Shown: piece after piece, positions 1 to 64,000 of the stretch
How the letters are laid out: the number at the start of each line of letters is the position of its first letter
Position numbering within the stretch: position 1 is the first letter of the stretch
NCBI RefSeq assembly: GCF_029201445.1
Contig: NZ_CP102381.1
Coordinates: 186,001 to 250,000, forward strand
Reading direction: 5' to 3'
DNA length: 64,000 nucleotides
Source of the DNA: Thiomicrorhabdus lithotrophica
Lineage (GTDB): Bacteria > Pseudomonadota > Gammaproteobacteria > Thiomicrospirales > Thiomicrospiraceae
Notes under the pieces: model-generated
What the model saw: the letters and a program-made list of their open reading frames with translations, nothing else
Told to the model about the DNA's origin: nothing
The model's database searches: none
Made by a program: the position numbers and the translations under genes

Positions 1-660
1 CCGTTAGATAGTTTGCAGATTCAGCAGTGGATAGTAGAAATAAACACTCAGTGGATACTTAATGGCCGATCTGCTGAAACTCAGCAGCAATTGTTAGCTT
101 TAGAGCAAGCGGCTAGCTTAAGTGATTTTGTTTACACAACCCAGTTAGCGCGTTTAATAGGTCAGGATTTGGGTTATTTAAAGCAACTTGAAGATGATGG
201 TTTAAGGAGTCCGTTGCCAGATACGCGGTCACTTAAGAAAGTTATAAACCAATTAACCGTTAAAAATATGGCAAGGTCTGCTCCGCAATCGGGTATTAAC
301 TCGACAGATGCTAGTGGCTCAACAAGTGCATTGGATGGATTGCTAGAAAAGTTCAGCCAGATGATTACCGTTAAAAAACGTCCCGAAGATGAGGCTTCTT
401 CGGCAGTAGATTCTCTACTTATTAATGATGTTTTGCTGCAAAGACTCTCTCTTCTGGTGGATCGTTTGGACTGGGGTTTACAAACCCGTTCTGAAGATAC
501 CGTCAACCTTGCGGTAGCGGATATTAAAGAGTTTATTCAGCGTCATTATGCTAATGAATTTTCTGAGTTTAATCTTTTATTGGCGCCTTTTGAGTCGGTA
601 GAATTTCCTCGTAAACATAGTCTAGCTATCATGAAACTTGATGAAGCTGTACGTGAATAA
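1..660 (+). CDS. hemX: HemX-like protein (uroporphyrinogen-III C-methyltransferase family), C-terminal part
   Basis: The frame is open from the first base, so this is the end of a longer gene cut by the window edge; the TTG at 13 is not the true start. About 219 residues are visible, mostly helical, with no catalytic motif. The pattern of a first repeat-like helical segment, a low-complexity Ser/Thr-rich stretch (about residues 85-125) and a final helical segment resembles the periplasmic part of HemX. The best support is position: it lies 43 bp upstream of hemY on the same strand, the usual hemX-hemY order in gammaproteobacteria. HemX's biochemical role is unsettled despite its methyltransferase label. 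Sequence similarity alone would be weak. Confidence 0.6.
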   Translation, partial: PLDSLQIQQWIVEINTQWILNGRSAETQQQLLALEQAASLSDFVYTTQLARLIGQDLGYLKQLEDDGLRSPLPDTRSLKKVINQLTVKNMARSAPQSGINSTDASGSTSALDGLLEKFSQMITVKKRPEDEASSAVDSLLINDVLLQRLSLLVDRLDWGLQTRSEDTVNLAVADIKEFIQRHYANEFSEFNLLLAPFESVEFPRKHSLAIMKLDEAVRE

Positions 661-703
661 TCCATTGTGTTTCCCTGTGCAATATAAAGAGTTCAATTAA
701 TTT

Positions 704-1879
704 ATGCGTTTAATTATTGTCTTATCTCTAGTATTTTTTGTTGCTACCTCGCTTGCGACTCTGCTTTTGTACGATAACGGCCAGGTGTCTATGGTTTGGG
801 GAGACTGGGTTGTAGAAACGAGTGTGAGCTTCTTAATCGCAGCAGTTTTAATCGGCTTTATTGTTGTGTATGGTTTGCTTCGTTTGCTTTTAAATATATG
901 GCATTTACCGCTTTTCTGGCGAAAACATAGACGTTTACGCCAGTACAGTAAAGCAGAAACTGCGATGGCAAAGGGAATGATTGCTTTAGAGTATGGTGAT
1001 TGGCATAAAGCAGAAAAACAGTTGATTAAAAGCGCTAAGAATAGTGAAGCAGGCCTGGTGCATTATTTAAGTGCAGCCAAAATGGCTCATAATCAAAAAG
1101 CGTTTGGTCGCAGAGATCAATATATTAATCAGGCGAGAGAGATTTATCCAGCTGAGTATGTGACGATTGGTTTGGTTGAAGCACGCCTGCTTTCTGAAGA
1201 TAAGCCTGAAATGTCTTTAGCAATATTGGAAGCTTTGTATGAACAGCAGTCTAAAAATCCTACGATTTTAGCCGAATATGCGGCTGGCTTAAAGAAGCAA
1301 GGTTATTGGCAAACGTTGTCAGAAATATTACCAGACCTTAAGAAAACTAGAGCTTTAGACAGTCTTGAATATGCTGAATTAGAGCAACAGTTTTGGGCTG
1401 GAAAATTAGCTACTGCAGCGGATGAAGCAGAATTGGATTCGGTTTGGCAAAGTCTATCCAAGAAGCAACAACTTATCCCAGAGATTTTGGCAGAGTATGT
1501 TGAGCAAAGAATAGGTTGGGATCAAGAAGTTACTTTAGAAAGCCTGCTAGAACGTGCGATCAAAAAGCAGTGGAATGACCGATTGGTATACCAGTACGGA
1601 CGTCTAACATTAGGGCCTGCTTTTGAGCGTTTAAAAGTAGCTGAGAAATGGCGCAAAACTTATGGGGATGAAAACCCCGTATTATTGTTAACCTTAGGCC
1701 GTTTAGCCTGTAAAAGTCAATTGTGGGCATTAGGTCAAGGTTACCTAAAGCAGAGTCTTCAGCTTCGTACCGAAGTTGAAACCTTTCATGCTTTAGCTCA
1801 ATGTTATGAGGCTGAAGGTAAAGAAAACCAAGCCGCCATAACCTACAAAGAAGCAATTTTACAATTAGAAAATAAATGA
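704..1879 (+). CDS. hemY: HemY, inner-membrane TPR protein of the heme operon
   Basis: The protein has 391 residues. The N-terminus carries two membrane segments (about 1-24 and 38-64), followed by a basic stretch rich in Arg/Lys and then tetratricopeptide-like helical repeats, the standard layout of HemY. E. coli HemY is thought to coordinate late heme-synthesis enzymes at the membrane; it is not the protoporphyrinogen oxidase of Gram-positives that shares the name. It follows the hemX-like gene with a 43 bp gap and is probably cotranscribed. The near-palindrome CAGGCCTGG lies in frame at about 1050, coding A-G-L-V. The last residues form a TPR with a typical N-Q-A-A-I-T-Y-K pattern. Confidence 0.85.
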   Translation: MRLIIVLSLVFFVATSLATLLLYDNGQVSMVWGDWVVETSVSFLIAAVLIGFIVVYGLLRLLLNIWHLPLFWRKHRRLRQYSKAETAMAKGMIALEYGDWHKAEKQLIKSAKNSEAGLVHYLSAAKMAHNQKAFGRRDQYINQAREIYPAEYVTIGLVEARLLSEDKPEMSLAILEALYEQQSKNPTILAEYAAGLKKQGYWQTLSEILPDLKKTRALDSLEYAELEQQFWAGKLATAADEAELDSVWQSLSKKQQLIPEILAEYVEQRIGWDQEVTLESLLERAIKKQWNDRLVYQYGRLTLGPAFERLKVAEKWRKTYGDENPVLLLTLGRLACKSQLWALGQGYLKQSLQLRTEVETFHALAQCYEAEGKENQAAITYKEAILQLENK

Positions 1880-1921
1880 TTTACTGGCCTGGTTTTCTTT
1901 ACCTAGCAGCTTAATTCGTAC

Positions 1922-1937
1922 TTACCAGGCCTGGTAA
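1922..1937. repeat. Iterated palindrome TTACCAGGCCTGGTAA
   Basis: An exact copy of the 16-base intergenic form, within an 18-bp perfect palindrome (1921-1938). It lies between the converging ends of hemY and the heme-sensor gene. A partial copy (CTGGCCTGG) lies 40 bp before it. Confidence 0.9.
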
Positions 1938-2081
1938 GTGCAAATCAGTTCACATCACATGTTTTGACTCTTTTTTATTAAATACGATTGCTTTCTAATG
2001 TGTTATTTACAGGCAATGTCAGTAATCTATTAATTAGCTTTGGGTTATGTAGGTTATAGGGACTAAGTTCATTGTAATAAA

Positions 2082-2117
2082 AAAGCCAGCATGTGTTTTT
2101 GTCACAATGCTGGCTTT
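2082..2117 (-). terminator. Rho-independent terminator of the heme-sensor gene
   Basis: An 11-bp stem, AAAGCCAGCAT paired with ATGCTGGCTTT, is followed on the minus strand by a run of T. It lies 34 bp past the stop codon of the minus-strand gene. Confidence 0.8.
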
Positions 2118-2150
2118 GTTAGAGTAAATTAGAAAAGCTTATGTAAGCTT

Positions 2151-3503
2151 CTATTTGTTGTCTTCTGGAGGGTAACGTCCCGTTTGTTGTTCTGACTCAC
2201 GCATGGATTGAACTGCGCTCTTTAAGAGTTCTTTAGCGGTTGTGTCATCGCCATTGTAGGTTGCATGCCCTACTTGAATCGTAAACTGATACTCAGGTCG
2301 AGCAATTGAACGCTTAACGTCTTGAGGAATGTCGCTATTTATAAGGCGAGCATAAATATCTGACTTAAAAGTTTTAATGCCTTCTTCATCAGTTTCTGGT
2401 GCAACGATAGCAAAAATATGTTCTTCAAGTCGGAACGCCATATCTGTTTCACGGGTATCACTGTGCAAAATCTGACCAAAGACCATGTATTTAGAGCCAG
2501 GTGCCTCAATTTCAATGTTTTTAGCAGTAGAGTTTAGCACTTTCACATCAACCAGTTTAATAAGCACTAGTGAGAACGAGTGTTGGTAGCGGTGACTACG
2601 AAATAGCTCATATTTCATGACTTCATTGAAGCGTTCTTTGTGGAATAAACCACTTTCATGTTCTGTGACAACTAAGGCATCCAGTTTGTCGTATATACCT
2701 CTAATGGTCTGTATGTGAGTAGAGATGCTTTCATCAATCTGATCAATTTCAATCATTTGCTGAGGAATGCGTTCCCAGTCGATATGCTGTTCATGACTAC
2801 TTAAGCGTAAACGTTTCACACGTTCACTTAAGCCGGCTAAAGGTACAAGTAAATTAGTTTGTACAAGCTTGTTGGTAATTATGGTCGCAATCACGATAAA
2901 GATAAGTAAAAAGATTACGAAGAAGGCAATGGTTGAGGTGGTTGAAACTTGGTTAATAGACATGGGTACTTGCAGCACCATGGTTCCAGCTAAAGCGCCA
3001 GCATAAATTTCACCAGTTTTCACTTCTTGTGAATGGCAGACTAAGCATTGGCTTTGAAATTTAATTGGGATAGCAGCATTAATGGTGCTGTTCAAAATAT
3101 TCGTTTCAACAATAAGGCGTTCATTGCGTTGAACGTCTTCAATAAGGCGTTGAAAGGTAGCTGTAGTAGGAGTGGATGGGTCAATGATATCATCTTCTTC
3201 AGGGTCTAAAAATTGAGGCGCTTTTTGTAAGAAGAGAGCTGCACCAGGCATTTTTTCGCGAATACCTTGATAAACTTTATCAATATTGTACGGTTGCCAC
3301 CCTGTGTTTAGATGTTCATTGACAGCTTCATAACTTCGTTGCTCTAAGTTCTCAATATCAGAATTAATAGTGTGGTTTAGAGCAAAGTATGCTGGTATGC
3401 CCGTAAGTGGCAAGCTAATAGCAAACGCTAATGCAATCGCTATAAAAAGCTGATTCAAAAGAACCGATTTAAAGGTGTATTGTTTAAAGTTAATGTTTGC
3501 CAT
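2151..3503 (-). CDS. Membrane heme-sensor protein with degenerate GGDEF domain
   Basis: The 450-residue protein has a membrane segment at about 13-35, a periplasmic region of about 150 residues with a c-type heme site C-L-V-C-H (153-157), a second membrane segment at about 190-210, a HAMP-like linker, and a C-terminal domain from about 273 that follows the GGDEF fold (E-S-G-L-F-H-K-E-R-F in place of LTGLxNRRxF). The GGDEF signature itself is missing: the matching stretch reads R-L-E-E-H-I-F-A. I infer a redox, gas or heme sensor whose output domain does not make c-di-GMP and may bind a nucleotide or partner instead. The sensory part resembles the Tll0287-like family also seen at 56624. It is a single gene with its own terminator. 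Confidence 0.7.
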   Translation of the reverse strand: MANINFKQYTFKSVLLNQLFIAIALAFAISLPLTGIPAYFALNHTINSDIENLEQRSYEAVNEHLNTGWQPYNIDKVYQGIREKMPGAALFLQKAPQFLDPEEDDIIDPSTPTTATFQRLIEDVQRNERLIVETNILNSTINAAIPIKFQSQCLVCHSQEVKTGEIYAGALAGTMVLQVPMSINQVSTTSTIAFFVIFLLIFIVIATIITNKLVQTNLLVPLAGLSERVKRLRLSSHEQHIDWERIPQQMIEIDQIDESISTHIQTIRGIYDKLDALVVTEHESGLFHKERFNEVMKYELFRSHRYQHSFSLVLIKLVDVKVLNSTAKNIEIEAPGSKYMVFGQILHSDTRETDMAFRLEEHIFAIVAPETDEEGIKTFKSDIYARLINSDIPQDVKRSIARPEYQFTIQVGHATYNGDDTTAKELLKSAVQSMRESEQQTGRYPPEDNK

Positions 3504-3656
3504 GATCGTCTTTTAATTTCTTCACATTTGCATTATAGACCAGCACAATAAGTATTATTAATCTATTAGGAATCAATAAATTAATAAGGGTATTAGCTTA
3601 TATTTTAACGATTTAAAATTTATATTTGTACGTATACGCTTCTTTTAGTCGAGATT

Positions 3657-4346
3657 TTAATGAGTTAATTTTTCTTCAGGTAATCCCGCGTCTAAAAATG
3701 CTTGTTTGGCAACTTGAATCATTGGCCATGGCCCACACATGTAGACTGTTGCATGGGTTAAGCTTGGATGTTGTTTTAATACTGTTTGGTGCACTAAACC
3801 CGTTTCACCTTGCCACTGCTCAGTCTCGTCAGAAATAACCGGAACGTATTCAATGTGCCCCTCTTTTTGAGTTAAGTCAATTAACCAATCGTGCATATAC
3901 AGCTCTTGTGGAGAACGTGCGCCCCAATAAAATGTAATTGGTACTTGAATGTTTTGGCGTAATGACTCAACTAAAAGAGCTCTCATGGGAGCAAAACCGG
4001 TTCCGCCAGCAACAAAAATAATCGCTTCGTGGGCAGGTTTTAATGACATTTGCGCTTTTGGACCTTGCATAACGAGTGTTTCACCGGCTTTAATTGCAAA
4101 AAGCTTTTTCATCCATTCACTATCCGCTTGTTTGCGAATATGGCACTCAATTAATCCATCTTCTCGAGGTGCATTGGCGATAGAAAACGGTTTTAATTCT
4201 TCAGTATCAAACCCAAGCATAATGTAGTCGCCAGAAGTATAGGCAATGGGATGCTCAGGTTTTAGTAATAATTGAATGATCTGTGGAGCAAGAATGTTTA
4301 CTTGCACCACTTTCATGACATGGGTGATATTGTCAGTTGAAGACAT
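3657..4346 (-). CDS. NAD(P)H-flavin reductase of the Fre/FNR family
   Basis: The 229-residue protein has an FAD/FMN-binding barrel (about 1-100, with K-P-F-S-I-A-N at 52-58 matching the RxxS flavin motif) and an NAD-binding domain with A-G-G-T-G-F-A-P (113-120), Y-W-G-A-R and C-G-P-W-P-M near the C-terminus. There is no 2Fe-2S or other electron-carrier domain, so it is a stand-alone reductase delivering reduced flavin, like E. coli Fre. It begins 9 bp after xthA on the same strand and is probably its operon partner. The physiological acceptor cannot be told from sequence. Confidence 0.8.
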   Translation of the reverse strand: MSSTDNITHVMKVVQVNILAPQIIQLLLKPEHPIAYTSGDYIMLGFDTEELKPFSIANAPREDGLIECHIRKQADSEWMKKLFAIKAGETLVMQGPKAQMSLKPAHEAIIFVAGGTGFAPMRALLVESLRQNIQVPITFYWGARSPQELYMHDWLIDLTQKEGHIEYVPVISDETEQWQGETGLVHQTVLKQHPSLTHATVYMCGPWPMIQVAKQAFLDAGLPEEKLTH

Positions 4347-4355
4347 TAAACTTCC

Positions 4356-5177
4356 TTAAAATTTAAACTCGGTCCATACAGGCGCATGATCAGAAGGCTT
4401 TTCCATCCCTCTTACATCATAACCAACCTCACTGGCGACTGCTTTTTTATTGAGTGATTCTGTGGCTAAAACAGTGTCGATACGTAAACCGCGTCGAGGT
4501 TCACGATCAAAACCTTTAGAGCGATAATCAAACCAACTAAATATTTCATTGGTATCAGGGTGAATGGTTCTAAAGGTATCAGTAAGTCCCCAGTCTAAAA
4601 GAGTTTGCCACCATTCACGCTCTTCTGGTAAGAAGCTGGTTTTTCCATCTCGTAACCAGCGTTTACGGTTGGGTTCACCGATGCCAATGTCTAAATCCGT
4701 TGGTGAGATATTAAAATCACCGATAACGGCAATTTTGTGACTAGGGTCACACTCCGTATTTAAATAAGCCATTAAATCTTGGTAAAACTTTTCTTTGGCG
4801 GGGAATTTGACAGGATGGTCACGATTTTCTCCTTGCGGGAAATAACCATTTACAACACGCACTTGTTCTCCATTTTCTAAAATAAAATCGCCAATAATCA
4901 TGCGCTTTTGAGCGTCTTCATCGTCGGTTTTCCAGCCTTTTTGAAAATCCACCAGTTCTATGTCTTTGCGATACAACAAAGCAACGCCATAGTGGGTTTT
5001 TTGTCCAATGAAAATGGCTTTGTATCCCATCTCTTCCAGCGCTTCAATTGGAAACTCGTGGTCTTGTACTTTGGTTTCTTGTAAGCCAATAATATCCGGT
5101 GTAATTTTGTCAGTTAATGCTTGAAGTTGATGTAAACGTAAACGCACGCTATTCGTATTGAAAGAGACAATTTTCAT
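4356..5177 (-). CDS. xthA: Exodeoxyribonuclease III
   Basis: This 273-residue AP endonuclease/3'-5' exonuclease acts in base excision repair. The metal and catalytic residues of the family are visible: N-T-N-S-V-R at the start, L-Q-E-T-K (the metal-binding Glu), G-Y-F-P-Q-G, G-D-F-N-I-S (Asp/Asn pair) and the final S-D-H-A-P-V-W with the catalytic His. Length matches the E. coli enzyme. The gene is first in a two-gene unit with the flavin reductase. Confidence 0.93.
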   Translation of the reverse strand: MKIVSFNTNSVRLRLHQLQALTDKITPDIIGLQETKVQDHEFPIEALEEMGYKAIFIGQKTHYGVALLYRKDIELVDFQKGWKTDDEDAQKRMIIGDFILENGEQVRVVNGYFPQGENRDHPVKFPAKEKFYQDLMAYLNTECDPSHKIAVIGDFNISPTDLDIGIGEPNRKRWLRDGKTSFLPEEREWWQTLLDWGLTDTFRTIHPDTNEIFSWFDYRSKGFDREPRRGLRIDTVLATESLNKKAVASEVGYDVRGMEKPSDHAPVWTEFKF

Positions 5178-5372
5178 AAAAATTGAAAGCCTTTTGGTGA
5201 AATTTATTTAGAGTTTGCTTAGAAAAAAGCATTTAAAATAATTATAACGAATTTAGTCTCTAATCTTAGGGTAAATGAAGGTCATACGTTGTATAAATCC
5301 AATTTTATTTTGGTGTTTTGGTATTATTAGGATAATTTGCAGTAGAAAAAGAATATTAAGGAATCAAATGTT

Positions 5373-6230
5373 ATGAACCACGTTTATCGATTAGTTATTT
5401 CTTGCCCTGATCAGGTAGGAATTGTTGCCAAGGTTGCTGAGTATATTGCTGGCCAGGGCGGTTCGATTGTTGAGGCTAATCATCATACTGATTCAGGCAA
5501 TGGTTGGTTTTTTATGCGCCATGAAATCTTGGCAAGTTCTTTATCTGCTAGTTTAGAAGAGTTTGAAAAAGGGTTTCAGGCTTTAGCAGAGGAGTTTGAA
5601 ATGGAGTGGTATATTTCAGATTCTCAAAAACCCAAAAAGATTGCTTTGTTTGCCTCAAAAGAATCACACTGTTTGGCGGATTTATTGCATAGATGGCATG
5701 AGAATGAATTGCCTGGTGAAGTTGTGTGTGTGATTGCTAACCATGATGATTTACGTTCAATGGTTGAATGGTATAAAGTGCCGTTCCATCATATTCCGGT
5801 TACACCAGATACTAAACCTCAGGCGTTTGCACAAGCTGAAGCAGTTGCTTCACAGTATGATACGGAAGTCATTGTGCTGGCTCGTTATATGCAAATTTTA
5901 CCGCCAAAGATGTGTAGCGATTATGCAGGGCAAGTAATTAATATTCACCACAGTTTCTTACCGTCTTTTGTTGGTGCGAAACCTTATCATCAAGCGAGTG
6001 AACGTGGCGTTAAGTTGATTGGTGCAACTTGTCATTATGTGACAGAAGACTTAGATGAAGGACCGATTATTGAGCAAGATGTGATTCGTGTGAATCATTC
6101 TAAAACCATTGATGACTTAAAGCGTTTAGGACGAGATGTTGAGAAAACCGTTTTAGCCCGTGGGCTTCGCTATCACTTAGAAGACAGAGTGTTAATTCAC
6201 GGTAATAAAACCGTTGTTTTTGACTCTTGA
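5373..6230 (+). CDS. purU: Formyltetrahydrofolate deformylase
   Basis: The enzyme hydrolyses 10-formyl-tetrahydrofolate to formate and tetrahydrofolate, balancing one-carbon pools and feeding formate to purine synthesis. The 285 residues comprise an ACT regulatory domain (about 3-80) and a formyltransferase-fold domain (about 90-285) with N-I-H-H-S-F-L-P-S-F and L-D-E-G-P-I-I-E, which carry the catalytic Asn, His and Asp. The start at 5373 has an AAGGA site 11 bp upstream; the ATG five bases earlier is closed after two codons. A terminator follows. Confidence 0.93.
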   Translation: MNHVYRLVISCPDQVGIVAKVAEYIAGQGGSIVEANHHTDSGNGWFFMRHEILASSLSASLEEFEKGFQALAEEFEMEWYISDSQKPKKIALFASKESHCLADLLHRWHENELPGEVVCVIANHDDLRSMVEWYKVPFHHIPVTPDTKPQAFAQAEAVASQYDTEVIVLARYMQILPPKMCSDYAGQVINIHHSFLPSFVGAKPYHQASERGVKLIGATCHYVTEDLDEGPIIEQDVIRVNHSKTIDDLKRLGRDVEKTVLARGLRYHLEDRVLIHGNKTVVFDS

Positions 6231-6252
6231 TTTTTAATGTTTCTTTATAAAT

Positions 6253-6285
6253 TACCCCCTCTCCACTGGGGTATAGAGGCCTAAC
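6253..6285 (+). repeat. C4/G4 hairpin + AGGCCT repeat, copy A
   Basis: A 6-bp stem TACCCC/GGGGTA is followed at once by TAGAGGCCTAAC. The same arrangement occurs at 12788 and 54923, each time 17-27 bp after the stop codon of a plus-strand gene. Confidence 0.6.
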
Positions 6286-6307
6286 TTATAAAACTAAATA
6301 GTTAAGG

Positions 6308-6350
6308 AAACCGATGTATTCTAGAGATACGATACATCGGTTTTCTTGTT
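6308..6350. terminator. Terminator between purU and tmcA
   Basis: A 12-bp stem AAACCGATGTAT/ATACATCGGTTT is followed by TTCTTGTTTTT on the plus strand. It sits between converging genes and probably serves purU, perhaps both. Confidence 0.7.
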
Positions 6351-6361
6351 TTTAAGGCTGG

Positions 6362-8611
6362 TTAGAAGTGCTTCGTTGGTTTACCAAATTTTGGGTTTTG
6401 ATGATTGGTGATTTTTTTGGGTACCCAGTGAGCAATCATTTTTTTGAGCGCCTCTTCAACACCTTTACGGCCGCTTAAGTGGTGTTGGTGAGCTACGGTT
6501 TGCCAACTTTCTTTTTTGAGTACCTTGTCACACCATATAGCTTGTTCGCTGATCGATGCGCCGCGAATAGTGTGGGCAGATTGTAAGCTCCATTCCCAAA
6601 TTTTTCCGCTTATGGATTCATAAGGTCGGCTATTGTTTTGATAGTTGATTAAAACCTTATCCAAACCAATGTTACGTTTTTTGAAGCGGAAGGTGTTTAT
6701 GATTTGCCAGACTTGTGTGGCTGGTAGATATGGTAATGACTCTAATAACAAATGTGGAAATTGCTCCTGGAAATGCGATTGAATTAGAGCCAAAGCTTGT
6801 CTTGCCATTGCAGTTAGGGGTTTTGCGACCACCAGATTATGGCTACCGCTAGCCTTGTCGCGTTTGACGCCAACATGCAAAGGCCAAAAATGTTGTTCAA
6901 ACCAAAACGGTAGCAACTCTTCAGTTGCACCAAAGCTACTGCTTAGATAATCTACACTTGCTAAGGTAGCCAGTTTTTCTACCTCTTGTAACAAGTGTTG
7001 ACCAATACCATTTCGTTGATAAGCAGGGTGAACAGCAATGCGCATGATTCGCCAAGTTGAAAGTAGCATAAAATCATCTTGCGCGTAGTTCTTAGTCAGC
7101 AGTTGTGGTACTAAATGCCCGTGGGCGCGAGCTTGACCTGGATTTAACTTACCTTCTTCAATACACAGCACGGCTCCGATAATATGCATTTTCCCAGCCT
7201 GTTCAATACAGGCGACTAAAACATGAATGTTGGGAGCGTTAAGTAATTGCTGTAAATCGTTTGGACTGGTTTGATAGTGTGCTTGAACGAGAAGTCCAAA
7301 CAGAGATTCAAGCATCGCTCGATTATTTAAAAGTTCATTAATGTCGACCTTTTTAAAACTTAAATCTAACGGAGTAATCGTATCAAAAATTTCAGATTCA
7401 TCTATGTCGGCAAAGTTCGCATCTAATAAAAGAGCGTGATTAATCGCATGCTCTAGCGGATCATTTTTTGCCCAACGTATGGGTTGTTTTAGATGGCAGG
7501 TTTTCCAATCTGGAGTATGAATGTCGAGTTGTTTTTTAAAGCGTAATTCAAAGCCACGACCAGAACCTTCGTAACCCTGTTGAGTCGTCGAAAATACCAG
7601 GCGATGATGGCGCATGAGTAGGTCGGTCAATAGTGGTGTTGGCAGATGAGCCGCTTCATCCACTAATAATATGTCAGCCGCGGTTGGGTTTAGAATCAGA
7701 TGGTCTGGGGCAATAAACTCAATGGTTTTGAGTTCGTTGTTATATTTAAAAGCTACCAGGCCTGGTTTGTTGTTAATGAGTTCAATTTGCAGGCTTTTAT
7801 CTTGTGTATTAAGCGTCTTTAAAACTTCTATAGCGTGTTTAAATGCTGCTTTAGTTTGATCTAGTCTGCTAGCGGTAATGACGATATGTTGTTTGCCATC
7901 CAGTAGGCAATCAACAGCCGCAATGCCTAACGCACTACTCTTGCCTCGGCCTCTATCCGCAGTAATGATAAGAGGGCGTTTTCGGTGTCCAAAAGCAACG
8001 GAATGAATTGCCTTAAGGGCATGGGTTTGATCTTCAGTAGGTAGTGTTTGATGGCTGAAGGTGTTGTCATTTGAATGGGTGAAATTTGAGGCTGCTTGGC
8101 TAACGTCTTGTTCAAGCCAAACAATGTTAGACTCTTTCCAGCTAAGAATTAAGTGTTTGGTAAACGCATTTTTGGCATCACTAAGGTTTAGTGGTGTGTT
8201 TAAAAAACGACTGTTTTCGGGATTATGTAATTCAGACCACTCGTTGATGCTTGGCGTTAGCAGAATAAGCAGACCGCCCGACTGAATCATGCCGGAAACA
8301 ATGCCTAAAGTGTCAGCGCTGAGACCTTGTTTAACATCGATGATCGCCCCAGATATTTCTTGACCTAAATAATAGGGTAAACGTTTAGACTCTATGCATT
8401 CAAAATCATGCCTTGTAAAAACGTCAGGTATACAAACGGGCTCTTTAACTTCGTTTTTACTGAGTGTAGAAGCAACCCAAAAAACCGTTTCGTGGTTTTT
8501 ATAGAGAGAATCTATTTGCTGACTTTGCCAGTCTGAATCGCCGCTTAAAATAACTAGAGCTCTATGGTGTTCGGTAAATAGTGTTTTGCGGAGTTGAATA
8601 AGATCTGACAT
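6362..8611 (-). CDS. tmcA: tRNA(Met) cytidine acetyltransferase
   Basis: TmcA forms N4-acetylcytidine at the wobble base of elongator tRNA(Met), using acetyl-CoA and ATP. The 749-residue protein shows the expected order: an N-terminal DUF1726-like domain, a helicase-like ATPase with Walker A A-D-R-G-R-G-K-S-S (218-226) and Walker B L-L-V-D-E-A-A-H-L, a GNAT domain with R-I-A-V-H-P-A-Y-Q-R-N-G-I-G (acetyl-CoA binding), and a C-terminal tRNA-binding tail. It is about 80 residues longer than the E. coli enzyme. An iterated palindrome at 7756 codes P-G-L-V within it. It stands alone. Confidence 0.93.
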   Translation of the reverse strand: MSDLIQLRKTLFTEHHRALVILSGDSDWQSQQIDSLYKNHETVFWVASTLSKNEVKEPVCIPDVFTRHDFECIESKRLPYYLGQEISGAIIDVKQGLSADTLGIVSGMIQSGGLLILLTPSINEWSELHNPENSRFLNTPLNLSDAKNAFTKHLILSWKESNIVWLEQDVSQAASNFTHSNDNTFSHQTLPTEDQTHALKAIHSVAFGHRKRPLIITADRGRGKSSALGIAAVDCLLDGKQHIVITASRLDQTKAAFKHAIEVLKTLNTQDKSLQIELINNKPGLVAFKYNNELKTIEFIAPDHLILNPTAADILLVDEAAHLPTPLLTDLLMRHHRLVFSTTQQGYEGSGRGFELRFKKQLDIHTPDWKTCHLKQPIRWAKNDPLEHAINHALLLDANFADIDESEIFDTITPLDLSFKKVDINELLNNRAMLESLFGLLVQAHYQTSPNDLQQLLNAPNIHVLVACIEQAGKMHIIGAVLCIEEGKLNPGQARAHGHLVPQLLTKNYAQDDFMLLSTWRIMRIAVHPAYQRNGIGQHLLQEVEKLATLASVDYLSSSFGATEELLPFWFEQHFWPLHVGVKRDKASGSHNLVVAKPLTAMARQALALIQSHFQEQFPHLLLESLPYLPATQVWQIINTFRFKKRNIGLDKVLINYQNNSRPYESISGKIWEWSLQSAHTIRGASISEQAIWCDKVLKKESWQTVAHQHHLSGRKGVEEALKKMIAHWVPKKITNHQNPKFGKPTKHF
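7756..7767. repeat. Iterated palindrome ACCAGGCCTGGT inside tmcA
   Basis: Exact 12-base copy, read as K-P-G-L-V in the TmcA frame. Confidence 0.9.
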
Positions 8612-8702
8612 GTTTTTTAGGTTTCTCAGGGCTAATTTAGGTTGTTTTAAGTTGTTTTTATTTTAATTAAATAGCTATGTTGTATTACAGGCAGTTAGTC
8701 AT

Positions 8703-8910
8703 TTAAAGGTTTAGGTTTAACCAAAGATAATAACCTTGACCATAGGTAATGCCAATACGTGTTAATTCCTTTGCATCTTCTTTGACTTTAACGTATTTGG
8801 CAACAGTTTCTTGATTGTTCAGCGCATTGTTCTTTCGAATGTAGTGAGTAACCGTTTATTTTTATCGTCTTATCACAACTATCGTTAGTGGATTTAGCGT
8901 CAATTTTGAA
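8703..8910 (-). pseudogene. Remnant of an EAL (c-di-GMP phosphodiesterase) domain gene
   Basis: The 339-bp gap between tmcA and msrB has no intact gene, but minus-strand translation gives pieces of the last quarter of an EAL domain. From about 8910 down one frame reads F-K-I-D-A-K-S, like the conserved LKIDxSF. After a frameshift another reads E-T-V-A-K-Y-V-K and then L-T-R-I-G-I-T-Y-G-Q-G-Y-Y-L before a stop at 8703-8705, like the family's T-I-A-E-F-V-E and I-G-V-D-Y-A-Q-G-Y. The catalytic Glu of the V-A-E motif has become Lys. I infer a decayed gene whose front has been deleted. The match is by eye. Confidence 0.55.
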
Positions 8911-8950
8911 GCTACAGCAGATTTTTTACTTTTGGTTTGGCCAGGTTAAT

Positions 8951-9376
8951 CTAACATTCTTTAAAGTCTAAGCTCGCGGAATTTATGCAAAACCGCAAAC
9001 CTGTTGGTTGTGGGCCATCATTAAAAACATGGCCTAAATGACTATGGCAAGCCGCACATAAAACTTCGGTACGTACCATGCCATGGGTGTTGTCTACTTT
9101 TTCAATGACGGCTTCTTTATTAATGGGTTGCCAGTAGCTAGGCCAACCAGATCCAGAATCATATTTTTCACTTGAAGAAAATAACGGTGCCTGGCAGCAA
9201 GCGCATGAGTAGATTCCAGGGGTTTTTAAATCCCAATATTTACCCGTAAACGCACGTTCGGTTCCACCACAACGACAAATCTCATATTGCTCAGGCGTGA
9301 GTTTTTCTTTCCAATAACTATCCGTTGGAGATTCCGATGTGCTTGGTTCGGCTAAGGTTTTCTCATCTTCTTTCAT
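8951..9376 (-). CDS. msrB: Peptide-methionine (R)-S-oxide reductase
   Basis: MsrB repairs oxidised methionine residues in proteins. The 141-residue protein has the catalytic R-F-C-I-N-S-A-S-L near its C-terminus, and two zinc-binding Cys pairs (C-A-C-C-Q and C-A-A-C-H). The motifs S-G-S-G-W-P-S-Y and [10 protein letters not shown] are also those of the family. There is no signal peptide, so the enzyme is cytoplasmic. It has an acidic N-terminal extension of about 18 residues. The gene diverges from mnmC with 73 bp between start codons. Confidence 0.93.
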
Positions 9377-9449
9377 TGAACTCTCCTGTCAGGCGTATAA
9401 TGATGTCTTTTATTACTGCCTAATATAAACCTTTGAATCTAAAATATAA

Positions 9450-11456
9450 ATGTCATTAAATAAACTCACTTTAGCACAAGTTAGCTGGACAAATGAAGCG
9501 GTTCCCAAATCGGAACAGTTTGGCGATTTTTACTTTTCGACTGACGGCGGTATGGCTGAGGTTGAACACACCTTTATTCAACCAAACAACTTGCCGCAAC
9601 GTTTTGCTGGGCTTGCGGATAAGCAGGTCTTTAGAATGGCTGAAACAGGTTTTGGTTCAGGCCTGAATTTTCTGATGACTTGTGATTTATGGTTGAACGT
9701 TGCCAATGAAACTGCACAGCTCCATTTTATCTCTTTTGAAAAATATCCTTTACATAATGACGATTTAGCCAAAGCACATTTAGCTTTACCAGGCCTGGTA
9801 ACCTTGGCCAAAACCTTACAAGAAAACTATCCAGTTCTCTTGCCTGGCTGGCATGATGTATGGCTATTTGATAATAGGGTGCGCTTAACCCTATGGTTTG
9901 GTGATGTGCTTAAAGGTTTGCCAGAGTGTGATGGGAGTGAATGTTCTAAGGTAGATGCTTGGTTTTTAGATGGGTTTGCCCCGATTAAAAACCCAGATAT
10001 GTGGCAACCAGGGCTTTATCAACAAATGGCGCGATTGAGTCACTTGCAAACCACTTTTGCAACGTTTACTGCCGCAGGAGATGTTAGGCGAGCTTTAGAG
10101 AAAATCGGTTTTACAGTGAAGAAAGCATCAGGCTTTGGTAAAAAGCGTGAGATATGCTCAGGGCAGTTAAGTCAGCAACGCCCTTATAGTTTAAAAACGC
10201 CTTGGTTTAGCCGCCCTCAGCCAGTCAATAAACGATCCAGTATCGCCATTGTGATAGGAGCAGGCCTGGCAGGGGGTGCGGTCGCTAATCAATTGGCAAA
10301 AGCAGGTTGGAAAGTACAGGTTTTAGAGGCCGAAAAAGCCATCGCTACTCAAGCTTCGGGCAATTTAGCTGGCACGGTTCACCCTTTAATTACCGCGGAT
10401 TGGAATTTACGGAGCCAATGGTATTTACAAGGTTTTGAATCGACCTTACGTACCGTTTTACCCTGGCTTCAAGAATCGCAGGCTGATAGCAAAGTATTAA
10501 TGGGGAACTTATCAGGCCTGGTTCAATTGGCAGTCACTCAAACTAGTGCTAAACGCGTGACTGAAGCGATTGAGCGTGTGGGTTTGCCTAAAAACTTTGC
10601 TCGCCTTATTACCCAGGCTCAAGCTACCGAGATAATTGGTACAGAAGCAGGCGCCTCAGGAGTGCTGTTTCCTAATGGGGGTTGGCTTTATCCTAAAGCC
10701 GTGATTGAACGTTGTTTAGAAGACGAACAGATTACGCTTTTTACTGACCAAAAGGTTAAAGATATTACTCAAATTGATGCAGAAGGACAGACAGCTTGGC
10801 AGGTCAGTACGCATCAGCAAGTCTTTAACGCCGATATAGTCGTGGTTGCAACGGGCAGTCTAGATCAACACTTGAATAAACAATTAAACCTGCCTATTCG
10901 TCCTGTAAAAGGCCAAGTGACGCACTTAACCTCAGAACAGCAAGCGTTAGAGTTAAAAATAGCGGTAACGCATGAGGGTTATTCTACGGGCTGTGGTCAA
11001 GGATTAGCGGTCACGGGTGCGACATTTGAAGCACCTGATATGAGTCAGGAATTATCACTTGAGAGTCATCAAGCAAATTTAGATATTACGAAAGTGGCGC
11101 TACCAAATTGGTTAGATGTTACGGCAGAAAAAGTCTCTGGACGAATTGCTTTTAGGCCAACCACACCTGATCATCTGCCTATTGTTGGAGCGATAGCTGA
11201 CGCAAGCTGGATGGAATCGGCTTACTTGTCTCAATCTCATACTCACGCGGTTTACCGGTATGAAAAACAGAAGTATCAAACAGGGCTGTATGTTTCGAAT
11301 GGTCATGGGCCTAGAGGTTTGATGTCAGTATTTTTAGCGGCAGAGACCCTAATGGCGGATATTTCGGGAACGGCTTTGCCCCAACCTTTATCACTTTATC
11401 ATGCAAGTCACCCAGCACGATTTGCAATTCGCCTTTGGCGCAGTGGTAAAAAGTGA
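9450..11456 (+). CDS. mnmC: Bifunctional tRNA mnm5s2U biosynthesis enzyme MnmC
   Basis: MnmC completes 5-methylaminomethyl-2-thiouridine at tRNA wobble position 34. The N-terminal methyltransferase (MnmC2, about 1-245) has E-T-G-F-G-S-G-L-N-F for S-adenosylmethionine binding and D-A-W-F-L-D-G-F-A-P. The C-terminal FAD oxidoreductase (MnmC1, about 265-668) begins with A-I-V-I-G-A-G-L-A-G-G. Length (668) matches E. coli MnmC. Three copies or near-copies of the iterated palindrome lie in frame (9788, about 10261, about 10513), coding PGLV, AGLA and SGLV. One overlaps the dinucleotide-binding glycine motif. Confidence 0.93.
   Translation: MSLNKLTLAQVSWTNEAVPKSEQFGDFYFSTDGGMAEVEHTFIQPNNLPQRFAGLADKQVFRMAETGFGSGLNFLMTCDLWLNVANETAQLHFISFEKYPLHNDDLAKAHLALPGLVTLAKTLQENYPVLLPGWHDVWLFDNRVRLTLWFGDVLKGLPECDGSECSKVDAWFLDGFAPIKNPDMWQPGLYQQMARLSHLQTTFATFTAAGDVRRALEKIGFTVKKASGFGKKREICSGQLSQQRPYSLKTPWFSRPQPVNKRSSIAIVIGAGLAGGAVANQLAKAGWKVQVLEAEKAIATQASGNLAGTVHPLITADWNLRSQWYLQGFESTLRTVLPWLQESQADSKVLMGNLSGLVQLAVTQTSAKRVTEAIERVGLPKNFARLITQAQATEIIGTEAGASGVLFPNGGWLYPKAVIERCLEDEQITLFTDQKVKDITQIDAEGQTAWQVSTHQQVFNADIVVVATGSLDQHLNKQLNLPIRPVKGQVTHLTSEQQALELKIAVTHEGYSTGCGQGLAVTGATFEAPDMSQELSLESHQANLDITKVALPNWLDVTAEKVSGRIAFRPTTPDHLPIVGAIADASWMESAYLSQSHTHAVYRYEKQKYQTGLYVSNGHGPRGLMSVFLAAETLMADISGTALPQPLSLYHASHPARFAIRLWRSGKK
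9788..9799. repeat. Iterated palindrome ACCAGGCCTGGT inside mnmC
   Basis: Exact 12-base copy coding L-P-G-L-V in frame. Near copies (CAGGCCTGG) follow in the same gene at about 10261 and 10513. Confidence 0.9.
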
Positions 11457-11559
11457 AGTAGCGCTTGCTCAAAACGCTTATTAAACAAACCGATCAAAAG
11501 ACTATGTTTGCCCTTGATTTAAGGGTGTTAAACGGTAGTTTCGTTAAAGAGAATAGCGT

Positions 11560-11590
11560 ATGATAATACGATATTATTACTTACTATAAT
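11560..11590 (+). promoter_or_regulatory. Candidate sigma70 promoter for the 11619 gene
   Basis: A perfect -10 TATAAT lies at 11585-11590. The -35 side (ATGATA, 11560-11565) is weak and 19 bp away. It lies 28 bp before the likely start codon. Confidence 0.4.
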
Positions 11591-11618
11591 TTACGTTTTT
11601 ACATAGGATGTGTTCTGG

Positions 11619-12497
11619 GTGTTATCCAGTAAAATACAAAAAGCTTTTGACCATGAATACCTAATTTTCCGCACCCTTTTAAAGGCTGTTTCGGTTATTG
11701 CTCTTCTGACTGTTTTGGTTATGCAGTCGGCCTTTAGTGAGAACTTACAAACCCAAAAAAACTTAAGTCCTGCTTGGCTAGAAGTGATAGAAAGCCTTCC
11801 TATAAATCATGGTGTCTTTAATTCAGCATTGCGTCGTTCTGTGCGTGAGAATATTACACTAGTCACCTTAAGCATGGATCACCTTCAAGATTCTCAGACT
11901 TTAACTCAGAAGCTGATTCCAAGATTAAAAGCGCTGGATAAAGCGCTGTCTAAGTATGTACGCGTTAGTGAGAGTGTGAGCCGTTTTGAACAGTTAAAAC
12001 GTTTAATGCCCGCTATATATAATATTGAAGAGCGTAAACTGATTGAGGCTTTACTCAAGAGTCAAGGCGTTCCCATTCTACGTTTAAGAAATAGTCGTTT
12101 GTTTGGCGTGTTAGATAAACGTATTTCGTCATTGGCAAACAGCATGATTTTTAACATGAAGGCATTAGTTCGAGAGCGCCGTGATTATGAATCTGATTTA
12201 TTAAAATCGATGTCTAGTTATGGCGTAACATTTTCTGCTAGACCACCTGATTTCATCTTAGATTATCAATTGGATGATGGAGAGCAAAATGAACGGGCGG
12301 AATGGGTTTTTAATGGAAAGATTACATTATTAGGAAAGTATCAGATTCCTGTTATTAAAGTCGAAGAAATCCTCATTACGAACGCGCCCACTAAAGCTCA
12401 AGCACAAAGCCGTTCAGTTGAGATTTTAGCAAAACTCATTACAATGCAACTTAAACAGTATTTAATTGAAATCTCACGTAAAAATGGTCAGCTTTAG
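11619..12497 (+). CDS. Exported protein of unknown function
   Basis: I do not recognise the family. From the GTG at 11619 the protein has about 292 residues. A basic start and a hydrophobic stretch (about 18-38, ending near Q-S-A-F-S-E-N) look like a signal peptide or anchor, so it probably acts in the periplasm. The body is charged and helical to about residue 180, then a more beta-like region with Y-Q-L-D-D-G and W-V-F-N-G-K-I-T, reminiscent of small periplasmic lipoprotein-like folds. The GTG at 11610 also opens this frame, but the AGGA site at 11605 is only 1 bp from it and 10 bp from 11619. A small membrane protein gene follows after 39 bp. Confidence 0.6.
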   Translation: MLSSKIQKAFDHEYLIFRTLLKAVSVIALLTVLVMQSAFSENLQTQKNLSPAWLEVIESLPINHGVFNSALRRSVRENITLVTLSMDHLQDSQTLTQKLIPRLKALDKALSKYVRVSESVSRFEQLKRLMPAIYNIEERKLIEALLKSQGVPILRLRNSRLFGVLDKRISSLANSMIFNMKALVRERRDYESDLLKSMSSYGVTFSARPPDFILDYQLDDGEQNERAEWVFNGKITLLGKYQIPVIKVEEILITNAPTKAQAQSRSVEILAKLITMQLKQYLIEISRKNGQL

Positions 12498-12536
12498 CGA
12501 CAGATGTTAAGTCGTGTTTATCAATAAAGGATTCGT

Positions 12537-12770
12537 ATGAATTTATTTGGAAAAATCAGTATTTTAATTTGGTTAATTGTTTTTATTGCAGCGGCCATCA
12601 TGTTTGATTGGTTTGACAGCAGAGAGTTAGCCAGTAATCTATTAGATTATTCAGAAACTGCAGTAGAAAAGCTGTCTGAAACAGGTGATCACGTGCAAGA
12701 TGCAATTGATGTGGTAAGCGAGGGTACCGAACCTGCTAGAGAAGAAGTTAGAGAGAAAGTAGCAGAGTAA
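12537..12770 (+). CDS. Small membrane-anchored protein
   Basis: A 77-residue protein with one membrane helix (about 5-25) followed by an acidic, amphipathic C-terminal half (many Glu, S-E-T and E-E-V-R-E-K-V patterns), probably cytoplasmic or periplasmic coiled coil. A good ribosome site (AAAGGA) lies 9 bp before the ATG. It follows the exported-protein gene closely and is probably cotranscribed. Function unknown. Confidence 0.6.
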   Translation: MNLFGKISILIWLIVFIAAAIMFDWFDSRELASNLLDYSETAVEKLSETGDHVQDAIDVVSEGTEPAREEVREKVAE

Positions 12771-12787
12771 TTAGGTTTAACTACCAC

Positions 12788-12817
12788 ACCCCGTGAGGGG
12801 GAATAGAGGCCTGGTAA
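12788..12817 (+). repeat. C4/G4 hairpin + AGGCCTGGTAA repeat, copy B
   Basis: CCCC-GTGA-GGGG is followed by GAATAGAGGCCTGGTAA. It is similar to the elements at 6253 and 54923, and starts 17 bp past the small membrane protein gene. Confidence 0.65.
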
Positions 12818-12854
12818 TTAAGTCAATGGAAGCTAGTTTAAGTAGATCTTTGCG

Positions 12855-13709
12855 TTACTGTTTATTAATTAAATCGCCAAAATGATTTAAACCACCATGT
12901 CTGTCACTCAACTTTATCTTGTAGCTGGGTTGTCCTAGTTCGGCTGTTTTTAGCGTTTTAAAAAGATACTCTTTCGCTAGTTTTGTTGCGTTAAGCAAAT
13001 CATTCCTTGCTGCAAGGTGCGTAGCAATCGCTGACGATAGTGTACAACCTGTTCCGTGATTGTGTTGTGTTTGAATTCTTGCTGATGACAAAGTGTGAAT
13101 GGCACCTGTTTTTGGTAGTAAAAGATAGTCATTCGCTTGTTCTTCATCGCTATGCCCGCCTTTTAACAAGCAGTTTGGCCAACCTTTTTTTTGTAGTTTT
13201 ATTAGAATCTCTCTGGTTTCACTCTGATTGCCTTGATACTTTTCTTCTGTAGACAAATCCAATAGTTTATTCAATTCAGGCAAATTGGGGGTGATGAGTG
13301 TCACGAGCGGAAAAAGTTCGTTGATTAGCTTGTTCACGACCTCTTTTTCTAAAAGCGTTTTACCGCTACTACTGACAAGAATGGGATCAAGTACCACTGG
13401 AACTGTCGGTAGGTTTTTTAATAGATTAATCACTACTTCAATCGTTTTTGCATTTACGAGCATCCCAATCTTAATCGCGCCAATCTGATAATCACTAATT
13501 AAAGATTCAAGCTGGCTTTTAACTTGTAATGCCGGCACAGCAAATACATTTTGTACGCCTTGACTGTTTTGTGCGGTCAGTGCTGTCGGCACAGTTAGAG
13601 CATAACCGCCATTAGCATGAATGGACTTTAAGTCAGCTTGAATTCCAGCCCCTGACGAACAGTCAGAACCCGCAATACTAAGAACAGTGGCTAATGGTTT
13701 CGGAGTCAT
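12855..13709 (-). CDS. thiD: Hydroxymethylpyrimidine (phosphate) kinase
   Basis: ThiD phosphorylates HMP and HMP-P in thiamine biosynthesis. The 284-residue protein shows the ribokinase-like fold: S-I-A-G-S-D-C-S-S-G-A-G-I-Q-A-D at the start (substrate binding), T-A-L-T-A-Q-N-S, I-K-I-G-M-L, V-L-D-P-I-L-V-S-S-S-G, T-P-N-L-P-E and the anion-hole/catalytic H-G-T-G-C-T-L-S-S-A near the end. No other thiamine gene is adjacent. The 150 bp upstream region shows no TPP riboswitch that I can recognise. Confidence 0.9.
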   Translation of the reverse strand: MTPKPLATVLSIAGSDCSSGAGIQADLKSIHANGGYALTVPTALTAQNSQGVQNVFAVPALQVKSQLESLISDYQIGAIKIGMLVNAKTIEVVINLLKNLPTVPVVLDPILVSSSGKTLLEKEVVNKLINELFPLVTLITPNLPELNKLLDLSTEEKYQGNQSETREILIKLQKKGWPNCLLKGGHSDEEQANDYLLLPKTGAIHTLSSARIQTQHNHGTGCTLSSAIATHLAARNDLLNATKLAKEYLFKTLKTAELGQPSYKIKLSDRHGGLNHFGDLINKQ

Positions 13710-13790
13710 AAATGAGTAAGGTATCTTTTATTAATTGTTTTATTAGAGAGGCATTATCACTTTTTAAAAAATGCGATAATAAATATTTAG

Positions 13791-13819
13791 TTGAAACACT
13801 TATAACTTGAAGACATATT
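13791..13819 (+). promoter_or_regulatory. Candidate sigma70 promoter for the 13862 gene
   Basis: TTGAAA (13791-13796), a 17-bp spacer and CATATT (13814-13819), 42 bp before the start codon. Confidence 0.4.
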
Positions 13820-13861
13820 ACATTCTCAAATTTCCAATTGAAAGAGCAAGGTTGTTAACTT

Positions 13862-14635
13862 ATGAATTCACCGACTATAAAAACGACTAGGTCGATAAAA
13901 ATTGGCTTATTAATTATTGGCGATGAAGTGCTTTCTGGTAAACGTCAGGATAAACATCTTGCACAAGCAAATAGTTTATTGCAACCGAGAGGTTTGGCTT
14001 TAAGTTGGGTGAAGATTGTCGGCGACGAACCAGAGTTTTTGGTAAAGACTTTAAAAGAGAGTTTTGCTAGCGATACCGTCGTTTTTAGTTTTGGCGGGAT
14101 TGGAGCTACACCCGATGACCGAACGCGTCAAAGTGCAGCCTTAGCACTCGATTTGCCTATTGAACGTCATCCAGAAGCCGTAGCAGAAATTGAAGCGCAG
14201 TTTGGGGAAGAAGCTTACCCACAACGTATTCACATGGCTGAGTACCCTCGGGGGGCGGACATTATTCCTAACTTTTACAATCGTGTTCCAGGTTTTTCCA
14301 TTCAAAACCACCACTTCATGCCTGGCTTTCCTATGATGGCCAAGCCCATGATGGAGTGGGTGTTAAATCAATATTATTCTGATTGTTACCAAAGTCCAAC
14401 GATAGAAAAAGGCATTAAAATTTTTAACGGGCAAGAGTCAGAATGGGTAGAGTTTATGGAAAAATTTGAAAAACAATTTCCGCAACTCCGTTTATTTAGC
14501 TTACCTAGTATTGCCGAAGATGACTCTCGTAAGATTGATTTAGGTGTAGAGGGTTTAGAGTCGGACGTATTGCAAGGCTATCAAGTAATTATTGAAGAGG
14601 CTAAACGCAGAGATTCCAATTGGCAGCCGTTATAA
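13862..14635 (+). CDS. Molybdopterin-binding domain protein (CinA-N/MoaB-like)
   Basis: The 257-residue protein starts with a MoCF-type domain: L-L-I-I-G-D-E-V-L-S-G-K at 16-27, then V-F-S-F-G-G-I-G-A-T-P-D-D-R-T, as in the N-terminal domain of CinA and in MogA/MoaB. The C-terminal about 90 residues do not match the CinA amidase. Such stand-alone proteins are often annotated as competence/damage-inducible protein A homologues or as molybdopterin-binding proteins of unknown role. It is single, divergent from thiD, and 9 kb from the molybdopterin genes. Confidence 0.75.
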   Translation: MNSPTIKTTRSIKIGLLIIGDEVLSGKRQDKHLAQANSLLQPRGLALSWVKIVGDEPEFLVKTLKESFASDTVVFSFGGIGATPDDRTRQSAALALDLPIERHPEAVAEIEAQFGEEAYPQRIHMAEYPRGADIIPNFYNRVPGFSIQNHHFMPGFPMMAKPMMEWVLNQYYSDCYQSPTIEKGIKIFNGQESEWVEFMEKFEKQFPQLRLFSLPSIAEDDSRKIDLGVEGLESDVLQGYQVIIEEAKRRDSNWQPL

Positions 14636-14713
14636 CTTAAAGCGAAAGATATAGGCCAGAAAAGTTTGTGGATTCTATTTGTGTCAACTTACAAAACAGT
14701 AAGAACCCTTAAG

Positions 14714-14744
14714 TTACGAGCTGTGTTCTTATATCTACTATAAT
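14714..14744 (+). promoter_or_regulatory. Candidate sigma70 promoter for the 14776 gene
   Basis: A perfect -10 TATAAT at 14739-14744 with only a weak -35 (TTACGA, 14714, 19 bp spacer). Confidence 0.35.
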
Positions 14745-14775
14745 GGGCGTTTTACACGTCAGTTAGCGCTAATTT

Positions 14776-15984
14776 ATGTCTTCAGATTCCATATCTTCAA
14801 ATTCCGTTTTACACACACTCTATGATGTTATTGTCATTGGAGCCGGTGCGTCTGGTTTAATGTGTTCAGCTACCGCAGGTTATCAGGGTAAACGTGTTCT
14901 GGTTATCGATCATGCCCCAAAAGCGGCGGCTAAAATTCGTATTTCTGGGGGCGGTAAATGCAACTTTACCAATCTGGATGTGTCATCTAATAACTTCATC
15001 TGTCAAAACCCGCATTTTGTAAAGTCAGCGCTATCCCGCTATCCATCATCCGCCTTTATTGAACTGGTTGAACGGCACGGTTTAGATTACGAACAACGTG
15101 ACTTAGGTAAGCTATTTTGTGCTGAACGCGCCTCAGATTTAATTCAAATTTTGCGTACTGAATGTGATTGGGCTGGTGTTGAAGTTACGGTTAAATGTAC
15201 TGTTGAACAAGTTGACTACAATAATCAACAGTATCAGTTACAGACAACTCAGGGCGATTTAACCGCGAGCAAATTGGTGATTGCTACCGGAGCATTGTCT
15301 TTTCCTAAGCTTAAAGCTAGTGGTTATGGTTACCAAATTGCCAAACAGTTTGGTTTAAATATCATTCCAACTTCACCAGGCCTGGTACCTTTAGTTTTTG
15401 ATGGCAAATGGCAAGAGCGCATTGCCTCTTTAAGTGGATTGGCTTTAGATGTAAAGGTTTCATGTGAAACACATAGTTTTGAAGAGGCGATTCTTTTTAC
15501 TCATAACGGTCTAAGTGGCCCAGGAATTTTGCAGGTTTCAAATTACTGGCAAGTGGGTAAACCGATTCAAATTGATTTGTTACCAGGCCTGGTGGTGGTT
15601 GAAGAATTACAGCGGCTTAAAAAATCAGGTGACAGCTTGGTTAAATGGTTAAATCAATTTTGGCCTAAACGATTTACCCAGACTTGGTTGGAGGTGTTTC
15701 CAATGGAAAATCAACTTTCCAATATCACCGATGAAGTCTTGCTGGACTATGCTGATAAAATCCAAAACTGGGTTCTACACCCGAGTGATACAGCAGGCTA
15801 TGACAAAGCGGAAGTGACGTTAGGGGGAGTGGATACGAATGAGGTTTCTTCTAAAACCTTTGAAGCCAAAAAACAACCTGGCCTATACTTTATTGGTGAA
15901 GTGTTAGATGTAACTGGGCATCTAGGAGGTTACAACTTCCAATGGGCGTGGGCATCTGGTGTTGCTTGTGGTCTAGCCGTATAA
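14776..15984 (+). CDS. FAD-dependent oxidoreductase, HI0933/YhiN family
   Basis: The 402-residue flavoprotein has an N-terminal dinucleotide fold (V-I-V-I-G-A-G-A-S-G-L-M) and the family signature K-I-R-I-S-G-G-G-K-C-N-F-T-N. The C-terminus carries G-L-Y-F-I-G-E-V-L-D-V-T-G-H-L-G-G-Y-N, also typical. Members are named aminoacetone oxidase family or YhiN, but their substrates are not settled. Two exact iterated palindromes lie inside (15375 and 15582), coding S-P-G-L-V and L-P-G-L-V. A small unknown gene follows after 35 bp and may share its mRNA. Confidence 0.85.
   Translation: MSSDSISSNSVLHTLYDVIVIGAGASGLMCSATAGYQGKRVLVIDHAPKAAAKIRISGGGKCNFTNLDVSSNNFICQNPHFVKSALSRYPSSAFIELVERHGLDYEQRDLGKLFCAERASDLIQILRTECDWAGVEVTVKCTVEQVDYNNQQYQLQTTQGDLTASKLVIATGALSFPKLKASGYGYQIAKQFGLNIIPTSPGLVPLVFDGKWQERIASLSGLALDVKVSCETHSFEEAILFTHNGLSGPGILQVSNYWQVGKPIQIDLLPGLVVVEELQRLKKSGDSLVKWLNQFWPKRFTQTWLEVFPMENQLSNITDEVLLDYADKIQNWVLHPSDTAGYDKAEVTLGGVDTNEVSSKTFEAKKQPGLYFIGEVLDVTGHLGGYNFQWAWASGVACGLAV
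15375..15386. repeat. Iterated palindrome ACCAGGCCTGGT (first copy in the HI0933-family gene)
   Basis: Exact copy coding S-P-G-L-V. Confidence 0.9.
15582..15593. repeat. Iterated palindrome ACCAGGCCTGGT (second copy in the HI0933-family gene)
   Basis: Exact copy coding L-P-G-L-V, 207 bp from the first, so the spacing is a whole number of codons. Confidence 0.9.
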
Positions 15985-16019
15985 TACGCTGCAAAAGTTA
16001 AAGTCGTAAAAGGTTAAGC

Positions 16020-16469
16020 ATGAACTTATTAAACTTAAATCTGGATAACAGAGATTCTTTTTCACAAATTGTGAAGACCCTGGTGCAAAAGCATAAAACC
16101 GATCCTAAAGAGATGTTTATCCACGCTTTAGAAAGTGAAGCTGACCCAGAGATGAATTATTGGATGACCATGGTTTTGGTTCAGGAATACTTTGTATCAG
16201 CACAATTGGAAGTCGCTAAAGATGCTGCGGGAGAGCCGGTAAAAGCATTACAAGCTGCGTCTTTATTGCAAAACGTGGGTGTGGTTGCCGCACTATTGGA
16301 ATTAGGTGGTTTTAAAGGGAGTGTGACTGATAGAGAGTTTCAGTTGGCAGCTCGCATCGCCTCTTCACATGAAGATCAGGCAATCTTAGGTTTATTGATG
16401 AAGTATGCTCAAGATAAAGATGTATTAGAACCCTTTATGCGAGCTTTACAGGGAACAACATTGCAATAA
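16020..16469 (+). CDS. Hypothetical cytoplasmic protein, 149 residues
   Basis: I do not recognise this family. The protein has no signal peptide or membrane segment and looks all-helical. Ala/Leu-rich helices (for example A-A-S-L-L-Q-N-V-G-V-V-A-A-L-L-E-L) suggest a small alpha-solenoid or scaffold-like fold. An AAGG site lies 9 bp before the ATG. It sits 35 bp downstream of the HI0933-family flavoprotein on the same strand. Confidence 0.6.
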   Translation: MNLLNLNLDNRDSFSQIVKTLVQKHKTDPKEMFIHALESEADPEMNYWMTMVLVQEYFVSAQLEVAKDAAGEPVKALQAASLLQNVGVVAALLELGGFKGSVTDREFQLAARIASSHEDQAILGLLMKYAQDKDVLEPFMRALQGTTLQ

Positions 16470-16722
16470 AGTTGATTATTGGGTGCCAAAATACTTTTTA
16501 GTACTTTTATTACCAAGTTTGTATTACAATTTTTTTAATAACAACATGTTACCAGGTTTAATAAATCTTAATAGTTAAAAGCTATTGACTTGGTTAAAAC
16601 AATTAATTTCATTAATTAATAAATTTCCTTTAGAATGGCTTAGAAATTAACGAATGATCTCGTTAAAACTTTAAATTAAAAAATAAACAGCACAAAATGA
16701 CTGTTTAATTGAGGAGTAGAAA

Positions 16723-17460
16723 ATGGCATTAGTAAATAAAGAAGGTCAAAACGTTCCAGCAGTTACTTTCCGTACACGTCAGAATAATGAGTGGGTAAAC
16801 GTAACGACAGATGAAATCTTTAAAGGTAAGACAGTAGCGGTATTTTCACTTCCTGGTGCATTCACTCCAACGTGTTCTTCTAGCCATTTACCTCGTTTTA
16901 ACGAGTTGGCTAGTGTGTTCAAAGAAAACGGTGTTGATGAGATTGTTTGTCTTTCTGTAAACGATACGTTTGTTATGAACGCCTGGGCTGAAGATCAAGA
17001 ATCAGATAACGTAACATTGATTCCTGATGGAAACGGAGAGTTTTCTGAAGGTATGGGTATGTTGGTTGATAAAACTGACCTAGGTTTTGGAATGCGCTCT
17101 TGGCGTTATTCTATGTTGGTAAAAGATGGTGTAATCGATAAGATGTTTATTGAGCCAGAAGTACCAGGTGACCCATTTGAAGTTTCTGATGCAGATACTA
17201 TGCTTAATTACATCAACTCAGAAGCTAAGCCACCACGTGTTGCAACAATTTTTACTAAGCCTGGTTGCCCATTCTGCGCTAAAGCTAAAGTACTGCTTGA
17301 AGCCAATGGTATTTCTTTTGAAGAAATTACAATTTCTAACCATGGTCCAAGCTCTAAAACCCTTCGTGCAGTTGCGCAGGCGGACACAGTACCTCAGGTG
17401 TTTGTTGAAGGTGAACACATTGGTGGGTGTGATGATTTAGAAGTGTTTTTATCAAAGTAA
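16723..17460 (+). CDS. Peroxiredoxin-glutaredoxin fusion (hybrid Prx5)
   Basis: This glutathione-dependent peroxidase reduces peroxides with electrons from GSH through its own glutaredoxin domain. The Prx5-like domain (1-165) has [11 protein letters not shown] with the peroxidatic Cys51. The glutaredoxin domain (about 172-245) has [10 protein letters not shown] (Cys182, Cys185), then T-V-P-Q-V-F-V-E-G and G-G-C-D-D-L. A strong GAGGAG site lies 8 bp before the ATG. The next gene is glutathione reductase, which regenerates GSH for it, though a terminator lies between. The 250 bp upstream are very AT-rich and could hold an OxyR site; I could not define one. Confidence 0.92.
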
Positions 17461-17482
17461 TCTTTACTTAAAAGCCAACCTT

Positions 17483-17508
17483 AAAACCTATCAGGCCTGG
17501 TAGGTTTT
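17483..17508. repeat. 26-bp imperfect palindrome with CAGGCCTGG core
   Basis: AAAACCTA and TAGGTTTT flank TCAGGCCTGG, forming a long hairpin 23 bp past the stop codon of the fusion gene. It is a variant of the iterated palindrome. Confidence 0.75.
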
Positions 17509-17540
17509 AAGATAGAATAATTTGCATTATTTGCAAATAA

Positions 17541-17577
17541 AAAAGGGTTCAATTGCGTTTGGCTTGAGCCCTTTTTC
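17541..17577 (+). terminator. Terminator after the peroxiredoxin-glutaredoxin gene
   Basis: AAAAGGGTTCAA pairs with TTGAGCCCTTTT (one G-T pair), followed by further T residues. Confidence 0.75.
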
Positions 17578-17645
17578 ATTTGTAAAAAACCTTTTGTTTG
17601 AAGACGTAAACGAAAGGTTGTAGCCTGGGATGAAAAGGAACTTTA

Positions 17646-19001
17646 ATGAAATACGATTATGATGTGATTGCAATTGGTGCGGGAAGTGGCGGGTTGTCAG
17701 TTGTAGAACGTGCCGCAGAATACGGTAAAAAATGTGCAGTAGTTGAGGCGAAAAAACTGGGTGGTACCTGTGTAAATATTGGTTGCGTACCTAAGAAAGT
17801 GATGTGGTTTGGTGCGCATATTGCCGAAGCAGTTCGTGATGCACCTGACTTTGGTTTTGATGTTGAGCAAAAAGGCTTTGCTTGGTCTACTCTAGTTGAA
17901 AAACGTGAGCAGTACATTAATAACATTACGACTTGGTACAGCGGATATATGTCTGACAAGGGCGTAGATGTGTTAACTGGGTGGGGAAGTCTGGTTGATA
18001 AAAACACCGTTTCTGTTGATGGTAAAACGTATACAGCCGAAACTATCGTTATCGCACCAGGTGGTACGCCATTGATTCCACAAGAAACTGAAAATGCAGA
18101 TTTAGGTCTAACGTCTGATGGCTTTTTTGAACTAACAGAGCAGCCTAAAAAAGTAGCGGTTGTGGGTAGTGGTTATATTGCTGTTGAGCTTGCTGGTGTA
18201 TTTCAGGCATTAGGTACGGATACAACATTAATCAGTCGTAAAGATTTAGTGCTTCGTGGCTTTGATGACATGATACGTGAAACGTTGACAGACGCGATGT
18301 TAGAAAGTGGTATTACAAAAGAATATCATTTTGCGGTTAAAAAACTGGAACGTGCCGAAGATGGTTCTTTAAGTATCTACAGTACAGATGGCCAAGAAAT
18401 TCACGGTTTTGATCAAGTGGTTTGGGCGGTTGGACGTACGACCTTGGTTGAACCACTTGCGTTAGAAAATGTTGGTTTAGAAGCGAATGGTCGTGGTTAT
18501 ATTGAGGTAGATGAATTTCATAAAACAGCGGTAGATAATATTTATGCGATTGGTGATGTGACGGGTCAACCTCAATTAACGCCTGTAGCCATTCGTGCAG
18601 GTCGTTACTTAGCTGAGCGTTTATATAACAATAAGCCTGACTTAAAATTAGACTTGAGTTCAGTGCCAACGGTTATTTTTTCTCATCCTCCTGTTGGAAC
18701 AGTGGGATTGGCAGAGCATGATGCCAGAAGAGAGTATGGCCACGATAATGTTAAGGTCTATAGCTCTTCATTTACACCAATGCGTTACGCCTTCACTAAG
18801 CACCAGATTAAAACAGCATTAAAGCTGGTTGTAACGGGTGAAGATGAGAAAGTCGTTGGTATTCACATAGTGGGTGATGGCGCCGATGAAATGTTACAAG
18901 GATTTGCCGTTGCGGTACAAATGGGAGCAACTAAGGCCGATTTAGATGCAACGATTGCGATTCACCCTTCAAGTTCTGAAGAGCTGGTAACAATGCGTTA
19001 A
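17646..19001 (+). CDS. gor: Glutathione-disulfide reductase
   Basis: The enzyme reduces GSSG with NADPH, supplying the glutaredoxin-linked peroxidase next door. The 451-residue protein has the FAD motif I-G-A-G-S-G-G, the redox-active pair [13 protein letters not shown] (Cys42, Cys47), an NAD(P) fold [10 protein letters not shown] with downstream S-R-K typical of NADPH preference, and the C-terminal H-P-S-S-S-E-E (catalytic His). Length fits gammaproteobacterial Gor. A strong terminator follows. Confidence 0.92.
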
Positions 19002-19025
19002 TTTAGTATTGATTACTGAGTGATT

Positions 19026-19057
19026 AAAAGGCCGTTTAGAGATAAACGGCCTTTTTT
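19026..19057 (+). terminator. Terminator of gor
   Basis: A 13-bp stem AAAAGGCCGTTTA/TAAACGGCCTTTT with a GAGA loop and T tail. It also lies just inside the 3' side of the convergent PilZ gene. Confidence 0.88.
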
Positions 19058-19070
19058 ATGTCTGAATTAT

Positions 19071-19445
19071 TTATTCCGCACCAGAGTTTTGTTCAGGAAT
19101 GGTTTCAAAAAACTTTTTATATTCCAAGGATTGGCTTTGGATGCTGCCACCAATGTAGTATTCAAAGTCCACTTCATTACAAGAGCATACGTGAACTTTT
19201 AGGCTCACAGGAACCATTGTGTTGGCTGATTTACGTTCAAAACTGATTTCGACTTCTTCATTTGTGTTTAGTGGGATTGCAGATAGAAAACCAATTCCAT
19301 GTGACGATAAATTAATGATTGTGGTGTAGATGGTTCGCCCTTGTTGCAGAAGAAGAGAAGGTAAATGTGCAGGCAAACGCGCTTCTCGACGTCGATCGAT
19401 ATATTCTTTTGTTGATTTACTAGGTTGTAATATATGCTTTACCAT
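19071..19445 (-). CDS. PilZ-domain protein (c-di-GMP receptor)
   Basis: The 124-residue single-domain protein has the PilZ signature for c-di-GMP: D-R-R-R-E-A-R at about 17-23 (RxxxR) and N-L-S-S-H-G-I-G-F at about 45-53 ((D/N)xSxxG). It may control motility, pili or polysaccharide export at the post-translational level. A second PilZ gene lies 142 bp upstream on the same strand; their shared H-G-I-G-F suggests old duplication. No target gene is adjacent. Confidence 0.85.
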   Translation of the reverse strand: MVKHILQPSKSTKEYIDRRREARLPAHLPSLLLQQGRTIYTTIINLSSHGIGFLSAIPLNTNEEVEISFERKSANTMVPVSLKVHVCSCNEVDFEYYIGGSIQSQSLEYKKFFETIPEQNSGAE

Positions 19446-19587
19446 TCTATTTACTAACCTTTTCTTTAGTGATCGATTAATCGGATTCTAATAAAATGCG
19501 GTTGTAATAAAACTGGCCATAACGACTTGTTATATTGGTTTCTATAGTAAATACCAGTTTAGTCTTGCTTTAGCAGCGTTAAATATT

Positions 19588-19926
19588 TTAAGCTGCAGAA
19601 AGTGCATCAAATAGTTTTAAATACTCTTGGCTTGGTTGTTCAATTTTCACCCCGATGTGACTTTCATGGCTACACAAAATGCAGTGTTTGATTTCAGCCT
19701 TGAACTGAAATGGTTTTACTTGAGTTTTACTCTCAGCAATCGGAATATCAAAGTGAACTTCTATGCGACTGTTTAGCTCTGGTTGTACTGTTGACATAAA
19801 TCCAATGCCATGACGTGAAAAGTCAGTCATAGTCGCATAAATACTTTTGTTGTTTATTATCATGAGCACAGGACGACTGGAAGGGAAGCGAACGTTAAGA
19901 CGTTTTTCTTGATTAACAGTATTCAT
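19588..19926 (-). CDS. PilZ-domain protein (c-di-GMP receptor), paralogue
   Basis: The 112-residue protein carries a PilZ domain: E-K-R-L-N-V-R near the start and D-F-S-R-H-G-I-G-F at about 35-43. The first arginine motif reads K-R-x-x-x-R, so c-di-GMP binding is likely but not certain. It lies upstream of the other PilZ gene and may share its promoter. Confidence 0.82.
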   Translation of the reverse strand: MNTVNQEKRLNVRFPSSRPVLMIINNKSIYATMTDFSRHGIGFMSTVQPELNSRIEVHFDIPIAESKTQVKPFQFKAEIKHCILCSHESHIGVKIEQPSQEYLKLFDALSAA

Positions 19927-20066
19927 GCTGTCTTTTTTGCCTTTATCTTTTTTATTGTTGAATTCATTATATGCCTGTTTTGGAATAATCCTAATAAAGG
20001 GATTTTGGTCTATTGAAATAGTTTTTATAATCTAGCAAAGAGCTTGTTTGTTAGGTCCTTGTGTAT

Positions 20067-20101
20067 TTCACTATTAATAGTGAATAGGCCTGAGATATAA
20101 T
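20067..20101 (+). promoter_or_regulatory. 18-bp perfect palindrome and -10 box upstream of the carbonic-anhydrase-like gene
   Basis: TTCACTATTAATAGTGAA (20067-20084) is a perfect palindrome ending 11 bp before a perfect -10 TATAAT (20096-20101). It covers the place of the -35 box, as an operator would. The start codon is 60 bp downstream. Confidence 0.5.
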
Positions 20102-20161
20102 CAAGCTTAATTTTTTATGGTCTTAAATAGGCTTGGCTGAATACTTTAATGGAGAGTTTGC

Positions 20162-20695
20162 ATGGCAATTAGAAAGTACCAATCGTTTGAACCACAAATT
20201 GAAACTTCTGCTTGGGTAGATGAAAGTGCGGTTGTGATAGGTAAGTGTGTATTGGGTCAAGACGTAGGAATTTGGCCAAACGCGACCTTGCGTGGAGATG
20301 TTAACGATATTGTGATTGGTGACCGTTCAAATATTCAAGATGGCGCAGTTGTGCATACTACGCATGAGAGTGAAATCTCAAAAGGCTCTAAATGCATTGT
20401 TGGCAAGGATGTAACGGTTGGTCACAATGCGGTTTTGCATGGCTGTATTTTAGAAGACGAATGTCTGGTTGGTATGGGTGCCGTGGTTCTAGACAATGCA
20501 GTGGTGCAAAAACATGTTTTAGTAGGGGCAAATAGTTTAGTGCCTCCAGGAAAAGTGTTGGAAAGCGGGTATTTATACGTGGGTTCACCGGTTAAGCAAG
20601 CACGCCCTTTAACTGAGAAGGAAATGGCTTTTTTTAAATACTCGGCTGCGCATTACGTGAAATTAAAAAATGAATATAAGGCCGAAGAGGCTTAA
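20162..20695 (+). CDS. Gamma-carbonic anhydrase family hexapeptide-repeat protein
   Basis: The 177-residue protein is a left-handed beta-helix of the YrdA/PaaY/Cam group. Hexapeptide repeats run through most of it (V-V-I-G-K-C-V-L-G-Q-D-V-G-I). The three zinc-ligand positions appear as His in V-V-H-T-T-H and V-G-H-N-A-V-L-H-G. Whether it hydrates CO2 or acts on acyl-CoA compounds as PaaY-like proteins do cannot be told by sequence. A GGAGAG site precedes the ATG. It converges with aroE, with a 24-bp palindrome between them. Confidence 0.85.
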   Translation: MAIRKYQSFEPQIETSAWVDESAVVIGKCVLGQDVGIWPNATLRGDVNDIVIGDRSNIQDGAVVHTTHESEISKGSKCIVGKDVTVGHNAVLHGCILEDECLVGMGAVVLDNAVVQKHVLVGANSLVPPGKVLESGYLYVGSPVKQARPLTEKEMAFFKYSAAHYVKLKNEYKAEEA

Positions 20696-20726
20696 ACTTT
20701 TTATGGGTAAGTTTTCTGATTTTAAG

Positions 20727-20750
20727 AAGATAACCAGGCCTGGTTATCTT
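20727..20750. repeat. 24-bp perfect palindrome built on ACCAGGCCTGGT
   Basis: AAGATA and TATCTT flank ACCAGGCCTGGT. This is the longest perfect form in the window, midway between converging genes. It could act as a bidirectional hairpin, although it has no clear T tail. Confidence 0.9.
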
Positions 20751-20771
20751 CAATAAAGCTTTATGTAATCA

Positions 20772-21620
20772 CTAGATTTTAGAGTCAGTAGCAATGAGTT
20801 TGCGTACTTCTTCTATTACTGGAGTGGTATCCGGTCTAACATTACGCCAAATATAAAACGCTTCCGCTGCTTGTCCTACTAACATGCCTAAGCCATCCAT
20901 GGTTTTGCAGTTAGGTTGTGCTTGTTTTGCCCAATCCATAAACACAGTAGGTTTTGCGCCGTACATCATGTCGTAGACTAAGCTATTTTCACCGACAACT
21001 TCTGTGCTAACAGGAGGTAGTTTGCCCTCTAAGCTTGCGGAGGTGCCATTGATAATAATATCGTATTTCTGTAACGGAATATCTTCCCAGCCGCTTGCTG
21101 TAATAGGGACTTGAGTTTGAAAGCGCTCGCCAAGTACTTGAGCACGTTTTGCTGTTCGGTTTGCAATATGTACCAGGCCTGGTAACTTGTCCAAAAGCGG
21201 TTCTAAAATACCTTGCACCGCGCCACCGGCACCAAGGATGAGTACTTTCTTATCCTTAAAAGGACAATTGCCATTTATTTCAATGTCGTTAACCAAGCCA
21301 ATACCATCCGTATTGTCTCCTGAGGTTTTGCCATCTTCCATAAAACGAAAGGTGTTAACGGCTTGTGCGGTTTTTGCTCGGCTAGTGAGTTCATTTGCAA
21401 ACTCGAAGGCATCTAATTTATAAGGCACTGTAATATTGATGCCTTTATACCCCTGGTTTTTTAAATCAGCCATTGCCCAGCCAAAAGAACTGTCTTCAGG
21501 GTCGATTAAAATCGCTTCATAAATCAGGTCTTGATTTGTTTGTTCAGCGAACAGGCGATGAATTAGAGGCGATTTTGAGTGCCCAATAGGGCAGCCAACT
21601 ACGGCATATTTATCTGTCAT
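20772..21620 (-). CDS. aroE: Shikimate dehydrogenase
   Basis: AroE reduces 3-dehydroshikimate with NADPH in the aromatic amino acid pathway. The 282-residue protein has the substrate-binding P-I-G-H-S-K-S-P near the start, N-I-T-V-P-Y-K (catalytic Lys), G-D-N-T-D-G-I-G, the NADP motif L-G-A-G-G-A-V-Q-G and G-M-L-V-G-Q-A-A near the end. It lies 7 bp downstream of hemB on the same strand and is likely cotranscribed. An iterated palindrome at 21172 codes L-P-G-L-V. Confidence 0.92.
   Translation of the reverse strand: MTDKYAVVGCPIGHSKSPLIHRLFAEQTNQDLIYEAILIDPEDSSFGWAMADLKNQGYKGINITVPYKLDAFEFANELTSRAKTAQAVNTFRFMEDGKTSGDNTDGIGLVNDIEINGNCPFKDKKVLILGAGGAVQGILEPLLDKLPGLVHIANRTAKRAQVLGERFQTQVPITASGWEDIPLQKYDIIINGTSASLEGKLPPVSTEVVGENSLVYDMMYGAKPTVFMDWAKQAQPNCKTMDGLGMLVGQAAEAFYIWRNVRPDTTPVIEEVRKLIATDSKI
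21172..21183. repeat. Iterated palindrome ACCAGGCCTGGT inside aroE
   Basis: Exact copy, L-P-G-L-V in the AroE frame. Confidence 0.9.
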
Positions 21621-21627
21621 ATGTTAG

Positions 21628-22653
<1,026 letters not shown>

Positions 22654-22752
22654 TTAGTTATTAAATAATACGTCAGCGAGTGCTAAGTATATAAGAATCA
22701 ATTCTGTATCGAATGATACCTGTCACAGCATTAAAAATAAAGGAACCTGGGT

Positions 22753-23202
22753 GTGGATGATTTAATGGAGTACGTTTTTTTTGATGAAAGCCTAGCTAAA
22801 CGTTTTCAAGTCTATTGCAATACCTTAGGCGTCAAAACGGAGCTAGAGGCAGATTTAACGCATACCGACGACGACTCTTTTATAGTTAAACTTAACCAAA
22901 AACTGAGTGTAGAGAAAGTTGATAAAATTGAAGAAGAGTATGGGGAGTTGCTATTTGGTGAGCAGGCTTCATTGATTGAGGGTAACGATGAAGCTGGAGC
23001 TATAGCCGATGCTTGTGGTGTTCAAGTTCAGCTTCAGTCAGGTCAATTTACTACTGTTGCCATTCATCCAGAGATAATGAATAAGATACTTTCAGTCTTA
23101 TCTATCGATGAATTGCAACAATTCTTAGCACAAATAGCAGAAGATATAGAAAATCCAAAATTAGGTCCAATCTGTTCTCGTGAAGACTTACCTACTATAT
23201 AG
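22753..23202 (+). CDS. Hypothetical cytoplasmic protein, 149 residues
   Basis: I do not recognise a domain. The protein is acidic with no signal or membrane segment. It has a GTG start with AAAGGA 8 bp upstream; an in-frame ATG follows four codons later. The N-terminal half looks like alternating helix and strand, and the end has I-C-S-R-E-D-L-P. It diverges from hemB and does not appear to be in an operon. Confidence 0.6.
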   Translation: MDDLMEYVFFDESLAKRFQVYCNTLGVKTELEADLTHTDDDSFIVKLNQKLSVEKVDKIEEEYGELLFGEQASLIEGNDEAGAIADACGVQVQLQSGQFTTVAIHPEIMNKILSVLSIDELQQFLAQIAEDIENPKLGPICSREDLPTI

Positions 23203-23247
23203 TGTGTTTTTAATGCTTTTTTGGATGGGTATAGAAATAAGGCTCAG

Positions 23248-23272
23248 CCCTTATAAAAAAATTATATAAGGG
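23248..23272 (+). terminator. Weak hairpin after the 22753 gene
   Basis: CCCTTATA/TATAAGGG with a 9-base loop, 45 bp past the stop codon; only a short T run follows some bases later. Confidence 0.35.
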
Positions 23273-23298
23273 ATTCCTAATTTTTCTAGTGATAAGGC

Positions 23299-23327
23299 TT
23301 GCAGTTGGCAATTATTAAATTTATTAT
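23299..23327 (+). promoter_or_regulatory. Candidate promoter of soxCD
   Basis: TTGCAG (23299-23304), a 17-bp spacer and TATTAT (23322-23327). It would give a leader of about 120 nt before soxC, which has a good AAGGAG site. Confidence 0.45.
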
Positions 23328-23454
23328 AAGCTGCTAGCAATAACTGTATTGGCCCTGGTTGGTGATTCAACTGTTCGGCAATCAGGCTATTAAGATATTT
23401 TAAACTCTTGAATCTGGGGTGTTACTATTAAGTAAGGCCATCAAGGAGCAATAA

Positions 23455-24816
23455 ATGACAGATCAAATCGTAGAAAAGGTTGCAGTACAGACTGATGAAA
23501 GTCGCAACCAAGGTCGACGTGCCTTTTTAAAAGGTAGCGCGGCTGTAGCTGGTGGTGTGATGTTCACTTCAGCAGCTAACGCAGCAGAGGGTGCTGGTTA
23601 TGACCCTAAGAAAGCAGTAGCCCCTTATGCTGGTAAAGAAGAAATTACAACGGTACTTCAAGATCAGGCGGCACGTAAGTCACTTGGTTTTGGTGTTCGT
23701 AAATACCCATACGGAATGCCTTCTCCTTTTGAAAAAGAAGTTCAGCGTCGTACTCTTGAGTGGTTAACGCCGGATTCAATGGCATCTATCACGATGTCAC
23801 CTTTGCACCAGTTGCACGGTATCATTACTCCAAACGGTCTTCACTTTGAGCGTTTCCACGGTGGTGTACCAACAATCAACCCTGATGAACACCGTTTAGT
23901 AATTCACGGTCTAGTTGAACGTCCTTTAATCTTCACGATGGATGATCTTAAGCGTTTCCCATCTGTATCACGTATTCATTTCGTAGAGTGTCCAGCTAAC
24001 GGCGCGATGGAATGGAAAGGTGTTCAGTTGAACTCTGTTCAGTGGACTCACGGTATGATGTCTTGTGTTGAATACACAGGTGTTCGTCTATCTGACCTAT
24101 TGAAAGAAGCGGGTATCAAGCCAGAAGGTAAGTGGATTATTCCTGAAGGTGCTGATGCATCTGGTATGGCTCGTTCATTACCAGTTGATTTAGCTATGGA
24201 TGATTGTTTCATTGCTTACGCTCAAAATGGTGAAGCGTTACGTCGTGAACAAGGTTACCCAATTCGTTTAGTTGTTCCTGGTTGTGAAGCGAACATGTGG
24301 GTTAAATACCTACGTCGTATCCAAGTTCATGATGTGCCTATGCAGCACCGTGAAGAAACTTCTAAATATACTGAGCTTATGCCTGATGGAACTGCACAGC
24401 GTTTCTCATGGTACATGGAAGCTAACTCAGTAATCACTTATCCTTCTCCTGACTTTAAAATGCAAGGTCCTGGTAAATACTACATCCGTGGTTTAGCTTG
24501 GTCTGGTCGTGGTAAAGTTGCTCACGTTGACGTATCTGTCGACGGTGGTAAGAACTGGAAAGAAGCACACTTTACTTCTGCAGTTTTAGACAAAGCTTGG
24601 ACTCGTTTCGAATTGGAATGGGAATGGGATGGTAAAGAAGCCTTCTTAATGAGCCGTGTTACTGATGAAACAGGTTATGTTCAACCTCCTATGCCGCAAA
24701 TGCGTAACCTAGAAGGTACTAACAACGTTTATCACCGTACAGCAATGGTTACATGGCGTGTACACGCTTGGGAAGATGGTAAAAACGGAGGCATGATTCA
24801 AAATGTTCAGTACTAA
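23455..24816 (+). CDS. soxC: SoxC-like sulfane dehydrogenase, molybdopterin subunit
   Basis: SoxC is the molybdenum subunit of the periplasmic sulfane dehydrogenase that oxidises protein-bound sulfane sulfur in the Sox pathway; the same fold includes sulfite oxidases. The 453-residue protein has a twin-arginine signal (R-R-A-F-L-K-G at 21-27, then a hydrophobic stretch to about 45). The molybdenum-ligand Cys179 lies in V-E-C-P-A-N-G, and a C-terminal dimerisation domain (about 330-450) contains V-S-V-D-G-G-K-N-W. It overlaps soxD by 14 bp, so translation is coupled. The SoxXYZAB genes are not in this window. Confidence 0.9.
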   Translation: MTDQIVEKVAVQTDESRNQGRRAFLKGSAAVAGGVMFTSAANAAEGAGYDPKKAVAPYAGKEEITTVLQDQAARKSLGFGVRKYPYGMPSPFEKEVQRRTLEWLTPDSMASITMSPLHQLHGIITPNGLHFERFHGGVPTINPDEHRLVIHGLVERPLIFTMDDLKRFPSVSRIHFVECPANGAMEWKGVQLNSVQWTHGMMSCVEYTGVRLSDLLKEAGIKPEGKWIIPEGADASGMARSLPVDLAMDDCFIAYAQNGEALRREQGYPIRLVVPGCEANMWVKYLRRIQVHDVPMQHREETSKYTELMPDGTAQRFSWYMEANSVITYPSPDFKMQGPGKYYIRGLAWSGRGKVAHVDVSVDGGKNWKEAHFTSAVLDKAWTRFELEWEWDGKEAFLMSRVTDETGYVQPPMPQMRNLEGTNNVYHRTAMVTWRVHAWEDGKNGGMIQNVQY

Positions 24817-25870
24817 ACAAACTTTAGTTGTAGCTTCAGTTACAGCATTATTCTCAGGTTCTGTACTTGCAATGTCTGGTTCTTCAGACAGCAACACAGC
24901 TTCTGGTGAAAAAATTAATGGTAAGTACGCTGCTAACTACGCTGAGATTATCAAAAACGCTGACGGTAAATATTTAGATAAGACCGTTATTGAAGCGATT
25001 TTAGGTAAAGACGCTACCCATGGTCGTGAAGGCCTTCAGGGTAAGTTAGATCCTGCTAACCCATATTCTTTTGAAGTAGATGACAGCATCGATGGTGGTA
25101 ACCACGGTAACGCTCAGTGTAAGATTCCTGCAGCATTTACTGAAGTGCACGATAGCGTTGCTGCTAACTATCATAACGACGACTATACTGCGCGTGGATT
25201 TGGTACACCAATCGCTGAAGCGGCTTTAGAAAAGTGGAATATCGTTGTTGATGGTGATGGTAAAGGACTTCCTCCTGCTGGCGTCGGTATGACAATAGAA
25301 GAAGGTGGTAAGGTTTACGTTCAGTTCTGTGGTATGTGTCACGGTGAATTCGGTGAAGGTGCTAAAGGGTATTTACCTCTAGCAGTTGAAGAAGATCTAG
25401 TAACTTCTGACTTTAGTGATCCAGCTCCGATGAAAGCAGTTGGTAACTACTGGCCTTACGCAGCAACTTTATTTGATTATATCCGTCGTACAATGCCTTT
25501 CTGGACACCAAACGCACCTTACATCGGTGACGCTGGTTACTTAGGTATGACTGGTTATATTCTTCAGTCAAACTACCTAAAAATTGATGACGAAGGTAAT
25601 GAGTTAGATAACGATACTTTCTTTGATTCAGCTATGCTGATGAAAATGAATAAGTATATGCCTAACCAAGGTAACTTCTTCTGTGATCACCGTCCAGTTA
25701 TTCATAACGAACGTTGTATGACAAACTGTCCTGATGCACAGGTTGCTGATGGTAAGGGTAATATTAACAACTATCGTGAAGCGCGTAAATTACCTGATGG
25801 TACTCCTCAGTATAACGTTCCAGAACGTTTACATGAAGATAAGCCAGGTGTAGGTCACGCCGGCATGTAG
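24803..25870 (+). CDS. soxD: SoxD-like cytochrome c subunit of sulfane dehydrogenase
   Basis: SoxD takes electrons from SoxC and passes them to the c-type cytochrome pool. The 355-residue protein has a Sec signal peptide (about 1-23) and one c-type heme site C-G-M-C-H (176-180) followed by G-E-F-G-E-G. It also shows V-G-N-Y-W-P-Y-A-A-T-L-F-D-Y-I-R-R, characteristic of SoxD. Paracoccus SoxD is diheme; a second CxxCH is not seen here, though C-M-T-N-C lies near the end. The start lies within soxC. A structured element and strong terminator follow. Confidence 0.88.
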   Translation: MFSTKQTLVVASVTALFSGSVLAMSGSSDSNTASGEKINGKYAANYAEIIKNADGKYLDKTVIEAILGKDATHGREGLQGKLDPANPYSFEVDDSIDGGNHGNAQCKIPAAFTEVHDSVAANYHNDDYTARGFGTPIAEAALEKWNIVVDGDGKGLPPAGVGMTIEEGGKVYVQFCGMCHGEFGEGAKGYLPLAVEEDLVTSDFSDPAPMKAVGNYWPYAATLFDYIRRTMPFWTPNAPYIGDAGYLGMTGYILQSNYLKIDDEGNELDNDTFFDSAMLMKMNKYMPNQGNFFCDHRPVIHNERCMTNCPDAQVADGKGNINNYREARKLPDGTPQYNVPERLHEDKPGVGHAGM

Positions 25871-25879
25871 TTTAAGCGC

Positions 25880-25984
25880 CTTAAAGACCCGATAAGCACA
25901 GTTAATTCTGCGTTAGATGTGGGTCACCTACAAGAGTAGGCTTCCACATCTATCTTGCCTTAGCAGCACTTATCGGACTTTAAG
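25880..25984 (+). ncRNA. Candidate structured RNA element downstream of soxD (or a MITE)
   Basis: A closing stem of 15 bp in two parts (CTTAAAG 25880-25886 with CTTTAAG 25978-25984; CCGATAAG 25889-25896 with CTTATCGG 25969-25976) encloses a branched interior. The main inner arm is AGATGTGG (25915-25922) with CCACATCT (25944-25951), topped by CCTAC-AAGA-GTAGG. CTGC (25908-25911) may pair with GCAG (25963-25966). It starts 9 bp after the soxD stop and ends 21 bp before the terminator. It could be a 3'-UTR element, a processed small RNA or a tiny inverted-repeat transposon derivative. Confidence 0.5.
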
Positions 25985-26005
25985 TCAGCTAAAACAAATA
26001 TGTTT

Positions 26006-26043
26006 AAAAACCCACGATTACTTTTGTAATCGTGGGTTTTTTT
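26006..26043 (+). terminator. Strong terminator of soxCD
   Basis: A perfect 16-bp stem (26006-26021 with 26026-26041), TTTT loop and T tail. Confidence 0.92.
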
Positions 26044-26083
26044 ATGTCTGTGCTTTTTGTATCCTTTTCTAAATTACCAGGCC

Positions 26084-26099
26084 TGGTAACTTTCTAAAT
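26084..26099. repeat. Iterated palindrome TTACCAGGCCTGGTAA
   Basis: Exact 16-base intergenic form between the soxCD terminator and the moaA promoter. Confidence 0.9.
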
Positions 26100-26121
26100 T
26101 CAATAAAAACAATGTCTTAAT

Positions 26122-26150
26122 TTGAATAAATCATTGAACTCTAATATAAA
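26122..26150 (+). promoter_or_regulatory. Candidate promoter of moaA
   Basis: TTGAAT (26122-26127), 17-bp spacer, TATAAA (26145-26150). Transcription would start near 26157, downstream of the soxCD terminator and too late for an ATG at 26162. This supports 26213 as the moaA start. Confidence 0.5.
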
Positions 26151-26212
26151 ATTCGTGTAAAATGCGTTATTCCCGTGCGGCTATAACGCTATACGAAAAC
26201 AAGAAAGATATT

Positions 26213-27214
26213 ATGCGTAAAGAATTAATAGATCCATTTAATCGAAAAATTGAATATGTACGAGTATCCGTAACGGATAAGTGTAATTATCGTTGTGGTT
26301 ACTGTATGCCAGAGCAGGGTGTGCATCCTGATGGCACACATACTGAATATCTATCTTATGATGAGCTTGCTCGCATTATTAAGGCATTTGTTAATCTAGG
26401 TGTAGCTAAAGTGAGACTAACTGGTGGTGAGCCATTAGTACGTAAGAATTTATCAAGTTTAGTTGAACAGATTAGCCAGTATGAAGGTCTTGAAGATATT
26501 GCCTTATCAACCAACGCTCACCATTTAGGTCGAGAGGCCGAAGCTCTGCACAAGGCAGGTATTACACGCGCTAATATTTCAATAGATTCTTTGCGTGTTG
26601 AGCGTTTTAAGAACATCACCCGTGGTGGAGATTTAGAGAAAGTTTTAGCTGGTGTCGATAAAGCATTAGAAGTGGGTATGCAGCCTATTAAGTTTAATAT
26701 GGTAGTAATGAAAGGCACCAATGACGATGAGATTGAAGCCATGGTGGATTATGGCCTAGAGAAAGGCGTTGAAGTTCGTTTTATAGAAACAATGCCGATT
26801 GGTCCAGCTGGAGTCAGTATGATGGATCAACACTATCCTGCGGACAAGATTTTGGCACGTGTTAAAAAGCATGTAGGTAAGGATTTAATTCCAGCCTCAG
26901 GGAAATCGCATGACGGACCTTCACGTAATTTCTTAATTGCTGGTACCAACACTAAGATTGGTGTTATTTCTGCGGTATCACAGCATTTCTGTGAAACCTG
27001 TAATCGTGTACGCTTAACCGCTAAAGGTATTTTAGCGTTATGTCTAGGGCAGGAAGATTCTGTTGATTTGCGTACGCCTTTGCGTGAGGGGATTACCGAC
27101 GAAGGTTTAGAACAATTAATTACCGATGCAATGTTAAAGAAGCCCGAAAAGCACTTCTTTAATGAGAATGTACACAATATAGAATTTAGACAAATGGTTC
27201 AACTAGGCGGTTAA
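26213..27214 (+). CDS. moaA: GTP 3',8-cyclase MoaA
   Basis: MoaA is the radical SAM enzyme that starts molybdopterin synthesis from GTP. The 333-residue protein has the SAM cluster motif C-N-Y-R-C-G-Y-C, the second 4Fe-4S cluster in C-E-T-C-N-R-V-R with a later Cys, and the C-terminal Gly-Gly needed for activity. The start at 26213 is chosen because upstream in-frame codons from 26162 lie almost at the predicted transcription start and match nothing in the family, while residues after 26213 fit the MoaA N-terminus. It leads moaA-moaD-moaE. Confidence 0.93.
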   Translation: MRKELIDPFNRKIEYVRVSVTDKCNYRCGYCMPEQGVHPDGTHTEYLSYDELARIIKAFVNLGVAKVRLTGGEPLVRKNLSSLVEQISQYEGLEDIALSTNAHHLGREAEALHKAGITRANISIDSLRVERFKNITRGGDLEKVLAGVDKALEVGMQPIKFNMVVMKGTNDDEIEAMVDYGLEKGVEVRFIETMPIGPAGVSMMDQHYPADKILARVKKHVGKDLIPASGKSHDGPSRNFLIAGTNTKIGVISAVSQHFCETCNRVRLTAKGILALCLGQEDSVDLRTPLREGITDEGLEQLITDAMLKKPEKHFFNENVHNIEFRQMVQLGG

Positions 27215-27239
27215 GCGTCATTTTGAGTAGGAAAGTAAT

Positions 27240-27488
27240 ATGATAAATGTATTATATTTTGCAAGTTTTAGAGAGATGCTGGGTAAGGCAGATGAGCAAA
27301 TTAAGGCAGAACACAGCACAGTGGGTGCTTTGATTGAGTCTTTGTCGACACGCGGTGAGAATTGGCAAAAAGCGTTATTAGAAAATCAAAATCTACAGAT
27401 TGCGGTTAATCATGATGTCGCGCAAAGAGACACAATGATAAAAGCCGGTGATGAAATTGCTTTTTTCCCTCCGGTAACAGGTGGTTAA
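27240..27488 (+). CDS. moaD: Molybdopterin synthase sulfur carrier subunit
   Basis: The 82-residue ubiquitin-like protein ends in F-F-P-P-V-T-G-G, the tail whose terminal glycine is thiocarboxylated to donate sulfur. It lies 25 bp after moaA and 5 bp before moaE, its partner in the synthase. Confidence 0.93.
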   Translation: MINVLYFASFREMLGKADEQIKAEHSTVGALIESLSTRGENWQKALLENQNLQIAVNHDVAQRDTMIKAGDEIAFFPPVTGG

Positions 27489-27493
27489 GCTCA

Positions 27494-27961
27494 ATGAGTG
27501 AATATCCTCATATTAAAATCCAACAAGAAGATTTTGACTTAACAACTGAAGTAGCCGCTTTAAGAGCGGGTCACAAGGATATTGGTGCTGTTGTTAGTTT
27601 TGTAGGTACGGTACGCGATATTAATGAAGGTGATGAAGTTAGTATTTTAGAGTTAGAGCATTACCCGGGCATGACAGAAAAAGCATTAGAAAAAATTCGT
27701 CTAGAAGCACATGAAAGATGGGCGCTTGAATCAAGTTTAATCATTCACCGAATTGGTAAAATGTATCCTACTGATCAAATTGTATTGGTTGCTGTTTCAA
27801 GTCGTCATAGGGAAAATGCATTTTATGCGTCTCACTTTATTATGGATTATCTTAAAACCAATGCACCGTTCTGGAAAAAAGAGACCTTGCCTAATGGTGA
27901 TGAACGATGGGTAGATGCCAGGATTACTGATAAAGAAGCTGAAAACCGTTGGATAAAATAG
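27494..27961 (+). CDS. moaE: Molybdopterin synthase catalytic subunit
   Basis: The 155-residue MoaE converts cyclic pyranopterin monophosphate to molybdopterin with sulfur from MoaD. Typical motifs are G-A-V-V-S-F-V-G-T-V-R, L-E-H-Y-P-G-M-T, R-I-G-K-M-Y-P, V-S-S-R-H-R-E-N-A-F and P-F-W-K-K-E (with the conserved lysines). A strong terminator follows, so read-through to moeA is probably partial. Confidence 0.93.
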   Translation: MSEYPHIKIQQEDFDLTTEVAALRAGHKDIGAVVSFVGTVRDINEGDEVSILELEHYPGMTEKALEKIRLEAHERWALESSLIIHRIGKMYPTDQIVLVAVSSRHRENAFYASHFIMDYLKTNAPFWKKETLPNGDERWVDARITDKEAENRWIK

Positions 27962-27995
27962 TCTACGTTACAAAAAAATAAATCAATTTAATATC

Positions 27996-28020
27996 TCCCT
28001 GCTGAAGCAGGGATTTTTTT
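27996..28020 (+). terminator. Terminator between moaE and moeA
   Basis: TCCCTGC-TGAA-GCAGGGA followed by seven T. It splits the molybdopterin genes into moaA-D-E and moeA-moaC. Confidence 0.88.
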
Positions 28021-28043
28021 AAGAAACATTTCTAAGGCACGTT

Positions 28044-29249
28044 ATGAAAACTTTTGATGAAGCATTGCATTATTTATTGTCCAAGGTAAAACAAACCCAA
28101 AAAACTGAAACGATTTCAATTACTGAAGCATTAGGAAGAGTATTAGCTGAGCCAATTGTCTCACCCGTTAACGTGCCACCACACGACAACAGTATGATGG
28201 ATGGCTATGCGTTACATAGCTTTGACTTAGAGCATAATTCGGTTTTTAAAGTGAGTCAGCGTATTCCAGCTGGCACAACGCCTAAGCCATTAGTTACTGG
28301 GACGGCGGCTAGAATCTTTACAGGTGCACCTATCCCTCAGGGTGCAAACTTAGTCATTATGCAGGAAGAAACAGAGCAAATTTCTGATAACGAAATCAAA
28401 GTGAACGCATCTAAAACAAATAGTGGGCAAAATATTCGAGTTACTGGTGAAGACATTGCAGAAAAAGCCACTATTTTAAAGCCAGGCCATAAGCTTCGCC
28501 CACAAGACTTAGGGTTAATTACCTCTATTGGTTTTGATAAGGTCACGGTATTTAAGCCTTTGACAATAGCTACCTTTACAACAGGTGACGAGTTACTCGA
28601 GCCAGGACAAGCTACTGCACCAGGTAAAATATACAACGCAAACCGCTATGTACTTAATGGTTTGGTTCCACAGCTAGGCTTTAGTTTAATTGATTTGGGT
28701 CGTGTAGAAGATACGATTGAATCAACGATTGAAGCAATGAAACAAGCAGCGAAAGTTGCAGACGTTGTCATTACAACAGGTGGTGTTTCGGTCGGTGAGG
28801 AAGATCATATTAAACCAGCTATTGAACAGCTAGGTTCTTTAGATATGTGGAAAGTAAAGATGAAGCCGGGTAAGCCCCTAGCCTATGGAGACATTGAAGG
28901 CACACCATTTATAGGCTTACCAGGTAATCCGGTTTCTGCATTTGCTACGTTTAACTTGTTTGCTCGCCCCTATTTATTAAAAATGCAGGGTGCTACGAAT
29001 CTCAAAGCGAAACCTATCTGGTTAGATGCAGATTTTGAATGGTTAAAAGCAGGCTTTAGACGAGAGTTTGCTCGTGCAAGATTGGTGAATAAAAATCAGA
29101 AAAGTGTCATTGAGATTTATCCTAACCAAGGTTCAGGTGTTTTAACGTCAACAGTTTGGGCAGATGGTTTTGTAGTGATTCCAGAAGATACGCAAATTCA
29201 TAAAGGCGATAAAGTCGCTTTTTACCCTTTTAATCCAGTGGATGAATAA
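28044..29249 (+). CDS. moeA: Molybdopterin molybdenumtransferase MoeA
   Basis: MoeA inserts molybdate into adenylylated molybdopterin. The 401-residue protein has the MoeA N-terminal domain with [12 protein letters not shown], the MoCF domain with T-T-G-D-E-L and [21 protein letters not shown], and a C-terminal barrel. An AAGG site lies upstream. It abuts or overlaps moaC, indicating cotranslation. A MogA homologue is not adjacent. Confidence 0.93.
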
Positions 29250-29250
29250 C

Positions 29251-29730
29251 ATGACAGAACAAGTATTAACGCATTTAGATGACAAGGGCCAAGCTCGTAT
29301 GGTTGATGTGAGCGAAAAGGCACATACAGAACGTTCAGCAACGGCCACGGGCACCATTTTTATGCAGCTCGAAACTCTGAGTATGATTGTGGAAGGAAAG
29401 CACAAAAAGGGGGATGTGATGGCAACTGCACGTATTGCAGGGATTATGGCGGCAAAACGTACGCCTGACCTGATTCCAATGTGTCATCCACTCATGATTA
29501 CTTCTGTAAAAGTAGAATTAACACCAGATATAGAGAACAGTTGCGTTGTGATTAATGCGACGTGTAAAACAGTTGGTCAAACCGGGATCGAAATTGAGGC
29601 GTTAACCGCAGCATCTGTTGCCGCTCTAACGCTATACGATATGTGTAAAGCTGTGGATAGAGGAATGGTTATTGACCAAGTGAAACTGCTTGAAAAAATC
29701 GGCGGAAAGTCAGGGCATTGGACACGATAA
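29251..29730 (+). CDS. moaC: Cyclic pyranopterin monophosphate synthase
   Basis: MoaC converts the MoaA product to cyclic pyranopterin monophosphate. About 159 residues, with [27 protein letters not shown] and M-C-K-A-V-D-R-G-M. The ATG at 29251 matches the usual MoaC N-terminus; an in-frame ATG at 29242 would overlap moeA by 8 bp. Confidence 0.92.
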
Positions 29731-30050
29731 CAACAGATGATGACATACCGTCCCAGAATGCAAAGTTCTGGTATGTTTACCTTTTGCGTTGCGCGGACAA
29801 TTCTTTGTATTGCGGAATAACCACTGATTTACAAAAACGTTTAAGACAGCATAATGGTGAACTTATCGGTGGTGCAAAATACACCAAAGTACGCCAGCCT
29901 TGTGAATTAGTCTATTCAGAAACCTCTGAAAATCGCAGTGAAGCTTCTAAGCGTGAATATGCCATTAAACAACTGACTAAAAGCACCAAAGAACTGATGA
30001 TTCAGCAGCATGAAATAAACCCACCAGGCCTGGTCAAACAATCAAAATGA
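29718..30050 (+). CDS. GIY-YIG nuclease-fold protein (UPF0213/YhbQ-like)
   Basis: The 110-residue protein has the GIY-YIG hallmarks as W-Y-V-Y-L-L-R-C and L-Y-C-G-I-T-T-D-L, with catalytic-type Arg in K-R-L-R-Q-H-N and Glu in A-S-K-R-E-Y-A. Members of this UPF0213-type family are single-domain nuclease-like proteins whose role is little known. The start is a TTG overlapping moaC by 13 bp, so it is translated from the same mRNA. Near the end is an exact iterated palindrome coding P-P-G-L-V. Confidence 0.8.
30023..30034. repeat. Iterated palindrome ACCAGGCCTGGT inside the GIY-YIG gene
   Basis: Exact copy in the last codons of the gene. Confidence 0.9.
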
Positions 30051-30061
30051 GTGATTTATTT

Positions 30062-30088
30062 AAAAACCTGTATTACACAGGTTTTTTT
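30062..30088 (+). terminator. Terminator of the moeA-moaC-GIY-YIG unit
   Basis: AAAAACCTGT/ACAGGTTTTT with ATTAC loop and T tail. Confidence 0.85.
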
Positions 30089-30151
30089 ATGCCTGGTGAA
30101 ACGCTATCATAATTAAACTTATTTTAACTCAAATTTATTTTGGTGACAGTT

Positions 30152-32095
30152 ATGTCAAATGAAAACATAAGAATGCATTACAGCTCTTTCCGGAGAGCTG
30201 TAGATACAAGCATTTTATCTATAATAATATTAATACCTTCTGCCGTTATTTTATATTTTTGGCCAGATGCACAGCTAACTCCCTATGTACTTTTAGGTGT
30301 TGGATTATTTTTTGTATTAATTTCTAAACCATTATTTTCCATTCAAGGTTGGAAAATACGAATATATGGCATTGTAGAAATAGCAATACTGTATGGAGCA
30401 ATACTGCTTACAACCTTCTTTGTTAAACCAGAACAAAATGCAATTATCTGGGGAGTTGGTGGAATTATTTTTCACTTCACCCTATCTTGGATGTTTGCAA
30501 ACAGAACAAGAAGCATTGAAATATGGGCAAATGATTGGCACAAACCTCAATACCAGCGACAAACTCAAATGCAACAGGCAAACAATACCCCCGAACAGGA
30601 CGGTGGCGTGAACCCAGCATTAGAGTTTCCAGCAAGAAAACCGCGCTTTACCTATAAAGATGTGCATGGTATGGAAGAGCTGAAAAGCAACCTTTCTAAA
30701 ACCATTCACAACTTTGAAACAGAAGGTGGCAACGGGATTCTTTTATTTGGTGCGCCTGGTAACGGTAAAACGTTTGTGGCTGAAGCCATTTCAGGTGAGA
30801 TCGGTGTTAACTTCTTAGAAGCCAGAACATCCGAACTAACCTCTAAATGGATTGGACATACTACTGAAAAAATCAATCAAGTTTTTGAAGCGGCTAAACT
30901 CCAAGCACCTTGCGTCTTATTCTTAGATGAAATCGACTCTTTCCTTATGGATCGAGGAGATAGCTCTATGAACCAAGACTCACGCCAATCAGCTAATACC
31001 TTATTAACTTCTATTTCTGAGTTAAACAAAGGGTATAAAGAACATGGCGTTTTAGTCTTAGCGGCCACCAACTTTATCGACAAACTTGATGAAGCGGGTA
31101 TTCGTGAAGGACGATTCGATAGAAAGATTAAAGTTTACGCCCCAGATAAAGAAGCTCGTAAGGGAATCTTGTTAGATGGTGTACTTGGTCAGAAAATCGA
31201 TGAAAAAACCGTTGAACAGGTCGTGTCTCGATGGGAAGGTTTTTCTGTTGCGCGTATGCGTGGTATTGCCAAGGCAGCCAAGCGTTTTGCAAGAGAGGAA
31301 AACAAACCTATTGATATTGACCTACTTAGCCGTGCGTTAAGAGATGTTCAAGGTCGAATGGGAGAACAAATCCCTGAAGATGCTCTAGGGCTTGCTGATC
31401 TATCTTTTGATGAAAATCAAAAAACAGCGTTAACACTTTTGGTTAGGTCTCTGGCTGAACGGCATAATATTGAAGCAAAAGGGGGGCAAATTCCCAAAGG
31501 TGCACTGTTTTTTGGGCCACCAGGTACCGGTAAAACAACCGTAGCTAAAGCTTTAGCTAAAGATTTGGGTTGGGCGTATCTTTCAACATCGGGTCATGCC
31601 CTTTTACAGAAACCTGAACAAATTGATAAGATGATTCAATCGGCTTCTGATATGCGTCCTGCGATTGTTTTTATTGATGAGGCCGAAGGGCTTTTAGGAG
31701 ACCGCCAAATTAATCCGCACACAAAAGAAATAACCAATAAGTTACTTTTTGCTATGGATGGCGAACGCCCGCTACATGATGTATTTTTTATTGCGGCGAC
31801 CAACCATCCCGATGATGTAGATAGTGCCATGATGCGTTGGGGACGTTTTTCTGAAGTGTTTGATTTAGTGATGAATGAAAACACCTTGAAAACAGTTGTG
31901 TTGAAATTTATAAAAGAACGATCAGAACATGTAAGTTTTGAAGGCGATATAGAAGCGATGGTTGAAAGAATGTATAGATTAGGTTATTCACCAGCCGATG
32001 TAAAAGGTTGCATGACCAAGAGTGTTAACCAGGCTGTCATGAATGATGCTGTGAATGATGAACATGCGAAAGTGAACTTGGACAATTTGCCTTGA
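30152..32095 (+). CDS. Membrane-anchored tandem AAA+ ATPase
   Basis: The protein of about 647 residues has an N-terminal region with three or four hydrophobic helices (about 15-130), a short linker, then two AAA+ domains. The first has G-A-P-G-N-G-K-T, L-F-L-D-E-I-D-S and E-G-R-F-D-R (arginine finger). The second has G-P-P-G-T-G-K-T-T, V-F-I-D-E-A-E-G and M-R-W-G-R-F. Both look competent. The double-ring plan recalls Cdc48/VAT-like unfoldases, but there is no FtsH-type zinc protease (no HExxH) and no recognised N domain. It is probably a membrane-bound unfoldase or segregase. The ATG at 30152 is preferred to an upstream TTG. It stands alone between terminators. Confidence 0.7.
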   Translation: MSNENIRMHYSSFRRAVDTSILSIIILIPSAVILYFWPDAQLTPYVLLGVGLFFVLISKPLFSIQGWKIRIYGIVEIAILYGAILLTTFFVKPEQNAIIWGVGGIIFHFTLSWMFANRTRSIEIWANDWHKPQYQRQTQMQQANNTPEQDGGVNPALEFPARKPRFTYKDVHGMEELKSNLSKTIHNFETEGGNGILLFGAPGNGKTFVAEAISGEIGVNFLEARTSELTSKWIGHTTEKINQVFEAAKLQAPCVLFLDEIDSFLMDRGDSSMNQDSRQSANTLLTSISELNKGYKEHGVLVLAATNFIDKLDEAGIREGRFDRKIKVYAPDKEARKGILLDGVLGQKIDEKTVEQVVSRWEGFSVARMRGIAKAAKRFAREENKPIDIDLLSRALRDVQGRMGEQIPEDALGLADLSFDENQKTALTLLVRSLAERHNIEAKGGQIPKGALFFGPPGTGKTTVAKALAKDLGWAYLSTSGHALLQKPEQIDKMIQSASDMRPAIVFIDEAEGLLGDRQINPHTKEITNKLLFAMDGERPLHDVFFIAATNHPDDVDSAMMRWGRFSEVFDLVMNENTLKTVVLKFIKERSEHVSFEGDIEAMVERMYRLGYSPADVKGCMTKSVNQAVMNDAVNDEHAKVNLDNLP

Positions 32096-32097
32096 TA

Positions 32098-32113
32098 TTA
32101 CCAGGCCTGGTAA
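32098..32113. repeat. Iterated palindrome TTACCAGGCCTGGTAA
   Basis: Exact 16-base form, 3 bp after the AAA+ gene and before its terminator, between converging genes. Confidence 0.9.
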
Positions 32114-32141
32114 AAGGTAATTTTAAGAGTGTATAAACATT

Positions 32142-32167
32142 AAAAAACCCGCGAAAGCGGGTTTTTT
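32142..32167. terminator. Bidirectional terminator
   Basis: AAAAAACCCGC-GAAA-GCGGGTTTTTT serves both the AAA+ gene and deaD, which converge here. Confidence 0.92.
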
Positions 32168-32185
32168 TGTTGGAGCTAGCTAAGA

Positions 32186-33994
32186 TTAACTGCGTTTTGG
32201 AGCACGGCGTGGTTTACCTTTGTCTTTACCTGCTCCGCCGCCAGCTGGCTTATTACGAGATAGACGCTTGCGAGGTTCACCAGAACCACCGCCAGCAGTG
32301 ACTTCACGAATTTTAAGCTGTTGACCACAAACCCATGCTTTGCTTAGATCTTCTTTAGCAGCTTTAGGCATGTCAGAAGGTAAATCAACAGTACTGAACG
32401 TATCTTCAATGTTTAACTGACGAATAAATTCACTGTCTAGTCCGGCCTCGTTAGCAATACAACCAACGATGTTACCAGGACGAACACCATGTTGATTACC
32501 CACTTCAATGCGGAAACGTGTCATACCTTCATCAGGTGTTGCTGAACGTTGGCGACGTGGTTTGCGTTCTGGACGGTCACCACGGCCACCTCTATCTCCG
32601 CGACCACCACGTTCATTTCGCCCACCGCGATCATTTGATCCTGCATTGCGTTCTGCACGAGGTTCACGAATTGGCTTGTCAGACATAAAGAAAGGAATAT
32701 CACCTTGAAGTAAGCGTGCTAAACCAGCCGCAATTTCTACAGCAGGAATATTCTTCTCAGTTTCAATCTGTTCAATCATCTCTTGATAGAAAGCCGTATC
32801 TTCAAGTTGCGTTGCTTCGATGATGCGAGATTTAAACTTATCTACACGGCTGTCGTTAATGTCTTGCGTAGAAGGCAAGTGCATTTCAGGAATCTTGCTC
32901 TTAGTTGTTCTTTCAATTGAGCTTAAAAGACGACGCTCACGTGGTGTAACGAATAGTACTGCAGTACCAGAACGTCCAGCACGGCCTGTACGACCAATAC
33001 GGTGAACATAAGATTCGTTATCCTGTGGAATATCATAGTTAAATACATGGCTAATACGTGGAACATCTAAACCACGTGCAACAACGTCTGTTGCTACTAG
33101 GATGTCTAGCTTGCCTTTTTTAAGTTGGTCAACAATACGCTCGCGTTGGTTCTGTGCAATATCGCCGTTAAGTGCAGCAGCAGCATAACCACGTGCTTCT
33201 AAACGTTCTGCAAGATCAACGGTCGCTGTTTTAGTGCGCACGAAGATAATTGAAGCATCCATGTTTTCTTCAGCTTCTAAAATACGCGTTAGCGCATCTA
33301 GTTTGTGTCCGCCACTTACTAACAGGTACTTCTGTTCAATAGTGGTTGCTGTTGCTGTTTTCTGCTTAATAATAACTTCAGTTGGATTATTAAGGTAGTT
33401 AGAAGCAATGCGGTGAACTTCTTTAGGCATTGTTGCTGAAAATAGTGCAATTTGACGAGTCTTAGGTGTTTGTTGAAGAATCCACTCAACATCATCAATG
33501 AATCCCATGCGTAGCATTTCATCGGCTTCATCTAATACAAGAAGCTTTAATGTGTCTAGTTTTAATGTTCCTTTACGGATATGGTCCATAACTCGACCAG
33601 GCGTACCCACTACAACGTGAACACCACGGTTTAAGGCGCGAATCTGTGTTCCGTAGTCTGAACCACCATAAATAGGTAGAACATGGAAACCTTTCATGTG
33701 GTGAGCAAAACCTTGGAATGCTTCAGCAACCTGAATAGCAAGTTCGCGTGTTGGTGCTAATACCAATATTTGTGGATTTTTTTGTTTGATATCGGCTTGT
33801 GATAGTGCCGGTAATGCAAAAGCAGCCGTTTTACCTGTACCCGTTTGAGCCATACCTAAAATATCATTACCAGTCATTAATGCTGGAATAGCTTGAGCCT
33901 GGATTGGTGAAGGAGTTTCGTAACCAATATCAGTGATAGCCTGAAGTACTTCTGGTTTTAAATTTAAATCTTTGAATGTTACATCAACAGTCAT
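32186..33994 (-). CDS. deaD: DEAD-box ATP-dependent RNA helicase DeaD/CsdA
   Basis: CsdA unwinds RNA in ribosome assembly and cold adaptation. The 602-residue protein has the Q motif, A-Q-T-G-T-G-K-T, P-T-R-E-L-A, D-E-A-D, S-A-T and H-R-I-G-R-T-G-R motifs. After these come an Arg/Gly-rich stretch (about 455-490) and a DbpA-type RNA-binding domain, then a basic tail. This order is typical of CsdA. A 300-nt leader precedes it. Confidence 0.93.
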   Translation of the reverse strand: MTVDVTFKDLNLKPEVLQAITDIGYETPSPIQAQAIPALMTGNDILGMAQTGTGKTAAFALPALSQADIKQKNPQILVLAPTRELAIQVAEAFQGFAHHMKGFHVLPIYGGSDYGTQIRALNRGVHVVVGTPGRVMDHIRKGTLKLDTLKLLVLDEADEMLRMGFIDDVEWILQQTPKTRQIALFSATMPKEVHRIASNYLNNPTEVIIKQKTATATTIEQKYLLVSGGHKLDALTRILEAEENMDASIIFVRTKTATVDLAERLEARGYAAAALNGDIAQNQRERIVDQLKKGKLDILVATDVVARGLDVPRISHVFNYDIPQDNESYVHRIGRTGRAGRSGTAVLFVTPRERRLLSSIERTTKSKIPEMHLPSTQDINDSRVDKFKSRIIEATQLEDTAFYQEMIEQIETEKNIPAVEIAAGLARLLQGDIPFFMSDKPIREPRAERNAGSNDRGGRNERGGRGDRGGRGDRPERKPRRQRSATPDEGMTRFRIEVGNQHGVRPGNIVGCIANEAGLDSEFIRQLNIEDTFSTVDLPSDMPKAAKEDLSKAWVCGQQLKIREVTAGGGSGEPRKRLSRNKPAGGGAGKDKGKPRRAPKRS

Positions 33995-34345
33995 TAGGGG
34001 TCCTTTTCTCGTAGTGAGAATAAAGTGCCCTTGAATATTAAGCGTCTTTACTACAAAACAGAAACCAAAGACAAAACGACAGCCTCTTACAAAAGTAAGA
34101 CTGGAATTGTTGGCTCATAAATAATGTTTTAACGTAAGAATTGAGTCGTATTCTGGGGCAAATTGCGTCTAGTAGAGCACCTTTGCATCAGAATAATCAG
34201 ATCGCTTGATGTTGTGACAAGCGTAGGCAAATGGCTCTTTGAAGCATGATTTATACAATAGCTAGTTTCTATTTTACTACTAGAATTTAAAAGCTTAAAT
34301 CATTGCGAGTGCGCGGATTCTACTAAAAACCTAATGAAATTGCAA
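33995..34345 (-). promoter_or_regulatory. deaD promoter and long 5' leader
   Basis: On the minus strand TTGCAA (34345-34340), a 17-bp spacer and TAGAAT (34322-34317) form a good promoter. Transcription would start near 34310, giving a leader of about 316 nt with no plausible gene. Long structured leaders are known for cold-shock deaD and csp mRNAs; a thermosensing role here is inference. Confidence 0.55.
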
Positions 34346-34378
34346 GTTTACATTTAATTGTTCGTGTTTTGTATGAAG

Positions 34379-34394
34379 TTACCAGGCCTGGTAA
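34379..34394. repeat. Iterated palindrome TTACCAGGCCTGGTAA
   Basis: Exact 16-base form between the cynS terminator and the deaD promoter. Confidence 0.9.
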
Positions 34395-34433
34395 TAAGGT
34401 AATTTAGTTTAAGAGAGGAAGCATAATTTAAAC

Positions 34434-34472
34434 AAAATCCTGTCCGGAGGAGGAGAGAGATGACAGGATTTT
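34434..34472 (-). terminator. Terminator of cynS
   Basis: AAAATCCTGTC pairs with GACAGGATTTT (11 bp, 17-base loop); on the minus strand it is followed by TTTGTTT-like sequence. Confidence 0.65.
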
Positions 34473-34488
34473 GAAGAGGGTTAAGCGT

Positions 34489-34932
34489 TTACCAAGACTT
34501 ATAAGGTAAGAATTTTCCATTCATGGTGACAACAACGCGGTCACCAGCAGGGTTTTCTTCTTTATCAATATCCAATGAGAAGTCAATCGCACTCATAATT
34601 CCGTCGCCAAATTTTTCCTGAATCACTTCTTTCATTGTTGGTCCGTAAACGCCGACAATTTCATACAAGCGATAAATAAGCGGATCAGTTGGAATGACTT
34701 GATCCCATGTTTTAGTTGGGAAGGCTTTAAGTGCTTCTACAACGTCTGAATCTAGTCCTAATAATGCAGCAACCTTTTCAGCTGCATCAGCATCAAGGTG
34801 GTTCATGCCTAAACAAGCGGAAGTTGCATAAACTTCACCAAGGCCAGCGGCTTTTGCGATCTCTTCCCAACTAATTGATTTTTCATATTTAGCTAAAACA
34901 ATAGCTTCGGTCATTTCTACTTTTGACAACAT
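34489..34932 (-). CDS. cynS: Cyanate hydratase (cyanase)
   Basis: Cyanase decomposes cyanate with bicarbonate to ammonia and CO2, detoxifying it and releasing nitrogen. The 147 residues from ATG 34932 match the family's length. Conserved C-terminal segments with catalytic Arg, Glu and Ser are visible (Y-R-L-Y-E-I-V-G-V-Y-G, I-M-S-A-I-D-F, V-T-M-N-G-K-F-L-P-Y). A GGAG site lies before 34932; the frame is open further upstream, across the predicted promoter, so the longer start is rejected. A canonical sigma54 promoter lies 47 bp upstream. It diverges from the OsmC operon and is probably co-regulated with it. Confidence 0.93.
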   Translation of the reverse strand: MLSKVEMTEAIVLAKYEKSISWEEIAKAAGLGEVYATSACLGMNHLDADAAEKVAALLGLDSDVVEALKAFPTKTWDQVIPTDPLIYRLYEIVGVYGPTMKEVIQEKFGDGIMSAIDFSLDIDKEENPAGDRVVVTMNGKFLPYKSW

Positions 34933-34978
34933 GGTTAATTCTCCAAATGTAAATAAATTAAATAATCGCACTAGACTA

Positions 34979-34994
34979 TGCAAAGGATATGCCA
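34979..34994 (-). promoter_or_regulatory. Sigma54 (-24/-12) promoter of cynS
   Basis: On the minus strand TGGCATATCCTTTGCA, matching TGGCAY-N5-TTGCA with the exact 10-nt gap between GG and GC. The start codon is 47 bp downstream. Confidence 0.75.
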
Positions 34995-35045
34995 CGTTTT
35001 ATAACCTATTGAATTTTATAGATATTGATGATTTTAGTTAGAGTT

Positions 35046-35097
35046 TTTGTTGACATTTTGTAACAAATTGTAGTGTTTAATTGTAATTGTCAACAAA
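35046..35097. promoter_or_regulatory. Candidate activator-binding sites between cynS and the OsmC operon
   Basis: TTTGTT-N10-AACAAA (35046-35067) is a perfect inverted repeat. A second, weaker site with the same geometry ends in AACAAA (35076-35097). The outer arms TTTGTTGACA and TGTCAACAAA are also exact inverted copies. They lie 52 bp and 114 bp from the two flanking sigma54 promoters, a usual distance for enhancer-binding proteins. Confidence 0.6.
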
Positions 35098-35180
35098 GTT
35101 GTTCAAAATGATAGTGTAAAGTTAATGTTAGGTTTTATGTAAGTTAATTAACTGACTGAATTTAAAGAATTAATAAGTTA

Positions 35181-35198
35181 TTGGCATTTAAGACGCTA
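35181..35198 (+). promoter_or_regulatory. Candidate sigma54 promoter of the OsmC operon
   Basis: TTGGCATTTAAGACGCTA keeps GG and GC 10 nt apart; the -24 half is perfect, the -12 half (ACGCT) is weaker. It lies 72 bp before the OsmC start codon. Confidence 0.6.
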
Positions 35199-35269
35199 TA
35201 GCAAGGGTAAGTTTTCGAATCAACGAAATACCAATAACTTAATTTAATAAAAATTCTTAGGAGAATTAC

Positions 35270-35809
35270 ATGGCTGAAATGATTATTCCATCTTGCTTAC
35301 GCCCAATCGATACTGACGGACTTAACAAATTAGGTGAGGCTGGAAAAGCGGCACCGGATACGGTTAAAACTTTAAAGAGTAAGACTGTGCTAGAGGGTCA
35401 GTTTAAAAATTTAAACTATATTCGTGATTTAGATGCGATTGTGGTTGATGAGCCACCAGTTTTATTAGGTGAAGATACCGCACCTAACCCATCTGAAATG
35501 GCTTTACTGTCTCTTGGATCATGTTTATCTGTAGGTGTTCAGGCTAACGCAACTAACCAAGGAATTCCTTTGACGAAATTAGAAGTTGAACTTGAAGGTG
35601 ATATCAATATTACAGCTGTTTGGGGAACGGGTGATTTAGATCCAAACAAAAAACTAGGTGTAACAGAAGTAAGAGCATTCTTTACGATTGAATCGCCGGG
35701 TACGCCTAAAGAAAAACTTGAAGAGCTTGTTGCCCATGCAATGAAGTGGTCACCAGTAGCCAATACATATCTTAATGCTGTAGATATGTCTGGAAAATTA
35801 GTCGACTAG
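35270..35809 (+). CDS. OsmC-family protein
   Basis: The 179-residue protein follows the OsmC/Ohr fold: P-N-P-S-E-M-A-L-L-S-L-G-S-C-L (first conserved Cys and core helix), then a middle strand and Y-L-N-A-V-D-M at the end. The second peroxidatic Cys of classic Ohr/OsmC, expected in the V-x-x-T-L region, is not seen (the stretch reads W-S-P-V-A-N-T-Y). So a peroxidase role is uncertain. It leads a three-gene operon with a sigma54 promoter. AGGAG lies before its ATG. Confidence 0.78.
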   Translation: MAEMIIPSCLRPIDTDGLNKLGEAGKAAPDTVKTLKSKTVLEGQFKNLNYIRDLDAIVVDEPPVLLGEDTAPNPSEMALLSLGSCLSVGVQANATNQGIPLTKLEVELEGDINITAVWGTGDLDPNKKLGVTEVRAFFTIESPGTPKEKLEELVAHAMKWSPVANTYLNAVDMSGKLVD

Positions 35810-35813
35810 AAAC

Positions 35814-35829
35814 TTACCAGGCCTGGTAA
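35814..35829. repeat. Iterated palindrome TTACCAGGCCTGGTAA
   Basis: Exact 16-base form (18-bp palindrome 35813-35830), in the 53-bp gap inside the OsmC operon, followed by a part copy TCCAGGCC. Confidence 0.9.
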
Positions 35830-35862
35830 GTCCAGGCCGTAATGACTTAAGGAGTAAATCTC

Positions 35863-36948
35863 ATGATTAGTCAAATTGTAAAGAATGATTTAAAACCTCT
35901 AACTATTGCCATTGACCACGGTCAATATACAACAGAAGTTTTAGAAAAACTTGGACAAGCGGGTGCGTTTCGTCATCATATTCCGTCCCAAAACAATGGA
36001 AAACTGGACCTATTTGGAACCATTGCAGACATGGCGATTGTCTCAGAAGAGTGCATGTCAACCGGGTTTATGATGTGGGCACAGGTAGTGTGTGCTTGGT
36101 ATATTGAAAACTCAGACAACGAATGGTTAAAGAGTGATATTTTGCCTAAAATGGTTGAAGGCGAGTATTTTGGCGCCACTTCTCTTTCTAATCCAATGAA
36201 GTATTTTGCTGGGATTGAAGATTTGAAACTTTCTGCAGAAGAGACTGACGAAGGTTATATCATCAATGGAACACTTCCTTGGGTATCGAATTTATTGGAA
36301 GGTTCAAGTAAGCACTTTTTTGGTTCTATTTTCACTATCCATGATAAACACGGTAAAGAAGACCGAGATGCTATGGCGCTCATTCCATGTGATCTAGAAG
36401 GTTTAACAATGAAGCAGATGGTTGAGTTTGTCGGTATGGAAGGCACTGGAACTTATGCGCTTATTTTCGATAACGCATTTTTACCAAAAAAATATTTACT
36501 ATCAGACCCTGTACAACCACTGCTTAAAAAAATGAAAGCAGGGTTTATTTTGCTCCAAACAGGCATGGCTGCTGGTGTTATTCAGGGGTCTATTAATGAA
36601 ATGAATAAATCAAATCTAACCCTTTCTGAAATTAATGAATATTTAGATGATTCTCCAGAAGAGTTGCAAGAAGAACTTGAAGACGCCATTGAGTTTATAA
36701 AAGAACTTTGTGAAGAGCCTTATACAGAAGGTGAAGATTACATAAAGTCTGTATTAGAAGCTAGATTGTTAGGTGCTGAAATTTGTAAACGATCAGCAGA
36801 TTCAGTTATGCAGCACGCAGGCGCAAAAGGCTATATTGTTGATGCAGCCGCACACCGTAAGCAGCGTGAAGCCTATTTCGTTATTATTGTTACGCCTTCA
36901 ATTAAACATCTAAGAAAAGAAATTTCTAGAATTGAAGAAGCGGCTTAG
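35863..36948 (+). CDS. Acyl-CoA dehydrogenase-fold flavoprotein
   Basis: The 361-residue protein resembles the ACAD superfamily: helical N-terminal domain, a beta domain with G-A-T-S-L-S-N-P-M and G-Y-I-I-N-G-T-L-P-W-V-S-N, and a helical C-terminal domain with Q-H-A-G-A-K-G-Y. There is no clear catalytic Glu of true acyl-CoA dehydrogenases. Related family members act as flavin monooxygenases or oxidases (SfnB/DszC, nitroalkane oxidase), which suits an operon with an electron-transfer protein. An acidic insertion (about 250-285) is odd. It is 10 bp upstream of the rubredoxin fusion gene. Confidence 0.7.
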   Translation: MISQIVKNDLKPLTIAIDHGQYTTEVLEKLGQAGAFRHHIPSQNNGKLDLFGTIADMAIVSEECMSTGFMMWAQVVCAWYIENSDNEWLKSDILPKMVEGEYFGATSLSNPMKYFAGIEDLKLSAEETDEGYIINGTLPWVSNLLEGSSKHFFGSIFTIHDKHGKEDRDAMALIPCDLEGLTMKQMVEFVGMEGTGTYALIFDNAFLPKKYLLSDPVQPLLKKMKAGFILLQTGMAAGVIQGSINEMNKSNLTLSEINEYLDDSPEELQEELEDAIEFIKELCEEPYTEGEDYIKSVLEARLLGAEICKRSADSVMQHAGAKGYIVDAAAHRKQREAYFVIIVTPSIKHLRKEISRIEEAA

Positions 36949-36957
36949 GAGAAAAGC

Positions 36958-38319
36958 ATGAGTCAGCCTTATCAAAAATATATATGTAGAACGTGTGGAT
37001 TAATTTACGATGAAGAGTTGGGTGATGAAGATTCTGGTTTAGCCCCAGGCACTCGCTTTGAAGATATTCCAGACGATTGGTATTGCCCATTATGCCTAGT
37101 CAGTAAAGATGACTTTGTATTAGTTGATACAACTAAAAAAGTGTCGTCTGATCAGCCTAAGCGTAAAGTGAGCAATAAGGCTGATGTACTGATTATTGGT
37201 TCTGGTTATGCGGGTTGGCAGGCAGCTGAGGCGATTAGAAAAGAAAATTCCGATGCCGTCATTACTTTATTAACAGCAGATGATGGAATGGTTTATCCAA
37301 AGCCTGCCTTATCCATGGCTTTAAGTCAGAATAAAACACCTGATGACTTACCTGAAGCGACAGCAAATCAAAAAGGGGCTGAATTAGATTTAGGCGTTAA
37401 AGTCAGAACAAAGGTCATGTCCATTAATACGCAACGTAAAAAAGTCATGACAACGACAGGCAGTTTTAGCTATAAAAAATTAATTCTAGCAACAGGTGCG
37501 AAAGCGATGGCACCAAAAGTTGAAGGTGATGCTGCACATGAAATAGTGACGATTAACGATCTGACTGCTTATAAAAAGTTTTACAAAGCGCTTAAAGGTG
37601 TTCAAAAAGTAACGTTAATTGGCGGCGGTCTGATTGCTACGGAGTTAGCTGAAGATTTAAGAGCATTTGGTGTTGAGGTCGATATGATTGTGAGAGGCTC
37701 TCATTTGATGAGTCAGATTATGCCAGAAGCGATTTCACACAATTTAGAAGCAAAGTTACGCGAACGTGGTGTTAATTTAATCTTTAACTCTGAGGTTAAA
37801 GAGATGAATAAGTCCGAAAATGGTTATGTGTTAAAAACTGATCAAGGTGAAACTTTTGATGCTCAACTGGTACTGGCAGCCATTGGCATTTTGCCAAACA
37901 TCGCTTTAGCTAAAAAAGCCAAAGTTGAAACAAATTTAGGTATTTGTATTGATGCGAATTGCCAGACAAATGTTCAAGATGTTTATGCGGTTGGTGATTG
38001 TGCGGAAGCGGATGGTGTTGTTCAGGCTTATTTAGAACCGATTAGAAGGCAGGTTAAAGCTCTGGCTTCACATGCGTATGGCGATTCATCAGAACGTTTT
38101 GAGGTGTTGCCAACGCTAATTAAAACTAAAACACCAAGTTTATCAATCATGTTAAGTCCGCCTTTACATGCAACACATGGTCAATGGGAGCTTAATATGA
38201 ACGTAGGTGAAAACCAACGTTTACACTATACCGTTGATGGCGAGGTTTCTGGCTTTGCCTTAAGTGGTGAGTTTGTTACCTCTGCAAACAAACTTTATAA
38301 AGAGTTGTATTCAGCATAA
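36958..38319 (+). CDS. Rubredoxin / rubredoxin reductase fusion
   Basis: The 453-residue protein joins an N-terminal rubredoxin (four Fe ligands Cys10, Cys13, Cys43 and Cys46; D-D-W-Y-C-P-L-C) to an FAD/NAD(P)H-dependent reductase of the NorW/rubredoxin-reductase class. The reductase part has [24 protein letters not shown] and Y-A-V-G-D-C-A-E. It can carry electrons from NAD(P)H through flavin to the Fe site in one chain, probably for a partner oxidase or monooxygenase. The ACAD-like protein 10 bp upstream is the natural candidate. It ends the operon. Confidence 0.85.
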
Positions 38320-38340
38320 ATTTACCAAGTTCTCTCCTAT

Positions 38341-38367
38341 AAACAAGCTCTTTTTTAGAGCTTGTTT
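38341..38367. terminator. Hairpin between the rubredoxin fusion and the activator gene
   Basis: AAACAAGCTCT/AGAGCTTGTTT with a T5 loop, between converging genes. The T tail is short. Confidence 0.55.
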
Positions 38368-38384
38368 ACCTTTATTAAGCTAAG

Positions 38385-40079
38385 TCACATGCCTAATTTT
38401 TTCAATCTATAGCTAAACTGACGTGGCGTCATATTAAGTAATAAGGCGGCTCGTGTTTTATTACCTCTTGCCATTTCTAAAGCCTGTTGAAGGCGATCTT
38501 TCTCATTTTCGGATACACGCCAATAGGCTCTCTTTTCATCAGGAGCATGAATCGGGTCAAAAAATTCCTGTGTTGTATAAGGCTGAAGTTCAGGCGGTGA
38601 CGGGGGTGTTGGATGTGTTGGGATAGGATTTGGTACTTGAGAGGTTTGCCAGCTTTCAATGGTTGTGGTGGTGGTGTTCTGTTGAGGTGCGATTGATGGT
38701 GAGCCGCCACGGATAATCCCGCTCTCTTCAGTGATAATGCGGTTAATTAAGTTTGACGAAATTAGACGATTCTTATCAGCTAGTAATACAGCTCTTTTAA
38801 TAATGTTTTCAAGTTGTCTAATGTTACCAGGCCAGTCATATCGTTCTAAAAACGCCATGGCTTCTGGATCAAATATGGCGCTTGCAGAATATTCCTGGTT
38901 GGCTTGGTTAAGAAAGTGTCTTGCCAAGAGTCTAATGTCACCTTCGCGATCACGCAATGCAGGGAGTTCAATAGGGAATACATTTAAACGATAAAATAAA
39001 TCTAGCCTAAAAGCGCCGTTATTAACGGCTTCATGTAAGTCTTTATGTGAAGCAACAATGATTCTAATATCGATTGGAATGGGTTTTGTTGCACCAATTC
39101 TAGTAATCGTTCGCTCTTCAAGAACACGAAGCAATTTGGCTTGTAGGCCTAAAGCCATATCACCAATTTCATCTAAAAAGAGCGTTCCATGATGGGCAAG
39201 TTCCATTTTTCCTTGTTTGGCTTGAACAGCACCGGTAAAAGCACCTTTTTCATGACCAAATAGCTCAGATTCTAATAACTCATCAGGAATTGCTGAACAG
39301 TTAATTGCAATGAATGGCCCATCTTTTCGATGTGAAGCAAGGTGTAACATCCGAGAGAAACGCTCTTTACCTGTCCCTGATTCGCCTTGAAGCATGACCG
39401 TAACCGAGGTGTTTGTTGCTCGGCCTACTTTGTTTAAAGCCGCCATTAGAGCAGAGCTTTCGCCAATAATTCCATACTGACTTCCTTGGCCAAGAGCCAT
39501 AGATCTAAGTTGCTCGTTCTCTTCTTTTAATCTATGAGTTTGACGCTCAAGCATGGCGTGGACCGCCAGTATTTCACTCACAAAAAGAGAAATAAGCTTT
39601 AATAGCCCCAGGTCTTTGTCTAATGATCGGCGTGGATTGGCTAAGCGGTTAACAGCAAACACGCCAATGACTGTGTTGTTTCTGGTAATCGGTGTCGCAA
39701 TAAAAGAGACTTTTCCTTCTGGTAAGGTGGATCGGTCAACCGTTCTAAATAAATAGTCATCTTCTTTATCAATGTCAGAAACAATGGTTGGCGTCCCGGT
39801 ATACATTACCTTGCCAGAAATTCCTTCACTCATAGCAAAGCGACTTCGACTAATTTCTTCTTCTGTTAATCCGTAGGAATAGGCTGTGTGTAAGTAGCCG
39901 GAGTCACCATCTTGTAGAAGAATTCGACCACGATTTAAACCCATTTGTCTTGATATTAGGCTGAGAATTGTGTGAATCGCTTTTTCAGGATCATAAGCGT
40001 TTTCAATCTGTTCTGCAGCCTCTTTGATAACAATGTATTCAGAATGATTTGCTATATCTAAGTGTTCGACTTTTTTCAC
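38385..40079 (-). CDS. Sigma54-dependent transcriptional activator (GAF-AAA+-Fis, NifA/NorR type)
   Basis: The 564-residue enhancer-binding protein has a GAF sensor (about 20-175), AAA+ domain with Walker A G-E-S-G-T-G-K-E (232-239), the sigma54-contacting G-A-F-T-G-A (279-284) and Walker B F-L-D-E-I-G-D (301-307). A Pro/Thr-rich linker (about 465-515) leads to a Fis-type helix-turn-helix ending N-K-T-R-A-A-L-L-L-N. All catalytic elements are intact. The domain order is that of NifA and NorR, but no nif or nor genes are present. It lies amid three units with sigma54-like promoters, so I infer it controls them. Confidence 0.88.
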   Translation of the reverse strand: MKKVEHLDIANHSEYIVIKEAAEQIENAYDPEKAIHTILSLISRQMGLNRGRILLQDGDSGYLHTAYSYGLTEEEISRSRFAMSEGISGKVMYTGTPTIVSDIDKEDDYLFRTVDRSTLPEGKVSFIATPITRNNTVIGVFAVNRLANPRRSLDKDLGLLKLISLFVSEILAVHAMLERQTHRLKEENEQLRSMALGQGSQYGIIGESSALMAALNKVGRATNTSVTVMLQGESGTGKERFSRMLHLASHRKDGPFIAINCSAIPDELLESELFGHEKGAFTGAVQAKQGKMELAHHGTLFLDEIGDMALGLQAKLLRVLEERTITRIGATKPIPIDIRIIVASHKDLHEAVNNGAFRLDLFYRLNVFPIELPALRDREGDIRLLARHFLNQANQEYSASAIFDPEAMAFLERYDWPGNIRQLENIIKRAVLLADKNRLISSNLINRIITEESGIIRGGSPSIAPQQNTTTTTIESWQTSQVPNPIPTHPTPPSPPELQPYTTQEFFDPIHAPDEKRAYWRVSENEKDRLQQALEMARGNKTRAALLLNMTPRQFSYRLKKLGM

Positions 40080-40101
40080 TAATTTTCCTACAATTGAGCT
40101 G

Positions 40102-40127
40102 CTGAACGTTGCTTAAAAAATGTTCAG
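40102..40127. promoter_or_regulatory. Inverted repeat CTGAAC-N14-GTTCAG
   Basis: Exact 6-bp arms 23 bp upstream of the activator gene and 70 bp upstream of rof. It could be an operator for either gene. Confidence 0.35.
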
Positions 40128-40197
40128 AACTAAACGAATAAATATAACTTTCATAGTACCATCTTGTTGAATAAACATGAAGCGAGAAGGAGAGGAG

Positions 40198-40413
40198 ATG
40201 GCTATTTCTTGTGCTGATTATGAGCAATTAGAGCTTGCCGCTATGCAAGGGATTTCAATGTGTTTGATTTTTAAAAATGTTGATTCTGGTAACTATTTAG
40301 TCAAAGGTGTTATTGAAACTTTATATGTTAAACAAGGTGAAGAATATCTTTTGTTTCATGATGGTCAGGAATACGCTTTAAATGACTTTCAATCGATTGA
40401 TAGGATAGGTTGA
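40198..40413 (+). CDS. rof: Rof (YaeO)-family Rho-binding antiterminator
   Basis: The 71-residue protein follows the Rof pattern: I-S-C-A-D-Y-E-Q-L-E-L-A near the start, where E. coli Rof has I-N-C-D-D-Y-D-N-L-E-L-A, followed by a small Sm-like barrel with E-Y-L-L and a final S-I-D. Rof binds Rho and weakens termination. The start is ATG 40198 because AGGAGAGGAG directly precedes it; the ATG at 40177 lies before that site. It diverges from the activator gene. Confidence 0.78.
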   Translation: MAISCADYEQLELAAMQGISMCLIFKNVDSGNYLVKGVIETLYVKQGEEYLLFHDGQEYALNDFQSIDRIG

Positions 40414-40429
40414 GTTTTTTAGATGATAG

Positions 40430-40462
40430 ATACGCCATTTTCATAAAATGGCGTATTTTTTT
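40430..40462. terminator. Bidirectional terminator between rof and the porin gene
   Basis: A 12-bp stem ATACGCCATTTT/AAAATGGCGTAT with a 3-base loop and T runs outward. Confidence 0.88.
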
Positions 40463-40492
40463 CTGAATGTTTGTTCGGATGTTCTATCTAAG

Positions 40493-41710
40493 CTAGAACT
40501 TAATACTTGTCCAAACCCACACTTTTGATGTATCAGCAGAGTAAGTGTCTGCAGTATAGTTGGCATATTTAACACCGACTAAATAATTCTTCCCGAATTT
40601 TTTTGCGGCTAATAAATCTAACTCAGTACCATAATTGTCGCCATCTTTATCCGATTTAAAGTCATGGTACATTGCGGCTAATTTAATGCCCGCTACCTTA
40701 GTGCCAAGCTTGGCATAAGTATCAACTAGTCCTTTTGCCGGAGTAGATAAAAACTTGTCTGCCCAACCATTGTATAAGTGCAAAGTAGCAAGAGGTGTTT
40801 GGAATGATGAGGTTCCATCCCCGCCAAGCTTTTCTTGTGCAACCATAGCTGTCACACCGCTAAATTTAGTGCCCAGTTTTAGGTGGTAGTAGTCTCCACC
40901 AACGGCACTTGGTGCATCTGCATATTTAGACTGGTCTGCGTATTCAGCAAAATAAGTTACCCCTACCTTTTCAGATACTTTTGCGGAACCATTTATTCTA
41001 GCACCAACGGTTTGATTGTCTGCTGTACTGTCGAGTGTGTCGATAAGATAGCCATATCCCGTTAAGGTTGTTTTAGGTAATATTTTATAGTCCAGTTTTA
41101 TTGCATGAGTTGCCATTGGAATTTGTAAACCAAGAGGGTTATCTTGTTCTGCAATATAGGCGTAGTCTACTTTGAGACCATCAATCTCATTCATTAAAAG
41201 ATGTGCGCCGTTGTATACCTGTTCAGTTTGTCGCCATCCCACATTACCTAAAAAGCGGTTATCCATAATAATGCGCTGTTTACCCGCTTTGATGTTTGAC
41301 TTTGAAAAGCTGTAATCAATCCAGGCCTGGTTCAATCTTGTAATCGCTGGATCTAAGATTATTCCTTTAGTTGAGCTAGAATTTGAATCAGGTCCCTTTG
41401 GTACTTTATATTCATCTCTGCCACCAATTGCCTCAGTACCAGACATTTCTACAAATGCGCTAAATCCTTTAAAATCACCGGTTTTATAGCCGATACGTGT
41501 TCTTTCGGTAATTGCCGTTCCTGAGTCTGAGCCATCTACATCAACGGATTCATAACGAACGGTAATATCGACATTCGCTTTACCGTTAGTTAACGCTTCT
41601 GTAAAGTTATCTCCCGCAATGGCAGGTTGAACGCTGAAAATAGCACTAGACATAGCTAATGCTAGAGGAGTTAAAACTTTTTTGGTTTTTAAAGACATTT
41701 TTATTGTCAT
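40493..41710 (-). CDS. Outer-membrane porin-like protein
   Basis: The 405-residue protein has a Sec signal peptide (about 1-32, ending P-A-I-A-G-D), then alternating amphipathic strands with many Gly/Tyr residues, and ends in aromatic Phe (W-T-S-I-K-F), as outer-membrane barrels do. It is probably a substrate-entry porin. It lies 163 bp downstream of the ABC permease gene on the same strand and is likely part of or read through from that unit. A copy of CCAGGCCTGG (41321) codes N-Q-A-W. Confidence 0.78.
   Translation of the reverse strand: MTIKMSLKTKKVLTPLALAMSSAIFSVQPAIAGDNFTEALTNGKANVDITVRYESVDVDGSDSGTAITERTRIGYKTGDFKGFSAFVEMSGTEAIGGRDEYKVPKGPDSNSSSTKGIILDPAITRLNQAWIDYSFSKSNIKAGKQRIIMDNRFLGNVGWRQTEQVYNGAHLLMNEIDGLKVDYAYIAEQDNPLGLQIPMATHAIKLDYKILPKTTLTGYGYLIDTLDSTADNQTVGARINGSAKVSEKVGVTYFAEYADQSKYADAPSAVGGDYYHLKLGTKFSGVTAMVAQEKLGGDGTSSFQTPLATLHLYNGWADKFLSTPAKGLVDTYAKLGTKVAGIKLAAMYHDFKSDKDGDNYGTELDLLAAKKFGKNYLVGVKYANYTADTYSADTSKVWVWTSIKF
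41321..41330. repeat. Iterated palindrome core CCAGGCCTGG in the porin gene
   Basis: A 10-base core; in this frame it codes Q-A-W rather than P-G-L-V. Confidence 0.85.
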
Positions 41711-41873
41711 GCTTTTATCCTTTATTAAATTGTTATCAGCTAGCTTTAAATATAAAAACTAGCCTCATGATTAATATCAACGTCTTTGTTGTATATTTTT
41801 TGGGTTGCTTACTTCATTAAAGTGAGCGGTCTTTGGAGAGGGAGTGTTGAAAATAATTTATGAATTCTTGGTT

Positions 41874-42704
41874 CTATTCCATGCGCCATGAATAACGTTT
41901 GATTAGCATCACAGCAATGGCGTCTAACATGTAACCAATTACACCTATGACAACAACGATGGCGGCAAGTGAATCGTAATCTAAGGTGTCACGAGCATCG
42001 TTGATGGCATAGCCTAAACCCGATGTTACACCTAAGTATTCGGCTGGTACCAATACTACCCAAGCCACACCAATTGCTAGGCGAATACCGGCGAAGACAT
42101 CTTGGGCGATAGCAGGCATAATCACTCTGCGAAGCATTTGAAAACCATCTGCTCCTAAGTTTTTAGCAACACTGAACCAGTTAGGGTCGATACGCTGCAC
42201 ACCGTGTGCAGTACCGAAGATAATTGGCCAAACCGTTGCCATAACAAGTAAGAAAATGATGGCATTGTCCCAAGTTTGAAAAGCGAGTACAGCAATCGGC
42301 ATCCAAGCTAATGGGCTAATCATTCGTAAAAACTGAAAAGGCATATTAGCGACTTGGCGAACGGCTACAAAATAGCCAACCATTACGCCTACTGGTACAC
42401 CGATAACGATACCCCAAAAAAGACCGATAATGATTCGATATAAACTGGAGTAAATGGTTTCCCAAATTGAACCTGTTTCTATCAAATAGCCAAGTGCCGA
42501 AAAGGCTGGGCCAGGAGCAAAAGCAGCAAAGGCTTCAGTATCAGGATTAGATTGAATTAAAATTCCGCCAATCCACCAAAGTAACAAAAGAATACCCATG
42601 CCTAAAGTAGCATTGGCAAAGTTTTGTACGCTCGGAGGAAGTCTCTTAAAGCCAGTGTTAATCTGGCTAAAAGAAAATGTTGGCTTTGTCTCTGCTATGC
42701 TCAT
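41874..42704 (-). CDS. ABC transporter permease (NrtB/SsuC/CynB family)
   Basis: The 276-residue protein has about six membrane helices and a BPD-type loop (A-K-N-L-G-A-D-G-F-Q-M-L-R-R-V-I-M-P-A). Relatives move nitrate, cyanate, bicarbonate, taurine and alkanesulfonates. It overlaps the binding-protein gene by 4 bp. With cyanase nearby under the same kind of promoter, cyanate is one candidate substrate. Confidence 0.88.
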   Translation of the reverse strand: MSIAETKPTFSFSQINTGFKRLPPSVQNFANATLGMGILLLLWWIGGILIQSNPDTEAFAAFAPGPAFSALGYLIETGSIWETIYSSLYRIIIGLFWGIVIGVPVGVMVGYFVAVRQVANMPFQFLRMISPLAWMPIAVLAFQTWDNAIIFLLVMATVWPIIFGTAHGVQRIDPNWFSVAKNLGADGFQMLRRVIMPAIAQDVFAGIRLAIGVAWVVLVPAEYLGVTSGLGYAINDARDTLDYDSLAAIVVVIGVIGYMLDAIAVMLIKRYSWRME

Positions 42705-43954
42705 AAAACAAATACCTCTTCACGTTCGGTTGGGTTCGCTGGATTTACACCAGGCACTTTGTCCCAAACTTCATATTTGTCCATCGCGTTTTTAACGTAG
42801 TCATAATTCACTAAGTCTTTAACAACAAAGTCTGTGTCTAAGTCATTTAAGAAAGTCTTATCACCTGCCACTAAAGTATTTTTCAATTCATCAATGATGA
42901 ACTTGGTTGCTGATGGGTAAGGGTATGGATTGAAATCAATACGTCCCACGTCCCAATCGTCATGCTTAATAGCATCAGGCGTTTCGTAATGTTCAGGTGC
43001 ATAATCTGTCATTGCTTTTAAAACAACTTTTGCTTTCATTGGAAGATATCTTTTACCTTCACGAGATAGCATCTTAGCCACTTCTTCTTTGTTTTCTTGA
43101 GCGTATAAAGCACCGCGTACCACGGCGTTCATTACTTTTTGAGACCATTCTTTTTTCTTATCAACGTGCTCATCATGCATACACACCACACAACAAGGAT
43201 GGTTTTTCCAAACATCACCAGTGAAACGAAGCATTTTCGCGCCAGCTAAAACTTCACCCGCTGCGTTGAAAGGTTCTGCCACAATGTATGCATCAATTTT
43301 CTTAGCAGCTAATGCAGGAGGCATATCTGGTGGTGGCATGATTTGTAGATTAACTTGGTTTGGCTTAAGAGGATCAGTTTGATCTTGAATGACTGGCTCT
43401 AAACCAGCATTTTTAAGGGCCATTTGTAAAACGATGTTATGCATTGAATACCAGTAAGGAACAGCAATCTGTTTACCGCCTAGTTCTTCAAACTTATTCA
43501 CACCAGTGTGCTTACCAACAACTAATCCAGAACCGTTTGTGTGAGCCCATCCAGTAATTTTTACTGGGAACTTGTTGTTGTATCGCATCCAAACGGGAAT
43601 GGGTTTTAGGAAGTGAACTAAGTTGAATTTCTTAGCAGCAAATCCTTCAATTAATGGAGACCAGCCACGAATTAGAGTTGGTTTTTCTGCTTTAAGACCT
43701 TCGTCTTCAAAGAAGCCCATAGCGTGTGCAACGAGTAATGCACTGGCATCAGTAATGGGTAAGTAACCGATACGTACAACTTCATCATCAGGCATTTCCA
43801 TGTTAGCCATGGCTTCTAGAGGTAGGCTCATTGCGGCTGTCAAGCCACCAGCAGTAGCCAGGCTGTCAAGAATAAATTCTCGACGACCTTTTTCAGGGTT
43901 AAATTTATAATCTACTTTTGCGGATTCTTCATTAATATCACAAAGATGGCACAT
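42701..43954 (-). CDS. ABC transporter substrate-binding protein (NrtA/CmpA-like)
   Basis: The 417-residue protein has the NMT1/NrtA periplasmic-binding fold starting at R-I-G-Y-L-P-I-T-D (about 62). The N-terminus is unusual: M-C-H-L-C-D comes first and the signal-like twin-Arg stretch G-R-R-E-F-I-L-D-S-L-A-T-A-G-G begins only at about 23. It may be a Tat substrate with a Cys-rich leader. It is the central gene of the ATPase/binding-protein/permease unit. Confidence 0.87.
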   Translation of the reverse strand: MCHLCDINEESAKVDYKFNPEKGRREFILDSLATAGGLTAAMSLPLEAMANMEMPDDEVVRIGYLPITDASALLVAHAMGFFEDEGLKAEKPTLIRGWSPLIEGFAAKKFNLVHFLKPIPVWMRYNNKFPVKITGWAHTNGSGLVVGKHTGVNKFEELGGKQIAVPYWYSMHNIVLQMALKNAGLEPVIQDQTDPLKPNQVNLQIMPPPDMPPALAAKKIDAYIVAEPFNAAGEVLAGAKMLRFTGDVWKNHPCCVVCMHDEHVDKKKEWSQKVMNAVVRGALYAQENKEEVAKMLSREGKRYLPMKAKVVLKAMTDYAPEHYETPDAIKHDDWDVGRIDFNPYPYPSATKFIIDELKNTLVAGDKTFLNDLDTDFVVKDLVNYDYVKNAMDKYEVWDKVPGVNPANPTEREEVFVL

Positions 43955-43994
43955 GGTAATTCTCCTTGAAGGCGATAAATATAAAATAATTAAA

Positions 43995-44780
43995 TTAAGA
44001 GGCTTGTTGTTCTAATTCAGCTTGTTTGGCTTGATCGATTTTTTCGAATTCTTCGAATAGTTTTTCTTTAAGTGCGACAAACTCTGCTGAGCTGCGGTTT
44101 CTCGGGTATTCAACAGGAACCTCAAGAGAGCCAACGATTCGACCAGGGTTATGATTCATGATGACAACCTTGTCGGCCATCGCTACGGCCTCTTCAATGT
44201 CGTGAGTCACTAAGACCATTGTGATTCCTTGGTCGTGACAGATTTGCGCCACTTCTGTTTGAAGTTGTGAGCGTGTGAAGGCATCTAAGGCAGAAAAGGG
44301 TTCATCAAGCAGTAATACTTCAGGTTCTGCAGCTAATGATCGAGCCAGGGCAACACGTTGTTGCTGACCACCAGAAAGTTGTTGTACGTTTTTGTTTTTA
44401 TGTTCAGCCAGGCCAACCATATCTAAAAGGTTTTCAACACGATCTTCGTTACCTTTGTAGGTGCCAGCAAATACTAATGATAGCGCTGCGTTTTCACGTA
44501 CTGTCATCCAAGGGTATAATGAAGGTTTTTGAAACATCATGTTCCATTTTGCATTAGGTTTGTAAACCGTATGGCCATTGATGCGCACAGCGCCTTCTGT
44601 AGGCATTAACAAACCAGCCAGCATCTGTAGTAACGTTGACTTACCGCAACCGCTTCGTCCTATCAGAGCGGTTAGCTGACCTTTTGGGATGGTTAGGTTA
44701 ATGTTGTCTAGCGTTGGCGAGGTTTGCTTTTTATTGTAATAGTGCGTTAGATCTGAGATCCAAATGTTAGAAGCTGACAT
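43995..44780 (-). CDS. ABC transporter ATP-binding protein (NrtD/SsuB/CynD family)
   Basis: The 261-residue ATPase has Walker A G-R-S-G-C-G-K-S-T (41-49), signature L-S-G-G-Q-Q-Q-R (135-142), Walker B L-L-L-D-E-P and the H-loop V-T-H-D. It is first in its unit, 41 bp before the binding protein. A sigma54-like promoter and an activator-type inverted repeat lie upstream. Confidence 0.92.
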   Translation of the reverse strand: MSASNIWISDLTHYYNKKQTSPTLDNINLTIPKGQLTALIGRSGCGKSTLLQMLAGLLMPTEGAVRINGHTVYKPNAKWNMMFQKPSLYPWMTVRENAALSLVFAGTYKGNEDRVENLLDMVGLAEHKNKNVQQLSGGQQQRVALARSLAAEPEVLLLDEPFSALDAFTRSQLQTEVAQICHDQGITMVLVTHDIEEAVAMADKVVIMNHNPGRIVGSLEVPVEYPRNRSSAEFVALKEKLFEEFEKIDQAKQAELEQQAS

Positions 44781-44820
44781 GAATGTTCCTAAATTAATTT
44801 CTATCGATAGTGGGTCTAAC

Positions 44821-44836
44821 GCACTTATATTGCCAA
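44821..44836 (-). promoter_or_regulatory. Candidate sigma54 promoter of the ABC transporter-porin unit
   Basis: On the minus strand TTGGCAATATAAGTGC has GG and GC exactly 10 nt apart. It lies 40 bp before the ATPase start codon. Confidence 0.6.
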
Positions 44837-44908
44837 TATTTATTTTATTTATATAAATCAGATAGTTATCAGTTTTTTATATGGAATGTAAACAAATTTA
44901 GGAGTGTG

Positions 44909-44930
44909 TTTGTTACTAAATGTTAACAAT
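44909..44930. promoter_or_regulatory. Candidate activator-binding site upstream of the ABC unit
   Basis: TTTGTT-N10-AACAAT matches the inverted repeat at 35046 in 11 of 12 arm positions; both continue with TT after a short gap. It lies 73 bp upstream of the sigma54-like promoter. Confidence 0.55.
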
Positions 44931-45085
44931 TTTATTCAAAGCTGTGCAATTGTTCACTTGGTCAGGGAGATAATGTTTTGAGTACGATTGATAATTGGGG
45001 CTTTTTAAAAGGGTGATTTTGGTCAATGGAGCTTGCTAATTAATTATAAATAAACAATTAAGTAATTATTGTTAAAGGGTTGGTA

Positions 45086-45283
45086 ATGTTAAAAAAAGAA
45101 AGTAGCGATGAAATTGAAAAGAGTGATTCAGTGTCACAAATACTAAGTCAAAGTAAACAAGTTAACTCAAAGCCACCGCAGCATGTTATTGATAAGATGA
45201 ATAGAATATTAGTGGCAGCTGTTAAAGAGGGTAAAACGCCAGCTGAGTTAGAAGATGATATTTATCGCAAGATGTTTGAATGA
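45086..45283 (+). CDS. Small hypothetical protein, 65 residues
   Basis: A short charged protein with no membrane segment; the second half (V-I-D-K-M-N-R-I-L-V-A-A-V-K-E-G-K-T-P-A-E-L) looks like two helices. ATG 45086 has AAAGGG 7 bp upstream. It diverges from the ABC unit, with 305 bp between them holding the promoter elements. Family unknown. Confidence 0.55.
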   Translation: MLKKESSDEIEKSDSVSQILSQSKQVNSKPPQHVIDKMNRILVAAVKEGKTPAELEDDIYRKMFE

Positions 45284-45311
45284 CTCTTTTAGGATTCAAA
45301 ATCGGAAGTGT

Positions 45312-47459
45312 TTAGGTTGGTTTATTCTGAAGTTTAGGTACACTTAAAAAATTTTGTTCAAATTCATATGCGGGGCAGGGTTTACTGTAAAAATAGCCTT
45401 GTATGAGAATTTCATTGTGTTGTTGACGAATGAAGTCGGCTTGTTCTTGTGTTTCTACCCCTTCGGCAACAATTCCTAGATTTTTGGTTTGCGCTAAACG
45501 TACGATGGATTCAACGATTGCGATATCATCTGGGTTTTCTGGTACGTGACGAATAAAGCTTTGATCAATTTTAAGTTCATGAATAGGCAGTTTTTGTAAA
45601 TAGCTGAGTGATGAGTACCCTGTTCCAAAGTCATCAATCGAGATATTAAACCCTAGACTGACTAAATGTTGAATTTTTTGTAATGCTAAATCGGTATTAC
45701 GAATTAAAACGCTTTCGGTTAATTCAAGGGTAATGTAACTCGGATTAACGCGAGTGAACTTGACTAAACCGATTACAAGCTCTGCAAAACTCTGTTCATG
45801 AAATTGAATAGGGCTAATGTTAATTGATATTTTAATGTTGCCATGCTTTTCATTCCAGGCTTTAGCTTGTAAAAAGGCTTTATGCATAACCCAAAGCCCA
45901 ATCTTAATGATTTGACGACCCTCTTCCGCCACTGGGATAAATTGACCAGGTGGTACAAGGCCTAGTGTTGGGTGGAACCATCTTAGAAGAACTTCTGCCC
46001 CAATAGTGTTGTCTTGATTATCAACTTGAGCCTGAAAGTAAAGTTGGAATTCATCATCTAATTCAGAGTGGTTTAAGGCTTGTAGCATTTCTAAGCGTTG
46101 TTTTGCAACATCGCAGAGCTTATCTTCAAATAAAAAGACCTGATTACCACCAAGGTTTTTGGCTTCGTGCATAGCAAGGTTAGCGTGGCGAATAATTTGA
46201 TCTGAGTTTTCAGTTTCGAGTGCTTTGTTAAAAACATAAACGCCAGTACTAGCGGTAATGTGTAATGAGCGGTTTTTAATACTGTAACGGTCATCTAGAA
46301 TTTCTCTAATTTTGTGAGCTAGACTCAGAATTTGAGTTTTAGCTTCTTCCGCATCTTGGCTGCTTTCTTTAATTAGAACCGCAAACTCATCTCCGTCCAG
46401 TCTTGAGACTAAATCATTTTCTGAGGCAAGTTTAGAAATTTTTTGTGAAACCAATATCAATAATTGATCGCCAATAGCGTGACCTAAGGTATCGTTAATC
46501 ATTTTAAAGCTATCAAGATCAATCAGAATCAATCCGGAGTAACATTGTGATGTAGGTTGGTTGTTGAGTGTGGAAACAAGCTGATTATTTAACAAGGTGC
46601 GGTTAGCCAGCCCTGTTAATTTATCGTAGTAAGCTAAACGTTCAATTTCACTGCGCGCTTCATGTATGTCAGTAATGTCTTGTAAGATGCCAATAAAGTG
46701 TTCAATGTTTCGGTTTTTGTCAGTCAGCATTGAAAGACTAAGAATCGCATGATATTGACAGTTTTTTGAAGGTGTTAGTTGAACTTCACCGCTCCAACAA
46801 CCTTCTTCTAGTAAAGCTTCCATCACAGAATTAAATGGTACTTTAAAGACAACCTGTTTGTTTAACCAGTCGATATAAGTCATCTTTTGTAAATGTTCAG
46901 GTTTTAAACCAGTGTAGGCTGAAAAAGCGTAATTTGGTTGCGTAATATAACCATGTGCATCGGTAATGAATTGTCCTGCATAGCTGGCTTCCATTAGTCG
47001 GATTTGCGCCTCGGCCTGAATTTGTAATGATTGGTCTTGAATGAGGATTAATAAACTTTCAGTTTTGTGTTCAGTAGATTGTATCTTGTGAACTCTGATC
47101 AATATAGGCACAAGCGATGACTGTCTGTCTTGTTTAGCGTCACATTTAATCCATAGAAGGGGGCTGGTATTCGTCTCTTTATTTAGAATATTTTCTTCTA
47201 ACCAGTGTTCTAAATCAAAAATGACGCGATCACGTTTTTGACGGTAAACTTCAAACTTTTCAAAGACAGAATTGGTAGCAGGGTTAGAATTAAAATAGTC
47301 TTGGGCTTTTTGATTGATAAGGAGCGGCTTTAAATTCAAAGACAGTAATATCAAGCCGTCATAAAAACTGTCGGCAATTTGCTGTTTTTGCAGATTATGA
47401 GCATGGTTGAGTTGCTCAATTAACGTCGTCATATCTGTGTCAAATTGTGGCGATTGCAT
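45312..47459 (-). CDS. PAS-GGDEF-EAL c-di-GMP turnover protein
   Basis: The 715-residue soluble protein has a helical N-terminal region, a PAS domain (about 155-265), GGDEF (about 280-440) and EAL (about 460-705). The diguanylate cyclase motif reads D-G-D-E-F, with the first Gly replaced. The EAL motif reads E-V-L. The other phosphodiesterase residues are present: E-L-T-E, D-D-F-G-T-G-Y-S-S, K-I-D-Q-S-F and V-A-E-G-V-E-T-Q. So phosphodiesterase activity is likely and cyclase activity doubtful. It is paralogous to the next gene upstream, 83 bp away. Confidence 0.88.
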   Translation of the reverse strand: MQSPQFDTDMTTLIEQLNHAHNLQKQQIADSFYDGLILLSLNLKPLLINQKAQDYFNSNPATNSVFEKFEVYRQKRDRVIFDLEHWLEENILNKETNTSPLLWIKCDAKQDRQSSLVPILIRVHKIQSTEHKTESLLILIQDQSLQIQAEAQIRLMEASYAGQFITDAHGYITQPNYAFSAYTGLKPEHLQKMTYIDWLNKQVVFKVPFNSVMEALLEEGCWSGEVQLTPSKNCQYHAILSLSMLTDKNRNIEHFIGILQDITDIHEARSEIERLAYYDKLTGLANRTLLNNQLVSTLNNQPTSQCYSGLILIDLDSFKMINDTLGHAIGDQLLILVSQKISKLASENDLVSRLDGDEFAVLIKESSQDAEEAKTQILSLAHKIREILDDRYSIKNRSLHITASTGVYVFNKALETENSDQIIRHANLAMHEAKNLGGNQVFLFEDKLCDVAKQRLEMLQALNHSELDDEFQLYFQAQVDNQDNTIGAEVLLRWFHPTLGLVPPGQFIPVAEEGRQIIKIGLWVMHKAFLQAKAWNEKHGNIKISINISPIQFHEQSFAELVIGLVKFTRVNPSYITLELTESVLIRNTDLALQKIQHLVSLGFNISIDDFGTGYSSLSYLQKLPIHELKIDQSFIRHVPENPDDIAIVESIVRLAQTKNLGIVAEGVETQEQADFIRQQHNEILIQGYFYSKPCPAYEFEQNFLSVPKLQNKPT

Positions 47460-47542
47460 TGGGTTTGAGTGAAGTCTATGGTATGAAGTTAATCTATGAT
47501 ACCTAAAAAAGAGGTATCTGTAATGGGGGATAACTACGTAAA

Positions 47543-49675
47543 CTAGATATTACTTTTGTTTTGTAAAAAGCAGGCTTCAAATTCTCTAGCTGGACAAGGC
47601 TTACTGAAAAAATATCCTTGAATAATAATATTAGTGGCTTGTTGTTGAATAAACTCGAGTTGGTCTTGAGTTTCGATACCCTCAGCTACGATAAGAAGTT
47701 CTTTGGTTTTTGCCAAGTGAACAATAGATTCAATAATTGCAACATCTTCTTTGCTATTAGGAACTCGAGCAATAAAGCTCTTATCGATTTTTAGTTCATG
47801 GATAGGCAATCTTTGAAAATAACTTAATGAAGAGTAGCCTGTTCCAAAATCATCAATAGATATTTTGAAGCCTAACTCTGCTAAACGAGCTATCTTTTCC
47901 ACCGCGCTTTCTGTATCTGAGATTAAAATCCCCTCGGTTAACTCAAGTGTAATATTTTGTGGGTTAACTTTAGTTTCAATCATAATGTAAATGACAGTCT
48001 CAATGAAGTCGGCATCATGGAATTGAATGGGGCTAATATTAATTGCTAGATTAAAGTTTGGTCTAGAAACGGTCCAGCTCTTTGCTTGTACAAAAGCTTG
48101 GTGCATTATCCAAGCGCCCAGTTTTAATATTTGACGACTCTCTTCAGCAATCCTAATGAATCTTTCGGGTGACACAAAGCCTAATATTGGATGCTTCCAT
48201 CTAGCGAGGGTTTCAGCACCGTGGAGTTCATGTCCCGCGCCCATTTGTGCTTGAAAGTGAAGCTCAATTTCCCCTCTTTCGTAAGCATGAATCAAATCAC
48301 TTTCTAGTTGGCGACAGCTTTTAACTTCTTCACTCAAGACTGGGTCATAGATAAAAACCTTATACTTTTTCTTAATGTTTTTAGCTTTTGTGACGGCTAA
48401 ATCCGCTTTTACCAAAATGTTTTCAGCGGTGTCATTATTCTCGCCAGGGTAGATGATTACACCAATGCGTACTGAACTATGTAGCGTGAGTTCATCAACT
48501 AAAAAATGATGATTAAGTGCATTGGAAATTTTATTAGCAAGTTTTAAAGCATTACGTGTGGCTTGTTCTGAATTAGTTTCTCTGTCTTGAGTAACAACGA
48601 CAAACTCATCTCCACCAACACGAGCGATATTGTCTTCTTCTCGCAAAATGCCTCTAAGTACCTTTGCGATTTTAATAAGAAAACGATCTCCAGTCCTACG
48701 ACCAAAAGCGTCGTTAATACTTTTAAAGCGATCCAAGTTGATGTAAAGCAAAGCGCTATAAGATTTGTGACGACGATGATTTTTGATGGTGGAGTTGATG
48801 TATTCGATGGCTAGTTTGCGGTTGGCGAGGCCAGTTAAGCCATCATAAAAAGCCATGTGCTCAATTTTACGGTGGGCTTCTTTGAGATCGGTAATGTTTT
48901 GTATATTAACGATGTAATGTTCAATGTTGTATTCTTTGTCGGCCACCATTGATATGCTTAGAATGGCGTGAAAAGTGGTTTCTTTAGTGGGGTGTAATTC
49001 TACTTCACTACTCCAAAATCGTTGCTCGAGTAGGGTTTTGAGTAGACCTACAGTATCATTTTTTAAGAAGACTTGCCGTTCAATCCACTCCATTAACGTC
49101 ATCTTTTTTAATACGTCTTTTGTGAGTCCAGATATCGCAATAAAGCTATCGTTAGGTTTAATGATGTAGCCTTTTTCATTTGAGATGAATTGCGCGTTAT
49201 AGCTTTCAAATGCAGCTAGCATTAAGCGTTTTTGCTCGTCAGCTTGAGTGTGAACAGTTCGGTCATAAATAACCAGTAATACGTTTTTTAAACGGCCTTT
49301 TTTGTTGAGCATTGCTTTTGCACTAAGCAATAAAGGTGTGGTTTGTAACGTTGTAGGATCACTATACCAAACAAGGATTTCTGTAGATTCGCTAGAAGGG
49401 GTTTCTTTAATGGTATTAAGCCATTTATCGAGTTTAAAAGAGATGGTTGCTTTCTTATTTTTATAAAGAGCTAAAGGACATTTTTCAGGATGAAAGTCGT
49501 CATCAATTTGCAGAAGAGTCTTGGCAGGGCTGTTGATGGTTTGGATAGTTAAGCTGGATTTAAAGACAATAATGCCATCGTGGATGGAATTAAAAATTTC
49601 ACGCTTATTTTGTCGTTCTTCGCGGAGTCTTTGTACCGTTTTTTCAAGCTTGGTAAGTTGATTGTTGGCACCCAT
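47543..49675 (-). CDS. PAS-GGDEF-EAL c-di-GMP turnover protein, paralogue
   Basis: The 710-residue protein has the same plan as its downstream neighbour and many shared segments (for example P-I-Q-F-H, Y-S-S-L-S-Y, I-Q-G-Y-F). Here G-G-D-E-F is intact and the EAL motif reads E-T-L, with the other EAL residues kept. It could work in either direction. The N-terminus carries a short coiled coil (K-L-E-K-T-V-Q-R-L-R-E-E-R) and no membrane anchor. The pair arose by tandem duplication and has diverged in its cyclase motif. Confidence 0.88.
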   Translation of the reverse strand: MGANNQLTKLEKTVQRLREERQNKREIFNSIHDGIIVFKSSLTIQTINSPAKTLLQIDDDFHPEKCPLALYKNKKATISFKLDKWLNTIKETPSSESTEILVWYSDPTTLQTTPLLLSAKAMLNKKGRLKNVLLVIYDRTVHTQADEQKRLMLAAFESYNAQFISNEKGYIIKPNDSFIAISGLTKDVLKKMTLMEWIERQVFLKNDTVGLLKTLLEQRFWSSEVELHPTKETTFHAILSISMVADKEYNIEHYIVNIQNITDLKEAHRKIEHMAFYDGLTGLANRKLAIEYINSTIKNHRRHKSYSALLYINLDRFKSINDAFGRRTGDRFLIKIAKVLRGILREEDNIARVGGDEFVVVTQDRETNSEQATRNALKLANKISNALNHHFLVDELTLHSSVRIGVIIYPGENNDTAENILVKADLAVTKAKNIKKKYKVFIYDPVLSEEVKSCRQLESDLIHAYERGEIELHFQAQMGAGHELHGAETLARWKHPILGFVSPERFIRIAEESRQILKLGAWIMHQAFVQAKSWTVSRPNFNLAINISPIQFHDADFIETVIYIMIETKVNPQNITLELTEGILISDTESAVEKIARLAELGFKISIDDFGTGYSSLSYFQRLPIHELKIDKSFIARVPNSKEDVAIIESIVHLAKTKELLIVAEGIETQDQLEFIQQQATNIIIQGYFFSKPCPAREFEACFLQNKSNI

Positions 49676-49743
49676 GTTAAGAACGACTTCCTGTCTTTTG
49701 ATATCGCATAGGCTGTTGATTCTAGCCTATGTTACCAAGTCAT

Positions 49744-49778
49744 AAAACCCCCTAATTGTGCGTATTTTAGAGGTTTTT
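49744..49778 (-). terminator. Candidate terminator of the TRAP genes
   Basis: AAAACC/GGTTTT with an inner CTAA/TTAG stem; a T-rich tract follows on the minus strand. Confidence 0.4.
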
Positions 49779-49789
49779 GTCGTCTTTAT

Positions 49790-51163
49790 TTAATTTTTGT
49801 AAATAATACTCGGAAGCCAAGTGACAATTTCAGGCCAAATAGCTAAAACGACTAACATGCTTAACTGTATGAGAATAAAAGGAATTGTTCCTTTATAAAT
49901 ATCTGTGGTTTTCAATTCTGGTGGCGCAACACCACGTAAGTAGAAAAGTGCGAAACCAAATGGTGGGGTTAAAAAAGCAGTCTGTAAATTGATTGCAATC
50001 ATAATTCCAAGCCAAATTGGGTCTACTCCCATCATTAATAAAATCGGCGCAACAACGGGTACGACAACATAGGTAATCTCAATAAAGTCTAAAAAGAAGC
50101 CTAAGATAAACATTAATGCCATCACAATGAGCATGGCTGTGAAAACGCCTCCAGGCAGATCAGTTAATAGTTCAGTAATTAAATCGTCCCCACCTAATCC
50201 TCTAAATACTAATGAGAAAAATGCAGCACCAATAAAAATAAGAAAAATCATGCTTGTTACTTGTAATGTATTTTGCATGACTCTTTTGAGAATACTTAGG
50301 CTTAATTTACGATTAACAATGGCTAAAATCAAAGCGCCTAATGCGCCTAATGAAGCAGCTTCAGTAGGAGTGGCATAGCCTCCTAATATTGAACCTAAAA
50401 CCAATAGAATCAACATTAATGGTGGTAATAAACTTTTAATAACACGAACTGCCAGGCCTGGTGCAATCGGTTCGCCTTGGTGGCTGGGGATTTTGTCTGG
50501 TTGTGTATAGGCTTTAAAAATCATATAGCCGATATAACTTAAAACTAACAGCATGCCGGGTAGCAAAGCACCAACAAACAGATCACCTACCGAAAGTGTT
50601 TCTGGAGAGAAAATACCTTGGTTAAGTTGGGCTTGTTGGTATGAAGATGATAGTACGTCTCCTAAAAGAATTAACACAATAGAAGGTGGAATGATTTGCC
50701 CTAAAGTCCCTGATGCGCAGATTGTACCGCTAGCCACTCTTGGGCAGTAGCCTTGCTTAAGCATAGTCGGTAAGGCAAGTAATCCCATCGTTACAACGGT
50801 TGCACCCACAATCCCCGTACTGGCTGCTAATAAGGCACCAACAATTATGACCGCAATACCTAAGCCGCCTTTCACGCCACGCATGACCTCTTCCATGGTT
50901 TGTAAAAGGCCTTCAGCGATTTTGGATTGTTCTAACATAATGCCCATAAAGACAAAAAGAGGCACAGCGATAAGGTTTGAATTGCTCATGATGCTAAAAA
51001 TTCGGTTAGGAATACTTTGCAAAAATGCCATATCAAATGCGCCGAATAGGTTAGCAACTAAAGCAAAAATGAGTGATACGCCTGCAAGGGTAAAGGCAAC
51101 TGGAAACCCGGTTAGTAGGGCGATAAAAACTAAGGCAAACAAAACTAAGGCTAACCACTCCAT
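49790..51163 (-). CDS. TRAP transporter large permease (DctM family)
   Basis: The 457-residue protein has about 12-13 hydrophobic helices and the DctM pattern (G-F-P-V-A-F-T-L near the start; Q-I-I-P-P-S-I; T-A-F-L-T-P-P-F-G near the end). TRAP systems take up organic acids with sodium. It shares one base with the small permease gene upstream. No DctP-type binding-protein gene is adjacent, so the substrate is unknown. CCAGGCCTGG at 50452 codes A-P-G-L-A in frame. Confidence 0.9.
   Translation of the reverse strand: MEWLALVLFALVFIALLTGFPVAFTLAGVSLIFALVANLFGAFDMAFLQSIPNRIFSIMSNSNLIAVPLFVFMGIMLEQSKIAEGLLQTMEEVMRGVKGGLGIAVIIVGALLAASTGIVGATVVTMGLLALPTMLKQGYCPRVASGTICASGTLGQIIPPSIVLILLGDVLSSSYQQAQLNQGIFSPETLSVGDLFVGALLPGMLLVLSYIGYMIFKAYTQPDKIPSHQGEPIAPGLAVRVIKSLLPPLMLILLVLGSILGGYATPTEAASLGALGALILAIVNRKLSLSILKRVMQNTLQVTSMIFLIFIGAAFFSLVFRGLGGDDLITELLTDLPGGVFTAMLIVMALMFILGFFLDFIEITYVVVPVVAPILLMMGVDPIWLGIMIAINLQTAFLTPPFGFALFYLRGVAPPELKTTDIYKGTIPFILIQLSMLVVLAIWPEIVTWLPSIIYKN
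50452..50461. repeat. Iterated palindrome core CCAGGCCTGG in the DctM gene
   Basis: A 10-base core coding P-G-L-A. Confidence 0.85.
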
Positions 51164-51744
51164 TATAGTTTCCCCTCGGTTTTAATATTTGTTTCAATGT
51201 CTGATTCTATAACTGGTTCGGGTTTTATGAATAGTGTTAAAGCCGATTGAATCAAAACCGATACAGCTTGCAAACTTACCAGGCCTGCCATAATGACAAT
51301 CAGGGTTTTTAGCATATACAAATAAGCTATGCCCCCCGCTTCCCCAGAGGCTTCTTTTATTTGCCAGCTTGTGGTCACATATTCCCAGCCTGACCAAAAG
51401 ATAAAAGCCATCACGGGCAGAACGAACATAATGGTGCCTATAAAGTTTACCCAGGCCTTTTTACGTGCATCTAATTGGCCGTAAAAAACATCAACCCTGA
51501 CATGTTTGTCTTGTTCGTATGTATAGGCGATACCAAGCATAAAAAGGATGGCATGGTTATACATAATGCTCTCTTGTAAGGCAATAGAACCCATATTAAA
51601 ACCATAACGTAAAATAACCACTAGAGCAGTAATTAGTACCAAAGACAAACTACCCCAGGCAACCCACTGCCCAAGCTGTTTTTGAAAAGCATTTTGTTGA
51701 CGAACAAAAGTGGTAAGAAATTGTGAAAAGGCGGATAACGGCAT
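51163..51744 (-). CDS. TRAP transporter small permease (DctQ family)
   Basis: The 193-residue protein has four membrane helices and the usual DctQ arrangement, with K-H-V-R-V-D-V-F-Y between helices 2 and 3. It is translationally linked to the large permease. A part copy of the palindrome (ACCAGGCCTG, 51278) lies within it. Confidence 0.85.
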   Translation of the reverse strand: MPLSAFSQFLTTFVRQQNAFQKQLGQWVAWGSLSLVLITALVVILRYGFNMGSIALQESIMYNHAILFMLGIAYTYEQDKHVRVDVFYGQLDARKKAWVNFIGTIMFVLPVMAFIFWSGWEYVTTSWQIKEASGEAGGIAYLYMLKTLIVIMAGLVSLQAVSVLIQSALTLFIKPEPVIESDIETNIKTEGKL

Positions 51745-51894
51745 GTTTTATATTCTAATTTCGTTTAAATAATTGCCTCTATTTTAACGATTTTAGGATT
51801 TGATTGGGTGATTTCTAGCTTTAGAAGAGAGTTAATGTTTAAGGTGAAAGATTTAATAGGTTTTTGAATAAAGAATGAGGCTTAAAGTGATGAA

Positions 51895-51910
51895 TTACCA
51901 GGCCTGGTAA
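51895..51910. repeat. Iterated palindrome TTACCAGGCCTGGTAA
   Basis: Exact 16-base form, first of two copies 37 bp apart in the gap before the TRAP genes. Confidence 0.9.
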
Positions 51911-51933
51911 ATATTTGTGTAAAAGTGATAATG

Positions 51934-51945
51934 ACCAGGCCTGGT
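51934..51945. repeat. Iterated palindrome ACCAGGCCTGGT
   Basis: Exact 12-base copy, second of the close pair. The two copies could pair with each other in single strands. Confidence 0.9.
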
Positions 51946-51971
51946 AGGATTTAATTTAATGTTTTAGACGT

Positions 51972-52379
51972 TTATTCTAAAAACCACATAACATCATAAA
52001 TGACTCGGGTACGAGTATTCATAATGGCAATGTCTTCCCCAATTCTAATGCGAATATAATCTCTTGGCAAAGGCGGTAAATGGCGCTCTAAGTCATGCGG
52101 TAATCTTGTGTATGAGAAGTTTCTAGGTAGCGCATGATGTCGATGAAAGTTCCTTGCTGGGCGTTTTCTATGTCCAGGAGGGATTCTTTTCATGTCACGA
52201 TAGTGATAGGTGTAATAGCTTTTAATTCGAGTTCGGTCGCTAGCGCTAAAGTATAAGCTTACTTTGGTTGTTGGGCTTACATGATGGTGACTAGAAACCT
52301 GTACCGCTTGTCGAGTAACGCAACCCGTTGACACGACAACTGAAGCCGTTAAAAGTAGAATCGATAATTTTTTAATCAT
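51972..52379 (-). CDS. Small lipoprotein, His/Arg-rich
   Basis: From ATG 52379 the protein has about 135 residues with a lipoprotein signal: a basic start, hydrophobic core and lipobox V-V-S-T-G-C. The mature part is rich in His, Arg and Pro (S-S-H-H-H, R-R-x-H-H-A-L-P-R). GGAGG lies 11 bp before this ATG; the frame extends upstream but without a better site. The function is unknown. A His-rich surface might bind metal. Confidence 0.6.
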   Translation of the reverse strand: MIKKLSILLLTASVVVSTGCVTRQAVQVSSHHHVSPTTKVSLYFSASDRTRIKSYYTYHYRDMKRIPPGHRKRPARNFHRHHALPRNFSYTRLPHDLERHLPPLPRDYIRIRIGEDIAIMNTRTRVIYDVMWFLE

Positions 52380-52610
52380 AATCAAAACCTCCATTGAATG
52401 GTTTGATGATTGTAGATTAACATCAAACAACAAAATAGAACTTGAATGAAATCATGAAATAGCCTTTCTTAAATATTAAGCTGGGTTTTTTAAAGCAAAA
52501 ATTGTTTTCTGCTAGAAGAAAAAATTAACGGTAAAATGAGCTTCTAATATCATTTTGAGACCGGATTTAATTCAAAAGTCTCGCTACTAAACCTGTAAAG
52601 AGTTAAATCA

Positions 52611-54896
52611 TTGCCAAACCCTAAAATCGCTAAAGTTGCTGTTCCTGGCCCTTTTTTATTTCCATTAGATTACTTGCTTGAGCCTGAGTTGGATCTGTTA
52701 ACCATTGATAAACCCAGTGCGGTGATTGGTGGACGTGTTTGGGTGCCATTTAGAAATAAACAGATTGTTGGCTTAGTGATGGATATTAGTGAATCGGCTG
52801 ATTTTGAGATTTCAAAAATCAAACCGATTAGTGAAGTGATTGATATTGAACCGCTGTTCAATAAAACCCAGCTAGGCCTATTTAACTGGGCAAGCCAGTA
52901 TTACCATGAACCTATCGGTGATGTAATAATGACCGCTCTACCCAAACGCTTAAGAGCGGGTGAGAATGCCGAAATTAATGGTATGCAATATTGGCAGCTG
53001 TCAGAAGAAGGGCAAAGTAAAACGTTAGATGATATTTCTAAACGCGCCTTACGCCAGCGTAAGGTTTTTGAACAGTTTGTAGATAAAGGATTAAAGTCAG
53101 AATCCGACTTGAATGCTGAGTTAGAAAACTGGCGAAGTGCAGTGAAAACCTTTACTGAAAAAGGTTGGCTAGAAACGACTAATGGGCCTTGTTTAAGAGA
53201 GTCGAATTATGCACCAGCGCCAAATCATCCGTTAAATTCAGCTCAGCAAACGGCGGTAGACGCGGTTTTAGATTCACAAACCAACCAAACTCAATTTAAA
53301 GCCTTTTTATTAGAAGGTATTACCGGTAGCGGTAAAACCGAAGTTTACCTTGGCATGATTGAATCTATGATTAAGCAGGGAAAACAGGTTTTGGTGTTGG
53401 TGCCTGAAATTGGTTTAACGCCACAAATGGTATCGCGTTTTGAAGCCTATTTACAAGCGCGAGTAGCCGCTTTGCATTCAGGGCTAAATGATTCTGAACG
53501 TCACTGTGCTTGGCACCTTATTCGTACCGGACAAATTCAGGTTTTATTGGGTACGCGTTCGGCTATTTTTACCCCTTTTAAAAATCTTGGCTTGTGCATT
53601 ATTGATGAAGAGCATGACTTGTCTTATAAACAGCAAGAGGGGTTTCGCTATTCTGCTCGTGATTTGATGGTACAAAGAGCTTATCGAGAAAAATTACCCG
53701 TGGTTTTAGGCTCTGCTACGCCCAGTTTAGAAACGTTACATAACGCTCAAACAGGTCGCTATCAACATTTGCACTTAAAACAGAGAGCGGGTTTAGCCAA
53801 ACTACCTAGTTTGAAGCTTTTGGATATACGCGGCGAAAAGGTTCAAGAAGGCGTTTCGAGACCGTTAAAAACCGCTATGACAAAACATCTTGAAGCGGGT
53901 GGGCAAGCCTTACTGTTTTTAAATAGACGTGGATTCTCTCCGGTACTAATGTGTCATGATTGCGGTTGGCAGGCCGCTTGCCCAAGTTGTGATGCCAATA
54001 TGACTTTCCATATCACCCAAGGTCAAACCAGTGATGGGGGTGTTGCAGGGTATTTACAATGCCATCACTGTGATGAACAAATGGCTAAGCCGAGCTGTTG
54101 TCCAAGCTGTGACAGTGAAGAGTTTGTTAATGTTGGTCAAGGAACGGAACGTTTAGAAGATACAATTAAAGAGTGGTTTCCTGATAAAAGAATCTTAAGG
54201 ATTGATCGCGATACTACTCGTTTAAAAGGTTCTATGGCTGAGTTGACGGGGATTGCACAGCGTGGTGAAGCAGATATCCTGATTGGAACCCAAATGCTGG
54301 CTAAAGGACATCATTTCCCTAATGTGACGTTGGTGGGTCTGCTGGATATTGACCAAGGACTATTCAGCGCTGATTATCGTGCGGCAGAAAGAATGGCGCA
54401 ACTCATTTTGCAAGTTTCAGGGCGTGCAGGACGAGCTGAAAAACCAGGGGAAGTATTGATTCAAACTCATCATCCAGATCACCCTTTATTAACAACGTTA
54501 ATTCAAAAAGGCTATACGGCGTTTGCTGATAAAGCTTTGCAGGAACGTAAATCTGCTTTCTTGCCACCTTTTAAATATCAAATTCTTATTCGTGCTGAAG
54601 CAACGAACCCACAGGATGGTATGGCTTTTTTAGATTCACTCAAAGCAGGGCTTGAAAATTATTGGCAGCAATGGGTAGACGCGAAATTAGTTGAAGGCAG
54701 TATTGATTTCTGGGGGCCGGTTTCTGCTCCAATGTTACGCCGCCAAGGTCGTTACCGTTATCAACTGATGTTGCAGTCTAAAAACCGTGCTGATTTACAT
54801 CGTTTATTAACGGAAATGCAGCCACATATTTATACCAGCCCTCTGGCCCGTAAGGTTCGCTGGAGCATTGATGTTGATCCTCAAGAAATGTACTGA
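52611..54896 (+). CDS. priA: Primosomal protein N' (PriA helicase)
   Basis: PriA restarts collapsed replication forks. The 761-residue protein begins at TTG and has an N-terminal DNA-binding domain, helicase motifs (G-I-T-G-S-G-K-T-E-V-Y, D-E-E-H-D, G-S-A-T-P-S) and the zinc-binding Cys clusters (C-H-D-C-G-W, C-P-S-C-D, C-H-H-C, C-C-P-S-C). The C-terminal helicase lobe ends with a Q-V-S-G-R-A-G-R-A motif. It stands alone. Confidence 0.95.
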   Translation: MPNPKIAKVAVPGPFLFPLDYLLEPELDLLTIDKPSAVIGGRVWVPFRNKQIVGLVMDISESADFEISKIKPISEVIDIEPLFNKTQLGLFNWASQYYHEPIGDVIMTALPKRLRAGENAEINGMQYWQLSEEGQSKTLDDISKRALRQRKVFEQFVDKGLKSESDLNAELENWRSAVKTFTEKGWLETTNGPCLRESNYAPAPNHPLNSAQQTAVDAVLDSQTNQTQFKAFLLEGITGSGKTEVYLGMIESMIKQGKQVLVLVPEIGLTPQMVSRFEAYLQARVAALHSGLNDSERHCAWHLIRTGQIQVLLGTRSAIFTPFKNLGLCIIDEEHDLSYKQQEGFRYSARDLMVQRAYREKLPVVLGSATPSLETLHNAQTGRYQHLHLKQRAGLAKLPSLKLLDIRGEKVQEGVSRPLKTAMTKHLEAGGQALLFLNRRGFSPVLMCHDCGWQAACPSCDANMTFHITQGQTSDGGVAGYLQCHHCDEQMAKPSCCPSCDSEEFVNVGQGTERLEDTIKEWFPDKRILRIDRDTTRLKGSMAELTGIAQRGEADILIGTQMLAKGHHFPNVTLVGLLDIDQGLFSADYRAAERMAQLILQVSGRAGRAEKPGEVLIQTHHPDHPLLTTLIQKGYTAFADKALQERKSAFLPPFKYQILIRAEATNPQDGMAFLDSLKAGLENYWQQWVDAKLVEGSIDFWGPVSAPMLRRQGRYRYQLMLQSKNRADLHRLLTEMQPHIYTSPLARKVRWSIDVDPQEMY

Positions 54897-54922
54897 TTTT
54901 TAGATATTCTAAAAACTATCTC

Positions 54923-54953
54923 ACCCCGCAAACGGGTATAAATGCCTGGTAAA
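54923..54953 (+). repeat. C4/G4 hairpin + GCCTGGTAA repeat, copy C
   Basis: ACCCCG-CAAA-CGGGT is followed by ATAAATGCCTGGTAAA, 27 bp past priA. It is like the copies at 6253 and 12788. Confidence 0.6.
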
Positions 54954-55059
54954 TTAATCTCATACGTAGTCAAAAGGCTCCAGTTTTTTGTAAGCATTAT
55001 TACCGAATAGTGCGTTATGATGATGTTCTGTAGGTCATTCTTAGCTAAAGGAGAAAGTT

Positions 55060-55971
55060 GTGGATTTTTTAAGTTTTGTTGGAACAATTTCAGTTTTTAT
55101 TGTTATCTACCTATTTTTAGCGGTCAAAATTGTCTCACAAGCTGAATTAGTGGTTATTGAACGTTTAGGTAAGTTTCATCGAACGTTGGGTGCCGGAATT
55201 AACTTCATTGTGCCGTTTATTGACCAGAAACGATCAAGCTTTTCTACCCAAGAACAAATCATTGATGTGCCGCGCCAAGCGGTTATCACCAAAGATAACG
55301 TTAGTATTCAGATTGATGCAGTGGTCTTCATTCGTATTAACGATGCAAAGCAAGCTACCTATGAAATACAAGATCTGAAAGGTGCGATTGCTCAGTTAGC
55401 ACAAACGACCTTGCGAGCAGAGATTGGCCGAATGGAGTTAGATGATACGTTAAGTTCACGAGCCGACTTAAATGCCGTGTTACTAACCGCTTTAGATTTA
55501 GCAAGTAGCACTTGGGGGGCGAAAGTGACTCGTGTTGAAGTGGCTGATATCTCTGTACCAGAAGCCGTGCAAAGTGCCATGGAATTGCAAATGGAAGCCG
55601 AGCGTCGCCGTCGTGCTACTGAAACAGAGGCCGAGGGTGATAAAAATGCTTTGGTTTTTCAAGCTGAAGGTGAACGTCAGCAAGCCTTTAAACAAGCCGA
55701 AGCGGTTGAACGTATGGCTGATGCGCATAAGTATGAAAAAGAGCAGCTAGCGATGGGTGAACAAAAAGCGATGGAGCTGATTAACCAAGCCATGCTAGAG
55801 AATAAAGATGCAGCTAGCTTTTTATTAGCTAAAGATAGAATCGCTGCTTTTGCAGGCCTGGCAAGTAGTGATTCAGCTAATAAAGTGATTGTGCCAGTGG
55901 AAACATCTGAAATGGTCGGTTCTTTAGCGGCATTTACAAGTATTCTTGGCCAGAACGCTAGTACTAAATAA
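55060..55971 (+). CDS. SPFH/Band 7 membrane protein (QmcA/stomatin-like)
   Basis: The 303-residue protein has an N-terminal membrane segment (about 3-24) and a Band 7 domain (V-E-R-L-G-K-F-H-R-T-L-type start, D-V-P-R-Q, T-L-R-A-E-I-G). A long charged coiled coil (about 180-240) leads to a short tail. Such proteins build membrane microdomain scaffolds. It has a GTG start with AAAGGAGA upstream, and is followed after 42 bp by its usual partner NfeD. Confidence 0.88.
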   Translation: MDFLSFVGTISVFIVIYLFLAVKIVSQAELVVIERLGKFHRTLGAGINFIVPFIDQKRSSFSTQEQIIDVPRQAVITKDNVSIQIDAVVFIRINDAKQATYEIQDLKGAIAQLAQTTLRAEIGRMELDDTLSSRADLNAVLLTALDLASSTWGAKVTRVEVADISVPEAVQSAMELQMEAERRRRATETEAEGDKNALVFQAEGERQQAFKQAEAVERMADAHKYEKEQLAMGEQKAMELINQAMLENKDAASFLLAKDRIAAFAGLASSDSANKVIVPVETSEMVGSLAAFTSILGQNASTK

Positions 55972-56013
55972 CAAAAGTTAGAGACTATAAATCACTTAAT
56001 AGGAGAAGATTCG

Positions 56014-56448
56014 ATGGAAAATATACTACCAGTCATTCCTGCTTGGATAATGTTAACCATTGGTGTTGTATTACTCGCTCTTGAACTGCTTAGTGGAGCC
56101 TTTGTGATTCTGTTTTTTGGAATGGCATTTTTAGTGGTTGGTTATAGTGGTTTTATGATTGATTGGCAAGCAGGTGAATATCAAGTTTTAGCGGTCGCTG
56201 TTTTGGGTGGGATTCTGACCTATGTTTTACGTGGTTATTTTATGAGAGGTATGAGTAAAGAGGATTTGCCTTTAGAAACCATGCAGGTTGGAGAGTCAGG
56301 AATAATTGTTGATGATGGCGGTGAGCAGAGGCTAAGGTATAAAGGCACAACTTGGGCATTCAAATATACGGGTGAAGATGCCGTTGCAATAGGTGATGAG
56401 GTAATGGTTGTTGAGCTTAAAAACAATGTTGCTTTGGTAACTAAATAG
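56014..56448 (+). CDS. NfeD-family membrane protein
   Basis: The 144-residue protein has two or three membrane helices (about 8-28, 30-46, 52-70) and a C-terminal soluble OB-fold domain (about 85-144, with V-G-E-S-G-I-I-V and V-G-I-G-D-E-V). It lacks the protease part of long NfeD proteins. It pairs with the SPFH gene as in many bacteria. Confidence 0.87.
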   Translation: MENILPVIPAWIMLTIGVVLLALELLSGAFVILFFGMAFLVVGYSGFMIDWQAGEYQVLAVAVLGGILTYVLRGYFMRGMSKEDLPLETMQVGESGIIVDDGGEQRLRYKGTTWAFKYTGEDAVAIGDEVMVVELKNNVALVTK

Positions 56449-56623
56449 CCTTAATACCGTGTTGTTCTGATATAAGATTTTCTAAAAAAACGAGTTCTGT
56501 AATTTTACTTAAATTAATAATACTGATGTGCCCATAAAAATATTGATTTATTCTGTAAGTTCCTTAAAATGTTCAAGAATCATAAACCACTACAATTAAT
56601 AATTATGACTACAGGACTACACT

Positions 56624-57208
56624 ATGAACTTTAAAGTAATGACAGCAGCCATCTTATCGGCATCACTCACCTCTTTTGTATCAAGCAATGTTATGGCATC
56701 TGATACAACTCAATCTAACCTTGAAGAAGCGCGCGGCTTGGTAAAGCAATTTGGCGGTCAGTTAAAACCTGAGTTAAAAAAAGCAATGAAATCTGGCGGC
56801 CCTGTTGTGGCGGTTGAATTCTGTCACTCAAAAGCGCCAGCCATTGCTATGGCATTATCAGAGAAGTCTGGTTGGGATGTTAATCGTGTGAGCTTAAAGG
56901 CACGTGGTGCAATGGCAAAGCCTGATGCTTGGGAAACTCAAGTCTTAAATGATTTTAATGAGCGTAAAGCCGCTGGTGAAGATATTAGTAAAATGGATTT
57001 TTCAGAAGTCATTCATGAAGGCGATAAAACTACTTTCCGTTACATGAAGGCAGTAGGTACAGCTGAAGTTTGTTTGACGTGTCATGGTACCAATGTGGCA
57101 GAGCCAATCAAACAGGCTATTGCTAAATACTATCCACAGGATAACGCAATGGGCTTCAGTAAGGGTGATATTCGTGGTGCCTTCAGTTTTTCAAAAGTGG
57201 AGAAATAA
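56624..57208 (+). CDS. Periplasmic Tll0287-like (DUF3365) heme protein
   Basis: The 194-residue protein has a signal peptide (about 1-26, V-M-A-S-D) and the Tll0287-like fold with C-H-S-K-A-P and a c-type heme site C-L-T-C-H-G-T-N near the C-terminus. It is probably a small redox or gas-responsive sensor or electron carrier. The same kind of domain forms the sensor part of the gene at 2151. It is directly followed, with no gap, by a second exported-protein gene. Confidence 0.8.
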   Translation: MNFKVMTAAILSASLTSFVSSNVMASDTTQSNLEEARGLVKQFGGQLKPELKKAMKSGGPVVAVEFCHSKAPAIAMALSEKSGWDVNRVSLKARGAMAKPDAWETQVLNDFNERKAAGEDISKMDFSEVIHEGDKTTFRYMKAVGTAEVCLTCHGTNVAEPIKQAIAKYYPQDNAMGFSKGDIRGAFSFSKVEK

Positions 57209-57688
57209 ATGAAAGCGTTATTAATTTCAATCATGATGGTTTTTGCAGTTTCTGTACAAGCACAAACGATGGCAAAACAGAGTTTTGAAGATCAATGGGA
57301 AAAGCCGGTTGAATTGAATGAGCAGACAAAATGGTTAGTGATTACTCAATCTAAAGATGCGGGTAAAATCGTTAAAGAGAGCTTTGAGACTTTAGGGCTT
57401 AACGATTTAGCACAAATTAATATGCTGTATTTGGCAGACATATCAGGCATGCCTGGTTTTATTACAAGCATGTTCGCGATTCCTAAAATGCGTGATTATG
57501 GATTCCAAATAGGTTTAATTAATGAAGATGGTCAGTTAGCGGCGCTTGAATTAACTAGTTTGGATTCAGAAAAGGTAAGTGTAGTCAGTTTAAACAACTT
57601 AGAGGTTATGGACACACAGCTGTTTGAAGATGATGTTGCGTTTAAGGCATTTTTACAGTCGAATGTTTTGGGTAAGCTAGCTAAATAA
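57209..57688 (+). CDS. Exported protein of unknown function
   Basis: The 159-residue protein has a signal peptide (about 1-18, V-Q-A-Q) and a small alpha/beta domain without cysteines, perhaps a thioredoxin-like fold (W-L-V-I-T-Q-S-K-D-A-G-K, then Y-L-A-D-I-S-G-M-P). Its ATG follows directly on the stop codon of the heme-protein gene, so the two are a unit. A palindrome-built terminator follows. Confidence 0.65.
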   Translation: MKALLISIMMVFAVSVQAQTMAKQSFEDQWEKPVELNEQTKWLVITQSKDAGKIVKESFETLGLNDLAQINMLYLADISGMPGFITSMFAIPKMRDYGFQIGLINEDGQLAALELTSLDSEKVSVVSLNNLEVMDTQLFEDDVAFKAFLQSNVLGKLAK

Positions 57689-57711
57689 TTTATATCGTAT
57701 TTTGCAAACCT

Positions 57712-57750
57712 ACCAGGCCTGGTCTCTTTAATTAAGACCAGGCCTTTTTT
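57712..57750 (+). terminator. Terminator built from the iterated palindrome
   Basis: ACCAGGCCTGGT (57712-57723) is followed by a second part copy; AGGCCTGGTCT (57715-57725) pairs with AGACCAGGCCT (57735-57745), then T5. The palindrome provides one arm of a rho-independent terminator. Confidence 0.82.
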
Positions 57751-57772
57751 GTTTATGCTTTAGATTAATAGG

Positions 57773-58732
57773 CTAGCTTTTCAACTGTTTTGAAAACTCA
57801 TCCAAAGAAATTTCTATATGACCTGACTTGTCTCTATTGGGCCCTTTTATGACTTCTTGTGCTGCCCAAGCATGTCCATGAACCACTTCGTAGGTTGCGG
57901 GAATTTTATGGTCGTTTGGATTTCTTAGTTCTTCATAGGCATTTAGCATGCTAGTAAAGCGTTGTTTTCCCATTAAGCCATTGTTGCGTTGCTTATTAGC
58001 ATTAGTGGCGCCAATGGCTTTTAAATCTTTTAAAACGCCCATAGGTTTATCATAGGTCAGAGTGAAAATTTCCATATCCATAACGGGTTGACCAAAGCCA
58101 TTGCGTATTAAAGCATCGCCAATATCATGCATATCAATAAAGTTATTTACATGTTCATAGTTGGCATCAACTTTTTGCCAGGCCTGTCTAAGTTCTTTTA
58201 ACGTATCTGGGCCAAACGTCGTAAACATTAATAACCCCTCAGAGCGTAATACACGTCTAAATTCAGCAAAGACACTGTCTAAGTCATCGCACCATTGCAA
58301 CATTAAGTTGCTGACAATCAAATCGACACTGTTATCCGCAAAAGGCAATTGGTATACATCCGCATTAATTGCGGTAGCGGCTGTTCTAGTAGCGAGTGCC
58401 TTGGTTAATTTACAGTTTTGTAAGAACTGATTAACTTTGGTGTTAAGCGCTGGCCAGCGTGGTGTAGTAAAACGTGGGGTAGCCATTTTTAACATGCTTG
58501 GCGATAGGTCTACGGCAAACAATTGTGCATTAGGGTAACGTTGAATCACTTGCTCTGTTAGCAGGCCTGTGCCAGCGCCTAAATCAAGAATGGTTTTAGG
58601 TTCAACGGTAGTCAGTTCAAGACGTTCATCAATACGTTCAGCGACGGTTTTTTGTAAAATAGCGGCATCGTCATAGCTGGGGGCGGCATGATTAAAATGC
58701 TGTTGAATATGTTGGCGACTAAAGCTTTGCAT
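57773..58732 (-). CDS. bioC: Malonyl-ACP O-methyltransferase BioC
   Basis: BioC methylates malonyl-ACP to start pimelate synthesis for biotin. The 319-residue protein has I-L-D-L-G-A-G-T-G-L-L-T (SAM motif I), L-F-A-V-D-L-S, L-P-F-A-D-N-S-V-D and S-N-L-M-L-Q-W-C. It is longer than E. coli BioC by some 65 residues, mainly a mid-protein insertion. It is the last gene of the biotin unit, 3 bp from bioH. Confidence 0.92.
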   Translation of the reverse strand: MQSFSRQHIQQHFNHAAPSYDDAAILQKTVAERIDERLELTTVEPKTILDLGAGTGLLTEQVIQRYPNAQLFAVDLSPSMLKMATPRFTTPRWPALNTKVNQFLQNCKLTKALATRTAATAINADVYQLPFADNSVDLIVSNLMLQWCDDLDSVFAEFRRVLRSEGLLMFTTFGPDTLKELRQAWQKVDANYEHVNNFIDMHDIGDALIRNGFGQPVMDMEIFTLTYDKPMGVLKDLKAIGATNANKQRNNGLMGKQRFTSMLNAYEELRNPNDHKIPATYEVVHGHAWAAQEVIKGPNRDKSGHIEISLDEFSKQLKS

Positions 58733-58735
58733 GGA

Positions 58736-59533
58736 TTAATGTTGTCTTAAAAAGTTGAGGATGTAATCAGCGGTTTCATCTGGCTGTGAGAAAAAAGGAA
58801 TGTGACTTCCTCCAGGAATGACTTCAATCTGAGCATTGGGTTGTAAATCATGAAGATTGGAACGAATTTCTTGTGGAATGAGCGGGTCATTTTCTCCTAA
58901 TAGCCATAGTGTCGGCATCTTGAGTTCATGTAACTGCTGTCGGTTGTCCATTTCAATTAATAGAATTAAGCCTTGATTCAAGGCGTTAAAGGTTGGTACC
59001 GTTCTATTAGCCATATGCTTGCCGAGCTCTTTCATTAGAGCGCGTGCATTTTCAGCCCCTTGAAGTTGCAAACGCCAAAATTTTTTGAGTACACCTGAAA
59101 CCTCAATGCTCATGGCTTGTATGAAGTCGCTAATGATTTGTGGGCTAACTGAACGTTGCCAACCGTCATTTTGAGTAAAGCGAGGTGTAGTCGCTAAACA
59201 AATCAAACTTTGAACTCTTAAAGGATAACGCAAGGCAATTTGTTGTGCTAATAAGCCCCCAAGCGACCAGCCTAATAGATGGGTTTGTTGTGGCATCACG
59301 TCGACTAGAGCTTTAATCCAGTTATCCATAAGCTGTGGGCTTTTTTCTATATCTTCACTATCACCAAAGCCTGGTAAATCAATTAGGGTAATGGTGTATT
59401 CAGCAGAAAACTTTTCTTTGGCCCAGCCTTCCCAAACACGGCTTTCAGCCGCCCAACCATGAATAAGCGTGAGATTGGGTTTGGGCTGATGGTTTTCATC
59501 AAAGGAAGGAATTGTAATGGTGTTTAATTTCAT
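58736..59533 (-). CDS. bioH: Pimeloyl-ACP methyl ester carboxylesterase BioH
   Basis: BioH removes the methyl group added by BioC, releasing pimeloyl-ACP. The 265-residue alpha/beta hydrolase has the oxyanion start L-I-H-G-W-A, nucleophile Ser in G-W-S-L-G-G, Asp in L-G-E-N-D-P and His in G-G-S-H-I-P. The place beside bioC and the G-W-S motif support BioH over other hydrolases. Confidence 0.9.
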   Translation of the reverse strand: MKLNTITIPSFDENHQPKPNLTLIHGWAAESRVWEGWAKEKFSAEYTITLIDLPGFGDSEDIEKSPQLMDNWIKALVDVMPQQTHLLGWSLGGLLAQQIALRYPLRVQSLICLATTPRFTQNDGWQRSVSPQIISDFIQAMSIEVSGVLKKFWRLQLQGAENARALMKELGKHMANRTVPTFNALNQGLILLIEMDNRQQLHELKMPTLWLLGENDPLIPQEIRSNLHDLQPNAQIEVIPGGSHIPFFSQPDETADYILNFLRQH

Positions 59534-59600
59534 GCGGCTATTTTAGCGTTTTTTAGCGATGACTGTATAACGCTTTGCCTTCAAAGCTTGGTTTTGTAGG

Positions 59601-62363
59601 TTATATTGTTAATTTAACTTGGCCAGCTTTGGTCTCTTTGCTAATTTGGGGTTTGCAGATAACAATTTGTTTGCTGGCGGCACCGAGTTTTAACAGGTAA
59701 CGTTTGATGACTTTTTGGCGCTCTGCTCCGAGCTCTAGAAGCTGGGGGTTACTAATGCTAATATCAGGCACAACAATCTTTTTGCCATCTTGAGTAGTTT
59801 TGTCTGAATTGGCATTTTGTTTGGCTTGTTTTTCAATAGCGGATTTAATTGCGGCTTGTTGTAATGCACGGCGATCCGCTTCATTTACGCCACCACAAAG
59901 TTTTATTTGAATCGCTTTACGTTCAGATAATAGCACTTTCATTTTGCCTAGATAGCTTTGCATTTTAGGCGAAAGAGTAGCTTTACCGTAATCAAAATCA
60001 ACCGATTGAAGTGTAATGGCTGAAGCTTTGTCTAAGGCGTATTCTCCGACCAGTGCAATGGCGCCAAAAGGTTGCAGTGCTAGCAGTAAATAACTACGAG
60101 TTGCACCTGCTAAAGCTTTTCCTAAAGCGATAGTAATCACATCGCTAATGTTAAAGTCTGGGCTGTTTAAATCGCCTTTTACCGGCAAGGATAATTCAAT
60201 GTTGTCATTTTTATCTTGCAGCATTGCCAGGCCTGTTTCTAATGGGATTGGGAAGCTTTTTTGTAAATCTTTAGACTTGTCGTTATTGATGCTTTCAAGC
60301 TCTAACTTATTTAAGTGCAGTTTGTTTTGGGCATCAATTTGATTGTCTTTAATCGTTGTTTCTAATTCAGCGGATAATTGGCCACTTTTTATGTGGTAAC
60401 CAACCGTTTGCTCAGTTAATGGGGAAAGTTCGAGCAAAGAAAGCCCATCTAATTGAGTTTGGGCGTTAAACGCTTTGGTTGGCTGTAAAGGTGTAAAGCT
60501 GCCTTGACTGCTTAAGTGACTAAATTCATCAAAAACCACTTTTAAATTAAATGCGGTATTATTGGTTGGTTTTTTACTGGCTACTTTTCCGAGTATTAAT
60601 TGGTCAAGTTTCAGGGTTTTTTTAAGTGCAGGTTTAAGCTGTTCATTGACAAGGTAAATGGGGTTGTTCCCCATCACTTTTAAAGAAGCGATTTGGTAAT
60701 GGAGGTTGTCCGTCTCTTGAGTGTTTGAAGCTTTGCTAATCGCTTCAGTTTTGGCTTTAGTTTCGCTTGTGGGTTTTTCTTCGCTATTTGGCAGAGCGCT
60801 CAGTAAAGTATTAATTTCTTTTATTTGGCCTTCTTTATTCAAAGTGATATGAGTTTCACTGCCTTGAATGACAAGTTGGCCTAAATCTACAAAGACTTTA
60901 TCGGCTTCTTTATTGTAGTTGGCTTTATCTAAAGAAAGCTTTTGTAAAGTTACCAGGCCTGGTAGGTTGCTATTTTTGGCCAGGGTGAATTGTTGTAATG
61001 AAAAGTCGTTTATCGATATTGAATCGGTGTTATTAAGTTTAAACTCTTTAATCGATGCTGATCCAGCATTTAACAATGTTACTTTGTTATTAGTCAGCTT
61101 TAACTGCTTTAAGGAAATGTTGCCTGTGGAGTCAAAAGTCACCTTTTCATCGGATGTTAAATTTACATCACCCTTCCAGTTAAATTGCTCTAAATGGGCA
61201 AGTAGATTTTGATATCCTCCTTGCAAGTTTTTTACCCTTAAGTCACCACTATGTTTCAAATTAATACTTTGGTTATCCAGGGTTAATGTACTGTTTATGT
61301 CTGCTGTAATGTCAGCCAAAAGATTTGGTTGATTGCTTGTGTCGCTGACCGATAGGCCAGCTGGATTAAGGTTAAGCGAGTTCAATTCTAGCTTACCGTT
61401 TAGATCAATGGTTTTGATTGGTTTTTCGGTATAGTAAAAATCGCCTTTCCAGCTTAATTTATTAAGATTGGCTTGGGTTGGTTTTTGGGTGAAAGCGATT
61501 TCATCAACATCCAAATTGCCTTGCTGAAACAGTTTTAATCCCTGGTTGCTCTGTTCAAGCGTAAAAGTGATATCGGTATTTAAGACAGCATTAAAATCAA
61601 ATTCTTGTTTAGGGATGAAGTGTATAAAATCAGAGGATTTAATGCCCTTTGTTTGCAGAGTTCCAACGACTTTGGGGAACTCTTTAAACAGGTGTAACTG
61701 TAAATTAGCATTGAATTGGGCTTGATTTAATTTGGTTTTGAATTCTAAGCGAGCATAATCTTCAGACCAAGCGTAGAGATGACTTAAGTTTAGGTGTTCA
61801 ATGTGCAAATTGGACGTTTTTGATTTATGTGTTAAAGACAGAGAAATGTTGTTTAAAGTGACATTATCCAGGCCGAGTAAAAAGCCTAATCCCTCTTTAG
61901 CGGACTCTTCAGTATTTTCCTCTGACGGTGTATCAGAAGTAAGCGGAATATCCGCTAAAAATAATTGCTGTTTATCATTAAGATCAAAAGGTAAATCTGT
62001 GTCTGATATTTGGATGGATTCTACCCAAATACGTTTTTGTAAAAGGTTTAAAACATTCAGGTTAACTTCAAGCAGGCCAATATTTGTAATGGGTTTTATG
62101 GCAGTTACATTTTCTTGAGTGATTGATGGGGATAGTGACTGCTTAGTTTGGTATAGACTCAAGTTGTCTATACTGACAATACCTAGAAAAGGATTGATGT
62201 CGATATCTTCTAATTCTACCTGCTGAATGCCATAAGGCTTGGTGTAATCTAGAATGATTTGTTTAACTAGCCCTTGCAGTAAATAAGGGGTAACAATAAG
62301 TAATAGGGAAAACGTGATAACAATCAAAGTCTTCCACTTGTGGTTTTTTATCCAACTTATCAT
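59601..62363 (-). CDS. Large AsmA/DUF748-family envelope protein
   Basis: The 920-residue protein has one N-terminal membrane helix (about 11-33) and a long periplasmic body of repeated beta-strands with D-I-N-S-T-L-type repeats, as in the AsmA-like DUF748 family. The C-terminal V-D-F-D-Y-G-K-A-T-L-S-P and G-G-V-N-E-A-D-R-R resemble OmpA-like and other peptidoglycan-binding ends. Such proteins are thought to span the periplasm and carry lipids. It lies between bioF and bioH in the same direction. An iterated palindrome at 60952 codes L-P-G-L-V. Confidence 0.8.
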   Translation of the reverse strand: MISWIKNHKWKTLIVITFSLLLIVTPYLLQGLVKQIILDYTKPYGIQQVELEDIDINPFLGIVSIDNLSLYQTKQSLSPSITQENVTAIKPITNIGLLEVNLNVLNLLQKRIWVESIQISDTDLPFDLNDKQQLFLADIPLTSDTPSEENTEESAKEGLGFLLGLDNVTLNNISLSLTHKSKTSNLHIEHLNLSHLYAWSEDYARLEFKTKLNQAQFNANLQLHLFKEFPKVVGTLQTKGIKSSDFIHFIPKQEFDFNAVLNTDITFTLEQSNQGLKLFQQGNLDVDEIAFTQKPTQANLNKLSWKGDFYYTEKPIKTIDLNGKLELNSLNLNPAGLSVSDTSNQPNLLADITADINSTLTLDNQSINLKHSGDLRVKNLQGGYQNLLAHLEQFNWKGDVNLTSDEKVTFDSTGNISLKQLKLTNNKVTLLNAGSASIKEFKLNNTDSISINDFSLQQFTLAKNSNLPGLVTLQKLSLDKANYNKEADKVFVDLGQLVIQGSETHITLNKEGQIKEINTLLSALPNSEEKPTSETKAKTEAISKASNTQETDNLHYQIASLKVMGNNPIYLVNEQLKPALKKTLKLDQLILGKVASKKPTNNTAFNLKVVFDEFSHLSSQGSFTPLQPTKAFNAQTQLDGLSLLELSPLTEQTVGYHIKSGQLSAELETTIKDNQIDAQNKLHLNKLELESINNDKSKDLQKSFPIPLETGLAMLQDKNDNIELSLPVKGDLNSPDFNISDVITIALGKALAGATRSYLLLALQPFGAIALVGEYALDKASAITLQSVDFDYGKATLSPKMQSYLGKMKVLLSERKAIQIKLCGGVNEADRRALQQAAIKSAIEKQAKQNANSDKTTQDGKKIVVPDISISNPQLLELGAERQKVIKRYLLKLGAASKQIVICKPQISKETKAGQVKLTI
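60952..60963. repeat. Iterated palindrome ACCAGGCCTGGT inside the DUF748 gene
   Basis: Exact copy coding L-P-G-L-V. Confidence 0.9.
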
Positions 62364-62453
62364 TCTGATAATCCGTGCTTATAGTTTATAGATGTTTAAT
62401 TAAGTATAACTCAAATGAACTGAATTAAATTCTGCGCTTTGCTTGTTAAAACT

Positions 62454-63641
62454 TTAACCGCCAATGCGGGTTTGAATGTTATGAAGGGCTTGAAGTAATT
62501 GGTCAATTTGTTCAACGGTATGGCTTGCAGACAAAGTGACTCTTAAGCGTGCCTGGTTTTTTGGCACAGTAGGTGGGCGGATTGCTCCAACCCAAAAACC
62601 CGCTTGTTTTAAGGCTTCACTCCAGGCGACGGCTGTTTCACTTTTACCCAACATAATCGGTTGAATAGCGGTTTCACTTGGCCAAAGGTTTAGCCCGATT
62701 TTGAGTGCACCTTCTCTAAAGTGTTTGATGTTTTGTTGTAAAGCTTCACGTGAAGCTTCAGCGTTTTTAACTAATTTTAAGGCTTCTCGTATCGCCAGAG
62801 CGTTAAGCTGTGGCATAGCGGTAGTGTAGATATAAGGTCGTGCAAACTGAATGAGTGTTTCGATTAAGGTTTCACTTCCTGCTACAAATGCGCCAGAAGT
62901 GCCAAAAGCTTTGCCAAGTGTACCGACAATAATGGTGTTTTCATCAGGCTCTAAACCAAAGTGCTCAAAACAGCCCTTGCCTTGTTTGCCCAAAGTACCA
63001 ATGCCATGCGCATCATCCACAAATAACCAGGCCTGGTAGTTTTGTGCGAGTTGCTGAAGGGTTTTAAGTGGCGCAATATCACCATCCATACTGAATACGC
63101 CATCGGTCACAATCATCACTTGGCTATTTTGTGCTTGAGCTTGCTTGAGACGGCGTTCAAGAGCCTCCATGTCCAAATGGGGATAGCGTTTTACAGTTGC
63201 GGCAGAGAGTTGCGCGCCATCAATTAAAGAGGCGTGGTTTAACTTGTCTGCCAAAATGGTGTCACCTGCTTGCATAAGGGTTTGTTGCACGGCTAGATTA
63301 GCCATATAGCCTGTGGAAAACAATAGGGTACGTTCGACTCCAAGCCAGTCAGCGAGTTCATCTTCTAGTAGGTGATGATGAAGGTGGTGCCCTGTAACCA
63401 GATGCGCTGCGCCAGAACCATAGCTAATATCATCTTCTGTATTTAAGCTGTTTAACAAAGCTTGTTTGATATTAGGATGGTTAGCTAATCCAAGATAGTC
63501 ATTGGAGGAAAAATTAATGCACTCAATACCGTTTATTTGCATTATCGGTTGCTGAGGGGAAAACACTAAAGGACGACGGCGATAAAGATGCTCTTGCTCG
63601 CGTTGCTTAAGTAGAGGTTGAAAGCGGTTTTGAATAGACAT
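62454..63641 (-). CDS. bioF: 8-amino-7-oxononanoate synthase BioF
   Basis: BioF condenses pimeloyl-ACP with alanine, using pyridoxal phosphate. The 395-residue protein has F-S-S-N-D-Y-L-G-L-A, G-S-G-A-A-H-L-V-T-G-H, D-D-A-H-G-I-G and the PLP lysine in V-G-T-L-G-K-A-F-G-T-S-G. A palindrome at 63026 codes Y-Q-A-W. It lies 43 bp after bioB. Confidence 0.94.
   Translation of the reverse strand: MSIQNRFQPLLKQREQEHLYRRRPLVFSPQQPIMQINGIECINFSSNDYLGLANHPNIKQALLNSLNTEDDISYGSGAAHLVTGHHLHHHLLEDELADWLGVERTLLFSTGYMANLAVQQTLMQAGDTILADKLNHASLIDGAQLSAATVKRYPHLDMEALERRLKQAQAQNSQVMIVTDGVFSMDGDIAPLKTLQQLAQNYQAWLFVDDAHGIGTLGKQGKGCFEHFGLEPDENTIIVGTLGKAFGTSGAFVAGSETLIETLIQFARPYIYTTAMPQLNALAIREALKLVKNAEASREALQQNIKHFREGALKIGLNLWPSETAIQPIMLGKSETAVAWSEALKQAGFWVGAIRPPTVPKNQARLRVTLSASHTVEQIDQLLQALHNIQTRIGG
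63026..63037. repeat. Iterated palindrome ACCAGGCCTGGT inside bioF
   Basis: Exact copy coding N-Y-Q-A-W region of BioF, the second reading frame used for this motif. Confidence 0.9.
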
Positions 63642-63684
63642 GTTTGATGAAGTGTTTGGCCTAAAGAATTAGCCCAAAGCACTT

Positions 63685-64000
63685 TTATGCAGTAAGTTCA
63701 GTGACTTGTTCAGCCATTTTTTTAGCTTCCGCTTCCGCTTTAACATTCTGCTGCATTTCGATGCCGAGCTTTTTAAATAGTTGAATATCGTGATCAGATT
63801 CTGGGTTTTCAGTGGTGAGTAGTTTATCGCCATAGAAAATTGAATTTGCACCCGCTAAGAAACAAAGCGCTTGTGCTTCATCGGTTAGTGTCATACGGCC
63901 TGCTGATAAACGAACATAGGTTTGTGGCATAACAATACGTGCCGCGGCAATGACTCGTATAAATTCAAATGAATCTGTTTGATCTTTCATATGAGCTAAG
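63685..64000 (-). CDS. bioB: Biotin synthase BioB, C-terminal part
   Basis: The last about 105 residues of the radical SAM enzyme that makes biotin from dethiobiotin. [18 protein letters not shown] (conserved Arg near the 2Fe-2S cluster) and [17 protein letters not shown] are distinctive. The gene runs on past the window edge; the ATG at 63990 is internal. A lysine/glutamate-rich tail follows the family end. Confidence 0.93.

Follow-up and report, generated by a model that had tools for sequence, protein, structure and literature searches.

An ERIC-related hairpin of apparent MITE descent adjoins the soxD stop codon of Thiomicrorhabdus lithotrophica and may act at the mRNA 3' end

Within a stretch of 64,000 nucleotides from Thiomicrorhabdus lithotrophica (contig NZ_CP102381.1; hereafter the window), a 125-nt imperfect hairpin (25870-25994, plus strand, mRNA-sense) adjoins the soxD stop codon and is followed by a strong terminator. 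That this hairpin is one diverged copy of a large, transposon-derived hairpin family is well supported by covariance models, by compensatory changes at orthologous loci and by mobile relatives in other genomes. On balance, we favour the reading in which an old MITE is retained as a hairpin at the mRNA 3' end, where it would protect or process the soxCD transcript, a role proposed from comparative sequence evidence.

The covariance model that places the element (R1, 100.9 bits; its training sequences included the window copy) starts it at the last base of the stop codon (25868-25870) of a soxD-like cytochrome c gene (24803-25870, plus strand). The only Pfam matches of this open reading frame are cytochrome c domains, and none of the NCBIfam models recognises it; its neighbour is soxC (23455-24816, TIGR04555 in NCBIfam). 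Downstream lie an intrinsic terminator separate from the element (26006-26041, plus strand; a 16-bp stem and a T run) and moaA (26213-27214, plus strand; NCBIfam TIGR02666, 378 bits; the start is our choice). The element alone has a minimum free energy of -43.8 kcal/mol (z -6.1), a stability reached by none of 200 shuffled sequences, and the region 25871-26043, terminator included, reaches -68.6 kcal/mol (z -9.4). The original prediction had described a branched element with a 15-bp split closing stem, an inner arm and a 5-bp apical stem with an AAGA loop. All of these helices recur in the computed fold, the closing stem as 7+8 bp; the branching does not, the mRNA strand giving a single long imperfect hairpin and side branches appearing only on the opposite strand. 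The strong terminator that it placed ahead of moaA was found, and the promoter of its own that it assigned to moaA corresponds to one 9/12 match at 26134-26163 (shuffle mean 1.8), which is weak evidence. The Rfam scan proposed at that time returned no match in the window at the gathering threshold. In 18 other loci scanned at an E-value threshold, nothing matched the element except sub-threshold hits to V_AS5 in the ERIC, Serratia and Aliivibrio stretches, the remaining matches being tRNAs, GlmZ and RtT (Serratia locus) and one weak sR3.

The window copy ends in GTTTAAGC..GCTAAAA. Its conserved core (25902-25963, plus strand; R2 59.4 bits) consists of a two-sided internal loop, an inner stem and an apical stem, with the motifs GGTCACCTAC..GTAGGCTT and CTGCGTT / CTTGCC. 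A DNA search of the genome finds this one copy and no identical ones, the sole second match being the terminator on its own other strand; covariance models find 18 to 24 copies. R1 gives 19 matches at E 0.1; since one is the soxD copy read on its reverse strand, they represent 18 places. The core model R2 gives 24 at E 0.001. The 28 copies used to build R2 comprise 11 from soxD sites (the window's included) and 17 others from the window's own genome. Across these, 16 of the 19 core pairs show two-sided change and the covariation score is 0.507, compared with 0.183 (sd 0.017) after shuffling. All copies share the order CTGCGTT, stem, TCAYTTAC-loop-GTAARCTC, stem, CGCCTTGA: both sides of the internal loop (CTGCGTT and CGCCTTGA) and the bases flanking the apical stem are conserved, and the arms vary by place. 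A weak R2 match within the window (14567-14616, minus strand, 16 bits) was taken as chance because it lies mostly inside an open reading frame and folds no better than shuffled sequence (z 0.1).

Beyond this genome, R2 has matches in 51 of the 62 family genomes, among them every one of the 32 from the genus. At E 0.01 it matches 59 of 229 class genomes (at most 23 candidates scored per genome), against a chance expectation of about two. In 12 genomes it gives between 1 and 123 matches each; a match in every one was expected because they had been chosen from pattern hits. The Thiomicrorhabdus arctica genome has 22 of these matches, and its soxD site retains the arms alone. Three T. arctica places are identical to places in genome G022, on which basis the window's genus was taken as Thiomicrorhabdus. 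A pattern scan found at least 120 stretches carrying the core pattern, with one or two chance matches in the whole collection by our estimate. Among the carriers listed are Thiomicrorhabdus arctica, Hydrogenovibrio, Aliivibrio sifiae, Serratia inhibens, Nitrosomonas, Mariprofundaceae, Methylococcales and Sedimenticola, together with a few from Oscillospiraceae, Ruminococcus and Planctomycetota. The matches in these last three groups call for caution because their R2 scores are low (26.6-33.1 bits) and one or two chance matches are expected; they may reflect horizontal spread, contamination or convergence. Core motifs with paired surroundings are seen in three MAGs labelled Ruminococcus, Oscillospiraceae and Planctomycetota (L238, L233 and L239). 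Tandem arrangements also occur: three copies about 194 bp apart behind an ilvC-like gene (L180, genome G049), two copies in the window genome (G000:C1 1733583-1733839) and another case at L177 (G031). In genome G098 a variant (L087, L390-L393) carries the CTGCGTT / GCCTTG core in a very long, nearly perfect palindrome present in several near-identical copies. In the literature we found no description of this hairpin family outside enterics and vibrios, which is weak evidence of absence.

Matches to soxD were found at 60 places in 59 of the 62 family genomes, and we examined the 30 same-genus places together with 20 of the other 30. The element occurs at 14 of the 30 same-genus loci; the core is absent from 16 and is therefore dispensable there. 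At the 20 further places (19 in other genera and the second soxD of genome G041) R1 gave no match at E 1. Thirteen of the 14 element-bearing loci were aligned, L013 being omitted because its apical hairpin is inverted. In this alignment both partners have changed in 35 of 50 pairs without loss of pairing. Covariation scores 0.394 there, compared with 0.156 (sd 0.015) for shuffled and at most 0.163 for slid controls; the structure was derived from the same 13 sequences, and such fitting alone tends to beat slid controls. At the dnaN site, 15 of 47 predicted pairs show compensatory change among orthologs. Mapped onto a soxCD-region tree, the presence of the core needs 5 changes compared with 10.3 when shuffled (1 of 500 shuffles as low); presence at the soxD site fits inheritance with losses. 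Two loci that retain only the arms (L012 and L023) belong to sisters placed next to a core-bearing genome, and their state looks like a deletion of the core. A 23-nt DNA match in genome G023 was rejected as a further copy: it covers one arm only, and R1 has no match in that locus at E 1. Another hairpin beyond chance was found in only 5 of the 16 core-less same-genus loci, and we make no claim that a hairpin always follows soxD. Two close genomes carry the soxD-site element with its apical hairpin in opposite orientations (L013 1370-1500 versus L019 2569-2699) and the remainder nearly unchanged; palindrome-mediated events thus do occur.

We then consider where the copies lie, with directions taken from simple open reading frame calls and gene names read by eye from protein ends or starts. 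In the window genome, 13 of 18 copies are sense-only behind a stop codon, none is antisense-only and three are convergent (p 2.4e-4). A family sample of 60 copies, drawn from the best-scoring places, gives 45 sense, 1 antisense and 4 convergent copies, which are not independent since orthologous sites recur. The core starts 15-35 nt past the stop codon in 57 of 65 sense or convergent copies. Genome G043 has 9 sense, no antisense and 4 convergent copies out of 19 (one duplicate place dropped), and G197 has 9, 1 and 0 out of 11. The recently amplified copies of genomes G271 and G070 show no bias (6 sense, 9 antisense and 4 convergent of 31), so insertion itself is unbiased there. Neither do a class sample of one copy per genome (8 sense, 7 antisense, 2 convergent of 26; L097 dropped) nor nine more copies (2, 1 and 1). 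Because these three samples are unbiased, the sense bias is a property of some lineages and not of the whole family; because G043, with recent-looking copies, is also biased, the contrast is not one of age alone.

Copies persist at the same genes across genomes. The genes that recurrently precede them include dnaN, dnaK, ileS, rpsT, atpC, gapA, lpd, ilvC and ubiE (names by eye), the copy behind atpC sitting downstream of the atpC terminator (by eye). Copies also lie directly behind groEL in genomes G278, G162, G172 and G197. A copy between purH and purD is antisense in six family genomes (L058, L146, L156, L158, L182 and L186), and one Aliivibrio copy (L345) stands before a purD-like start in the same direction.

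The core is also found in mobile form. IS66 elements have GTAA ends and generate 8-bp duplications. In two class genomes (G271 and G070) the core sits inside units of about 152 bp with IS66-like ends, present as near-identical copies with GTAACTAYTCAG-type terminal repeats. Flanking 8-bp duplications with at most one mismatch border 26 of the 31 copies examined in these genomes (39 stretches fetched, eight at contig ends left out; where two right ends were possible, the best-agreeing one was taken). The IS66-ended form also occurs in the same-family genomes G043, G044, G045 and G016. These MITEs (G271, G070, G043, G044, G016 and others) share with the window element an identical core in a 121-153 bp unit with paired arms, and differ from it in their GTAACTAYTCAG-type ends, next to which they carry 8-bp target duplications; the window copy lacks clearly defined ends. 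GTAAC-type terminal inverted repeats are present in the G271 and G070 copies, and by eye the window element has none. In G271 a partial IS66 transposase (profile positions 3-95 of 284) sits behind the same end type, and the IS66 transposase model PF03050 matched nothing in the window genome or in G070. When autonomous partners were sought as pairs of GTAAC-type ends 0.9-4 kb apart, a perfect 8-bp duplication was seen only at L219 5826-6834. With its multiple copies here, and with its core embedded elsewhere in inverted-repeat units that have target duplications, the element looks by descent to be of MITE type. The window copy is apparently no longer mobile in its genome.

ERIC repeats are widely used for strain typing, although where they come from and what they do is poorly understood. 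The covariance models connect them with hairpins found across the class. Like the ERIC / IRU / RU-1 elements of Enterobacteriaceae and Vibrionaceae, the window element is a long, intergenic, multi-copy hairpin of similar length. R1 and R2 were both trained without ERIC. The E. coli ERIC (L056) matches R1 over its full length (30.9 bits, E 6e-4, one strand) and R2 in the centre only (22.9 bits). Against R2, the Serratia inhibens ERIC gives a full-length match (29.1 bits, E 3e-6), two Aliivibrio copies score 55.3 and 47.5 bits, and two ERIC-like copies in genome G391 score weakly (15.8 and 14.0 bits). The R1 score of ERIC is by itself no proof, because wrong-strand R1 matches of 31-48 bits also occur among family members; wrong-strand R2 matches were found at none of 27 class loci tested, three extra matches there lying at other places. 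The claim of kinship is carried instead by the shared order of motifs, CTGCGTT .. GTCACTTAC-loop-GTAAGCTC .. GCCTT. The ERIC ends TATAC..GTATA, visible in L056, and the ERIC arm sequences are absent from the window element, which is a relative of ERIC, not an ERIC. Used as a DNA query, ERIC matched one of 369 class genomes and did not match the window genome; in E. coli, an ERIC sequence matched 5376 of 5426 genomes. A 2024 review places ERIC in Enterobacteriaceae and Vibrionaceae (PMC10969869).

The Vibrio antisense RNA V_AS5 (Rfam RF02818) has opposite-strand matches to the E. coli ERIC (L056 1505-1628), the Serratia ERIC (L310 4594-4706) and an Aliivibrio copy (L345 1273-1395). These three matches (48.1, 25.9 and 39.2 bits, respectively) lie below its cut-off of 96 bits, and none falls in the window. 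Because such sub-threshold matches lie opposite ERIC-type elements, V_AS5 may itself be one. REP elements, hairpins moved by RAYT enzymes, resemble the window element as repeats near gene ends, as do QMITE2 and BRE; the likeness is one of description. QMITE2 of Coxiella is reported to lie mainly in 3' UTRs (PMC5896051) and BRE of Betaproteobacteria as a repeat of about 90 bp, mostly intergenic (PMC3110155).

The original prediction had weighed an mRNA 3' end or a processed RNA against a MITE. A mixture of the two is what the comparisons suggest, each being partly right. The MITE side has its multiple copies and the core in inverted-repeat units with duplications elsewhere; identical copies with target duplications are present in other genomes and, by DNA search, not in this one. 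The mRNA side has the sense position behind stop codons in the genus and pairing conserved in relatives, with strong covariation. In Thiomicrorhabdus the copies are sense, stand at stop codons and keep their pairing despite drift, whereas the two recent-copy genomes are unbiased, which favours a role in the transcript.

In the mechanism that we propose, a diverged transposon-derived hairpin would have been kept in Thiomicrorhabdus as a sense-strand 3'-UTR or intercistronic hairpin. The soxCD mRNA would carry a long hairpin whose base starts at the soxD stop codon. Terminating ribosomes would melt and then re-form this base, and the hairpin would block 3'-5' exonucleases and/or be cut near the asymmetric internal loop (CUGCGUU / GCCUUGA). 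A stable 3' end of the upstream message would thereby be set and its level decoupled from that of the next gene. Three parts of this are inferred: that selection acts at the level of the RNA, that ribosomes and nucleases take part as described, and which way the effect goes; whether the hairpin protects or destabilises cannot be told. In Yersinia, ERIC is reported to change mRNA level depending on its orientation through a ribosome-exposed RNase E site (PMC2229807, PMC10969869). A hairpin base touching the stop codon fits this type of control. The hairpins linked by the covariance models range from recently mobile copies, with visible ends and duplications, to copies retained behind the same genes across many Thiomicrorhabdus genomes. 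They form a natural gradation between mobile DNA and a probable RNA element, with the short conserved loop as a candidate site for a binding factor or nuclease.

More tentatively, and with appreciably less confidence, one asymmetric-loop core may be common to MITEs of the Proteobacteria that differ in their ends (IS66-like with 8-bp duplications; ERIC); Firmicutes and Planctomycetota give weaker matches. Several lineages might have fixed this core downstream of stop codons, in sense orientation, as an RNA element whose loop is recognised by a host factor or nuclease. On that view ERIC would represent one local offshoot of a functional RNA family that is much older.

The main rival to a kept 3'-end hairpin, less probable in our judgement yet serious, is a neutral MITE relic, in which old insertions decay, the arms template each other and position reflects least harm, with no host function. 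The core does occur in MITE-type units of other genomes, the soxD site shows losses and the arms-only relics L012 and L023, and whole-class samples have no direction bias. The inversion between L013 and L019 makes palindrome-mediated events real, and template-switch correction of palindromes could also keep pairing. However, antisense copies should then be about as harmless as sense ones, yet the ratios are 13:0 in the window genome and 45:1 in the family. In addition, both sides of the internal loop are conserved with no need to match each other, and the same genes keep copies across genomes.

Alternatively, the element could be the precursor of a small RNA processed from the soxCD 3' end, which we regard as improbable. 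A long structured stretch followed by an intrinsic terminator would suit such a precursor, and MITEs are reported as small RNA sources in Coxiella (PMC5896051); against this, the element lacks the sequence conservation that a base-pairing small RNA would require, some 18-24 diverged copies stand behind unrelated genes, and no Rfam small RNA matches. Still less probable is a device at the level of transcription that aids termination or insulates moaA from soxCD read-through. The element directly precedes a strong terminator and several other copies are flanked by genes that run the same way, but the terminator is retained (by eye) in same-genus loci that lack the element, and the soxD hairpin itself has no T run. 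A riboswitch or leader of moaA, already doubted in the original prediction and suggested only by the upstream position, is in practice refuted by that same position, with the strong terminator intervening; the same element also stands behind other, unrelated genes, and no Rfam family matches in the window.

Just upstream of moaA lies a 24-bp inverted repeat (26165-26188), CGTTATTCCC-N4-GGCTATAACG. Its half-sites occur in 26 of the 50 soxD-moaA loci searched (L006-L055), mostly directly before a moaA-like start (by eye). The repeat is possibly an operator or a leader hairpin of moaA, and it also speaks for 26213 over 26162 as the moaA start.
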